Positions 1 to 64,000 of a DNA stretch of 64,000 nucleotides are shown here, in pieces. The DNA comes from Owenia fusiformis (Eukaryota; Annelida; Polychaeta; Sabellida; Oweniidae), in the NCBI GenBank assembly GCA_903813345.2, contig CAIIXF020000008.1:6209341-6273340 (forward strand), in the 5' to 3' direction. Position numbers and translations under genes: made by a program. Position 1 is the first letter of the stretch; each line of letters starts with the position of its first letter. Under the pieces are notes generated by a model, which searched no databases, was not told the origin of the DNA, and worked only from the letters and a program-made list of their open reading frames with translations.

Positions 1-1976
1 TACAATTACAGTATTCTCTGCATGTAGATGATAAAGTTAGTCTAGGGTCTCACTATATTATACCCTAGGCTGATCAGTTAGCTAGAGAACTACCCTCTAG
101 CTAGGTATTTAACATTTTTATGATTGATCATTTTTGATTAAGTTTTGTGTTTAACCTAAGAGAGACCGCTGCAAAACTACTGTTATATGTTTACTATCGG
201 AAATTGCTGCAATAGCCGAGTGATTATTCTGATTTATCAGAGTCTCTCTTTATCTAAAGCTTGTGTGTCTGTCTATTCCAAGGGATAGAACAGACTGTGG
301 ATCCTACAATAGCTCACAATGGCGAGCAATGTCAGGCTCTGTGCTGCTCGTCAAGGTGTTGAAAAAAAGAGAAGTCAATTATTCTTTTAAAGAGTAACTC
401 TCTTCATAAGATCTATGCCCAACAGGGTTTATTTCCTATCAGGTGATATCATTTATTTGGCTTTCTTTAGTAGCATATATCATGTTAAGCCATGTCATCT
501 TGTTCCTTTTAGTCTTTCAAAACAGAAAACTGTGATGAGATCAGAATAAGGAATTTTGCTTATGTAGTCTTGTATAAAGCCTCTACTTCTTGCCTGTTAT
601 CTTAGTCCATAGATGATGTATAATATGTACTATAATGTTAGTATGGGAGATACACAAGGGCTTGATGCAAGACTATTATTAAAATTGCTCTTTGTCAATT
701 CATATACCCTTTGCATTTTTAGACTTCTTCTTAAAAGAGAGCTTCATCTACATTGTCTAATCTTTTAGAACAAGAGTGCTCTTTAGTTTTATTATGAAGT
801 TGAAGTTCTCTTTTAAGGAAGCCAAATCAAACTATTAGAAAGGGTTAAGTTTACTGATGATTACTATTTGATCTCTATTATTTTCATAAACCCTTCAGTT
901 ACAGATCAGTTATAGTAGAACCATTGCTTGGGAAAAGCAATTTAGATGATGTTTATGGATTATAATGATACTATTATTTCATGATCTATATATTTGTATC
1001 ATTTGTTATATTGCTGGCGCCAGTTTATATCTTTATGCATTATTAGATGCTGTAAGCAGATCAATTGGAAGATTAATGTAGTTTGAAAACAAGATTGTGA
1101 TATGAATGCCTTAGTTGATGGCCTTTTAATAATGTTCTCTTATTTATCAAACTGTGCCCTTACTTACACCCCCAATCTGCACTCTGAAATCATGGTAATT
1201 ACTGTATAGTGCATTAAGAGTAAGGTACCATTCGAGTATGGTACTGTACAGTGTTTACGGTATGGTTCGGTACTGTTTTAGTTAACGGTATCGTACTGTA
1301 CCATATATACGGTAACATACAATACCATTGTCAAAATGGTACTGTTGGAGATTGGCTATGTATATATGTCCAGTGGTATGTGAAGGTTAACATATTCTGA
1401 TGGAATGTTAGATACACGCCCCATGTGATCCCATGAGATTTGGGGAATCAAGTCTGATTATTTGCCCGTTAGGTCCAATGCAAAACTCACTAGATCCCAC
1501 TCTAAAAGTGAATGTTTTTTTCTCCCTGTCTATCATATGGGACAAATGGAGCAATAGTCAAAAGGAATACCATGGTCCTTCATCATGAGAAATCATGGCT
1601 TTCTATTAGCTTCTTCAAGAATATTTCTAGTTGAAGGCAATAAGACATGATGAGTATCAGGATGATGCTCCTTAGGATTTCATGTTTCCATTTACATACT
1701 TTTGAAAGGTACTCATGGGCACTTGTTTCACTGTATGAAGAGCACCAATATATATTCCACAGTGCTTGCTAGAAAAGTAGGATTAAGAGTCACATCTGGT
1801 CTGAAATGTTGAAGTTTGGTTATCAATACTCAATCAGTACTTTGCAATCAACCATTCATTTATTCATGATTTGAACAATGAAGGCAGCGAAAGCTTCATC
1901 TTACATTTTAAAATAAAAATTTCTATGATTTTGAGAAATGAAATTTGAGAAATATTATTCCTATTTTGGCTATATA
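1..1976. other. Non-coding stretch, no gene recognised
   Basis: AT-rich sequence without a supportable exon, apart from the palindrome cluster at 1216-1345. An ATG at 319 with a good context opens only 23 codons. If FEZ begins far upstream, this would be intron. Confidence 0.6.
1216..1345. repeat. Cluster of GGTAC/GTACC palindromic motifs
   Basis: Short overlapping motifs GGTACC, GGTACTGTAC, CGGTATGGTTCGGTACTG and GTACTGTACC recur within 130 bp, forming imperfect palindromes. No gene is seen nearby. Confidence 0.6.
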
Positions 1977-2236
1977 GTAAAATCTGTCTTGGTGAACACC
2001 TGTCTCTCGTGAGCACCTGTGTCTAATGAACACCTGTCTCTAGTGAACACATGTCTCTAGTGAACACCTGTATCTAGTGAACACCCCTCTCTAGTGAATA
2101 CATGTCTCTAGTAGACACCCTTCTTCTACTGACTTCTGTATAAATTACCCTCTCTGTAGTGAACACCTACCAATACTGAACATTTTTTTCTTGGCAATTA
2201 TTTTTTCAATATACAAAGGTTTTACTGTATTTCACA
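1977..2236. repeat. Dispersed GTGAACACC foldback repeat, copy with internal 17-bp tandem units
   Basis: Starts AGTAAAATCTGTCTTGGTGA and ends in AAAGGTTTTACTGTA. The interior repeats TCTAGTGAACACCTG five to six times. Other copies: 4193-4385, 12005-12142; more distant relatives at about 10811-10910, 26290-26440, 26655-26830 and 30372-30475 (CAGTAAAACC ends). Confidence 0.75.
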
Positions 2237-2507
2237 AAGGAGTACTAGTGTTGTTATAATCCGCTTCAACTTCCTTTACCTTTTCTAAGAATGTTATGAT
2301 GTTGACATAGGTAGTCTTATAAATTGCCAAGGGAATCTTATAAATTGATCAAGCAATAGGCTTTTTTAAATGGTCATTTAATACTTAGGATATGACAAGA
2401 TATAAACTTTTATTAAATTGGAACTTAAAAATAGAAATCTAATTTGAACGAAATTTCATTGAGGTTTGTTCGGGAGATAGGGGGTCATCTTGAAATATTA
2501 CATTAGC

Positions 2508-2715
2508 CAGTGATCGCCCCAGCATTAAAGCAAGTGGGGGTAATACCCACCTGAGACTTTGAAAACAAGCTTGCACCCACCTGAAAATCCATTTGCACCC
2601 ATTTGAAAATGAGAAAAATCATGAAAAATAGCCATATTTTGACCAAATTTGAACTGAATTGAAAAATAAGAATTTTGCACCCACTTGAGAAAAAATCCTG
2701 TGGAGAACCCTGTTA
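2508..2715. repeat. Dispersed repeat, about 205 bp (copy 1)
   Basis: Starts AGTGATCGCCCCAGCATTAA and contains GCACCCACCTGAAAATC and AATTTTGCACCCACTTGAGA. The second copy is at 19518-19722. No terminal inverted repeat was seen. Confidence 0.8.
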
Positions 2716-4192
2716 GAGACAATATCAAAATATTAAAACTGATTCCTAAGGTAATATTTGTAGCTAAGGAACATTATCATGATACTGGTCCTGTAAAGTG
2801 ATGGCTTGAAATAATATAAATTGTTATATGTTTTGATCAGTGAGACTGCAACATGGAAACAGAAGCACACAAAGCTATACATGAATTTCCTGAATTACCC
2901 CTTGTCTTACAATGCTTTGATGCAGTCTGGGATTGACGTATGAATGTATTATTGGGAATTTATTGGTTCTTAATTATTCTGTCTGATTGTTTGAACTTCT
3001 GGTTACATAATTCTCCCTCACAAATATTTCATTCATTATTTGTCCTATTTTCATTAAATGCACAAAATCTTTTGTCCAGATTTAATATGACACATTTTTT
3101 GGGGTAGGGGAGGGGGTCTGAGTTGTATTTATTTCTAAAACACAAAAAGGAAACTTATTTCTTTGAACTTTATACTTTTAACTCACAATGCTGATATCTC
3201 CACAGTGTTCTCCACAGAATTTTTCTTAGTTGTGGACAAAATTCTCATTTTCACAATTCAGACCAAAATTGGAATGCTGGATCAATTTTCCAGGAAATGT
3301 CTAGGTTACTGCTGAAACATTTTCAATATACATGTAATAGCTCCGTCACAGTAAATCATGTTTGTTTTTTAATTCATCCGTTTTACACATATTCAAACAA
3401 GTTCAGACTGTTACAACACTCATGGCTTACTGGTCAATATATTATGGCTGAAGCTGTAGATATCAAGGGCAAGTATGTTTCCAAAATAAAACATTGATAG
3501 ACAGACTACCCATAGACTATTCCAAAATACCTTAAAGACCTACTTTTGATGGAGTGTTATTGTTTAAATAAGTAAATAGATTGTTAAAATAAGCAATTCT
3601 TAATTTTGATTTATGACGTCAAATTGGTTTAAACGCATTAATAACACCCTGGGTTCAGTTGGTTGTTTTTATTGTTAAAGAAGAAAAATAAAAAATTCCA
3701 ATGTTGGAAATTGCCTCTAGTTTATGTGTGCTCAATTTAATAACAAATAATTTAAATTAGAGTGTTCAAATCACTGGTTCAAGTTATTATCAAAGATTTG
3801 TGTGGGGTACTATGTATTAATACTGTTCTCATTGTTTACTTCAGAGATTTTCTTCATCAAGTTCCAACCCACGCACGTATAAGATACTTACTGGTAAATG
3901 TTAATTACTCATGAGAGAGATCTTTCTCAATAAAGTCCCATCTGTTTTTACATAATCTACAATTCTCACAAAAATATTGATTAAATGCCATACTAGAAAA
4001 ATGAATCGTATTTTATTATTTTTCCGGATCATTCAAGACAAAGAATGAAGATCTATTGTGGGCAATAGATCATGGATATTAGTCAAGTTTATGAAAATGT
4101 GATTAATATATTTTTAATTGATTTTATATTAATATCTGACAGGTTAACATAACCTAGTAATGTGTCAATGCAGTCTGATACTCCTCACATAC
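2716..4192. other. Non-coding stretch between repeats
   Basis: No gene recognised. Two small stretches have plausible splice borders (2841-2937 and 3846-3894) but no recognisable protein match. Confidence 0.5.
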
Positions 4193-4385
4193 AGTTAAAC
4201 CTGTCTTTGTGAACTCTAGTGAACACCTGTATCTAATGAACACCCCCTTTCAGCACATACTCCATTGACTTCTGTATAAAATTGCCTCTCTCTGTAGTGA
4301 ATACCTACTTACAGTGAACACATTTTTATGGCTCCATAGGCAGCTGTCCATAGGTGTTCACTATATACAGGTTTTACTGTATCTT
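4193..4385. repeat. Dispersed GTGAACACC foldback repeat, second copy
   Basis: Begins TTAAACCTGTCTTTGTGAAC and ends TATACAGGTTTTACTGTA. Interior phrases TCTAATGAACACC and ATTGACTTCTGTATAAA are shared with the copy at 1977-2236. Confidence 0.75.
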
Positions 4386-4666
4386 TCTGTTTTCATTAGC
4401 TAGTAATATATTACGGGGGAATTAATAGGACACTTTGATCTCTCACGGTTATGTCAATGTGTCAATGGGATAATATCTATTTATTTCAAAACAATGAAAG
4501 CTTCGATTAATATGACAGAATTTATTGTCATTATTTATCTGATCTTATTATAGTAATGTAAATGCAAAATGTGGTTATTTAAACCAGGAAATATACATGA
4601 ATGTCCTTCATAAGTTGTCTAACTTTTGGTACACCCTGTGTTTTTTTATAACATATATTCAGTAGA

Positions 4667-6803
4667 TCAAGGCTCGATCTTCAGAACCTCGTCCTCGTCA
4701 AAGTCCAAACGTGATGTGATTTGATCCTTGATGTATCTTATACATGCTGCGGCATTCTTTCTGAATTCTTTCTTCTCCCCTGGTGCGTATGTGTCCATAT
4801 CATTCTGTATGCTGTAGAATGTCAAACCAAATGCCTGGCCTATAAGCTGAAAAATATAGATACTACTCATTCCTGTTACACATCGATCCCATTTTACACA
4901 ATCTGTGATTATAAATGAAGAGGTTACCATGGTAATTTTTGATGACCCTTGCTGCTAATATCTATTTTAGTATCAAGTCTGAGACCAGGGCACTGTGACA
5001 ATTTTTTAAAGAGCTTATATATTTTACTGTGTAAGTGCACATTTCAGAAGCTTGACTCTTAAGTAATATACGATACAAATGAGGATGTTTTCAAATAAAA
5101 CTTGATCCTTTATTAAGAATGTTCATACATATGAAAAAAGACTATAAAATAAAAAGACTATAAAATATAAATTTGAAATAACCATTAGTTCAAAGAATCT
5201 CTCATCTTTTATAGTTGTTTATAAAGAATGAAGTTAAGCCCATGGCTTACAATGATCAATAGTTACAATTCCTGATAACACTTGGAATAGTATTTGTACT
5301 TTTACTTCCCTCTAATGATCTGCTTAGTCTCATAAAATTAGCTCATCCATATATTGTCAAAATATATCAGATATGTGATTAAGACTCTGAGCTAAAGCTT
5401 CCATGAATAGACGTAACTTATTTCTGTATGATGATCTCACAAATAACAGAAGGGACATTGCACTGATGTATGATCCAGATGTAGTTAGAATTTGATTTGA
5501 AGCTTGTCTGTGTATTTTCCAAGTAGTGAAAAGTGAACCCCCTTTGAAAGTGACCCCCAGGCCCGTAGCCATGGGTTGGGGCGAAACCCCCCTGGCCAAA
5601 ATTTTTTTCAAAATCATGCAGTTTTTCACCATTCTAACTATTTTTTGAGTGATTTTTGGCCAAATTTGCCAAAGTGAACCCCCCCCTTCCTAGAATTTTT
5701 TGGAAAGTGAACCCCCTTGGAAAATTCTGGCTACAGGCTTGATCCCTCTTGGCAAAAGATGGCTACAGGCCTGTAGATGGAGCCATAAACTTGATGCTAG
5801 ATTATATTATACCTTAAAGTATCCTTTCTTGAGCCCAGGTATCTTAGAGTGTTTGTAACTAAGCATGTCTAGTTGGTTATGTAAAACATCTTCTTTTCCC
5901 AAATGTGAAATAAGCATATCCATTCCACCTAAAAAAGAGTATACAGGGTGTCTATAAAGTCTACACTTTTGTATTGCAATTGTAAAAATACTTTATGAAC
6001 ACCCTACAATATGTGCAATATACATTACATGTGACATACTAATGTATATAGAGAGGTGCCGTTCTTGTATTTTCTTTATTTTCAAATGATCTTAGAATGC
6101 GCAAATTTTAGTAAATCATTTGGGAAAATACTGTGACATTTCTTCTCTATGAAGTATGCCCATTTACACACATTAACCTAACAAGAAAGATTAGGTTCAG
6201 CTTACAAAGCTCCTTTAGATATTGAAAATGCCAATCTTCTCAAATTGCAAAATACAAAGATAGAATGAAGAGAATCGCGCTAAATATTAGTATGGGGCTA
6301 TAGTCTATATAGGAGTACCCCTTCTGCTTTTGGGAGTCCCTAACATGTATGTCTTACCTAAGAACCTCAGACAATGGGCCTTAAATTGTGGAGATCTTGT
6401 GTCATTACCATGGACTCTCCAGAACAACTTCTCTGTCTCTGGGTCCATCTTGAATAATCTTTAAACAATAAAAGAGTTGTATTAATATTTTGGATCTATA
6501 TGAGCTTTAATATAATAAGCGTCTAGTTTAATTACTATATAAAAGTTTTTAATGATTTTTTTATGATTTTGTTCAATTAATAAACTAGCATATATTCAGT
6601 ACTTACGTTCTGTATACCGCAATACACACATCTGCCCTTGTACGACCAAGCATCTTGAAGGCTTCATTGTACATTTGGTTCCACAACTGAATCTGTCGTA
6701 TCCTGGTCAGCTTAGAACAGCCGATTGTTTCCAAATAATCTGATTTTGTCAACATGAGAGTACATAGAATAAGTGCTATCCCAAAAAGATAGTTAACCCT
6801 CAT
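4667..6803 (-). CDS. Secreted annelid-type (extracellular) globin, complete, 4 exons
   Basis: Exons read on the minus strand: 6803-6607, 6458-6358, 5928-5813 and 4846-4667. All have GT/AG borders and join in frame to 197 codons plus stop. Residues 1-21 are a hydrophobic signal peptide, so the product should be secreted. Globin landmarks seen: Trp41 (A12 region), Phe78 (CD1, in LFWRVHG), distal His94 (E7, in KAHCLRFL) and proximal His126 (F8, in YKHSKIPGL). Cys29 just before helix A and Cys173 in helix H match the intrachain disulfide pair of annelid extracellular haemoglobin chains (family knowledge). Two extra cysteines (Cys60, Cys95) could be free or link chains. The acidic tail after residue 185 is longer than in typical chains. 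Predicted role: O2-binding haem protein in body fluid. The start is the ATG that gives the signal peptide. Subunit class is not assignable. Confidence 0.93.
5560..5775. mobile_element. Degraded copy of the GTAGCC-ended MITE family
   Basis: Starts CAGGCCCGTAGCC and ends GGCTACAGGCCTG, with the same interior (a GTTTTTCACCATTCT segment, runs of C) as 59521-59726. It lies in globin intron 3, about 40 bp from the exon 3 donor. Confidence 0.72.
5944..6006. mobile_element. TA-flanked mini-element with CAGGGTG end, about 63 bp
   Basis: Left CAGGGTGTCTATAAAGT pairs with right ACTTTATGAACACCCT, giving a short foldback. It begins 15 bp from the acceptor of globin exon 3, in globin intron 2. Confidence 0.72.
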
Positions 6804-7241
6804 TTTGAGTTTTGGGTTTTGAATGATTGAAAACTTGAAATAACATACCAGTACATGATAGTTAGCACATTTAGTCTGTTTTGAGAAAGTGCACTGAAAT
6901 ATCTGAGACTTTAATCAGTATAATTAAGACATATTATCATTTTCTTAGCATCGGCCTTGTCTAAGTACTTGACCAAAATCACATTTGTTTAACATTTATA
7001 AAGAAAAAATAAATGATTGTTTACAAAATGAATATCTAACTATTCGCATTCTGATACTCATCACATATTTTTGTGTCATTATCAATATGAAAAGAAATGA
7101 GATGTCATGGTTAATCATATTCAACTATTTGTTTTATCCCACTCGTTCAGCTGGTTGGGAGATTTAATTTAGCAAATCCTTCCATGAAGTGTGTAAAACT
7201 GAATAAGGTATCATTTAGTCATCAAAAGAGCAATAATTAGC

Positions 7242-7498
7242 ACCATGTTGAAAATGAGAAAATTACATGCCACCCTGTTAAGAATTTAAATTAAAAAGTT
7301 TTGTTCAATTTTATTCACTGTTTATCTTTGTATTTTCCAGTAGCCAGACTCTCTAAAACAGAAACCATAAACAGCACCTTGTTCAGAATGAGAAAATTAC
7401 ATGCTGGAAATTATTGTGCCAGTTTTTCTTTCAATTTTATGAACTGTTTGCCTTGTATTTTTCAGGAGCCAGAATCTCTAAAGAATGAACTAGATGGT
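7242..7498 (+). repeat. Tandem duplication containing a decayed copy of a FEZ splice acceptor
   Basis: Segments from 7242 and from 7375 are similar: AATGAGAAAATTACATGC, then a TTTCAATTTTAT-type tract, then TGTATTTTCCAG against TGTATTTTTCAG. The downstream copy ends in the true acceptor and exon (GAGCCAGAATCTCTAAAG). The upstream copy reads TAGCCAGACTCTCTAAAACA, so its first in-frame codon is a stop. It is a pseudo-exon start. Confidence 0.75.
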
Positions 7499-10400
7499 GG
7501 CGACTCTAGTGATGAAGAGGAGCTCCAGCAAGCATTTGATATGCACAGTCTCATCATATCTAGTCTACAACAAGAGCCAATGTTCACAGCAGAAGATGTC
7601 ATCAATGAAATAGAAGGGATGATGGAGGTAGGCATTGTTAAAGCGCTGGGGAGGGGGGGAGAGGGGGGGCACTCCCATATATTGGTTATAAAGGGACATG
7701 GTGCTAAAGTGGGGGGGGGGGGGGCACTCCCATATATTGGTTATATGGAGACATGGTGCTAAAGTGTGGGGGGGGGGGCACTCCCATATATTGGTTATAT
7801 GGAGACATGGTGCTAAAGTGGGGGGGGGCACTCCCATATATTGGTTATATGGAGACATGGTGCTAAAGTGGGGGGGGGGGGCACTCCCATATATTGGTTA
7901 TATGGGGACATGGTGCTAAAGTGGGGGGGGCACTCCCATATATTGGTTATATGGGGACATGGTGCTAAAGTGGGGGGGGGGCACTCCCATATATTGGTTA
8001 TATGGGGACATGGTGCTAAAGTGGGTCACTTTTTCAGTGAAAAATCCCTAGATGTGGGTCCCATTTTGAATAAAAAACCCTAGATATCGGTCCCATTTTG
8101 ATGAAAAAATTCCTAGAACTGGGTCTTCTTTTTGAAAATCCTAAAACTTGGATATATTAGACATATTGCAAAAAAAATTCAAATCAATGCAATACAATGT
8201 AGCAAGAGCCATTCTCCAGCTTAGATGCCGCCCTGCAAGAGAGGCATTGTTAGGAGATTTAGGATTAAGACCTATTCTAGATGTCATTGAAAAACGCCAA
8301 ATCGATTATTTTTTATATTTAAAGCACTCTATTAAAGAAGGGTCAGTTCACAAAGCTATCTTCAACACAATGTACAATAAATACATAAATGGTCAGGAAG
8401 GTAAGGCTTTCCCCTATTTTGCCAATATTCAGGAGATCCTGATAAAACATGGTCTGGATGGCATCCTTCAAAGGCAGGATGATAACTGGTATAAAACATA
8501 CATCCAGATCTCAAATGATTTAAGCCATGTAGCCTTCTTCTCTTCAATAGGGGAGAAGTCATCCCTAAATCTTTACAAATGTTTGAAAAGTAATATCTCT
8601 AAGGAAAACTATATGAACTCAGACTTTGATTTCTATGGTCAGAAACTTAAATTCATGGCCAGAACGGGATGTTTTGGCCTTCGCTCCGACCTTCAAAGAT
8701 GGGGTCAAGGCAACGGTATATGTCTCTTTTGTAACCTCAATGTTAAAGATACTATACAGCATAGACTTTTTGTCTGTCCGTACTTTGGTAGTGATAGGAA
8801 TGTATTTTTCAATAATGTTGTGTCAAACTGCAACCACCAACTCTCCTCTGACTTTCTAGCAGGAAGTGTACAACTAAAAACATGTTGGGCTCTGGGAGAT
8901 GACACTTTGATCTTGTGGGGACATGATAATTACGTGAAGTTTGACAAATATGTCAAATTGTTTTTAAAGAAAATACATGTACAGTGCACACAATAGTCGT
9001 ATGCATGTTTTTAGTGTTTTTTTACATGATATGTTTTATCCCATTTATATTTTATATATGATGTATTGGATGCACCGATTGAGTGCCGCTGCTCTAAAAG
9101 CGTTTTCCAAATAAATAAATTAAAAAAAAAAAAATAAAAAAAAAAAAATAGTGAGCTTAATTATGAGTCAGTAAAAGGGGATATTTGGCTTTGAAGGGGT
9201 AGAGGCACCATGAGAGAGAGCAAGAGAGACTATTTGATATTGGTATTTTATATTAAAAGCTTTTTCATGATTTCTGTTTGAAGATTTTTTTTACATTTTA
9301 CATCCATTATCAATTGCTATAAATTCATTGAAGATATCAGCTTTGTTCAATGGTCCAACAAAGAATTCTTGAAGAATTGTAACAGATGAGGTTTTCATTA
9401 AGACAAATCGTTTTATACAAAATAAGCGGCATTCATGCTAGATTTAATGGATAAATACTGTGGAGTCTGGCGTTGACGTATTTGCTCGATATTAGCGTGA
9501 TTCAGTTCTATCCATACACAATATGGTAGCATCTTGTTTGTGTTTAGCCTTGCTGAGATCTTAGTTGTATTTCTGGGATTTGCATTAACAAACAACCAAT
9601 TTAAAATTTCTTACATAAATTTCTTACATTGATACATATTTGGGATGACTATTGGATGTTAATGCTTTAATGCTTCTCTGATTGATTTTTTGTATGTTTC
9701 ATACTATGTTAAAGAATTTTTTGTTTTGTAAGGGATGTGTTCCATTCTGGTTTATTGGAGACATGGTATTGATTAGTGTAATGTCAGACCACCCTCTAAT
9801 AGCTTGTTTAAGGGAGACTATTCTATTGCTATCACACAATATTGGGCTACAGACAATAGTGTCTCCTTTAGGAGAATGTCTTAGAGTTTTTAGGGAGAAT
9901 GTTTTGCAGTATAGTACACTATACAGCCTCAAGAATCTGACCCTGCCAATAATGAAAGTAACCCATACAAATAGAGGATTACATCAATTTGAGATAAGTC
10001 CCGAGACTATGTGTTTGAATGAATGATGGTTTGCTCCTCCGGAGTAAGAGGATAAAAGTATGTCAACAAAACAACCAAACAAACAAATGAGCAATCTATT
10101 TATTGATAATTGGATATTGGCTTAATTAACAATAAAGATGTTGTGCTTAGCATTCTCCAACACAAAATCTGAAAACACATGCAAAATTCTTTATGAATAC
10201 CTCTTTAAAACAGACACTAAATCTGCAAACCAATGCAGTAAAACCTTTGTGTATGAACACCACTTTAAAGCAGACACTTCTAATGCAAACAGTGTGTAGA
10301 TCAGCTATAATCTTTTTTGATACCACATTGATTTCCATGTTATGAAAACTGTCAATTATGAACATATTTAGTCAGTCCCAGAAGATTAAACTCTCATTAT

Positions 10401-13400
10401 GTTTTACGTATTAATATGTCATGACTTTTCGGAGGTATATTAACCTAGAACATGAAGCTTGAAAAACTTGTCTGCGGCTGAGTCTCATTTTGAGCAATAT
10501 AACGCTGTAATTTGACTTTAGGAAGTCACTCTGAGATTACATTCTTTTATTCCACTGTGTTAAAGTTTCAATCACTTCAATACTGCAAGTGTATATTTAT
10601 GACACAAGAGACATGAACCTCTTATTTTATGAATTTCAGATATAATGTTCCAATTACAATAAAACCTGTCTAGTAGCTTGCTAAAAGTTGATATATTGAG
10701 AAACGTTCAAATGATGAGGTTCAGATGACATAAGAGTTAATGAAATCAATATCCAAAATCATAGGGCTGAGAAAGGGTCTCAATTTGAAGTTTTTGATGT
10801 TGGAGATGTGCTAAACACATGTAGTAAAACCTGTTTTTAGTGGAACACCTTTGGTACCTCTAAAATATGTTCTACTTGGGAGGTGTTCCACTTATAGAGG
10901 TTCATTTAACATTAAGTCAGTTGGTCTTGGGACTCTCTATTTATCCCAACATGCGAATCTCATAGTCATTTGAGAATAAAATATTCCATGATACAGTACC
11001 TATGAGGAAACTATGAGGCACATTGGCAAAACAAGTGTCTTGGTGAATCATGTATTAATCAATTATTGAGTCTCCTGTTTTGACTCATAGAGTCAACTCA
11101 ATTCATTATATTAAATATTAATTCGAATATAGAGACTAGACTATACATGGATAGGCTTTTCTATTCTTTTCTTGACATGTTATTTATGTTATTTTAGAAG
11201 TGTCAGACTTGTTGGATAATTTATGGATGGAGTCAAACTGTTCCTATATCGATTATTAATAGGTTCTACTAGTAGTTCACACATAGCTATATTGATAAAA
11301 CTTATCATCTTTGACTTTCCAAAGGATATATCACCCCTCCAGAAAAAGACTCATCTGATTTGCTACAAATTCAGAAATATAAGTTACTTTTAGGTGGCCA
11401 TTTTGGATTCTGGTGGTCATATCGAAATATCAATTTCATAATTATCAATAAAATATCAAAATATTGGATAACATGGTAAACTAGCTATTGACAAAAAATA
11501 TTGTCAAATTAAAGCAATATATATCAATATCACTCAGTACCATCAGTTTCATTAATCTATCAAAATAATGCCGTTATTGCAATTTTTCATGACACAAAAT
11601 TTTGTGCCTATTTGGTGGCGTGATTTCATCCATGCCTCGTTTGTTCTCAAGACAATCACCCCTAAAGCCTTTTTATGTGATTTTTACTTTAAATCCCTGT
11701 TATTCATGTAGTAGCTATAGTTTTAAGATGGTTCATCTAATAAGCACTGTGCCATTGACAGATTAGAACATGGTGACTTCTGAATTGAATGATACAAAAC
11801 ATCCAAATAACCACTACAATGTTCAACTTATTATTACTGTATAATTATTCAACTCGAACTTATTTTCCTTTAAATGCTCATCTGGATATAATATTACAGT
11901 ATAAATTGAAAATATGATTACTACATAGTAATGCCCTGAAATGAGGTCTATTATTGTTCACAGTTTTTAATGGGAGTCTACTTATTGACAGAAAATGTAA
12001 ATAACTGTAAAACCTGTATTAGTGAACACCTCTCCCTAGTGAACACCCGTTTCTCGTAAACACCCTTCCTCCGCTCATACTCTACTGACTTCAGTAGTTT
12101 TTCTTGGCAAAAATGTTCAATATACACAGGTTTTACTGCATTATGATTGGATATTGGATATAGAGTAGATTAAAGCATTTTCTCTAATCTTAATAGTGCA
12201 GATGATGTCAGTCTCATTTAAAGGGTAATTCTTATGCAAGTCTTTCAATATACACATGTTTTACTGTAATCTTAAGAGTGTGGATGATGTCAGTCTCATT
12301 TAAAGGGTAATTCAAATGAGAGTCTCCCAATATACACATGTTTTACTGTAATCTTAAGAGTGTGGATGATGTCAGTCTCTTTTAAAGGGTAATTCATATG
12401 CAGGTCTTTCCTCTCAGGAAGTTCAATTTTCTAGACCTGCCTGTGTAGCTTTTGCAGAATTAATGTTAACCTCCAAAGAATTAATATTTATGTAGTGTTA
12501 GGGCATTTGTCAACCTAGTTAATGGAAAACATGCAATATTCAGTTGCCTTTATAGAGATAAAGAAACTATGCACAAATATGGTCATGTTTTTTTCCTTTT
12601 GCATGGTGAGAAATATCTGTGCTCTGAAACCAGAATTTTATATAAAACTCCAGAAATATAGTTTGACTTTTGAGATAAAGAAAATAATGACATTCATAGT
12701 TCTTTCATAATGCTATATAATGTATGCCATTAGGCACAATGTTAATTTTTAGGTTAAATACAGGGTGATCATTAAGTTCTGGGAATTGGTCTGCCATTTC
12801 AGTATTTCTCAACCAATACAGATGTTACTATAGAAATGATAGTTAGAAAGTTTCAAGTAAATTGGTTAGAAATTAATGAAATGACAGACAAATCGTCAGA
12901 ACTTAGTGATCACCCTGTATACAGGTTTGTCAGAAGGTTCCAAGATTTACTTAATGTATTTGGACAAAATTATTCAAAGACCAACTTGTTTCTGTTTTAG
13001 GATGACGAGACTCCGACATCCGAGTGTTCTATGCCATCGTGCTCTGATGATATCACACCGACACAATCGGCTGAACTCATTCAATTTAAACAAAAACGAG
13101 CCCTAAATCCAGAAAATTATCAAGAAAGTAAGTATTCAATAATTTTCTAAAAAACTATATTTTTATATTATTATATTATGTTTATGTTTTACTCAAGCCC
13201 GTAATTTCACGAGAAAGTGTGATTTTCAATGGAATTTATTCTTCAAAACTACATGGCTACAGATCTCACCCCTTGAGAGAATTCCTTGTGAGCAATTAGT
13301 TTTAGTGCAGGATCTAGTGAAAAATATCATGCGAAGTATTCAAAAATCAAGGTCAACATCAAGTACCTAAAGTACCTGTTCTTCATTGTCATAGTATTTC

Positions 13401-16400
13401 TTCAATATAGTGGTAATATGTCCATCCTGTGTGTGGGATTGGTGTATTTCCTAATGTCAGACAATAAAGGTTCAGAATTCTAAACAGAATGAGATATGTA
13501 GCCTTGTGTGGAGAAACTGTTACTATATTTCCACATGATAATATGTATCACAAGCATGAATGAATTGAATTGAATTGAATTTACCTGGTCAATGTATAGT
13601 ATAAGTCAGCAGCTTTTGAATATTATAATCATCTTGCCTACACAAATAGTCATCAGCTTATTGTATTTTTGCTGGAAAAAGTTTGAACCTATTGTTCTTT
13701 TTTCTGTTTTATCGATCAGTACGCTTTGATACTTTCAAACCCCAAAGTGATAAATGAATATATTATATGGAGTGTAGTACCCTATTCTAAATGTGATGAC
13801 TGCCGAGATGAAAGAGGTTGAGAGTCCACAAGGATGTGAATTTGAATAATTGGTTGTTACTACACATTTTATATTTCCATTAAGCAAATTGCCTTACACA
13901 TAGCATCATTCTGTATTATCATTTTGGGATCAACAATTTAGCCTGAATATTTTCTTCTTATTTAATTTCCTTCTTAGAACTGTATGTATCAGCAATATAC
14001 ATGTATATAGCTATTAAATTGTGATGCACTATGTGTGTGGCTATTTAATGGAAATATATGTATGTGGCTATAAAAGTTAATGTGGCTATTTATGTTTCCC
14101 GGTTGCTGCATAGAGGATACAGGTAGGCCTTGTGTCTCTCTGCATCTAGGGGCATGTATCATGATGCGGGTTAAGTTCAGTTATTTAGGGACATGTATCA
14201 TAATTCTGGGTTAAGTTCAGTTATTTAGGGACATGTATCACAATGCTGGGTTAAGTTCAGTTATTTAGGGACATGTATCACAATGCTGGGTTAAGTTCAG
14301 TTATTTAGGGACATGTATCATAATTCTGGGTTAAGTTCAGTTATTTAGGGACATGTATCACAATGCTGGGTTAAGTTCAGTTATTTAGGGACATGTATCA
14401 CAATGCTGGGTTAAGTTCAGTTATTTAGGGACATGTATCATAATTCTGGGTTAAGTTCAGTTATTTAGGGACATGTATCACAATGCTGGGTTAAGTTCAG
14501 TTATTTAGGGACATGTATCACAATGCTGGGTTAAGTTCAGTTATTTAGGGACATGTATCATAATTCTGGGTTAAGTTCAGTTATTCAGGGGCATGTATCA
14601 CAATGCTTGGTTAAGTTCAGTTATTTAGGGACATGTATCATAATTCTGGGTTAAGTTCAGTTATTTAGGGACATGTATCACAATGCTGGGTTAAGTTCAG
14701 TTATTTAGGGACATGTATCATAATTCTGGGTTAAGTTCAGTTATTCAGGGGCATGTATCACAATGCTGGGTTAAGTTCAGTTATTCAGGGGAAGTATCAT
14801 AATGCTGGGCTAAGTTCAGCTATTCAGGGGCATGTTTCACAATATTGAGTTGTTCAGGGGCGTGTATCATAATACGGGGTTAAGTTCAGTTATTCAGGGG
14901 AATGTGTCACAATGCTGGGTTAAGTTCGGTTATTCGGGGGGCATGTATCACAATTTTGGGTGAAGTTCATTTATCCAGGGGCATGTATCACAATGCTGGG
15001 CTAAGTTCAGTTATTCAGGGCCATGTATCATAATGCTGGGTTAAGTTCAGTTATTTAGGGACATGTATCATAATTCTGGGTTAAGTTCAGTTATTCAGGG
15101 GCATGTATCACAATGCTGGGTTAAGTTCATTTATTCATGGGCATGTATCACAATGCTGGGCTAAGTTCATTTATTCAGGGGCATGTATCATAATGCTGGG
15201 TTAAGTTCAGTTATTCAGGGGCATGTATCATAATGCTGGGTTAAGTTCAGTTATTCAGGGGCATGTATCATAATGCTGGGCTAAGTTCAGTTATTCAGTG
15301 CCATGTATCATAATGCTGGGTTAAGTTCAGTTATTCAGGGCCATGTATCACAATGCTGGGTTAAGTTGACTTATTCAGGGGCATGTATCATAATGCTGGG
15401 TTAAGTTCAGTTATTCAGGGCCATGTATCATAATGCTGGGTTAAGTTCAGTTATTCAGGGCCATGTATCACAATGCTGGGTCAAGTTGACTTATTCAGGG
15501 GCATGTATCATAATGCTGGGTTAAGTTCAGTTATTCAGGGGCATGTGTCATAATGCTGGGTTAAGTTCATTTAACCAGGGGGAAGTATCATAATGCTGGG
15601 TTAAGTTCATTTATTCAGGGGCATGTATCATAATGCTGGGCTAAGTTCACTTATTCTGTATCACAATGCTGGGTTAAGTTCAGTTATTCAGGGCCATGTA
15701 TCATAATGCTGGGTTAAGTTCAGTTATTCAGGGCCATGTATCACAATGCTGGGTTAAGTTGACTTATTCAGGGGCATGTATCATAATGCTGGGTTAAGTT
15801 CAGTTATTCAGGGGCATGTGTCATAATGCTGGGTTAAGTTCATTTAACCAGGGGGAAGTATCATAATGCTGGGTTAAGTTCATTTATTCAGGGGCATGTA
15901 TCATAATGCTGGGCTAAGTTCATTTATTCAGGGGCATGAATAACAATGCTGGGTTGATGCTGTGTATTTTTTTAGTTGTTGGTTTCCTTGGTTCTTGTTG
16001 AAAATTTTATCTTTGTAAATGAATACTTGTATTATAACATAGTGCAATCCCTGAAATTGAATATAATCGATAGGTGCTTATTGTTATATTTATTTGCCAT
16101 TTTGTTTGATCATTGAAACCATCTGCCCGGAATGGCTTCATCATATTTATTTAATCAAGCTTTAGTCTTTTGAAATTGTTTACTAAGATATACCTCATTA
16201 AATATATATTTTGGAATTATTTGGTAATTTGTGAACATTTGTGTTTATAATATACCCCCTCCACTTCAGGGTCCCTTCAACCAATAAAGGATTTTGTTCA
16301 TGATATCAGATGTCCTTTCGGGTGGAGGTGGTGTACATGATGCATGGCTTTGTTGGTTATTTTCACTTTATCTATGTTATTGCAGATCGATATTTAAGAT

Positions 16401-19400
16401 TAATTATTGACTTATTTTGAATGTGGTACAACTTGTTTAAAAGATTTAAATGTACTGATATTTTTATGCAAAAATCATTTAATATTTATTTTAAAAATTC
16501 TTTTTTTGTTGTTGTAATATTACTTGTCTTCTTGTATATCAGTATGGAGAAGGAGTTTCTGTATATTTTTTTTGTTCTTAACTTTTCAATTAATGTGACG
16601 TACACATCTCGCATTCTAAGCTTTTACTATTGCTATTTCTTGAGGATTATTCCATGCTTTTAGTTGTCTATGTATATAGAATCTATTTGTATAGAATCTA
16701 AATATATATTTTATAATTTGCAGGCCTGCGTGAGTTATCACTGAGTGGTCTGAATGAGCTATTAGAAGAACTGGAGGCATATATAAAAGATTACTCAGAG
16801 ACTCTAATACAGGTATGTGTTAAGTCTTCATTAAGGGACTTATGTCTTCATTATGGGACTTATGTCTTCATTAAGGGACATCTACAATGTCACGGGTGAT
16901 TGGGTCACTCGTGTATGATTTGTAATTTTACAAGTATAAAATAAAATCTTGATAAAGGTACAATTTATGTATATTTTTGAAATGAAATTTTTTCCAACCA
17001 AGCGAAGCTTTATCCAGTACTAAAAACTTTAACAGGAATTATCCTACTTATAACTTTCAGAGGTATACCACTCATAGACCATAGTTTAGAATAGCCATTA
17101 ATAATGTCGACTCTATTTTGAGTTTGTATGTTCATGCACCTTTTATTGGAATCTACCCTGGCTTTTGATGATTTTCCTATTTCATCATTTTTTATTACAT
17201 GCACAAATTGAGATGAAAATTAAACCTCAATTCACAAAGACTGTAAGATTGGCAACAATAATGCATGCAATAGAAATGAAATAAAGAAGCAATTATTTGT
17301 AGATTCTATCATTACTCTCGGCTTGAATACCATCTAACATGCCATCAAGGAAGAATTCAAATGTAATTGCTCGCTATAGAAACCAAAAGTAGTTCCATAA
17401 TTTAGCCCACACATGGAATGATTAAAAGTTCATCAATAGTCGTATTCTTCACTTGAGTAATGTATGATTTATTTTGATATCTTTGGTTGTCTAATTCTCT
17501 TAGAAAACTTGCAGTCTGTCAGTAATTAGCAATTATAATTATTATGAATGATGAGTAATCAGGTTTTTTATGGCACCACCACAAGTGCTATGGTTTCAGG
17601 TGTTTGGTGGTTGGTGTTTGGTTTCTGTAACAAATGGCAGGTAGTGACATTTTGTATATTAATGTGTTGTTTACTCTATGTTATTATGCTCCCCTCTATT
17701 ATTTCCTAAAACTTGAAATATAATGCCTCAAAAAATAAAGAAAAAGAGGTTCAGGGATCTCTATTGGACCCCCCCCCCCCTATTAGATGCCCCTTAAGTG
17801 AGGGACTCCTATTATATCCCCCATCTTGTATGGCTAACTATGGCTAATCTATCTGTTGCATATTAACTGTGTTATGTTTGCCTAGTTTTATATTGGAACA
17901 TAAATTCTTATGAGATTGCTTTATAAACACTGGAACGGCAGACTGTGTTACAGTAACAGAGGCAGACATCTCTCCGCATTAATCTTTGTATAATGGTTCT
18001 ATCCCAAATCAATGTCAGTGTCTTCTTAATTGAAAAATTCCAACTTGACGTTGATTTTCACGCCTTGGCTGGGAGGCATATATATTGAAGGGCCTACTAA
18101 TAATGTAATAGTTTGTCCAAAAAATCAATGATATAAATACATCATGTTTCATTGAATTGATAGAATCAACATTCTTTGTTAGGATTAATGATCGCAACAT
18201 CATTATGCGGCTAATCAATTGTAACTTCACACTTCCATTCTTTTGTACATGAGTAAATTTATTTTTGGAAATATCGATGGAGCTTCCTGTTTTTAATTCT
18301 CGAGGGGTGATATATTTCATGTGAAGGCTTTCCTGGATGCATGGAATCAAGTAAAACTTACCATTTTAAGCAAAGCAATGGTATTGTAGCACTGAAAATG
18401 AAATTTCGAGACAGAATTCAATTCTATTGATATTTTATGATTGAATCCATATGTGTTCAGCTTATGCTGTAATTTTTGCCAAAATTTATTAGAGGATAAT
18501 TTATTCTGAACGTAAAAATTAGATTTGTGTTTGTTTATCTGGGTTCGTTTTTGACAAACTGACTTAGGATTAAACTAATAATATTGTAAGGAACTAGGTG
18601 GTGACATTTTGTCATGTTAATGCTTTGTTTTATGATACTCCCCTCCATAATTCCACATACATTAGGCTTCCTAAAACTTGAGATATAAGGCCTCTAAAAT
18701 AAATTAAAAGAAGTTCCCTTTGCACCCCCTCCCCCATTGGTCCCCCTTATGTGAGGGACCCCTTTTATTGTTTAGAATTTCAGATATATCGTACAGTGAC
18801 TCATTAGCGTCTTCAAATAGTTTTGGAAAATTGTCTTTGAGAATTGAGGGAGTTTATTGAGGAAATAATTGGCTTCTTTTATTTAATTTTCCTAGATTTA
18901 TTGAATCAATATACAGTTTCAGGACAATAAGAGTTGACAACCAGATGCCTTTACATAAAATGAACTCATTTGGTTCACACAAAGACATATCAAACCCACT
19001 TACAGAAAACAGAATTAAGTTTTTGCTATTTGGAAAAATTAGCCTTGAAATTGTTTTCAGTCCCCATGGCTATGATAATGATAATAATATAGTATTGTAT
19101 AGTAAAGGGAATTCTAAAACATTTTGTTGTTAAAAACAGTAAAATTGACCTTTTGGTCCTTAAGAAATAGTTTTGTGAATGGATGAAGTAAATAAACTAC
19201 TTAAGATTTGAATATTCATTATTTTGGAGCTAGCACCTGGTTGCCATGGTAAATGTTGAGACACCACAAATAAATAAATTCATGACACACCCCATGTTTT
19301 TCAGGAGCTTGCTCTACGGGACGAGTTGGAATATGAGAAAGAATTGAAGAACACGTTTATATCACTGTTGTTGAGTATACAGAAGAAAAGACGTGAAAGT

Positions 19401-21254
19401 CAGATGGATAAGAAAAAAATCAACAACAACAAACGTAAAGGTGCCAATGACTCGAACACTGTGAGTATAGTATTGAATCAAAACAAATGGTCATTATTTT
19501 ATACAATAAATAAGTATCAGTGATCTCCCCAGCATTAAAGCAAGTAGGCACTGCACCCACCTGATATTTTAGAAACAGACTTACACCCACCTGAAAATCT
19601 ATTTGCACCAACTTGAAAATGAGAAAATTCATGAAAATAAGCCACATTTTGACCTAATTTGGTTTAAAGTGTGAGATTCAGAATTTTGCACCCACTTGAG
19701 ATAAAATCCTGAGGAGATCATTGAGTATTCTACTACATGTATATTTATATTTTATTGTACAATGAATCATTCCTACCTATCTCTAATGTTTATAATTTTC
19801 TTAGAATACATGTATACTCGATAGTCTTTATTGTGTATGTCTAATGAGCCAAATTTTGTCAAATTTGCACTGAAAATAAACAATGTGCAGATTTATTCTA
19901 TGTACTTTTTGTCTGTAACAAACATAGCAAAACTAGCATAACATTATATCGTTTTACATATTATTTGATTAACATTGTTTCAGTACTTGACTACTGTCAT
20001 CCCTTACCATGCCAACCAAGGCACTCCATCGAGCCACCAATTACAAGTCTACATCAAAAGTAAGTACATATATTGTCGATATAATGCACAAATATATACA
20101 TATATGATCTGTAAAATGTTTTAATTTTATCTGCACATCATTGATACAAATTATGATTTTTGTGAAAGGCAAAAATTGACAACAGTGGATCTTTAAGTGT
20201 TTTCATTTAACTCATTCACTTCTTGTATTTAGCTTATTATGCCACCATCAGAAGCGCCGACATATTGTTGTAGTCTCAAATTTTTTGTGGCCAGTGTTTG
20301 GTGTCTGTAACATTGTTCAGAGTCTGAAACAACATTAAGCATTCGGTGTCTAACAAATGGCAGGTGGTGACATTTTGAATATTAATGCCTTGTTCACTTC
20401 TTGTATTAAGCTCATTCACATGAGAGACCTTAATGTCTGTATGGCTTACAGGTGTCAAATGCTAACCTTGAGAGAAAACATAATATTGGAAATTCAACTT
20501 ACATGATAATGTTAATCAATCAATAATAAAAAGTGATAATTGTCTTGTTGCTCCAGTTCTGAAAGCCATCAATGAAGACAGTGCTGCAGTCCCTGGACTC
20601 CTGACAGACTACATTCTGAAAGGTGAGTATATTTGACGAAAACATATACAGGGTGTCAAATAAATACATTTCCCTCCTTATTTTCAAAAGTACATGTATG
20701 AACTTTTGTACATTTTTTCTTTGAGAGTATTTAGTTGTTATAGAGAATAGCAAGTTTCATGCCCATTTCTTACTGAGAACTTAATTTTTATCAGTTTTTT
20801 AATAGTCAGTGGGACCATCATCATTTGTACAAATAATAATGATGCCATTATAATAACAACTAGCCTGCTTCAACTAATACAGATGATTTGCTACCACTTT
20901 GAACATGCATGTATGTCTAATATTTTCCCATTTGAGCAACATGTAAAAACCTTCCCTGTGCAAGGGTAATGCTCGATGTTTGTTGACCAAAAAGATGGCA
21001 TATCATCAATGGTACATCAAATCCATTGCTCTCTTCTGATAGGTTTATAAATATGTATGTAACCGGGTGTTGAAAATGTGAAATAAAGTGAGAATTCTTC
21101 ATATTGTATTATATAGAAAATCAGAAAATCCAGAATTTTGTTTTAAGTTTCTTAAGAAATTAGATGTAATGAAGACCAATTAACCAGTTTTTTATTGAAT
21201 CAAATATATGAATTAATTTTCTTTTCTCATGTTTCAGTTCTCTGCCCCACATAA
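7466..21254 (+). CDS. FEZ1: FEZ/unc-76 family kinesin adaptor, C-terminal seven exons (5' end not found)
   Basis: Exons: 7466-7627, 13001-13127, 16724-16812, 19305-19460, 19984-20059, 20557-20622 and 21238-21254. They join in frame to 230 codons plus stop. Order of parts: an acidic stretch (GGDSSDEEELQQAFD); the FEZ box FTAEDVINEIEGMME; a coiled coil from LNELLEELEAYIKDYSETL through ALRDELEYEKELKNTF; a basic KKRRESQMDKKKINNNKRK segment; YLTTVIPY; and the family ending LLTDYILKVLCPT. FEZ proteins bind kinesin-1 and cargo adaptors and act in axonal transport and fasciculation (family knowledge). Human FEZ1 is about 390 residues, so roughly the N-terminal 150 are missing. They lie outside the window or in exons I could not recognise upstream; in either case the globin gene may sit inside a FEZ intron. 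FEZ1 and FEZ2 cannot be told apart; the symbol names the family. Confidence 0.92.
7636..8025. repeat. G-run minisatellite, about 7 units of roughly 50-56 bp
   Basis: The unit is a GGGG run of 7-12 followed by CACTCCCATATATTGGTTAT and ending ATGGTGCTAAAGTG. A degenerate first unit begins about 9 bp past the donor of FEZ exon 7466-7627. Runs of G on the FEZ sense strand could form G-quadruplexes in the pre-mRNA. Between 8026 and 8140 follow three diverged copies of a different AT-rich unit containing GGGTCCCATTTTGA. Confidence 0.92.
8148..9152 (+). mobile_element. 5'-truncated non-LTR retrotransposon 3' end (LINE)
   Basis: An open frame of about 282 codons (8148-8996) has the look of the region after the reverse transcriptase of jockey/CR1/L2-like LINEs. 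It includes a CLFC...HRLFVC zinc-binding motif (C-x2-C-x9-H-x4-C). No reverse-transcriptase or endonuclease domain is present upstream, so the copy is 5' truncated. The unit ends in an A-rich tail (about 9105-9150), the usual LINE 3' end. It lies in sense orientation in the FEZ intron between exons 7466-7627 and 13001-13127. The ORF is still open, which suggests a fairly recent insertion. The left border is not defined. Confidence 0.8.
12005..12142. repeat. Dispersed GTGAACACC foldback repeat, third copy
   Basis: Begins CTGTAAAACCTGTATTAGTG and ends CACAGGTTTTACTGCA, sharing the CTCTACTGACTTCAGTA phrase with the other copies. It lies in a FEZ intron, upstream of the 85-bp tandem repeat. Confidence 0.72.
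12187..12415. repeat. Tandem repeat of about 85 bp, 2.7 copies
   Basis: Each unit contains GATGATGTCAGTCTCATTTA, AAGGGTAATTC and CAATATACACATGTTTTACT. The unit end resembles the ACAGGTTTTACTG end of the dispersed GTGAACACC family, so it may be a multiplied terminal part of that element. It lies in a FEZ intron. Confidence 0.85.
12761..12917. mobile_element. TA-flanked mini-element with CAGGGTG ends, 157 bp
   Basis: Left CAGGGTGATCATTAAGTTCT and right AGAACTTAGTGATCACCCTG are inverted repeats, with TA on each side (12759-12760 and 12918-12919). The arms pair over most of the element. It lies in the FEZ intron, 83 bp before exon 13001-13127. The CAGGGTG terminus links it to the mariner-like element at 45739-46700. 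Confidence 0.85.
14151..15955. repeat. 40-bp minisatellite, about 45 copies
   Basis: The unit is TTAAGTTCAGTTATTTAGGG followed by ACATGTATCACAATGCTGGG. The first part (about 14200-14580) has a 120-bp higher-order period of three variants; the later part has GGGGCATG variants, and a block of roughly 270 bp near 15490-15650 is repeated near 15760-15930. It lies in the FEZ intron between exons 13001-13127 and 16724-16812. Confidence 0.97.
19518..19722. repeat. Dispersed repeat, about 205 bp (copy 2)
   Basis: Matches 2508-2715 along its length (CAGTGATCTCCCCAGCATTA; GAATTTTGCACCCACTTGAG). It starts 58 bp past the donor of FEZ exon 19305-19460. Confidence 0.8.
20236..20412. repeat. Dispersed CAAATGGCAGGTGGTGACA repeat
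   Basis: Contains TTTTTTGTGGCCAGTGTTTG, GTGTCTGTAAC and CAAATGGCAGGTGGTGACAT. Related copies: 17565-17670, about 18590-18640, 25928-26060 and, inverted, 48355-48483. The family probably reflects one MITE or SINE type; exact ends were not found. Confidence 0.7.
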
Positions 21255-22844
21255 TAGCCATACTTACTACCCAACCTCCGGAGAAGTGCAATCTAATTTA
21301 TTTCTAAACAACTTGTATACTGACTGTACAGGACGTCCCAGTTGCCATGGATATTAGGAATGTGCAAATATGATGGAAGAACTTCTGCATAATTTGGATA
21401 TTTATTACGAATCACGCTTGTTTGACACTTGTAGTGTTGTAGGATGGAATCGGAATCATATATCTTGGAAAGAAACTCAGAAAAGGAACACAGTGCACAG
21501 AACAGAACAAAGATGTCTCTGACTAACAGATGGATATATTTATTATTAGATTGATAATATGGGAGTTATTTGTATTACCCACAATGCACCACTGGTGCTT
21601 TTGGATGGAGAAGGCTACATAAAGTATGTTATATTGAACTGCGGAATATGGATATGACAATTCCTATTTCATATATTGAAATATACAGTTAACAGAAGAG
21701 GTATGGATATCCCATGATTCTCTATCAGGACTTGAGGAAAAGAACAGAGAAAGAACAGGATAAGTTTTTTGGATAATGTAGAATATCTATAACGCAATAT
21801 AATCTGCTTTTGCTTTTTGATAGTGGCAATATACTGCAACTTACATATATAGATCAAAATCTGGCGATTGAGGCAAGTTATTGGCAATCATGGTCTTAAA
21901 AGATTTACAGCATATAGCACATAGTAATTGTCTCAGTGTATTTATATACTAACAAGCTGTATTGTATAGCTATATCCTCACATAGCTGGCTTTGTAATAG
22001 TGATACATTGCTCTGGCAACACCTTATTTGATGTCAGGTCATAGTGCATCAATGCTGTATTGCTAGCAAGCTGTTCCTCTAGAAATAGCTATTTGATGTC
22101 CGGTCATAATGTGTCAGTGCTGTACCTCTAGAAAAAGCTATGATGTTAGCTCATATTGCGTCAATGCTTATTTCTAGAAACTGCTTGATGTCAGATCATA
22201 AACAGGGTAGACATTAGTGTGAGATTTGTATGTCTTAAAAAATAAGATGAGTCTTACCAATCGTACAAAAAACATTCTGTATGTTAATATGTGGTCTAAT
22301 GATTAATCATTACTAAAGTGTTTTTCCATGCCATAGGTCCTCAAATAGAATGATTCCACTCACTTAGAAAAAGTTTTGTTAACCTTCACAAAACAAAATA
22401 ATCACTTAAGCTAAATGAAATGTCTTTTATCATTATAACTATTTTGGAACAATTTATAATGGAAAACAGAAAACGCATGCATGTTGTGTGACTTTTCTGT
22501 TACTAATGTCACTTGTGGGTTCAAAACTACACATTGTTTTTTATAGAGTCTCAACCAGACTAGGACGATTTTGTACATAGTGCTAATTGTACTGATATAT
22601 GCATATGTTTAGCATGACAATTTGTTGATAGATATGACATAGTCACTTTAAGAGAAAATTATTCGTATCAGAATCAGTGTTTACATAGTTTTATTCTGTT
22701 TTAGCCAATCTTTATGGGTTTTCACTGTAGTTTGAGTGCTTGTTGCAGCTATTATTCAAAATTGACGACCGCTTATAGTCATATAATGGTTGTATGAGTC
22801 AAAATATGGCAGGGAGAAGCAGTCAAAATATGGAAAAAACACTG

Positions 22845-23010
22845 GCCAGGGCCGTAGCCAGCTTTTGCCAAGTTCACTCTCTAAAAATTTCTAGGGGGTT
22901 CACATTTTACAATTTTGCCCCAAAAATGGCCAAAATCATTTGAAAAGTGCGTGGAATAGTTAAAAACTGCATGATTTTGACATGATGTTTGGCCAGGGGG
23001 GTTTGAAATT
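22845..23010. mobile_element. Truncated copy of the GTAGCC-ended MITE family
   Basis: The left end GGGCCGTAGCCAGCTTTTGC and the AAACTGCATGATTTTG interior match the 59521-59726 element; the right end is missing. It lies in the region downstream of FEZ. Confidence 0.65.
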
Positions 23011-23965
23011 AAAATAAAAGTTTGTACATAAATACGAACCAAGCGAAAACCTAAATAACGTTAAGATGAAATGGTGCTTTTGTTGTTTTCAGTAATGCAA
23101 AAAAATAAATGTTGTCAATTCATGAGAAATACTAGTATCCCAAATTAAGAATATATGTGTGTCAAATTTAACAAGTAAAACATTTTACTAAAATTAATGT
23201 AGTCTTCAAGGAACACCAAGTCCAAGAAATGAGATGGAAATACATGTAAAGCACTGTGGAATGTGTGCTTTTTAATTGTGAATGAGTCTGGGATATGAAG
23301 TACAGTATAGTGAAGGAATCATTGATTGGTTTAATATGAAGGCTATTATTGCATTGTGGAAAAACAAATGTGTAAGAAGATATTGAATCATAGAAATATA
23401 CATGAGAAAAATTTTGATAATTCCATTTTGCTTCAGTTGTCTGTTATGTCAAAGATTTGTATTGAAGAATTGCCAACTTTGTAAATCAATCATGAATGTG
23501 TAAGTTTAATTCTTATTATTATATGTACTGCAATACTGGTATTTATGAGCATGTAAACAGCGAATAGATATACCATACGATAGCACGCACACATTGAAAA
23601 GGCATGTGTAAATGCAGATTTACTCGCTTTTTCAAGATTTACGAATAGATGATTCAACATTTGAATCAGAAGTTCAATAGAATAGCAGCACATTTATTTA
23701 GTTGATGTACTTTAGAGCTTTTGATGTATAACGGGGAGAAACATAGAATATATATGGCATGATGCTTCTCTGTCAGAATGAACAGAATATTTAGATTTTG
23801 TTACCAACTTTTGTTGAAACTCAATTTTTTAAACGATGAATATTTAATTTTGTATATTTGTTTTGTAAATATATTTGTATATGAATGCTCTACATATGTA
23901 CATGTACTTATGTTTATATTACGCCATATTTATCATTTGGTCAAGTCAGCTTTGCTAGTGAATGT

Positions 23966-24512
23966 CTCTAATGACTTTCATAATGTCACTAATGACTTTC
24001 ATGATGTCACTAATGACTTTCATAATGTCACTAATGACTTTCATCAGGTTACCCATGACTCTCATGATGTCACTAATGATGTAACTATAACTCATGGTGT
24101 TACTTATTACTCGTACTCATTGCCACCATGATGGTATATGGGTATATTCATTGTATTGTATTGTATTACTCATGACTCTTGGTTCATGATGTTACTTATG
24201 ACTATCATGGTGTTACTAGTGACTGTCATGATGTTACTTACGACTACCATGGTGTTACTAGTGACTGTCATGATGTTACTTGTGACTTTCATGATGTTAC
24301 TTTTAACTATCATGATGTTACTTACGACTACCATGGTGTTACTAGTGACTGTCATGATGTTACTTGTGACTTTCATGATGTTACTTTTAACTATCATGAT
24401 GTTACTTACGACTACCATGGTGTTCCTAGTGACTGTCATGATGTTACTTGTGACTTTCATAATGTTACTTTTAACTATCATGATGTTACTCATAAATATC
24501 ATGGTGTTACAA
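23966..24512. repeat. 21-bp tandem repeats with 84-bp higher-order unit
   Basis: Two blocks: 23966-24085 (units like CTAATGACTTTCATAATGTCA) and 24170-24512 (units like GTGACTGTCATGATGTTACTT). Because 21 is a multiple of three, several frames on both strands stay open (one reads YHDVTYDYHGVTSDCHDVT repeated), but this is a property of the period, not evidence of a gene. It lies downstream of FEZ. Confidence 0.92.
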
Positions 24513-25927
24513 TTGAAATAGACATGGATGTATATTGCAGTCTTACTTGTGCTTGTATCATACCATTATCAAGCAATATATTCTGTATATACATATTTAA
24601 TCAAGCAAGCTGCAGAATTTTTCAGAAGTCCAAACATCCATGTCAACCAGGAGGTCATTTCTCAAGTGCAGCATGATTTTGTGATTCATAAAATCAATCA
24701 TTTTCTCTTGATAAAACACTGCCTTTTGTATACACAGTTACGTTTGTGTGTTTAAACACAATTGCGTTCATGTGTTTATCTATCCTCCGTTTGCAGGGCT
24801 CCAAAATCCAAAATATCTTCTTTCTCCAGATTCTGGACATCTGCTAAGGAGGATAGTGTTTATCTAGGATCCATATAGAAAATGGCCTTCTGGTGAATCA
24901 ATATTATTTCACCAGAATATCATGGGTGAATAACCTGCAATGAAACAGCAAGGTGACCATACCACTTCATTCATTTCATCCTACCATTCATATTTAATTT
25001 CAATTTAGTTAGTATACTTATGTTGGATAATATATGCTTCATCACTGCACCATATACCATTATTTCAACGTATACTACCATTGTAAATACATGTACTATA
25101 ATCACATTAATATATTCTATCATATCTTTAGTGATGTTCATTTGAAGACTCTTTGATACAAAAAAAGGACATTTTGAATGTGTATGAGAAAACCTATAGT
25201 TTTCAAAATTAAATCATGATCTAATTAGTTGAAATAAGTTAACAAGAAGACGGCAAGACGTCTTTTTGAAAGCGAGATAAAAATGAATGAGAGATTTGAA
25301 AGGAAATTGTTTGACTTATATTTGTCCTGAAAACTTGCTTGGACGTTTCTTTTGTAAATAAATCATGCCAAGGAATCTATCTCTAGTCCCTGATTTATAT
25401 CTGAAGATCAAATGTGTTCATATTAATCAATAAACTATATGCATGTAGAAGTATATATCATATGTATGAAACATCATGTATATATGAATTTTTCAGTTCA
25501 GATTATGTTCATAATGGGAAAATATGTTCATAATGGGAAAATATGTCCATAGCAGTGTTGATCTTGTGCAGTATGGGTCTTGTGCCTCAATACAAGCCTT
25601 GCATCTTAGGTAGAATTTAAATACGAGGGCCATTTGTTTGCTTCAATATTTTCTACATTATGAAACTTTTGAACTGGAGAATTTATGTGATTATTTATGT
25701 CAAACATTTTGTGAAAATTTTGTTGTGAAACATTCAGAAACCTCACCACATAGAGGGTATAGTGTAAGGTCATCTTTATACATGATTGTACAATGTACAC
25801 AAAAATAAGGCCAATACTGTTTTCAAATTGGATATAATTGTTGTACAATTCGCATAATAAAAGCTACTGAAAGTAAAAAAATGACTTGTGTTCCCTTAGC
25901 TCTCAGGATATTATTTTTTATATACAG

Positions 25928-26060
25928 TATACAAGTGGCGACATATTGATATAGTTTAGTCTCCAACTTTTTTGTGGACAGTGTTTGGTGTTCAGTGGTC
26001 GGTGTCTGTAATAAATGGCAGGTGGTGCCACTTTGCATGCTAATCCCTTGTTAAATATGC
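25928..26060. repeat. Second copy of the GGCAGGTGGTG repeat
   Basis: Contains CAACTTTTTTGTGGACAGTG, TTTGGTGTTCAGTGG and AATGGCAGGTGGTGCCACTT, matching 20236-20412. It lies downstream of FEZ. Confidence 0.7.
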
Positions 26061-26289
26061 ACCAGGTGTTCTTCAGTGAAAATGTATATAAAAGATTGGA
26101 TAGGATGGCAATCCAATTTCATTTTACTTGGTTTATCCTTAAAGAAAATATTAAAGTTTCTGTTTCTTTACTTAGAATGTTGGGTTATAAAAGAACATGT
26201 ATGTTAACTGCTATTGTTTCAAACCCATTTTATACCCTGGAGAGATTATTTGAAGGCTTTACCATACATAGAATTGTGTAAAGTAAATC

Positions 26290-26830
26290 TAAATATCCGA
26301 ACACCTATCTTATCTGAAAACCTTTCAATTTGAACACTTTTACTGTATCATTTTCGAACCTATAAAAACCTCGAAATGTGAGAAACCTGCCAATCTGACA
26401 AGTTGGACAGTTCCAGTGGCATTCAGATAAGACTTTTACTAATAGATGTCATACAGGTAACACACAAACAAAATTAAACTAGACTGTTATTTATATAAGA
26501 AATAAATTATTATTTGTATCATTTCAACAACTTAGTACATACACTATGATGAGTACATAAAGACCACACTGATAGATAAATGACAAGCTGATTGTACATG
26601 TAAGTAGCATATTAACAGCAATTAACATAGAAAATGCAATGCAGTACAATTACAGTAATACCTGTATATCTGAAACCTCTGTAATCCAAACACCTCCCAG
26701 TATGAACACTGTCTTGGTGGTCCCACTTTTATAATCTTTCATCAAGTCCCATTGAAACCTTGACATGTGAATACCTGCTGAGCTCAACTCTTGGATTGTC
26801 CCAGTGGCATTTGAATTAGACAGCTTTTAA
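26290..26830. repeat. Two neighbouring copies of a CAGTAATACCTG / GAACAC repeat
   Basis: Copies at about 26290-26440 and 26655-26830 share AAACCT...GAACACT phrases and a CCAGTGGCATT near the end. They resemble the region 30372-30475 in ERO1 intron 14. They look like old foldback elements; borders are not clear. Confidence 0.55.
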
Positions 26831-28848
26831 TGTATATCAGTTTTACACACTGAATTTGCTCTTAACTTGGAGACTCTCAAGAGGATTTTAAATTTTTTTC
26901 CAAATTATATCTTTGTTTAATAGCCAGAAATAAAAGTATTTGACGGTAACATGATATAGAACAATGCCGAGATGTGTTTTCATGATAGTTATTTAAACTA
27001 TGTTATCGCACTGATTGTCTAAAACTTAAAGCTTTGCTTTGTGTTGATTTTTTAGTAATTTTAAAATCTGCCAATTTTGCAAAAATGACCAAAAACAAAT
27101 TAAATAGCCAAATTAATCACAAATACAGCATTTAAAGCAAGCAAAGATGAATGCACAATCATGTATTTTCAGCAACTGTTGACAGTACACTTTCTTTATT
27201 CAAATTAATTAAATACACTCAATACAATGATGTAATATTAATACATTTTTGAAGAACTTTAAATTCTTATCTAAATTCTGAAAACAATTGACTAAAATTA
27301 GCTAATTGACATTAATTCAAACAAACAATCATATACTGCAAGACATATGCTTCTCCTTGGTTAACAATATCACACTTCATGGTATTCAAATAGTGAATCA
27401 CATATATTTATCGAGGGGGCTATCACAACACAGGAATAGCCTCCTGTAAGTTTCCATTCTTGTACAAATAGTTAAATTTTATTGACAAAAATCGATAAAT
27501 TCCTTAAAAAAGACATCACCTTATCAACAATTATTTTCAGATGTTCTTTGTACACATTTAATGCAAAAAACTTCAATGAATGAATCTAAATTGAAATAAA
27601 AATAATGAATATTGATTATCTAAGTATTCACTGCCATGCACTGAAGTCTAATTATGCTGGCACACAATTTTCACATATTTTTTCATAAAAACTTTGCAAC
27701 AAATTTGTGATGGCATTTGTTTTTTCTACATCAATCACAAATAAACTAATATCACAACCAACACACAGGTTTTTCTATCTGGCATATCTAGTTCAAATTC
27801 AATGAGTCTGTCTGAACTGACGCCGAGGGCATCAATTTTGTAATAGTCTTGCATCAAGCCCTTGTATAATGTAATCCACCCTACACCACAATCTGTTATG
27901 TTTTGTAGAGATAGTGAGGGAGAACAAAATACTTGACACAAAACAATGCAATTTTGACCATTCATTGTATCTACTAAAAGTGCCAAAAGTAAATTGTTCT
28001 AGAACAACTAAAACTATAACTCAACTCTTTATACATCAACTGACTATTGCATGATGGGATACATATCCTCTTGTAACACACATCACACTTGATTTTCTCA
28101 TATTTTCATGTTTCATTCTAGTTACATTGTTAATATATAATACGCTTGCCAACAATACTGGTCAACATAAAATCCTAACAGTTTCCTTAACAAATTTTCT
28201 TAACAAAATTAGACAGCATTCCTTTTCGGATACATGCTCTGGAGGAACATTAAATTGTTACATACACAACAAGTACAGATATATTTTATGACAAAAATTT
28301 GGAGTTTTATAACTCCATCACAGACATTCTATTCTTTCAGTTTTCGGTAACGAATAACAAGTATTATGAAATATTCAATTACATAACTGGATTTTGGGAT
28401 TATATAACATAAACCATACAGAACGCCATCTATTCTAGGTTACATTTTTGCAAGACACTTCACTACAAGAGGGAGTTAGCAATATATCTTAAAAAGACCA
28501 TTTAGATCAAAAATCATGAACAGCTGTCCAAAGAATTCTTGGATATAAATCTAGCTAGGAGATCTAACAAAACTTTAGTATTATCAAATTAAGTTAGTTA
28601 AATCGCAACATATACAAGATGTAACAAAATATGTGTATACTGAAAATAATAACAAATTAACAAAACCCTGAGGTACTTCTGAAAACATTTAAATTCCACA
28701 TCATCTTTTGTGCATGTAGATAAATTATGATAGAATTATAGTTTAGATGTCAGGGAGGGACAATTTGACCATTGTGAACCATTATATATAGAACATCTTA
28801 GTGACACATTTATATTATCATATGGGGAGATTGGTAATATCACATTAA

Positions 28849-29139
28849 CCTCTTGACTACCCAGTGTGACGAGATTTCTCGTCACCTCAGAAATGACCTT
28901 GGAACCCAGAGTGACAAGATAATCCGTCACAAAATATTTCACTAAAATTGCTCTTATTTGAACAACTTTTATCCAATTTTCACAAAAATTGTTTTAAAAT
29001 GTCTAGAAATGATCTCTACCGTTTAATTCTACTAAATTGAACATCGTCTATTGTATATGTATGTAGTAAAATGTCAAAAGCTGGCAAAAATGAAAAATTA
29101 TCTGGTTTCAACATATTTTAGAACCTGTGATTCAAGAGG
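28849..29139. mobile_element. piggyBac-type MITE flanked by TTAA
   Basis: TTAA lies at both borders (28845-28848 and 29140-29143). The inner ends start CCTCTTGA and finish TCAAGAGG. TTAA duplications with CCYTTTGA-like ends mark piggyBac-derived MITEs. The 291-bp unit has no transposase. It lies about 490 bp downstream of the ERO1 stop codon, possibly in its 3' UTR. Confidence 0.85.
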
Positions 29140-29631
29140 TTAAAGAGGCAAAAAGGATAAAGAAAAATTGAGGAAAAATTATCACGGCTGTACAATATCT
29201 TGCAAACAGCATTCCTTGTAATATGATTTTTGATTTCTAAAGGGTCCAAGATTTCTGAATTTATCTTATGAGAAAGGCTTGGTAATTTTGCGATATTATT
29301 CTGATTGAAAAATTTGCTACCAACGCTCCATATCCTCTGCAACCACTTTAATTGATCAACCCCCTTTTTAACTGAAGACAGTAGATTCTAATTGACTAAA
29401 ATAACACAAATTGTACAAAATGCAAACACATTAGACAGAGAGAGGAAAACAATACCACAATGCAACATATTGCATCATGGGAAATATCATCTCTTGTAAC
29501 TGCAATTTTTCGCATACATATTGCATGTCAGGGGTAACAGTGAGAATATTTTAGATTCAAATTGAACAGTTATTTTTCAAAGTGGAGATTTTCAACTTAT
29601 TCTCATTGGTATCCTTGAGCAAGTCCCTGTG

Positions 29632-32600
29632 TTAACTTCCATTCTTCTTTTTATTCTTTTCAGTTAAAAGTCGCCGGAAATTGTCTATTTCTTTGATACC
29701 ACTTGAGAGTCTGGAAAAAGAAATAATTTCATTACAACTGGACACATGATTCCCTTTTGGATGAGATCTCAAAATAAAAATTCAAACAAAAGGAAGACAT
29801 GACAGAATATTAAGGTGTATTTGGCCAACCGAAAGAGCATTGAAAATTTTAAATAGATGGCTCTCACTTCAAATTGTTAACGTTAATTTTGGAGTCAAAT
29901 GGTCTTAATGACGGCGACGAAAATTGGCAAAAATCTTTTAATGTGGAAGCTATCTATCTGCAAAGCAGGATTTTAAAAGCATGAAGTCTCAGGCCACAAA
30001 TAGCTAACCATGATGATTTTAAATCATCTAGAATACCATTTTTCTTTATTCAAAATATTAAACAAGCAGTACGTCATATCAAATACGCAGGAAATCACAA
30101 TTCTAACCTTCCTATAGAATGTAAAAGAGCAGTTATCTCAGGACGTGTAAGTTGGAAATGATTTTTAGATTCTGCCGTCACGATGGATTCTGGACCAACT
30201 GTGTCTCCTGAGAACAATATCTTCAATGCTGTACCCATGCCAGTAATCTGAAATTACACAAAAATCACTGTGATATAAACAAAAAGATTTATAAATGGGC
30301 AAAAACACCAATCTTTCAAAACGTCAATACAAAATTCTATATGAGGTAAAGGTAAATATATCAATTCAAAGGTACAGTAAAACCAGTATATGCAAACGCG
30401 TCTCAATGTGAACACTTTTCATTCCCACTTTTGGCCGATCCTGGTGATGTTCAGATTAGACAGGTTTGACTGTGTTATATAAATACGAAAGCAACCATAA
30501 TTACTTTTTTAATACATAGAATATATTTACCTTAATTTCAAAAAGTGATACCTTTGAATTTTTGCAAAGTTTCATGTAATGTAGTAATGTGTGGATTTAA
30601 TGATATACTAACAACTCTACAAACTGTATCTTCATAAGAGTAGATTTTGTTGAAAGGTTCCTCTTAAAATCATGAATGAGTACACAGATTATGTATTATA
30701 CTGCACTTTGGATGGTATAGAATGAACTGGTTGTGTCAATTTTGCCACATTCTTTATTCATTTATTTGACCTTTAAAATTGCATGTGATATTTTTGCAAA
30801 AATAGTAGTAATCTGATAAATTCTGTGAGTAGTGGAAGGTAGTGGTATATATTTCAATAGTGTCTGATGTGCATATTCATATGCTTTAGAGGGAGATCAT
30901 TAAGAGGAAAATTTGATTTTTGAAGGTAAAATGTTATGAAATGGTCAAAGAAAGAGGTGCGTTTATTGGAAAATACCCCTATGGTCAAAATGAATAATTC
31001 TTAGGTGTAACATGAAGAATTAATGTCATATAACTCTTTGGAAAATATTAAAGTGCTCGGGCACACATAGGCTGAGATAGGGGCCATTTAGTTCATTAAG
31101 GTTGTATTGACTTACATGGGGTTGTGCATCATGGACTTAATATGAGGATATCAGCAGATCCCAATAGAGGCCATTGGTTTCCATTGATTATCACAAAAAT
31201 AGCAAAAATACACAATGACCTGAATCGATTGCAAACTTAATTTCACAATATGACACAAATGGTTTATCTCATCAAATGTGCAAATATGAAGTTTGCAATC
31301 GATTCAGGTCATACTTTAAATTAAAAGATTGTACATTTTTTCATCATTTTTTCCCTAAAAAATGGCTCTAGAAAAATGCTCCAAAAACAACTTTTACACT
31401 TATCAAATATCATACAAGTTTGTAAAACCAAAGATTATACTATTATATTTCATTACTTAGTAACATATTTGGATAAGATGTGTAGGGACACGTAGGATGC
31501 AAATAGATTTTGATAAGCATAAAAATACTTCTTGGTTTGGAATCTATGCCTCTACACTTCATGATTGAATTTTGACCCTAATAAGAGGCCTATACATCAA
31601 TACAGTGCTGAATATAGGTCAACAAGATACTAGTGTGCATATATATGTAATAATAAAGGCAGTATACTCACGCCCGGTGATCATGAATATGGGACAGAGG
31701 GGGGGAGCAGGCAATTTCTGCTAGGAAATTCAACAAATCTGGAAGATTTATTTTTTCAAGAAAAAGTTTACTATTGAATTGCTAAATGGATAGGCGCACG
31801 GTATGATAAAATATGTTAGGTATTCTAGGATTACTTTTCAACCGATACTCTTTTAAGATATAAGATCTATTAAAAAAGGCGCAACGCAACCAACGTGCAA
31901 AAGTCAAAGTTTTTGCTATAAATCAAGCAACAATGGACTACACGACCTGTAATAAATACTTGTAAGTGATGTTATCATAACTAAATTAATGTCATTGCTG
32001 AATTTATAAAATAAGTTTCCATACGTAAAATAAAAAATAATCGAAAATAATTAAAATGGGACGGAGGGGGGGGGGGGAGGGGACGGAGGGGGGGGGAGTA
32101 ATAATTCTATAAAGTGAAACAACTTCACACGAATTCTTGTATTTGAAAAATGAACTCATTAACTTAGTAAGAAACTGGATGATATACCCCTGGAGACTGA
32201 AAAATGGGGACATTTGGAGTAAAAGGACTTAAAGTCGCGAAACATCTCTAATCATGTCTTAAATACATATTGCTCCCCCCCTCCGTCGCCTCCCCCCCTC
32301 CGTCCCAAATTCATTATTTTCGATTATTTTTTATTTCACATATGGAAACTTATTTTATAAATTCAGCAATGACATTAATTTAGTTATGATAACATCACTT
32401 ACAAGTATTTATTACAGGTCGTCCAGACCATTGTTGCTTGATTTATAGCAAAAACGTTGATTTGTGCCTGTTGATGGCCTTGCACCTTTTTTAATAGATC
32501 TCATACCTTAGGTGCGTATCGTTTCAGAAAAAATCCCAGAAAACCTAACATATTCTACCATACCGTGCGCCTATCCATTTAGCAATTCAATAGTCAACTT

Positions 32601-35600
32601 TTTCTTGAAAAAATAAATCTTCCAGATTTGTTGAATTTCCTAGCAGAAATTGCCTGCTCCCCCCCTCCGTCCCATATTCACGATCACTGGGCGTGATACT
32701 CATTTTAAAAAATCAGATAAATTAATTTTTTTTCATGGGGAGATCATAATGGAGAGCGCACTACTTCCTTTGATCAGTTCAAATGGTTAAAGATATCATA
32801 TCAAGAGAGAAATAGGTTTGCAAGGAATATCCCTTTAAGTTGTCTCAGAAAACTTGGTTTGGGGTAAGGAGAATTAGGTTCTATGTTCCAATGGTCCTCT
32901 CTTGTATATTCACGCGGACCTAACTTCGACCGTTAATTTGAATTTTTGACCTACCGGATGTTTGAAAATCAAGGATTGCGACTCTCATACTGCACCGTTT
33001 TTCTTCAAACTTATACCATTAAAAGCAGAACAAAATTGCCTTTCTGTCGGTGCATTTACTTTATTGTAAAAAGTCCCTCGTTCTAGCCGCGTTTCGGTCC
33101 CCAGCTGTTAGAAGGCCTTCATACAGCTGGGGACCAAAATGCTGCTGAAAGTAGGGACTCTGTTTAAGAGAATAATGTACCATCAGAAAGGGATTTTTGT
33201 TATGCTTTGAATGGAACAAGTTTGAAGAAAAACGGTGCAGTATGAGACTCGTAATCCTTGATTTTCAAACATCCGGTAGGTAAAAATTCAAAATAACGGT
33301 CGAAGTTAGGACCGCGTGATATTATCCGATAGGGAAATATATGTTATTTCCCACAGTGCTACAAAATAAGAACAGAATGATTTATGCTATTTATTACTTC
33401 TGATTTGTTAACAATGCAATACCATAGACGCAGCTCTCGATCCTCATTAAAATGTTTTAGTCGTAATAGTTATAATAAAAATAAGTATTATGAACAAGTG
33501 ACACGGAAAGCAATTTTGATAAGATGACAATTTGTTGCTAATGGAAACTGATTTTAAAAGTAACAGCACCTATTATCTAAAAAATGGTTATACCAGATTA
33601 GCCTAACAATTGCAAAAAGAATTAGCTAGATATGACTGTTTCATAAAACAATAAAATTCAAATGAAACCCATAACTTGTGAAGATTGTGGATTGTTTTTC
33701 ATAGAAATTCCTCTACAAAATAGTCCAAGAAAGTCATGCAAAAACCTCATTTCGAATGATTCGGATTGTGATAAAACCTCTCAAGTTAACTGATATTAGA
33801 TTGCTAAGAATAGTTTGAAAGGTAATTTTTTCAAGAAATGTGTTCTGGCTAAGAAAAATGAATATAAAATTTGTCAAATCCAGTCAAAATTATGTTTTTA
33901 AATTGTCTTAGAGAGTGACCAGATCAGCTTGACCTTGGAGTTTTCACACAGTACATCAATTTCACTGCCAAATATGGAAGGTACAAATCAAATCTTGAAG
34001 TGTGTAGGAAGAGAAGGTTATATTTAGCTTTTCATTAATCAGGTGCTGATCTAGGATCTTTCTCAAATCCAGAATTGAAGTTCTACAACAATCTTCAAAT
34101 TTAATTTGTATGTATTTTAAAACCAGTTGATAAAAATGTAGGTCACTGTGACCTATTTGTTATTGAAATACAGTATTGAAATTGATGTATTTTAGAACAA
34201 TGATTGAAATTACTTTAGCTGAAACAATATCTGAATAAAATTCATAGCTTAATGATCATCTAAGCTATAATGTTTTACTAGGCTTATAATAATAAAAATC
34301 AATCTCCAAACAATACTTATATTAAGTTATTGAATGATTTCAAGTGCAATACAGGATATATTCTGCTCAAGAAATACTGTATTGGATGAAGTCGAGTGCC
34401 AATACAGAATATCGAGACAGAATATATCCTTTATTGCACTTCAAATCATTCAATAACGTTTTTATTGTGTGTTCCTCTATATTGCTACTGAGATTGTCCC
34501 CTCCATACAAATATTTTCTGTATTGCGACAGAGATGATCAACGGAGACAATCTCAGTAGCAATACAGATTGGTACAGCACAAAAACTGACCAATCAGAGG
34601 GCTTCATTTTACAGATCATAAGATAAAGAATTATCCTGACTTTAATCCCCCATGTTTTTTACAATTTGCTATTTGGAGTCTAACATGAAATTTCTTGACT
34701 TTCACAGGTAATTAAAGGAAAAACAGACTGCGGCAACATAGTTCATGATAGGGAACAACTTCCATCTTTGAGAAGAAACAAAAATTCTGTGAACAAGTTC
34801 TGTATTCGTCTTCTACCATACTTATTTATTTTCTGATGAGGCTCCATTAACAGAAAGAATAACAAGTTCTTGCTGATGATTGATATTGTCATGGTGATTT
34901 GTATTGCCATGAGATCCACAACAGTGAGATGGAACATTGTCCAGGTGATTGTCTAGATCCGTATGATGAAATATAGGGTGTCTGTGAGGCATCACCATAG
35001 CAACGCCATGGTCCTCCAATACAGGAGAGCGTCTATGGCATGTCAGCAACTTAATGGCTGCCTGACGGAGCCGACGATTCATGAAAAAGTAAATCAATGG
35101 ATTACATGCTGAATTCATAATGATCAAAAAGCTACAAATAGCGTACGTCAACGAATCTACATTGTAATTAGGTTCCACAAACAGAGACAAGATGAGATAA
35201 GGGGCCCAGCATATGTTGAACAAGAGAAACACGAAAAGTAACTGAAAGGCTAAACGTTTATCTTCTGTAAGCACAGATTGGTTATACTTCCCACCATCAT
35301 AATGTGTGATCGTTCTGTGGCTTTTTCTTACAACTTGTACGATCCTTACATAGCAGGCACAAATGGTGACCTCTGCCCACACAATGGCCATTACGGAGAC
35401 AAAAATACTATAGCTATAGTCGTACACCCAGTCAAGCGTGCAACTAAAGTTACGAGGCTCATAATGGTAGTCACCCCAGCCTGCTAAAGGTGGCGTTAGT
35501 AGCAGACCCGCAGTCACCCAGGTAACCACGACGATAACCTTACACACTTTAGTGTCATACAATCTGGGGTACAGCGCTGGATGAACAATCCTGACATAAC

Positions 35601-38600
35601 GATTGATTGCTACCATAGTGATACTAAATAGCGACACACAACATGACGTATCAATCACAAAGGCCTGTATATCACAAAGAATATCTCCCAAGACTGGTCC
35701 ATTGTAACACATGGCGGCAATGTTAATAGGCACACATATAGCTGTCACTGCTAGATCCGACACACTGAGACTGATTATGAAGTAGTTCTGAGCCTTATTA
35801 CGCTGTGCCTTTGTGGTCATACTTGCGATAACGATAAGATTCCCGATGGTCCCTAAAACTGTAACAATCACATGTATGACACACAGTATGATCCTCTCAG
35901 TGAGGGAGAATTCAGAGACATCTGCATCATTCTGTCTAGTCCATAATTCTGTCGAAATAGTTGAATTTGCCAAAAGCATTTTATTCGTATGTTGTATCGA
36001 GACTATACCCATTTGTAAGCATAATAAGAAACTTAATTCATTTTCTTTCTTTCGAATATGTGTACCTAATTAATATTTCATGAGTTTGATGCTATGATCC
36101 TTCATAACTTGTCCATGATTAAAGTGACTTTATTCAAATTTTCTTACACTTAATGGGCTTGTTTACCCACTTGTGCATATTTACAAATTCTCCATATAAA
36201 ACTAATCTCATTGAAGTCTGAATCTGCTTCCTTTTACCGAAGTTATTCTTTAGAAAACCCGATTAGAAACAGCGATTGTATTAAACAGTTCCTGCTTGTC
36301 GCCGCTTATTCTACAAATGGTTGATATAACTTGCCTCGTGTTAGTTCTAAAAACCAATCAAAGCCGAGCACAATAATGCGTTACTTATACAGGTAGATAT
36401 AGCATTGTTTTTACACATCAATTCCTCTATCCTAAATTGATGTCGATGTTTTCTATACAAAGATCTTGACTTACTGAGCATAAATCTTCTATTTTCATAA
36501 ACTCTAAAATTATTAATATTTTACGTCATGATGAATTCATGACTTTAAAATTTTGTCCATTGAATGGTATCCTGGAAACATGATCAAACTGTGACGAGTA
36601 AATTTCACGAACCAAAAAAGCAGTAAATTGTAAGTCAGCAAACAGTCCTATTACTTTGAGAGATCCATTATGTTACGATCCAACCTTGATTAACTTCAAA
36701 TGCAATTTCCTTGTAAGTGTCGTCTCTCCTTTTTGAGAATTCCAGTCAATTACCAAGATATCATAAACATGCCAACCATGGGCACCTCTCCGGACTCCAG
36801 TTTCACTTCATAACTTATGATGACAAAACACTCCATGACAATTACCATAAAAAAATAAAATATTACTTTTAGACAACTAAGGCAATAAATATGCCACCTT
36901 GGCTAGCTATAGAATCCAGAGTTTCAATTAGTTAATTTCTGAATGTTATTTTTTATTATTATATTGTGGCACCAATGGGATCTTGCTCAAATGGAACTAA
37001 CAGAAATTAAAAATGTCCATGACAAATGTGTTATTAATAATACATAGAATTAATTTTCAGGAACGATTATATTGCTATTAGTTTTTCCCCAAAGGTTCCA
37101 GGCCAATAAATAGGCAACACATTTCAGTACTGTATCAGTATGCAGTTTTTGTATACACTTTTTCAATGACAGCAAAATTACAAGAATTGTGATTTCCCTG
37201 TGCAAAATTAATATTATATCCTGTATCTTTATGCTCTGTGATTCAGAGCGTAAAATACTACTAAAATATAACATTTCATGATTTCTCAACAGTTGAAATG
37301 TTTAACAAATATATATATTGTCTAATTCTGAGTTAATAAACAAAGTTTCATGAACATATCAGTTCTACAATTTATTTGTACGTAGACATAAGACAAGGCA
37401 CTTGTGGTGGTGACATAAAAAGTAAAAGTGACCCACGGGTCAGCGAATTTTGACTGATGTTTTCAGCTGAAACATGTCCCTCTTCTTTGCCAGGATGCTG
37501 TATACTACATGCACTAGAGGCAGCACAGTCCATTTGGGGTTGTTTAATTAGGGGTATTCTTATATTTTGAATGGATCATTTTATTTAAAAGTTCTATTAT
37601 CCTGGATTTTGCATTGTCGAAAAACTCAGTCCAGGAAGATGTTTCTGTTTGACTTTCTCAGTGTGGTTCTTAAAGAATGGTCTTCAACTTCACATATCAC
37701 TTTGAACACCTTCTTGTCATTTGGCAAATAATGCTGCACACAGTGTTAAAGCTTTGTTCCCATAATGTTTTCAACAACAGTGTATTCCTGGTTGTTTTTC
37801 CAAGCAGGCTGCCTGAGGCAAAGAAATCGTATTGCACTCTATTGTTAAGATTTGATATACATTTTTTCATCTTTTTTAAAGATTTGTTTTACTTTTTTGA
37901 ATCCTGATTATGACTCACAGAGTCTGAAGAAGAAACACCCCTTTTATATAACAATCCAGATGTTACCTTGGAAACTGCACTTAAAAAAGCACTGAAATAG
38001 GTATTAATTAACGTTGGTTCAAATAAAATAAAAGTGTGTCTAAATTTTGATTGACCTGTGACGTCATTTGTCATGTTGCTATAGTAACAAAAATTATTGA
38101 TTCTGACATAATATCACAATTACACTTTTTATGCCGCTCATAATTACATTTCCCATTCAACCTGAAAATTTCATGTAAAATGGTTTAAAATAATGAAAAA
38201 AATGACAGACATTCTCAGAACTTTGCGATCTGGAACATAAACATTATTCAATGATTTCCTTTAAAAAAGAAATTAGTGGGCTCCTCTAAATGATGTATTT
38301 CACTTGGATTTCTCTAACACAATACTTTCTGCATTTTACTTGGATCTTTGCATAACTTATCATACTGTAGCAACCTAATTCTAAAGGTTGTTGCACATGA
38401 ATGGAATAATGAAAATGGAAAGTACATTCATAGCTAGATGAAAAAGTATGAAATAGCATTTCAGGGCGCAATAAATAAGCCATTAATTAGGTAAATGGAA
38501 TTCACCTCTATATTTACCCAACAAGTATTTTCTTTTCCTTCTCATTTTCAATTGAAATGGTTGATGTCACAATCTACATTGTGGATTAAAAAACATGTTC

Positions 38601-41600
38601 ATGCTTGGTGGTCCGAGATTTTAAGTTTATACGACATTTAGGTCTTAAATGAAAGTTTAGTGACATTACATATTTCCTGATTCCTGGTTTTGTAGCTTAC
38701 CAGTAGAGAATCTCATCATGATTTGAAGTATATGAAACCTCTATTAGCTAAACAGCTAAACAAAAGTACTAATTAATCACCTATGATATGATATGAAGGA
38801 CTGCCAGAAGAGGCAATAGCACTTACTGTGTCACAGTAATTAGACAGGTAACCAGGTTAGTATCAAGTGAGGGGGTTGTTATTGGAGTTTTTTATTCCAA
38901 GGGTATGTGATCCATTTTTAATACAGATAAGTATCCAATTAAAACAACACAGGAGGCCATTTTGTTATTGAAAAACTAAATCAAGAACACACACGTCGAT
39001 TAATCTGGTTCATACAATGTAATATTGCAGATGGACTGTAAAATAAATACAAATATGGCCGCCATTTTGAAACCAGTAGTCATTTTGAAAATCGGCTTTT
39101 GAACTAAGCTACACACACGAAGCATTATACAGTATATGCCAGTATTTCCATTATCAGTGGATATAGGAAGGAGTTCTTTGTATTATATCCCTCTGAAGTG
39201 AACTTCATTTGTAAGAATAATTACCAGCCATTAAATGACCTTCAATGTTCTTATTCTGTTCACATTCTTCATAAATTCATATCATAGGTAGGATTAATAC
39301 TAGAATGAATTATGTGGCTCTGTTTCTATAATCAGTATTACAAAAATAAACACAGATTAAGAATGAGGCCTGATTTGCTTGATGCTGCCATTCATTATTA
39401 TAATGACTGTTTGATTAGATTCATTTGATAAATTCTTTTAAAAAAACAAAAGATGCTTCAGAACAGAAATTTTAGAATTCAACATTTTATAATCTCATTC
39501 ATACCATTAGACTTAAATAATCTACTGGTATTTATCAAATCTCATATGAAATTTACATAGAACAAAAAATTGCAATTTCTTCTTTCTTCTCCCCATAGTA
39601 ACAAGAAAACTATTGATTGTGTACAAGTTCTTGGACATGAACTTTTGATTACCTTATTCTCTGTAACTAGTGCCAGAGGCGCTAAGAAAATTCAAAATAC
39701 CTCCTTTAGACCATTCCTATAAGTGCCCTTATATGAAAAAAGTCAAAATCCCAAGGGAATTTCCTGGCAATTTCTTTGCCAAAAATGAGAGTTCAAACAT
39801 CTAAACAAATGATATCGAATAAATCCTCAGAAGAACCCCTCAAATTTAAGGTATTGTTTTCCCCGATTGTCTTAATTATTTCTACTATAGACTGTTGGAT
39901 ATTGATTTATATCAATTTAATGTTATACCTTATGTTTCTAATTTATGATAGATTATCATTTTTCATGTAAAAGTTTTGAAAATAGGGAGAAATATTAGAA
40001 AGAACTAGAAAGATCACAACCTAATGACTTGCGCAGAAAAGCTGTGAAGAAACCTTATCCGTTGAATGTCAAAACAAAAATCTCAAATTTGAACATTTCT
40101 TTAATTAATTTTGGATTATTTTGAGAGAACATTAGTTAAAAATGGTGTGTCATTTATACCATATTTAAATGTAAGTACTCTATTATCACCCAATTGATTT
40201 CTTTAGAATTTCACTGTTTTTCGTTTTTTGTTGATACTTGGTCATGCCTCTATATTTCTTGAACCTTGTGAAGCAGGGTAGGTGCTTTTTGATTTGATAA
40301 CTACATTTATTCTGGGTAGCTCTTTCAATACAAAACTGATCTTCCTAAAGGTGATTACGTTAAGTTCAGGTAATATCAACTAACGGGGGTTATAAACACC
40401 TTGCTATTGCAGCATAAAAAACATGACAATCACCATTATTAGAACTTTATGACCAATTTATGTCCAGTAGCCAAACAATGAAATGTGATATTGATTCCTG
40501 GACCTTACCTCGTCCTATGCTTTAACATCAACAGAATGATCCAATAAACTAATGGCTTTCTATCAAAGCAAGCAATAGTTTGCCCAGTTAATTGTTAGCT
40601 CTGATTTTGATATTAACTTTACATTCCATTTCCATTTCTAATTTGTACAGTCTACATGTAATTTGTATTGGACATTGTAGGAGATATAATTCCGAAAGTA
40701 TTGTATTTGAGTTACAGGGTTCTTGTATGAAGTAAATGATTCTAATGTCCATTATGCCGCCATACCCAAAAATGTGTAACCTGCCAATTGCAATTGAATG
40801 CAAATCATATTTCATGATATGCATCATCATTCCAACATTGGCCAGTAATAGAATTAGGCATATGGAAAATCACTTTTGTGAGATTATAATGAGAAGAATT
40901 TGGCAAAATCTAATATTTCCTCCATGAAAATAATGCTGCATGTTAATGAAAATTGCCCAACTGTTTTATTTGTTTGTGTGATACAGTTGGTTTTGTCGGC
41001 CTGGTTTTTCACCATTCTGAGCACTTTTAAAGTGAATTGGGCCATTTGTGCGGGCCAAAGTTGTCAAAAGTGAACCCCCATGCAATTTCTAAAAAAGTGA
41101 TCCACCCTTGGCAAATCCTTGCTACGGGCCTGTATACATGTTGGTACTGCAGTGTTAAGTTATCAAGTAGATACCTTTTACTTGAACTCTAGTACCTTGA
41201 TCTAATTCATCATATCTCAAAACATTGGAAAGACAATCAGGTTCTTTCGTTACTTTCATATATGCTGTGTGATTCTAAGCCAGCTTTGACTGGTCTATTG
41301 GTTTTCTATAGGGTTTGTCCTTTCAGATATTATACATGTAAATGGCATTATTTTTCACACAATTTAGGGAAATAGTAACCAAACCCGTCTGGCCCAGTTA
41401 TCTACTCCCGACCTCGTAGATCTGGGCCAGACTCGATCCAATGCAAAAAATGGGGTATTTACTCCGGAAAAAACACACTGGTTTTTCAATGTATAATACG
41501 TGCTGATAAATGAATAAACATCATAAAAATCACTTACGTGTTTGTTCCTTGTATCAAACTTTGTATTTATATTAGGTTTCCATCGCTGGATGACGGCTAA

Positions 41601-44600
41601 TAAATAAGAACGAAACGTCTAAACGCAGCAAAAAGAAAAATTCTTCTGCAATCTGTTCGTGATCTCGTAGAATATCGAGAAGTCTCGGCTGCTTATTTCG
41701 TTCAGTACTACATTCCGTCAGTTCAACAAATTGAAAAATCGTATTTAATGTCCACCATATTTCTTTCCAGTTTAAATACAACACAGACACGTCAGTTTTA
41801 TAAAGTAATCTACGTTTTGATAACAAATCTGCTGAACAAATCGTAATATTTGGAATGTATTGATTCCCGGGAAATGTATTTTCGTTCCATGAAAGTTTAA
41901 AAATTATCGCGTCACACTCGTGTTACGTCACATCACGTGACTTTATTCGGTGCGGAGAACTGACGAAATATTGACGAAATGTTGTGCCCATTTCAACATC
42001 AATATAACAAACAAAACACCACATTTACGCGTAAGTTATGTTCTCTTTATTTCAAATAAATACTTGGGTTTATATGGTACCCGATGTTTTGGTTGGATGG
42101 CTAATAGGGAATGAATAATAAGTGATGATTCAGCAGTGTGTTTTTTCCGTAGTAAATACCCCCTTTTTTGCATTGGACCTTGTCTGGCCCTAGATCTACG
42201 ACAATTCAGAATCGGGAGTAGATTACTGGGCCAGACGGGTTTGGTTAGGGAAATAGATGCCTTACTTTAACTATGGCAACTGTACGTTGGCAGATACAGC
42301 TTCCAAAGATCGAGAGAAATATGCAAGATAAAAAATAGGGATAAGTAGTACAATGTAGATTTTCTATATCGATTTTATGAAGCTACATCTACAGTACACT
42401 AGCCATTGAGCAAATGTGACTGGGGCTATAGAAATGAAATCTGATTTATGCATGTACAATAGATGTCCTACCTGTAGTTTTCCCCACAGCTTGCATTTAT
42501 CACAGCCGACACAGTCCATAATCTTGGTGATGTTACGGAACTTGGTTTTGTAGGCAGTCTATCAAAAAAAAATTATATTTTTTTTTCAAAGTAGAGGTAT
42601 TCTGAATATCTATTTAAGTGGTTATATAAAAAAAAAACTCGATCAATTTTAAAATACTTGAATTGGTGATATGATTGATATGTGTATTCTAATTTATCCC
42701 AACGTACAGACCCTATTTATCGTACCCAGAGGTTTTGTACAGTACACTATACTCTGATTAGGACTGGCTATTAATGTACAGCTTGACATTCTACCAATCA
42801 GCACACAACAAAGCCATGCTTATGTGTCAACTTATTTAAACAAACATGGTAATGAAAGTGGGTGGGAAATGGCAGGCTCTGATTGGCTCGATATATGCAG
42901 CCATTTATTGCTCATCCAAAGAGTGTTAGACAGTTTCACGACTCTTGCAAAGGATTCTACCTACCTTTAGTTCAGCTGCCTCTTTTGGGTCACCTCTAAA
43001 CATCTTACTCTCATCAAAGTGTTCAGGGAATGATCTATAACCAAACACACAATAATCACGCCCGGTGATCGTGAATATGGGACGGAGGGGGGAGCAGGCA
43101 ATTTCTGCTAGGAAATTCAACAAATCTGGAAGATTTATTTTTTCAAGAAAAAGTTTACTATTGAATTGCTAAATGGATAGGCGCACGGTATGGTAGAATA
43201 TGTTAGGTTTTCTGGGATTTTTTCTGAAACGATACGCATCTAAGGTATGAGATCTATTAAAAAAGGCGCAAGGCCATCAACAGGCACAAATCAACGTTTT
43301 TGCTATAAATCAAGCAACAATGGACTACACGACCTGTAATAAATACTTGTAAGTGATGTTATCATAACTAAATTAATGTCATTGCTGAATTTATAAAATA
43401 AGTTTGCATACGTAAAATAAAAAATAATCGAAAATATTTAAAATGGGAAGGAGGGGGGGAGGGGACGGAGGGGGGGAGTAATAATTCTATAAAGTGAAAC
43501 AACTTCACACGAATTCTTGTATTTGAAAAATGAACTCATTAACTTAGTAAGAAACTGGATGATATACCCCTGGAGAGTGAAAAATGGGGACATTTGGAGT
43601 AAAAGGACTTAAAGTCGCGAAACATCTCTAATCATGTCTTATATACATATTGCTCCCCCCCTCCGTCCCCTCCCCCCCTCCGTCCCAAATTCATTATTTT
43701 CGATTATTTTTTATTTCACATATGGAAACTTATTTTATAAATTCAGCAATGACATTAATTTAGTTATGATAACATCACTTACAAGTATTTATTACAGGTC
43801 GTCCAGACCATTGTTGCTTGATTTATAGCAAAAACGTAGAATTGTGCCTGTTGATGGCCTTGCGCCTTTTTTAATAGATCTCATACCTTAGATGTGTATC
43901 GTTTCAGAAAAAATCCCAGAAAACCTAACATATTCTACCATACCGTGCGCCTATCCATTTAGCAATTCAATAGTAAACTTTTTCTTGAAAAAATAAATCT
44001 TCCAGATTTGTTGAATTTCCTAGCAGAAATTGCCTGCTCCCCCCCTCCGTCCCATATTCACGATCACCGGGTGTGATAATTATGACTTAAATATTTGCTC
44101 CTATACAAATTTTGAAACTGAACAGTATGTATTTTACCAACATTCACTTAAGTTGAATTCATAAACCCAAAGTTCCATTGACCAAATTTCATTCAAACAT
44201 GACCGCGCTCTTATTGAATTTCACAACCAATCAGACTGCAGTTAAGCCAATAATGAACATTCTCTATTTCTCCATACATGCATGACCTTGCTCTATTCAA
44301 TCATCCAGGTATCTATATATTGTGACGTCACATCTATTCATGGCAAAAATAACAGCAAGTTTGGTTATTTCATGGACCCCATTCCCGAATTCTCTGAACA
44401 ATGTTTTCAACTTTGTGTTTGAATCAGAATAAATAATGATAGGCCATTCAATATGGTGAAATTCTACACTCATTGGACAGAATGTCAGTACAAATGCACT
44501 CTCCTTCGGTTCGTGATTTGTTCGACATTCTGTCCAACTCATGTTAATTTCACCATATTGAATGGCCTGCCATTATTTATTCCTTAATTAACAAATGGGA

Positions 44601-47600
44601 TTCATGACTCATTCAAGATGCTGGCAAAATATATCTTAAAGTATCCAGAGTTAGTTTAAAACACACCCATGAGTAAAACTTACTTTACTACTTTTAAGAG
44701 ATCTTTTACTGCATTTTTTGTTTCTAAATCTCCTTCCTCGTTTCCTGTATAGAAATTTTCCTGGAAGAAATAAACATCTTTTTATGTTAAAGTTTCTTTA
44801 AGTGAGATAGAGTTCATTTTCTTTCATTTTGTACATTTTTGAGTACTCAAATAGTATATAAAAACTGATCATATTCTACAAAAACATTACACCGGACATC
44901 TTTTTACTGAAATTACCATTAAGACAAAGAGCTTCCAAAAAGACAACAAAAAGCAAAAATGTTTTAGCACACTGAAATTAGCTTAAACATATTTGTAACT
45001 GCATCTCATTTTAATTGAACTATCAAGCATAAATCTGGTGAATGCGTCATGGATTTTAGATACATTGGGCTAAAACGTTATGAAAAACCTCTTTATTATT
45101 CATGATCAAACAACATATCCTGTATTTAAATCATATTATATATAACACTATACCTGTTCTAAATATGGGGCAGCCTTAGCCAATGCCCTGAGCTCTATCA
45201 GGTATGTGAAATAGAGATTCCTCAAGTGTTGAGGCCCCTGCCCCCAAGTATTCTCAGGGGCAAAAAGCTTGTCAAACAGCTCAACATTGGGCCCCCATGT
45301 TACCTGACCAAACTGGCCTGCAATAGAAATGAGACAAAATAGTTTATACATTTTCAAGTTTTTAAACTTGATAAAATGTCAAAACTTTATTTCAGACACA
45401 AAAGTGTAACTTTTGTTACAAAAAACACCAAACCATGACTGTTGATCACAAAGAAATGGTGGCTATAGTAATGTTACCACTTTCTGGTGGTACCATGAAA
45501 AAGCTAGGTGAAGTTAATATAGACATTACCAGATGTTAATACTGAAAAATTGGCCATGAATCCACCAAGCATTTTTAAAAATTCATTACTTGAAACAACT
45601 GCATACTCTAAATTTGCCTTATTCCTGGCCTTTGAATGTACTTTCATTTCATCTTGTGCCAAATATGAATCAGTTAGGATTATTATCAAAGAATTCATCA
45701 GTTATGCAACTGTTTTACAAACATGCCGATTCATTGTACAGGGTGACAAAAAAACTGGAACCCACTTAAGTCTTAATAACTTCGTCAATTATGCATATTT
45801 AGTACATGTATAGTCAATTGGATGTATGACAAGATGTCAAAGTTTTAGCATTCTAGCTCAATTAGTCTCCAAACGAGGCACGATTAGATAATGTGCTCCA
45901 AATGTGCACCACGACGTTGGATGCAGAGCTGGATTCTTCTTGCAAAATTGTCAATGACCCGACTGCATTCATCTCTGTCTATCTCTCTAATTAATCTTCC
46001 AATGTTGAGTTTGAGGTCATCAATGGTCAGTGGACTATCTGTATACACATTATCCTTGAGATACCCCCACAGATAAAAATCTGGGGGGTTCAAATCAGGG
46101 GAGTGGGGGGGGGCAGATGTGGCAGGTATGGTGACTGATTAATCGATTACCAAAGTGAGCCTGAAGCCATCGAATGGACTCATTTGAGGTGTGGGGTGTG
46201 GCACCATCTTGTTGGAACCATTGCTGGTCCCTTCTCAAGTCACGTCGTCTACCCAGCGCTCTCCAAAACTTTTGAACGTTAGGGATGTACCGTTCTGAGT
46301 TGACTGTTGAGTTGTCTTGAGTTCTGACAGACCTCTCTCTCCCCGAATAGGTTGGTTTTCCATCACTTTTCTTCTTTGTTGGTTTTACAGTTCCTTCTGA
46401 ATCAAACTTCTGTACAAGCCTAAAGATCTGTGACTTGCAAGGAGCTCTTCTTGCCCTGTGATCTCTCATATAGGCAGTTTGTGTCCCTTTATAGGATTTT
46501 GTCTCAATATACTTTCTCACAATATAAGTCTTTTCTTCTGTCGTCCATGGCATGATTAATATCTAAGCTACAGAACTCATTATTGTGTCATTTTGTCATG
46601 CATTCAGTCTAGTTTCTACCCTGAAGAAATGAAGAATGTAGGTATAATACTTTCCGAGAAATTTGATGATTTATGGGTTCCAGTTTTTTTTGTCACCCTG
46701 TATTTGTCCTACCTTCGAATGCATATCTGGAGCAGACAGCTACCATCACAGAAGTGTGGAGGCCAGACAGCATGCGGAAAAACACCCTCTTCTCTAGACA
46801 TTGCTCTAAAATGATATATAACAATGCATGTGCTATGTGAATCACAATCAGGTTTAAGTTAAGTAGTTATCCATTGTTTGTATGCCATGTGTATGTGAAA
46901 TAATCTGATACCAAATGCCAAGAAATTTTTTCTGATCCTCGTATCATTTTCTACATTTGCAAAAGCAAGACAGCTCAAACCCCATTGCAACCCCTTAAAA
47001 GCGGGCAATTCAACTCATCCCCCAGTTAACTAAAAGAATGGTGTAGTCCAAATAAAGATGTTATTTTGCATTTTATGGTAAAGTATAGCAAAGTATTAAT
47101 GAATGAAGAAAATTGAAGAAAACACATTTCTATGCAACCCTCTTATAAAAATTTCAGTTGGAAATGAACATCTAGTATAGATCTAATACGAGACATTTAC
47201 TAAACAAAATAATTAACATGAAAAAATCCATGGAAAACCCATGACAAAGTCGAATAAAATGTGCTAAATACCATAATAAAAATACTACATACTATATAAG
47301 AAACACCACGATGAAAAACAAAAACCCTACACCATAGATGTAAAATCTGGATAAAAGAGGGAAAGGGGAAGGATGTAACCTGATTTATAAAATAATTTTA
47401 TGATATGATTACACTGATACAAATTACATATGGTCTGAGACTGATATAATATTAACAGATCCATCTAGAGCAAATACTAATCTGGCAAAGGCCACATCAA
47501 CAATTCATTCTGAGGAAATGAGCTAAAAATGACCCCAAAACAATATTCAATGAACAATATATAAATATATAAAATTACAGTAATGGGGGTACATTGTGTT

Positions 47601-50600
47601 ATTTTACAACATATGAAATTTACAATAGATTTACATTGATTGTATATAGCGACTATACTTAAGAATTATTACGTTTCTCTTGTGTGGCTAGAATAGTACA
47701 AGAAAACAAAACAAATTGAAATATATAGAACATTTGGGAACTTCATGGAACAGATAATGTGGAAAATTCAAGGAATTAAATGTAGAGACCTTATTCACAA
47801 TGCTATACAATAAAAATAAGTTTTTTCAAATACAACAAATCATTTTTTACAAATATTTTTGGTATCAATTTTGTAAGTTCTGCACCCTGACATCATCCAT
47901 TCTTTCTTTCTTTCTTTCTTTCTTTCTAAAGGATGTTGTCTGGTGCCCTGAATTCGGAAGATGCATACACGACCAACTTTAATAAGCCACGGTGAAAAGT
48001 GGCGGTTACATTTACCTAAGCATTGTGAATGAGCTCACTGAACACAGGAGTAGAGTAATTTATGGCACTGTCTCTATAAATATAACTACAAGTATGAATG
48101 CCACTAAATTCAAACGGTCAGAATAAAAATTAAAATGAACCCAGGGATGTTTAGAAATAAAGTAATTTATATATAGGCAGTATAAAAAAAATTTTCATTT
48201 AATATTTATAACTAATTAGGCTTAAAATAATTAAATAATTAAAAAATGAAATCAACAAACATCGAATGTTACCTCCGGCAGGGTAATCTAAGGGGCATCA
48301 CAATTATTTAAATAAAAAAATATGATACAGTAATCGTACACAAGGCATACATGCAAAGTGTCACCACCTGCCATTTGTTACAGACAGTAACTGCCAAACG
48401 CTGAACATTAACCACTAATCACAAAAAAGTTGGAGACTAAAACAATATGTCACCACTATGTGTCACCAATATGTGGTGGTGACATAAAAATTGATTGAAA
48501 AACTGAATAAAAATTCCATTATATTCAGCATGTTAGTCTTGCATTTATCCCTGGTCTTAAGCCAACCTAACTTTCCCTTGGACCAATGAATCACCAGGGT
48601 AAAGGGGGAAAACCCAGTGACAAAATGCAAGACTATCATAATGATATACACTTTCAGTAAAGGTCCTATGATACAATATCTAACAATTTTATATGTGCAT
48701 CGCAATATTAAATTGATATGATACATTTTAAAAATGTTCACATTAACCAAGCCAAAAATATGGATACTGTGAAGTACCCTGCGTGCAGAGTCTAGTTATA
48801 AACTAGGAAGCTCTCTTTTAAGAAGCTAAGTTGAACGAATGCAAAGGGTAACTGTGAAGTGTCATGGGACCCCTAATAACAGGATCAGAAATTAAAGCAA
48901 CTACAATGTATGCTAAATTACTTGCTTATTATATAATATAAGTTTGAATTCCATGCCTAACGCACATGTTTAACTACTGAAAATTGCTACATGCCCAAAA
49001 CAAAGGTATTGCCACTATAACAAACTCAGTATTGGAACATATTCATTTAAAAAATATTAAGAGGATACAGATCATTCTTTATGCATCAATCTCAGTGGAA
49101 ATGCAGTCTTTTGCATGACATTCATAATTTCAAATACATGTACATATTGATCAAAAAAGATATTTTGATACAATACAATTCAAAAGAAGTCTTACACAAA
49201 GCCTCAAAACATTCAACTTGATCCAGCTGATTTTTAAATGTCCAGTCACACAAATCACCCATGTTTCAGAACTGTGCGCTAGACTAATAAATAAAAATCC
49301 TAATGAAAATTCTGTGACATATATTCTAATCACATCAATTAACTTAATGTAACTTAAAAACACAAAGTACCACCATCGCCAAAAAAATCAACCTCAAATA
49401 ACAAGATTAATTGTTTTGATATCAATCATATTTATGTGCTACATTTTATGTGCTTCATGAAATAAGTGCTTCGGTGGTTATCGATAAACTGGTTCCTACC
49501 TTGCTTGCCAAATTGCGAGTAGTCCTTGCTTTCCTGTCTGAAACAACAAGAATTCTCAATGTCATTGGTAATGGGGAGATATGGCCTGAATCAGGGGTTT
49601 CATTAGCAGAAGGCAACAGGCGATTTGCACGGGTTGTTTTCGCATAATCGCCTGTTGTTTTGAGTGACTTTTCAACTTTTCCATATCAAATTCATGATTT
49701 CTATTAATTTTGCCTGTTGTTTTCATTTATTTATTATCTTTAGTAGATATACCACATTGACTGATAAAAAGCATCATTTCATTTATCACGATAGATATAG
49801 CATCCTCTGAGGTTTCATATAAATGCTCCTGAACATATCATGACTTTGACATTTAGGTGTCGGCAATTGCTATCATTGGATTGTTTAAATGTGTAGTACT
49901 TTGCTGAACAAAGCTATGCATTAATTAAAGTGGAACAGTCCTGCATTACTGTATAAGTGGTAATTTTGCCTTATCATTTTATTAACCTATTGCCTGATTT
50001 TTTGCCAGGTTCGGAAAATTAAATGTCGGAAATATTATCTTCATTATGTTATCCAATGGGAAGTTTCTTGTCATTAGGAAAATTAAAATTAGGAAAGTGA
50101 TAAAATTTGACCATTCGGCAATTAACCACTCGGATTAAATACCACTTATACAGTAGTTAAAAATCAATCCTGAATCCATTGGCTCACATGTAAATAAAAT
50201 AATCTTAAGACTTACTTGAAACAGTTTTCACTATAGATGGTTTTCCATATTCTTGATGCTGACTTGCCCTTGTATCCAGTATAGCCCTCTGGGTTAAGAG
50301 AAAGATCTACATATTCTGCATCAGCCGAGTCTTCATCTAAACACACAAAAGAAATATGAGTGAAGTGTCACAGCACAGCCATACATGACAGCCTCAGGAT
50401 TAAGTGCATTAATCTAAATATTTTACCTCTTGTTAGTTATTACATTAATAATATTATATAGAACCTAATAGCTCTTTCTTAGTAAACTTCTTGCACTCGC
50501 ATTCATGGCATAATACAATCCCCCATGTATACTCGATTGTTTAATTCCATGGGATGATTCAGTGCCTTTGGACACTCTGTTGTAACACCTAGGTATAATA

Positions 50601-53600
50601 ATAACCCCAACTTATTTGTTTAAATAATGACTGCCTCGCACAACCCTTTGGTACTAAAGTACACTTGGTACAACCCTTTGGTATAATACAACTCCCCTGC
50701 ACTGTATACACTTGGCACAACCTTTTGGTATAATACAAAACCTATCTCACCATCTATCTCACAGAAGAGCTCTTCTTGGTCATCATATCTCTTCCACTCA
50801 GCAAATGCCTCCTTACTCTCATCACTGCAAATAGAGAATAACATATTAAAGAGGCTCTATGCCATAGGATAGCACAATTGTCTGGGGGAGAAACCTATGG
50901 CATAATGCATCTTTAAAGGATCTTTAGAAGGGCTATAGTAGGAAGATGTTGGACACAATCTTTTCAAAAATCAAGCAATGGTTTCACTTACAATTGTAAC
51001 TTTCTTTTCTAAAAAGAAATTGGGATATCTGGTCAAATATAGAAGTCATTGAACTGTAGATCTAAGATGCTGATTCTGAAATCCCCAAATTTATTGGATT
51101 CGAAAAAGACAGACCTAAAAAACTAGGGATTAAATATCGCTTGTCACTCTTCTAATTTGGAACTTTTCATTTGAGTCTGTAATTTTTGGTCAAAATCTTA
51201 AATTATAATTTTCTGGGTATTTTTACCTGATTGTTGTATCCAGGTTCCCCAGTTCATGTTCCTCTTCACATTCATTTTGCTCATTGGCCTCCTTACTGTA
51301 CTGTAACACAAAAATATATATACAGGGTGGGCCAAAACATGTTACTCTTTTTATAGTAGAATACAATCTGAATTTGTAACATTTTTTGCACACCCTGTAT
51401 TATACATAATAGAAATGCATAAAGTCATATTAGATTTTCATCTGTGTTTTTTATTTAGAGCATTTCCTGATTTCTTAACTCAAAACACACCTTCCCAAAA
51501 AAGAATAAAAAAGGAGTAGAAAGAATATTCAATTATTATGCTGAGATTTTTAATGTTTGAAATGCTGTAGGTACAAATGAATTTGTGCCTAGTGAAATCA
51601 ATTTGATGAAAATATACATATACAGGTACCCGCATGAGTTGCATTGATACCCTGAAAATGTTGATTTTTAGTCTGTATAGTTTACAGTAAATCAGTTCTC
51701 CTCTCATTTTGAGTAATGAAATATAAAATATTCATAATGGACCAATAATAGTCTTGCATCAGGTCTCTGGATCCCCACCCACATTAACCCCCCCCCCTCT
51801 TGTGCAGGTGAGAGGGAACAGGGCTTGAAGCAAGACTACTTGGCTTGTATTCACCAAATGAATCCAACAATAATATTTAACCTCAACAATGTTATCTCAA
51901 TAAATTTAATTATTATCAAAATAAATTCTATCACCCATGGTTTGATTGAGAAAACTGGCATTTTATCACACAGTAATTCTTGAATTCTGAAACTTATGCA
52001 GCAACTATCTTATTATACATGTATACTCTACACATATTATTTAATACCTGTATTTTTGCAACTACACTTCTGTTTAATCACCAATGAAAGCCATTCTACA
52101 TTTCTACAGTTTAATATTTTGTTGTCATAGTGATATTTATACTTACACAACCCATACTATAACCATACTACCAAAGTAATCTACAGGAGACTATTTCTTG
52201 AACAATCGTATTTTATGATTAATTTTCATTATGTAATGCATGTAATATATTTACACGAATCTCTAAACAATGATATGTTCAAGAAATCGCCTTTATATAG
52301 TCTAGTGAGCATACATCAAAACCTGTGTGTAAACCAGATGTGAACAGAACTTTTTTGACACATTTTATTTCTTTTGAAACAAATTGAAATCATGAATTTT
52401 GTTGAAATCTTATGTTAAAACATAATTACCCAATCAGTGTTCACAAATACAGGTTTGTCTGTATCAAATAGAATACATTGATCACAACTGCAAAATGGAA
52501 CTGTGTGTGTTGATGATATTACTGCCAAATAAAGAATTGGTATATTTCTCCAATTTTATTCCTTTATTGGCGTTATTTAGTCTCACAGAGAATTGCATCG
52601 TGTTTATGATCAGAGTATTCAGTAGGGGAACCAGGATTCTCAAGTGTCAAAAAGTAGTTTCTATGACCCATCCAAAAAGAACTCACATATTATATACCAC
52701 ATTAAAGCTGATTAAGATCTTCCCTTCATAAGTCTCATACAAGGATTGCTGTAGCCATGGCAACCAAAGCAACAACATTAAGGATACTTAAGCAAACAGA
52801 TTCTGGACAGCAGGATTATTGATATGACTATTGGATGGAAATTTGTTAAACATCTAACAGTATACCGATCACGGAAGGTGAACCCCAACTATCCCAAACC
52901 ATAATATAACAAGAAAAGAAACATTTTCATACACATATTTTGACCTTCATTCCAAATGGGCTTAGAAATTGTAAATGAAAATATTACAAAATTGCCATAA
53001 ATACTTGGTACATATCATATGAATTGTTTTACAGCTTTTAAAAATTTGTATTGAAAAATGCTATTGATTTATATACAGTTTATAAAAATGTAAATATATG
53101 CATGTGAAATGTGAATACAAATTACCATTATTCTGCTTGAAACTATTAACAGATTGAATTAAATCAAAGGATGTATTTGTTCTACTTAGAAATACTTCCA
53201 TACCATAGGATAACTGTATATAATCAATGTGAATATGACAATATGATATAAGGATGTGAGTGATGTATGTATCCGTTCTGACAACATGACATTGATATAT
53301 ATGAATGATACATGTATCAATTATGACAAAAAGTATGACATGAAGATTTATTATGCAGATATCCATTCCTATGACACATAAAAACTGTCTAATGGAATAA
53401 CTTTCTGTAAAGAACACCTGTTTACAGGGAATAGTGTTTGAAAGAACCAACTATTATCCATTTATCGACATGATAATGGACTCTCTCTACAAGGAACACC
53501 TGATGACTGGGAACACGGAACAGTGTTTTTGGGCAAATTTGAAAATTCACATTTGCTACATTGTATATCCTATTGTTTTCAAGACTAATGAAGTGTAGAA

Positions 53601-56600
53601 TGAAATCTGACAAACTAAGCTTTAATTTGGTATATGATTTGTGACTTCTTATTACGTGAGTCAAAGAATCCACTTCTTAAGCCCCATGGCTCCCCTACTA
53701 TTCTATTGTTTCATACCTTGGAGTGGTTTTCAGATCCGTGGAATCCATTAGGGATTTCAGCCTATATACAGATAGAGTAGAGCATGGTTACAACACATCT
53801 AAGTAAAATTTTATGGCCCATTTATTTGTTGGACCTTCATCAATTATGATTCATATTTGGTCAATAATGGCTTGCTATGTATGAATAAGATAATTTTCCC
53901 ATTTGCTAAAAACAGACCCGGCTTCACCAAAGTTGTTGTTTAGTTGATAATTTTGTGCAGATTTGGATGTACATGTATACATCTTTTTTATTCCCTTTAT
54001 CAATGCATCACACAAAATTCCCTAATAAACCCCTGATTACATACAAGAATGTTTGACCAAATATTCCTCATTTATTGATGGTATACATGCATGATTGTAT
54101 CCCCCATTACCTTATGGTTCTGTTTATGGTTTTTATCATGGTTCTCTGAATGGTTAGGTCGACCTTTTAAACCTTCTGGAATCTCATCCTAAAAACAGTC
54201 TTCATCATGTCACATAGTGCACATTAAGGTAGGACAAGTATGTTAAATTTGAGTCATGTTATACAATAACACGCTGATAAATAGCTCTACACAGCCTACC
54301 TTAAAGTGCTTATAATGGTTTCATGAAAAATTGATACACTGATATTAAGAAATAATAAATATGAATATAAAGGACTTAGTTTCTTTTAAGTTTGTCATTA
54401 AAGGATGAATTTGGTATATCACAAAGTTTGCCTTATAAACATATTTTAACCTAAACACGGGAAAACAATTATTCATATAATAATCATACTCAGTTTCTAA
54501 TTTATCTAGAATACTCATAAAATTGACATTAATCTTATATGGAAATAAAATTAAAAAAAGCGTGGATTCCTACAATTGAGAACTGTTGTAAAGATGTATA
54601 GACATCAGTAAAAGAGTCAAATACCAAATGAGTATTAAATTATAGTTGAACATGACTGTATTGTCATGTTTATGTGAACAGCACAGCTGTGCATTAAGTG
54701 TAAGGGACATTTATTACCAAGCAATTCTACCTTGTGTGTAATTATATTTACCTCAGGATCTGAATTGAATTTGTTATTAATACCATATCTATGGCATATA
54801 GCTCAGGCATTACAGGCTGAGCTTGAGTTATTAAATTCAGAAGTTTTACATTGTACATTTCAATTTGGAATATTCATTTCATTTACTGGTTCATTTTTTT
54901 CAAATAAAATAGTTGATCATTCATAAAACATTTGTTATATTATGAATCCAATGCAAATAAATAAAAGAGATAATAAAGGATCCAATATGAAACAGTTATA
55001 TACGACTCAGAAAGACACAAATCTTATCGTTCAATAATACAATGCAATCTTGGAATAACTAATACCCCAGGGTGAACAGCAGCTTAAGAATCAAGTTTTA
55101 GCCCTGGATAACCTTTCTCAATTTAAAAAAAAAAGAACCAAAGGTTGATATACTACATGTATATAGAATTATCAAAGATATAACAAGATTCTGTCTGGGC
55201 TACTATAGAGAATCGTCAAAAATATAACACAATTCTGTCTGGGCTACTATATAGAATACCCAGAGATATAACATGATTCTATCTGGGCTACTGTATAGAA
55301 TAGCCAGAGATATAACAAGATTCTGTCTGGGCTACTATATAGAATATCCAGAGATATAACATAATTCTATCTGGGCTACTATATAGAATACCCAGAGATG
55401 TAACATAATTATGTCTGGGCTACTATAGAGAATAGCCAGAGATATAACATAATTATGTCTGGGCTACTGTATAGAATACCCAGAGATGTAACATAATTAT
55501 GTCTGGGCTACTATAGAGAATAGCCAGAGATATAACATAATTCTGACTGGGCTACTGTATAGAATAGCCAGAGATATAACAAGATTCTGTCTGGGCTACT
55601 ATATAGAATATCCAGAGATATAACATAATTCTATCTGGGCTACTATAGAATACCCAGAGATGTAACATAATTATGTCTGGGCTACTATAGAGAATAGCCA
55701 GAGATATAACATAATTATGTCTGGGCTACTGTATAGAATACCCAGAGATGTAACATAATTATGTCTGGGCTACTATAGAGAATAGCCAGAGATATAACAT
55801 AATTCTGACTGGGCTACTATATAGAATACCAGAGATATAACAAGATTCTGTCTGGGCTACTATATAGAATATCCAGAGATATAACATAATTCTATCTGGG
55901 CTACTATATAGAATACCCAGAGATGTAACATAATTATGTCTGGGCTACTATAGAGAATAGCCAGAGATATAACATAATTATGTCTGGGCTACTGTATAGA
56001 ATACCCAGAGATGTAACATAATTATGTCTGGGCTACTATAGAGAATAGCCAGAGATATAACATAATTATGTCTGGGCTACTGTATAGAATACCGAGAAAT
56101 GTATTAACTTACATCACTGCAAGGTTTGAGGACACAATCTCTTGAGGCACACCTACTGTCATCTACCCAGAATGGACATTGCCGCTTCACATTCGCCTGA
56201 AATAATTCACATAATTCATCATCCAGAATTCCCATTGGCTGGATGTACTGCCCTTTGAATTTATATAATACTCTTCAGTTTTGACGCTGATAAGATCTTC
56301 ACAATCTCAAATGTACCTTTTTATGGCGTTTGGTAGAATCTGAATAAAAAATAATGATGGCTACTTATAGGCAGAATATGTAGTGTTACTTTTCAACATG
56401 GTAACAATTTAAAAATGGTAACAAGTTTAAGGCAGAGCCAAGCTGAAAGTACAGACTTTATATTTGCCAGGATCTCTATTATTAATGAATCCATAATAAC
56501 ATATATAGCATTTGCTTTACATGTTTGACATGTCAGCTGTACATACAATATATTCACAAGATTACTTTTACAGAAATTGAATTAAGACTTAAACCATAAG

Positions 56601-59600
56601 TCTGGTTTATAAATGCCCTTAGGATCATGTACAATATGTATATGTACATTGTATTGTGTTGTACATATATTTGTATATATATAGGCAGTAAATGTGCATC
56701 AACCAATTATATACATAGAGGATATCCTATGATTTATGAGTGATATGATTTTTATCCACGAATGGATATGATATCTGCACGAGCGAGCGTAGCGAGAGAG
56801 TGCAGATATCAATATCCATGAGTGGATTAAAATCATATCACGAGTAAATCATAGGATGTTCTTTTTATTCCATAGTTCATGTAGTTAGATTCATCATCAG
56901 AATCGTCGGAAATTAAGTTATTTAATTCGAATTTCCAAACGATCCGGCGATGTTGACACTTAGCCTCGTTTTGAGTCTGAAGTAGCAAAAATCCATAAAC
57001 CATCGCATACGACGTCGTATGTCATGGCTAAAAATTTATTTATTTATTTATTTTGCCAATGTATCTTCTTACATGATATTGATTGCTTCCATAACCTCAA
57101 TATGTCAATTGGACAACTGTTGCAATTAATACTATAACTAAATGTGACCTCAGATAATGTTAATTGGGTCAATTAAGGTCTGTTACATGTGTCTAGTAAT
57201 ATTAATGATAAATACTATTACAAATTATCTTGTTAAATAGTGTAAATTCAGTTAAACAATAATAGTTCTTGTTCAAATGTACATGTATAGTGTACCTTAA
57301 ACAAAAAGAAATTGATGTATTTACATGATTTATCATGAACTAATGAAAGTTGATATTAGATATAATTTTCAGGCAAAACAGTTCAATTATTATTGCCACT
57401 CCAGAAATGTCAATAATATATCCACAAATGAACAGAAATATAAAATCTTGAAAACTTACCTTATGGTATTTGAAGTAGTCTGTCCTAAGGAGGCTTTGAA
57501 GACGTGGGTATATTTTGTTATTATTGAACGAGTCTACAGATTCGACACTACACGAACAATCATCTACTTCCCCTTGCAACTGCAAATAATTTGAATATGT
57601 TGGGTATATCATGACACACACTATATATATCCAACCTTGCATTTTCATAATCAGTTCTTCAAACACAAATAATCCAATAGGTATATGAAAAGAGAATATC
57701 CATATTCAGGTCTACAGGCAATTCTGTGTATTAGCAGTCACCGAGGATGTTATCAAGTCATGACATTTAAGTATGTTTATAAATAATATGCCTGTTACGT
57801 GTGTGTTTTATATAAACTAAGTTTCAGTGACACAAATCATTGGTAATAGATATATAAATTGTAGCATATGTTCTTCTCTTTCTAACATTATGAGAACAGA
57901 CAGATTTTTTAAAGCTTGCTTCCTATTGTCATTCAGTTTACTGTTAATAGACAGTCTTTATTTCAGTTTAATGTTAATAGACAGCCTTCATCTCTTTTCT
58001 ATTTATAATTGTTAATGCATTAAATAAAATCCCACTCCGGATTAAGACAAGTAATTGATGTATATTGCATATAAAAATGTAATGTTATTTGGCCATATCC
58101 CAATGTTCAAAAATAAAATAATTAACTCGTATATAAGTGATTCTATTTCCCTTTAAAGATGAATTTAACACTTATTGATTATGATTCGAATAACACAAAT
58201 ATTATTAGAATCCGTGCAAAGATGATACATGTAAATACAATTAAAATGTTGTATTGATTAGTCGAAGAGTGCAATGTTTTTAAAACCAAGAGAACACAAG
58301 TCTAATTGCTTTAGGAGCCAATTATTTATTTTCTCTGTTATTTTTGTTATCTGACTAATGGATTGTTCATTGTGAAGGTTTGAAATTCCCATCAGTATGA
58401 TAGTAAGTTATACTTTTAACTGGGCCCTCTGTTGCATTGTGCATTGGTACAATCGGATGCTATCAAAACTTTACAAAATCTTTCAAAGTTTGTTTTGGGA
58501 TTTTACCTTAATTTTATCAAAAACCAAATAGCACAATAATGTTGAAAAAACATGCCAGTAAATTGGAAAAGCAAATAGTTCGCAGTGATCTACAGAAGTT
58601 AGTGATATGAAAAAGCATGACTGAATCAATTGTGATTATTATATTGGAAGCGTTCGTATTAATTCATTAATGTGCAAAACATTGATTAGAACATGGGCTT
58701 TCAACAGAAAGATGGAGACTGTATATGAAATTAGTTACTTCTTTTGAAGAAATTGTAACTGGAGCATATGCTCGGGAACAAAAAAATCTGAGTTCCCTTA
58801 GAAAAAAGATAAGGTGGACATCGAGAAACAGATAATATGAAGAAGTCCAAAGTTTGATCATGAACTTTGCTAAGATTTTCGCTTATCAGTGTGTTTTATC
58901 TGATTTTAAAGGAAGATAAGGAGTAAAGAGAAACTTAAAGGATGAATGGTCACTGAAATGTGAATATGCTCACTATTTCATTGCATTATTTAGGACCATC
59001 AGATAATGTTTCTTATTTGTGTCATGGAAAATCTTGAACTTCCAGTTTGTGACCAAATTGAATGGCTTGTGAATGTGAATATTTTCGAAACAAATGTGTG
59101 ATTTATACACATATTTTGTACCAAATGCGTGACATAAACGGCAACCACGTGCAAAGACAGAATGGAATGCGTTCGCTTTTTTCGCCGTTCCGTATTTTAC
59201 CATATCGGCATTTCACAAAAAACTATTTTTAAAAATTTCAACAAAATGCGTGATTTGCATGATAGTTGATCATACACGCTTAATTGATGCGTGATTTCTA
59301 TTTTTCCAGCAAATGTGTGACAATCACGCCTAATGCGTGAGGGTTGACAGGGCAGTGATTGGTAACAAAAAAAACTGAAAATGAGTGAAATGAACTGAAA
59401 TGCAACAAGAAATTTTTGGCCGATGTCTACTAATTTTTTTCTTTGGGGAAGAACACTCCATTTTTATACATGTTCCTGGGCTTATGGGCTAAATTACAAT
59501 ACCCCCATAAGTATGGGGCTCAGGCCCGTAGCCAGGATTTGCCAAGGGGGGGTTCAGTTTTCAAAAAATCCCAGGGGGGGTTCACATTTGACAATTTTGG

Positions 59601-61833
59601 CCCAAATATGGCTAAAATCACTTGAAAAGTGCACAAAATGGTGAAAAACTGCATGATTTTGAAAGAATTTTTAGCCAGGGGGGGGGTTCGCCCGAACCCT
59701 GCGAACCCCCCCTGGCTACGGGCCTGGGGCTACTGAAAAATCAACCCCACATTTATGGGGGTAAATTACAAGGGATTAACAAGCTAACCTTGCCCAAGTC
59801 GGTATTTTTTTTACTTAACTGATCTTGAATTATTACCACCTTGTACAATCTAATGAATCCCCGCTGATATTATAATAAGTTATTCAGCGGTTTCTAGATT
59901 TCTATAATTCCTTCACTGTCAGGGGTATCTCGAAACTGTATTGGTAGGCAAGATCGTGTGAACACGACATGTGACTTCAGGCTGATTGACCAATCACAAC
60001 GTTGTCAGGTTTACCCGCTTTAACAAAGTAAACTATCTGTCTACGACTTGAAATTTTTCAATGATCTGATCCCGGGATCTCATGGAGTATTTCTTCACAG
60101 TTACAATATATAATGTATAATAATTTCAAATTTCTTCGGAAATGGTTAGGAGTCCCTAAGTCATTTAGTGCAGTCAACCTTTATAGCACTTCATCTCCAG
60201 CCGCAATCCCCACCTCCTCCATAGTCGAAGAGTTTAAGGTGACAAAAGTACGAACAGCAATGCTTCTTAGAGATTCAAAAGATCCAACAGCTAGATCAAC
60301 GGAAGCGACAACATCAAGAACGAGGAAATGGTCTGCCCAGACAGCAATCATCAATGCAGAAGGCAGACTCAGGCAGAGCGATATTGTAGGAACAGTTGCA
60401 GAAAGACGAAGAGGACTTGGGAGTTATGGGAGAGTCCCATGGTCAAAAGCAGACGCAAGAGAGAAAAGGAAGATGGTCACTTGTGAAATAAGGAAATCTG
60501 AGGAAGAGGCAAGATTAGCCAAGGCCACTGGAATGGCCAAGCAGGGGGCATGGCTCAACTGGGAGGCAGTAGAGGGCAGAAGGCTAACTGGGAAAGATCT
60601 GTTACAGACATCTGAGACATCTCTAGCCTTTCTCCTTAATCACTCAGTGACACACTTCCCACACCATGTAATCTTTCATTGTGGGGTATGATCGACGACC
60701 CGATGTGTACTCTTTGCAAAGATCAGCCTGCTTCTCTAAAGCATATCCTGAGCTCATGTAATGTTGCACTGGGAGAACACCGCTACACTTGGAGGCATGA
60801 CCAGGTTCTGAGAGAAATAGTCAGACAAATAGACAACATTATTACTTGCAAAGCCAGCCCACAAGTAAAGGAGACAGCACAATGGACGTCTTTCCTAAGA
60901 GAAGGTCAGAGTAAAGGACCTAAACAACAGAAGCGAATCAAGTTACCAGGAATCCTTCAGACTGCAACTGACTGGAAAATCGGAGTTGATTTGAGCAAGA
61001 AGTTAGTATTCCCCCAAGAGATAGCTACCACCACAATAAGACCAGATATTGTCATTACATCAGACAACAGGAGGTGTGTTATCTTAGTAGATCTAACTGT
61101 CCCATGGGAGGAAAGGATGGAGATTTCCCACGAGATAAAACAATCAAAATATGAGGATATCATCACAGAGGCAACGCAGAATGGTTGGAAAGCCCACAGC
61201 TTTTTCTCATGTAGTCTTGATTGTTCTGAATCTCAACCTAGATCTAGCTATCATGTTGGATCAGCGCTTTTCATCTTGATCTTTTCAACGTTTATTGTTG
61301 AAATCTTCTCACCTCTGGGTATCCGATCAGTGCTCCATCATCCACTAAACTCTGATTGATATGTATTTTCATGATGAATTGTGCAAGATTTGTTCGGGAA
61401 AAGTGTACTTGTTTTGACCGTGCATAATAATGAGCTAATACTGCATGGTCATCGTTGATTGGTCAAACCATGGTCTTTCAATTAGCTAGTTGAAGGCCCA
61501 TGGTCAAATTTACCTACATAAACATTGGGTCGGTAAAGCATGTGGCTTTCTCATTGGTACAAGGTGGTCATAATAGAAATCAAAATAAGTAAAAGAGACC
61601 AAATTGGGCAAGGCTACTAGCAAGCAAGATACTAGAGTAAAGGCCATGATTTAGTTATATCATCAATATATTCCAGATTCGGAAGATATTTTATTTTGAG
61701 TGGAATAAATAATTTCAGCATAACAAACCTTGCAAAAACACTGGTCTCCTTCGCCATCATTGAACTGGAGATGAACTTGTGGTATAAAAATCGACATCAG
61801 TAGCACACAAATGGGTTTTGCGTGGATCTTCAT
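29632..61833 (-). CDS. ERO1: ERO1-like endoplasmic reticulum thiol oxidase, complete, 16 exons
   Basis: Exons (minus strand): 61833-61729, 57579-57460, 56196-56113, 54188-54111, 53761-53717, 51300-51227, 50824-50751, 50336-50216, 49537-49500, 46805-46713, 45317-45154, 44760-44684, 43034-42965, 42558-42472, 30247-30108 and 29710-29632. They sum to 1449 bp (482 aa plus stop); all junctions keep frame. ERO1 is an FAD flavoenzyme in the ER lumen that oxidises protein disulfide isomerase and passes electrons to O2. Seen here: signal peptide (1 to about 22); shuttle pair Cys91/Cys96 (CASRDC); regulatory cysteine counterparts Cys101 and Cys155; YTGYKG and SGLHTS, the FAD-site region; inner active site CVGCDKC (Cys400/Cys403) followed by [18 protein letters not shown] near the C terminus. 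N390 is a potential glycosylation site. Human ERO1A is 468 aa; the extra length comes from the loop made by exons 4-5. Intron 14 (12.2 kb) hosts a GPCR gene. Confidence 0.96.
31215..31312. repeat. Hairpin repeat with 20-bp perfect arms
   Basis: TGACCTGAATCGATTGCAAA near 31217 pairs with TTTGCAATCGATTCAGGTCA near 31291. It is about 95 bp in all, in ERO1 intron 14. Confidence 0.78.
31669..32695. mobile_element. Foldback MITE copy 1 (CACG-ended, 5-bp duplication ATACT)
   Basis: About 430-bp inverted arms (31669 to about 32098, and about 32271-32695) flank a loop of about 170 bp. Ends are CACGCCCGGTGATC at left and its near-complement at right. ATACT directly flanks both sides (31664-31668 and 32696-32700). 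The inner ends of the arms carry G/C-runs with GGGACGGAGG motifs. It has no coding capacity. It lies in ERO1 intron 14. Confidence 0.9.
32911..33318. mobile_element. Second foldback MITE family (CACGCGG ends, duplication ATATT)
   Basis: A 408-bp inverted-repeat element: the left end CACGCGGACCTAACTTCGAC matches the complement of the right end with one change. ATATT occurs on both sides (32906-32910 and 33319-33323). The arms extend through a Leu/Phe-rich stretch to a central palindrome around CCCCAGCTG. It is separate in sequence from the 1.02-kb family but shares CACG termini and the 5-bp ATANT target. Confidence 0.88.
34326..34570. repeat. Two adjoining palindromes downstream of the GPCR gene
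   Basis: TTGAATGATTTCAAGTGCAA at about 34330 pairs with TTGCACTTCAAATCATTCAA at about 34433. ATTGCTACTGAGATTGTC at about 34481 pairs with GACAATCTCAGTAGCAAT at about 34546. It looks like a nested or composite foldback element. Confidence 0.75.
34822..36012 (-). CDS. Intronless rhodopsin-like (class A) GPCR, orphan, melatonin/opsin-like
   Basis: A single open frame of 396 codons, nested on the same strand inside ERO1 intron 14. Seven hydrophobic segments are visible. Landmarks: GN with Asn58 (1.50); SVSDLA with Asp86 (2.50); Cys113 and Cys191 for the extracellular disulfide; NRY (137-139) replacing DRY at the end of TM3; Trp165 in TM4; CWAP (268-271) in TM6; NPLIY (304-308) in TM7; Cys325 as a possible palmitoylation site. 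N16 and N189 are possible glycosylation sites. NRY plus CWAP recall melatonin receptors, while the second extracellular loop (GWGDYHYEP, then SCTLDW) recalls opsins. The opsin retinal lysine position in TM7 is Ile298, so it should not bind retinal as opsins do. The ligand is unknown. Translation may start at Met1 or at Met12. Absence of introns suggests retroposition or ancestral single-exon structure. Confidence 0.93.
   Translation of the reverse strand: MGIVSIQHTNKMLLANSTISTELWTRQNDADVSEFSLTERIILCVIHVIVTVLGTIGNLIVIASMTTKAQRNKAQNYFIISLSVSDLAVTAICVPINIAAMCYNGPVLGDILCDIQAFVIDTSCCVSLFSITMVAINRYVRIVHPALYPRLYDTKVCKVIVVVTWVTAGLLLTPPLAGWGDYHYEPRNFSCTLDWVYDYSYSIFVSVMAIVWAEVTICACYVRIVQVVRKSHRTITHYDGGKYNQSVLTEDKRLAFQLLFVFLLFNICWAPYLILSLFVEPNYNVDSLTYAICSFLIIMNSACNPLIYFFMNRRLRQAAIKLLTCHRRSPVLEDHGVAMVMPHRHPIFHHTDLDNHLDNVPSHCCGSHGNTNHHDNINHQQELVILSVNGASSENK
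36013..41004. other. ERO1 intron 14, portion upstream of the GPCR
   Basis: Five kilobases of AT-rich sequence without a recognised exon. The first kilobase upstream of 36012 should contain the GPCR promoter and any 5' UTR. No clear TATA or initiator could be assigned. Confidence 0.6.
41005..41135. mobile_element. Truncated, inverted copy of the GTAGCC-ended MITE family
   Basis: The interior (TTTTTCACCATTCTGAGCAC, GTGAACCCCC) and one end (GCTACGGGCCTG) of the family are present; the other end is missing. It lies in ERO1 intron 14. Confidence 0.65.
41376..42247. mobile_element. Mutator-like (MULE) non-autonomous foldback element with 9-bp duplication
   Basis: Inverted ends TAACCAAACCCGTCTGGCCC, extending about 100 bp with mismatches (through a GCATTGGA...GTATTTAC segment to CACACTG). 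A perfect 9-bp direct repeat GGGAAATAG flanks it (41367-41375 and 42248-42256). The 872-bp element has no recognisable transposase. A 9-bp duplication with long terminal inverted repeats is typical of Mutator-like elements. It lies in ERO1 intron 14, 225 bp from exon 14. Confidence 0.85.
42472..42558 (-). other. ERO1: ERO1 exon 14: catalytic CxxCxxC exon
   Basis: This 29-codon phase-0 exon carries [20 protein letters not shown]. Its second and third cysteines correspond to the FAD-proximal active-site disulfide of ERO1 enzymes. The acceptor is a T-rich tract ending in TAG and the donor is GTAGGA. It lies 225 bp from a Mutator-like foldback in the following intron, and is separated from exon 15 by about 12 kb that includes the nested GPCR. 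Confidence 0.96.
43057..44075. mobile_element. Foldback MITE copy 2, same family (5-bp duplication ATAAT)
   Basis: Closely similar to the element at 31669-32695 along its whole length and in the same orientation of the central loop. Ends are CACGCCCGGTGATC and GATCACCGGGTGTG. ATAAT flanks both sides (43052-43056 and 44076-44080). It sits in ERO1 intron 12 with only 22 bp between it and exon 13, so it supplies most of that intron's acceptor environment. Confidence 0.92.
44424..44583. repeat. 160-bp foldback element
   Basis: GAATAAATAATGATAGGCCA at left pairs with TGGCCTGCCATTATTTATTC at right; the arms continue through ATTCAATATGGTGAAATT and GGACAGAATGTC. It lies in ERO1 intron 12, 100 bp from exon 12. 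The flanking duplication is unclear. Confidence 0.8.
45739..46700 (-). mobile_element. Mariner-like DNA transposon, internally deleted and frameshifted
   Basis: Terminal inverted repeats begin CAGGGTGACAAAAAAACTGG at both ends and are flanked by TA (45737-45738 and 46701-46702). The transposase remnant runs on the minus strand. 46553-46095 encodes an N-terminal helix-turn-helix ([16 protein letters not shown]) and, after an apparent deletion near SVRTQDN/NSERY, the second catalytic block [12 protein letters not shown]. 46093-45884 continues in another frame with [16 protein letters not shown]. The two halves are separated by a frameshift at a C-run (about 46107-46115). The first catalytic Asp appears to be lost with the deletion. 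It lies in ERO1 intron 10, 10 bp past the exon 10 donor. Confidence 0.9.
47900..47936. repeat. (TTTC)n microsatellite
   Basis: About seven tetranucleotide TTTC repeats in ERO1 intron 9. A second short array, (TGAAT)4-5, is at 13559-13582 in a FEZ intron. Confidence 0.95.
48355..48483. repeat. Inverted copy of the GGCAGGTGGTG repeat
   Basis: Reads GTGTCACCACCTGCCATTTG, then CACAAAAAAGTTGGAGACTA and ATGTCACCAC, the complement of 25928-26060. It lies in ERO1 intron 9. Confidence 0.7.
51323..51397. mobile_element. TA-flanked mini-element with CAGGGTG ends, 75 bp
   Basis: The left end CAGGGTGGGCCAAAA and the right CACCCTG are inverted, inner ends TGTTAC/GTAACA pair, and TA flanks both sides. It begins 22 bp from the acceptor of ERO1 exon 6, so it overlaps the expected branch-point zone of that intron. 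Confidence 0.8.
51398..53716. other. ERO1 intron 5, no gene recognised
   Basis: AT-rich; contains fragments of the GTGAACACC repeat (about 53405-53515) and scattered open frames without protein character. Confidence 0.6.
53717..54188 (-). other. ERO1: ERO1 exons 4 and 5: probable tandem exon duplication in the regulatory loop
   Basis: Exon 4 (54188-54111, 26 codons) begins DEIPEGLKG and ends with a four-fold 12-bp repeat encoding [15 protein letters not shown]. Exon 5 (53761-53717, 15 codons) begins AEIPNGFHG and ends SENHSK. Both match the single DEVPDGIKS segment of human ERO1A. Both are phase 0 at each end and multiples of three, so either could be skipped without a frameshift. With both included, 53 residues separate Cys101 and Cys155, against 26 between the human counterparts Cys104 and Cys131. 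Reading this as alternative or duplicated exons is inference; the splice sites and frames are seen. Confidence 0.8.
55160..56110. repeat. 44-bp minisatellite, about 21 copies, abutting an ERO1 splice donor
   Basis: The unit reads CTACTATATAGAATATCCAG, AGATATAACATAATTCTATC, TGGG, with 88-bp two-unit variants (ATGTAACATAATTATG alternating with ATATAACATAATT). The last degenerate unit runs into the donor of ERO1 exon 3 (exon ends at 56113). It lies in ERO1 intron 3. Confidence 0.95.
56722..56862. repeat. 140-bp foldback element with GAGCGAGCG core
   Basis: ATCCTATGATTTATGAGTGA and its complement at the right pair, as do GATATCTGCAC and GTGCAGATATC. The centre reads GAGCGAGCGTAGCGAGAG. It lies in ERO1 intron 2. 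Confidence 0.82.
57580..59084. other. ERO1 intron 1, 3' part, no gene recognised
   Basis: AT-rich DNA between exon 2 and the ATGCGTGA cluster. No repeat with clear borders was seen. Confidence 0.6.
59085..59345. repeat. Cluster of ATGCGTGA / TCACGC motifs
   Basis: AAATGYGTGA recurs at about 59093, 59125, 59245, 59288 and 59315, with ATCACGCCTAATGCGTGAGG at 59324. The inverted TCACGC makes short hairpins. It is probably a degenerate dispersed repeat in ERO1 intron 1. Confidence 0.5.
59521..59726. mobile_element. Short MITE with CAGGCCCGTAGCC ends; best copy of a dispersed family
   Basis: The ends CAGGCCCGTAGCCAGG and CCTGGCTACGGGCCTG are perfect inverted repeats, and GGGCT flanks both sides. 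The interior is rich in G-runs and GTTCACA/GGTTCG motifs. Related, more degraded copies are at about 5560-5775 (globin intron 3), 22845-23010 and 41005-41135. It lies in ERO1 intron 1. Confidence 0.8.
60113..61290 (+). mobile_element. Degenerate non-LTR-type retrotransposon fragment with restriction-like endonuclease motif
   Basis: Two overlapping frames (60113-60691 and 60679-61359) belong to one former protein broken by a frameshift near 60660-60685. The first half holds a basic region ([21 protein letters not shown]) and [15 protein letters not shown]. The second has CTLC...HILSSC (C-x2-C-x7-H-x4-C), then [19 protein letters not shown] and RPDIVI followed by [10 protein letters not shown]. 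The last two motifs resemble the PD-(D/E)XK endonuclease at the C terminus of R2/NeSL/Hero-like elements (family knowledge; assignment is inference). The reverse-transcriptase core is absent, and the similarity fades after about 61215. It is antisense to ERO1 within its intron 1. Confidence 0.7.
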
Positions 61834-63363
61834 GGTAATGATCTCAGCAAACAGTCGGTATTCTAACTTTTATCACTAAATTTATAAATATTTTTTGCTC
61901 TGATGCCGAAGAACACCTTTAGCGGAAATCGTTCCGCATAAAATAAGTGTTCCCTAATTTCGTATTTTAGGATAAGATAGATTATACAAGTAAGATACTA
62001 CAAGTTCTTTTGATTAACCATTGTTTACTTATTTCAAATATGCATGTTTTTCTTTGAACTACCTGATAAAGGTGACGAAGCGGAATGATATTTAAATGAT
62101 ACGTGGCAAATTTCCACAGTTCCAAAACGAGGTCAAGAGGAATTCCCAGGGAAATCCCAATGCATAATTTTATAATTTTACTGAAATTTCAATGAATTCG
62201 CAAGAATACCTCGAATCCAGGTAAAGAGTATAGCCTTAAAGTAATGCTAGTTCATATAGATGTATCAAGTCTTTGATTGGGACGAATGCACTCCGACATT
62301 AGATGTATTTTTTGTCCTAACTGTTAAAAAATGATTTTGAAAATTTAAAAAAGCCAAAAATATTCAAAATCAGCTGATTCAGTGATTGCAACAGACATTT
62401 GCTTCAGTGGTAGAGGAAGGCAGAGGGATCATGTTTACTTTCTTTTCAATACATCAATGTTCATTGTGAAAAGCAAAAAAACTAAACTAAAAACTAAAAA
62501 GATATTTGCATGATAAAGACATAGGATCAACTGCAAGAATCAGAGTCAGGGCAATCTGCGCGAGATTCGGTTTTTACTTGGTTCAGTTTTTCATTAAAGG
62601 AAGTACTTCATTCCAATGATTCAAAGGGCTTTTCTGCCATCGCTTCGGTTTAAGTTTGTACAACACACGTCTACAAATCTAGGGCAGGTTGATATTATGT
62701 CATTACATTTGTTTTGGGTGTATCCTTTTTGTTTTGACACTAAACAAAAATATTCCTGCACTATATACCCTATATTAATTGTGCATGCGTTTCAATAATT
62801 TGAACCAATAAAATGGCTGGATTTAATGCGCATGCGCTAAAAACCGAACCATAAAATGGAATCTCGCGCAGATTGCCTCTAGTGAAGAATCATTTTGGTG
62901 ACATATTACCTATAGACCTACCCTACATGTATATGTATTTCCCAATTTGACTGATTTGCTATAATTGAAAAGGTAAGACTTAGCTAAAGAATGTGACTCG
63001 CTTACATGTACATGTGCTTCCATGAGTCAGCACATAGACTTTGTTTCGTCAACCATTAGCACATTATCCACTCGCTTCTTCATGAGTTCCGGAAGTTATG
63101 GATTATATGTAGTATTACCAAACACATGATGTGAAATTCAAAATTCAAATTTTTGGGTCGCTTTATTTTGAGCATGCATGCACACATGTTAGTCACTTTA
63201 AACTATATTTTCACATTTAGGTGATATGATCTTTGAATGAAGTCTTTTATTTGCACATACTCGAAAAAAGAAAAATTGAAAATCACTTCACATTTATTTT
63301 GCATGAGCTATGCCAATTGTCATCAGTCGCAAAATGGTTTACATGTGTTTTACAGGTAAGGGT
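61834..63363. promoter_or_regulatory. Shared upstream region of divergent ERO1 (-) and BTB-kelch (+) genes
   Basis: A 1.5-kb gap between the two start codons, occupied in part by the 62550-62877 MITE. An ACGTGG core at about 62100-62105 resembles the ACGTG element bound by XBP1/ATF6-type factors that induce ERO1 under ER stress in other animals. No complete CCAAT-N9-CCACG element was found. Promoter function is inferred from position only. Confidence 0.4.
62550..62877. mobile_element. Probable MITE with GGCAATCTGCGCGAGATTC ends
   Basis: The terminal 19 bp are perfect inverted repeats; beyond them GGTTTTTA and GGTTC elements also pair. No matching flanking duplication is visible. It lies in the 1.5-kb gap between the divergent ERO1 and BTB-kelch genes. 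Confidence 0.7.
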
Positions 63364-64000
63364 ATGGCAAGTTTAATAAACAAAGACTCTATGGAGTTTG
63401 AGTGCCCCAAACACCAACTGTCCCTATTGGCCAGCCTTAAAGATATGTACGACACCAACACACTGACAGATGTCTGCATTGCCGTGGAGCAACACAAGTT
63501 TGAATGTCATAGGTAGTTATACATTTTTTTAAATATACAAGTACTGTGTAGCGCTTTAAAAGAATTTTCATGATTTATCAATAAACATGTCTATCAGAAC
63601 CCAAATTGTAAAAGATTAAGTTATTCATTTTCATACATGTATTTGCTATTTCAGGAATGTCCTAGCTGGGAGCAGTCCCTATTTCAAGGCCATGTTTACC
63701 AATGATCTTCAGGAACGGTACAAGCAAACAATCGAGATATTTGACATAGATTCTACATCAATGGAGCTAATCATCAATTTTGCTTATACAGGGAATGTAG
63801 AAATCACTATGACAAATGCACAGAGTCTAATGGCTGCCTCTTCATTGTTCCAAATGACATCTATTGTCAATGCATGTGCTAAATACATGGAAACACAGTT
63901 AGATGTATCTAACTGCATACCAATGCATTACTTGGCAGCGATTCACAACTGTAATGAACTGGCCTCTAAAGCCAAGGAGCATATTGAAAAAAATTTCAAT
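63364..64000 (+). CDS. BTB-BACK (probably kelch) protein, N-terminal part, cut by window end
   Basis: Exon 1 coding 63364-63512, then 63655 to the window end; the junction splits an Arg codon (AG|G) and stays in frame. The protein starts MASLINKDSMEFECPKH. The BTB domain follows: LTDVCIAVEQHKFECHR, NVLAGSSPYFKAMF, IINFAYTGNVEI, then ACAKYMETQL, leading into the BACK region (NELASKAKEHIEKNF). Such proteins usually act as substrate adaptors for Cullin-3 ubiquitin ligases and carry C-terminal kelch repeats; the repeats would lie beyond the window. From memory it most resembles KBTBD8/KLHL-type members, but the exact orthologue is not assignable. The start Met is preceded by a good acceptor (ttttacag at 63348-63355), implying an upstream non-coding exon. 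Divergently arranged from ERO1, 1.5 kb away. Confidence 0.88.

Follow-up and report, generated by a model that had tools for sequence, protein, structure and literature searches.

A Probable Old Tandem Exon Duplication in the Redox-Regulatory Loop of an ERO1 Gene from Owenia fusiformis

Introduction

Published work describes ERO1 feedback as governed by cysteine switches in the protein itself; in human ERO1A, the C94–C131 and C99–C104 pairs block the shuttle cysteines (PMC3971451, PMC4243250, PMC6238587). A 64,000-nucleotide stretch of Owenia fusiformis DNA (hereafter, the window) encodes an ERO1 in which two similar exons, 4 and 5, lie within this regulatory loop. The locus raises the question of whether the loop segment was duplicated and, if so, how the two copies are used. 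An earlier note on this DNA had proposed that the two exons are individually skippable, giving four loop lengths by which alternative splicing could tune ERO1 shut-off.

An ancient, maintained duplication of this kind would represent a naturally occurring example of how exon duplication can alter a redox switch. Were its copies spliced differently, they would add a second layer of control on oxidation in the ER.

Results and Discussion

Gene structure and identity

The ERO1 gene occupies the minus strand, where 14 exons (61833 to 42472) together form a single frame of 410 codons with zero stops (Table 1). This reading spans a signal-peptide-like start through to the inner active site; a search with short motifs did not find the last exon or exons 3′ of that site. 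The shuttle pair C91/C96 aligned with human C94/C99, and the inner active site CVGCDKC (C397/C400/C403) aligned with human CVGCFKC. Equivalents of human C104 and C131 are present by alignment as C101 and C155, for which regulatory pairing is predicted. The shuttle, regulatory, and inner active-site cysteines follow the same order as in human ERO1A and ERO1B (PF04137).

The protein version containing exon 5 but lacking exon 4 gave a near full-length alignment with human ERO1A (PDB 3ahq; E = 1.2e-110). Over exons 1–8, the four possible splice versions scored 128.2 to 136.1 bits with PF04137, above the family cut-off of 27 bits. A PF04137 search of the 498-Mb genome yielded four matches, every one an exon of this same gene. 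ERO1 is here an ordinary single-copy gene. With the genome matches confined to it, no ERO1 retrocopy that could reveal splicing was seen. No relatives were confirmed in bacterial and viral collections, as expected of a eukaryotic gene.

Table 1. Positions in the window of the ERO1 exons and of the intron between the two loop copies
Feature	Position in window	Strand	Remarks
Exon 1	61729..61833	-	Start codon, signal-peptide-like stretch, first cysteines; start picked by frame
Exon 2	57460..57579	-	Phase 0-0; alignment to human ERO1A
Exon 3	56113..56196	-	Shuttle cysteines C91 and C96, plus C101 (human C94, C99, C104)
Exon 4, loop copy 1	54111..54188	-	78 nt, 26 codons; sequon N115; AACCAT four times
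Intron between exons 4 and 5	53762..54110	-	349 nt
Exon 5, loop copy 2	53717..53761	-	45 nt, 15 codons; sequon N141
Exon 6	51227..51300	-	C155 (human C131) and remainder of loop
Exons 7-14	42472..50824	-	Exon 14 ends past inner active site C400/C403
Exons 7-10	50824-50751, 50336-50216, 49537-49500, 46805-46713	-	
Exons 11-14	45317-45154, 44760-44684, 43034-42965, 42558-42472	-	

A probable old duplication with both copies coding

Exons 4 and 5 are both in phase 0-0 with AG/GT borders, and the whole of exon 5 aligned without gaps to codons 1–15 of exon 4, from the first codon on. Eight of the 15 residues are identical (E, I, P, G, G, N, H, and S), and the third base differs in seven of these eight codons. 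By simple counting of sites and differences, pS was 0.88 and pN 0.33, a ratio that is rough because 15 codons are few. Third positions account for 12 of the 20 base differences between the exons (P = 0.0009 under random placing).

To gauge how unusual this likeness is, residues 1–15 of exon 4 were compared with all 127,912 15-mers from the six frames of the window. Apart from the query itself, only exon 5 reached 8/15, with the next best two at 6/15; at codon positions 1 and 2, exon 5 equals exon 4 at 22 of 30 bases, and the next best of the 127,912 places at 18. When 200,000 random 15-mers were generated with the composition of this protein, all fell short of eight matches. With exon 5 as the query, the next best 15-mer in the window scored 7/15 and contains two stops (52107, minus strand). 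In the raw DNA, 25 of 45 bases agree, a count equalled or passed elsewhere in the window (26 at one place), and the local DNA alignment score of the two exons was reached by 75 of 1000 shuffles. The signal of likeness between exons 4 and 5 is confined to the protein, as an old duplication would leave it.

When exon 4 was omitted, exon 5 aligned to the stretch of human ERO1A (PDB 3ahq) that follows residue 104; when exon 5 was omitted, the beginning of exon 4 aligned to this same stretch. The two thus display the features by which tandem duplicated exons are recognized, being adjacent, sharing a phase, and encoding homologous protein sequence. The earlier note's pair of similar exons, each starting with EIPxGxxG, is borne out by the 8/15 identity, the pS and pN values, and this shared human segment; its coordinates, phase 0, and lengths in multiples of three (78 and 45 nt, with AG/GT borders) were confirmed as well. 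Since the proteins are alike while the silent sites are randomized, the duplication appears to be old and under selection on the protein, by which both copies of the loop exon have apparently been kept.

The flanking introns were also compared with shuffled sequence, scores as high being reached by 460 of 1000 shuffles upstream and 977 of 1000 downstream. Among five intron comparisons, the strongest paired intron 4 with the beginning of intron 5, and 4 of 200 shuffles scored as high. Because the flanking introns bear no recognizable likeness, the ends of the duplicated piece are invisible.

Several other origins were considered. A recent duplication was ruled out by the saturated synonymous sites, the chance-level DNA likeness, and the unlike flanking introns. 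An origin from a mobile repeat was rejected, as each exon with its flanks matched only itself genome-wide in a search that skips very common words. Regarding a possible third copy of the exon, the pattern E[IVL]PxG occurs at four six-frame places in the window, and between exons 3 and 6 only at exons 4 and 5. The 7/15 match at 52107 (minus strand), located in intron 5, was taken as chance on account of its two stops and because 216 of the 127,912 places match exon 5 equally well at the DNA level.

Alternatively, one copy may have fallen out of use, or a doubled segment within one exon may later have been split by an intron. One genome alone cannot separate either history from duplication of a whole exon, and the lack of homology between the flanking introns is compatible with both. 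However, both exons have an open frame, are bounded by splice sites, and show constraint on the protein, and the match to exon 4 takes in the whole of exon 5 from the first codon; we regard these histories as very improbable. An old tandem duplication in which both copies still code is, in our judgment, very likely.

Contents of the two copies

Both exons encode EIPxGxxG together with an N-H-S glycosylation sequon, at N115 in exon 4 and N141 in exon 5, and the H and S codons of these sequons carry silent changes between the copies. Elsewhere in the 410 residues there is one sequon, N390. The loop would accordingly hold two sequons with both exons, one with either alone, and none with neither. 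Exon 4 exceeds exon 5 by 11 codons at its 3′ end. Read from the letters, it contains a unit starting with AACCAT four times at 12-nt spacing (NHxx), a repeat that was not reported by Tandem Repeats Finder. Growth of the repeat looks later than the duplication, given that its AACCAT units are still identical.

Loop length and the regulatory cysteines

The spliced protein and the human alignment agree with the earlier note in placing both exons in the regulatory loop between the shuttle cysteines and C155, and the cysteines (C91, C96, C101, and C155) and loop lengths that it listed were right in every number. Between C101 and C155 lie 53 residues with both exons, 38 without exon 5, 27 without exon 4, and 12 without both. 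The regulatory cysteines of human ERO1B are 29 residues apart, as derived from the cysteine numbers in PMC3971451, and 26 residues separate C104 and C131 in human ERO1A, making the exon-5-only loop the version nearest the human lengths. The loops of human ERO1A and ERO1B have an E-[IV]-P-x-G motif in common with the loop described here. In contrast to the single motif segment of human ERO1A, however, there are two copies here, and the two loop sequons constitute another difference from the human proteins.

How strongly might these lengths affect the switch? With ideal-chain scaling, the closing tendency of C91–C155 relative to human would be 0.44 with both exons, 0.66 with exon 4 only, 0.96 with exon 5 only, and 2.04 with neither, corresponding to a change of about twofold between Cys–Cys spacings of 64 and 38 residues and about fivefold between the extremes. 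On this model, loop length alone would be a mild handle on shut-off. Glycans next to the shuttle pair, of which there may be two at most, could have a larger effect than length.

Use of the two exons

Double inclusion is not barred by frame, spacing, or visibly odd splice sites, as 78 and 45 nt keep the frame, the intervening intron measures 349 nt, and the AG/GT sites lack a U12 look. By our own reading of these sites, exons 4 and 5 give no sign of belonging to the U12 type. We propose that a small phase-0 exon, which encodes the EIPxGxxG portion of the flexible regulatory loop, underwent an ancient tandem duplication and that both copies would have remained coding, under selection on the protein, with exon 4 then growing at its 3′ end through the 12-nt repeat. 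If both exons are usually spliced in, the C101–C155 distance would be 53 residues compared with 26 in human ERO1A. Regulatory pairing of C91 with C155 and of C96 with C101 would be retained, with C155 placed on an extended tether that may bear as many as two N-glycans next to the shuttle cysteines. The enzyme would keep its redox shut-off at a somewhat altered threshold. The gene would then encode a duplicated, lengthened regulatory loop with both exons probably usually included. Taken together, an old duplication, two coding copies, and usual inclusion of both form a reading that we hold as evenly balanced between right and wrong. Pfam scores speak against usual double inclusion, in that the single-copy forms fit PF04137 slightly better (136.1 bits with exon 5 only and 132.1 with exon 4 only, versus 130.5 with both and 128.2 with neither). 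The nearness of the exon-5-only loop to the human lengths likewise suggests that inclusion of a single copy could be usual.

In the splicing proposal of the earlier note, one or both exons are regulated cassettes, and loops of 53, 38, 27, or 12 residues could tune ERO1 shut-off. Exons 4 and 5 are symmetric and short, every combination is in frame, and the count of sequons in the loop changes with the exons chosen (2, 1, 1, or 0). Symmetry nevertheless says little about skipping, since phase symmetry is shared by six of the 13 exons for which an acceptor was identified (2, 3, 4, 5, and 14 are 0-0; 10 is 1-1) and skipping exon 2 or 3 would remove core parts. The donors are not distinctive either: scored with a matrix, those of exons 4 and 5 reached 2.7 and 3.1 bits in a gene range of 0.54 to 7.64, and three of the other 12 donors were lower. 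An effect of length alone is also predicted to be mild. Invertebrate precedents exist in the molluscan Ero1 isoforms of Conus, Aplysia, and Biomphalaria (PMC6275033), in which, as here, a flexible regulatory loop may vary in size. Their small indels lie in another loop, between Cys208 and Cys241, unlike the equivalent of Cys104–Cys131 seen here, and the forms listed in that source are said to differ only in the former. For human ERO1B, a known exon-skipping variant is described as truncating the frame (PMC9479353). We consider regulated cassettes possible but doubtful.

Still more elaborately, exons 4 and 5 may act as splice-selected glycan-and-length cassettes, offering zero, one, or two glycans and four tether lengths for feedback set by tissue, with the histidines of exon 4 perhaps sensing zinc or pH. 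We think this unlikely; that histidines at four-residue spacing might sense zinc or pH is pure speculation.

Mutually exclusive use would place one copy in each transcript, providing one EIPxGxxG loop in two versions of 27 or 38 residues. Neighboring homologous exons of the same phase, as found here, are described among tandem duplicated and mutually exclusive exons (PMC9013439, PMC9741552, PMC5740500) and as the usual substrate of exclusive splicing (PMC9013439, PMC9741552). The pair also falls within published length rules for candidates, of at least 10 residues and a difference of at most 20 (PMC5740500), and both single-copy forms outscored the double and empty forms in Pfam. Both exons can be joined in frame, however, and exon 4 is 11 codons longer. 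Three mechanisms given in PMC5740500 are absent, in that the intron is 349 nt rather than below 50 nt, there is no sign of U12 sites, and each exon has a length divisible by three. Comparing the introns in either orientation yielded no strong match. The absent barriers do not exclude exclusive use, because many known pairs are described as lacking them too (PMC5740500). Overall, we judge mutually exclusive splicing to be quite unlikely.

Tandem exon duplication is a common event, and its location in the redox switch of ERO1 is new to us. Our literature search found no paper combining "Ero1" and "exon duplication".

Additional Observations

Several further features of the gene, window, and genome were recorded. 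At the exon 6/7 junction (51227/50824, minus strand), the Ser of S-D-E aligned to human S145 (S-E-E), with the S-x-E pattern kept; we take human S145 to be a Fam20C phosphorylation site. By alignment, C271 (exon at 46805-46713, minus strand) occupies the position of human ERO1A Ser263, the ERO1B-type Cys262 site. An ERO1B-type Cys262 is reported in Conus Ero1 too (PMC6275033).

The second regulatory loop (human C208–C241) looks short, with 16 residues between C232 and C249 versus 32 in the human protein, as judged from residue numbers. A 38-nt exon (49537-49500, minus strand) lies in this loop, and the next exon is at 46805-46713. The 2.7-kb intron may contain a small exon that escaped notice, since molluscan Ero1 forms are described as varying by indels in the second loop (PMC6275033).

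Intron 3 contains a minisatellite at window positions 55160-56091, with 21.2 copies of a 44-nt unit and 89% matches. The intron after exon 10 carries broken transposase-like frames (window ~46562-45887, minus strand), which presumably resemble mariner-type elements. A long open frame at window positions 36069-34825 (minus strand) has the look of a seven-helix receptor. Elsewhere in the genome, two features point toward an annelid: three Eryth_link_C matches were found at C6:27033687-27048438 (best E = 5.0e-7), and two near-identical long reading frames resemble mitochondrial creatine kinases.
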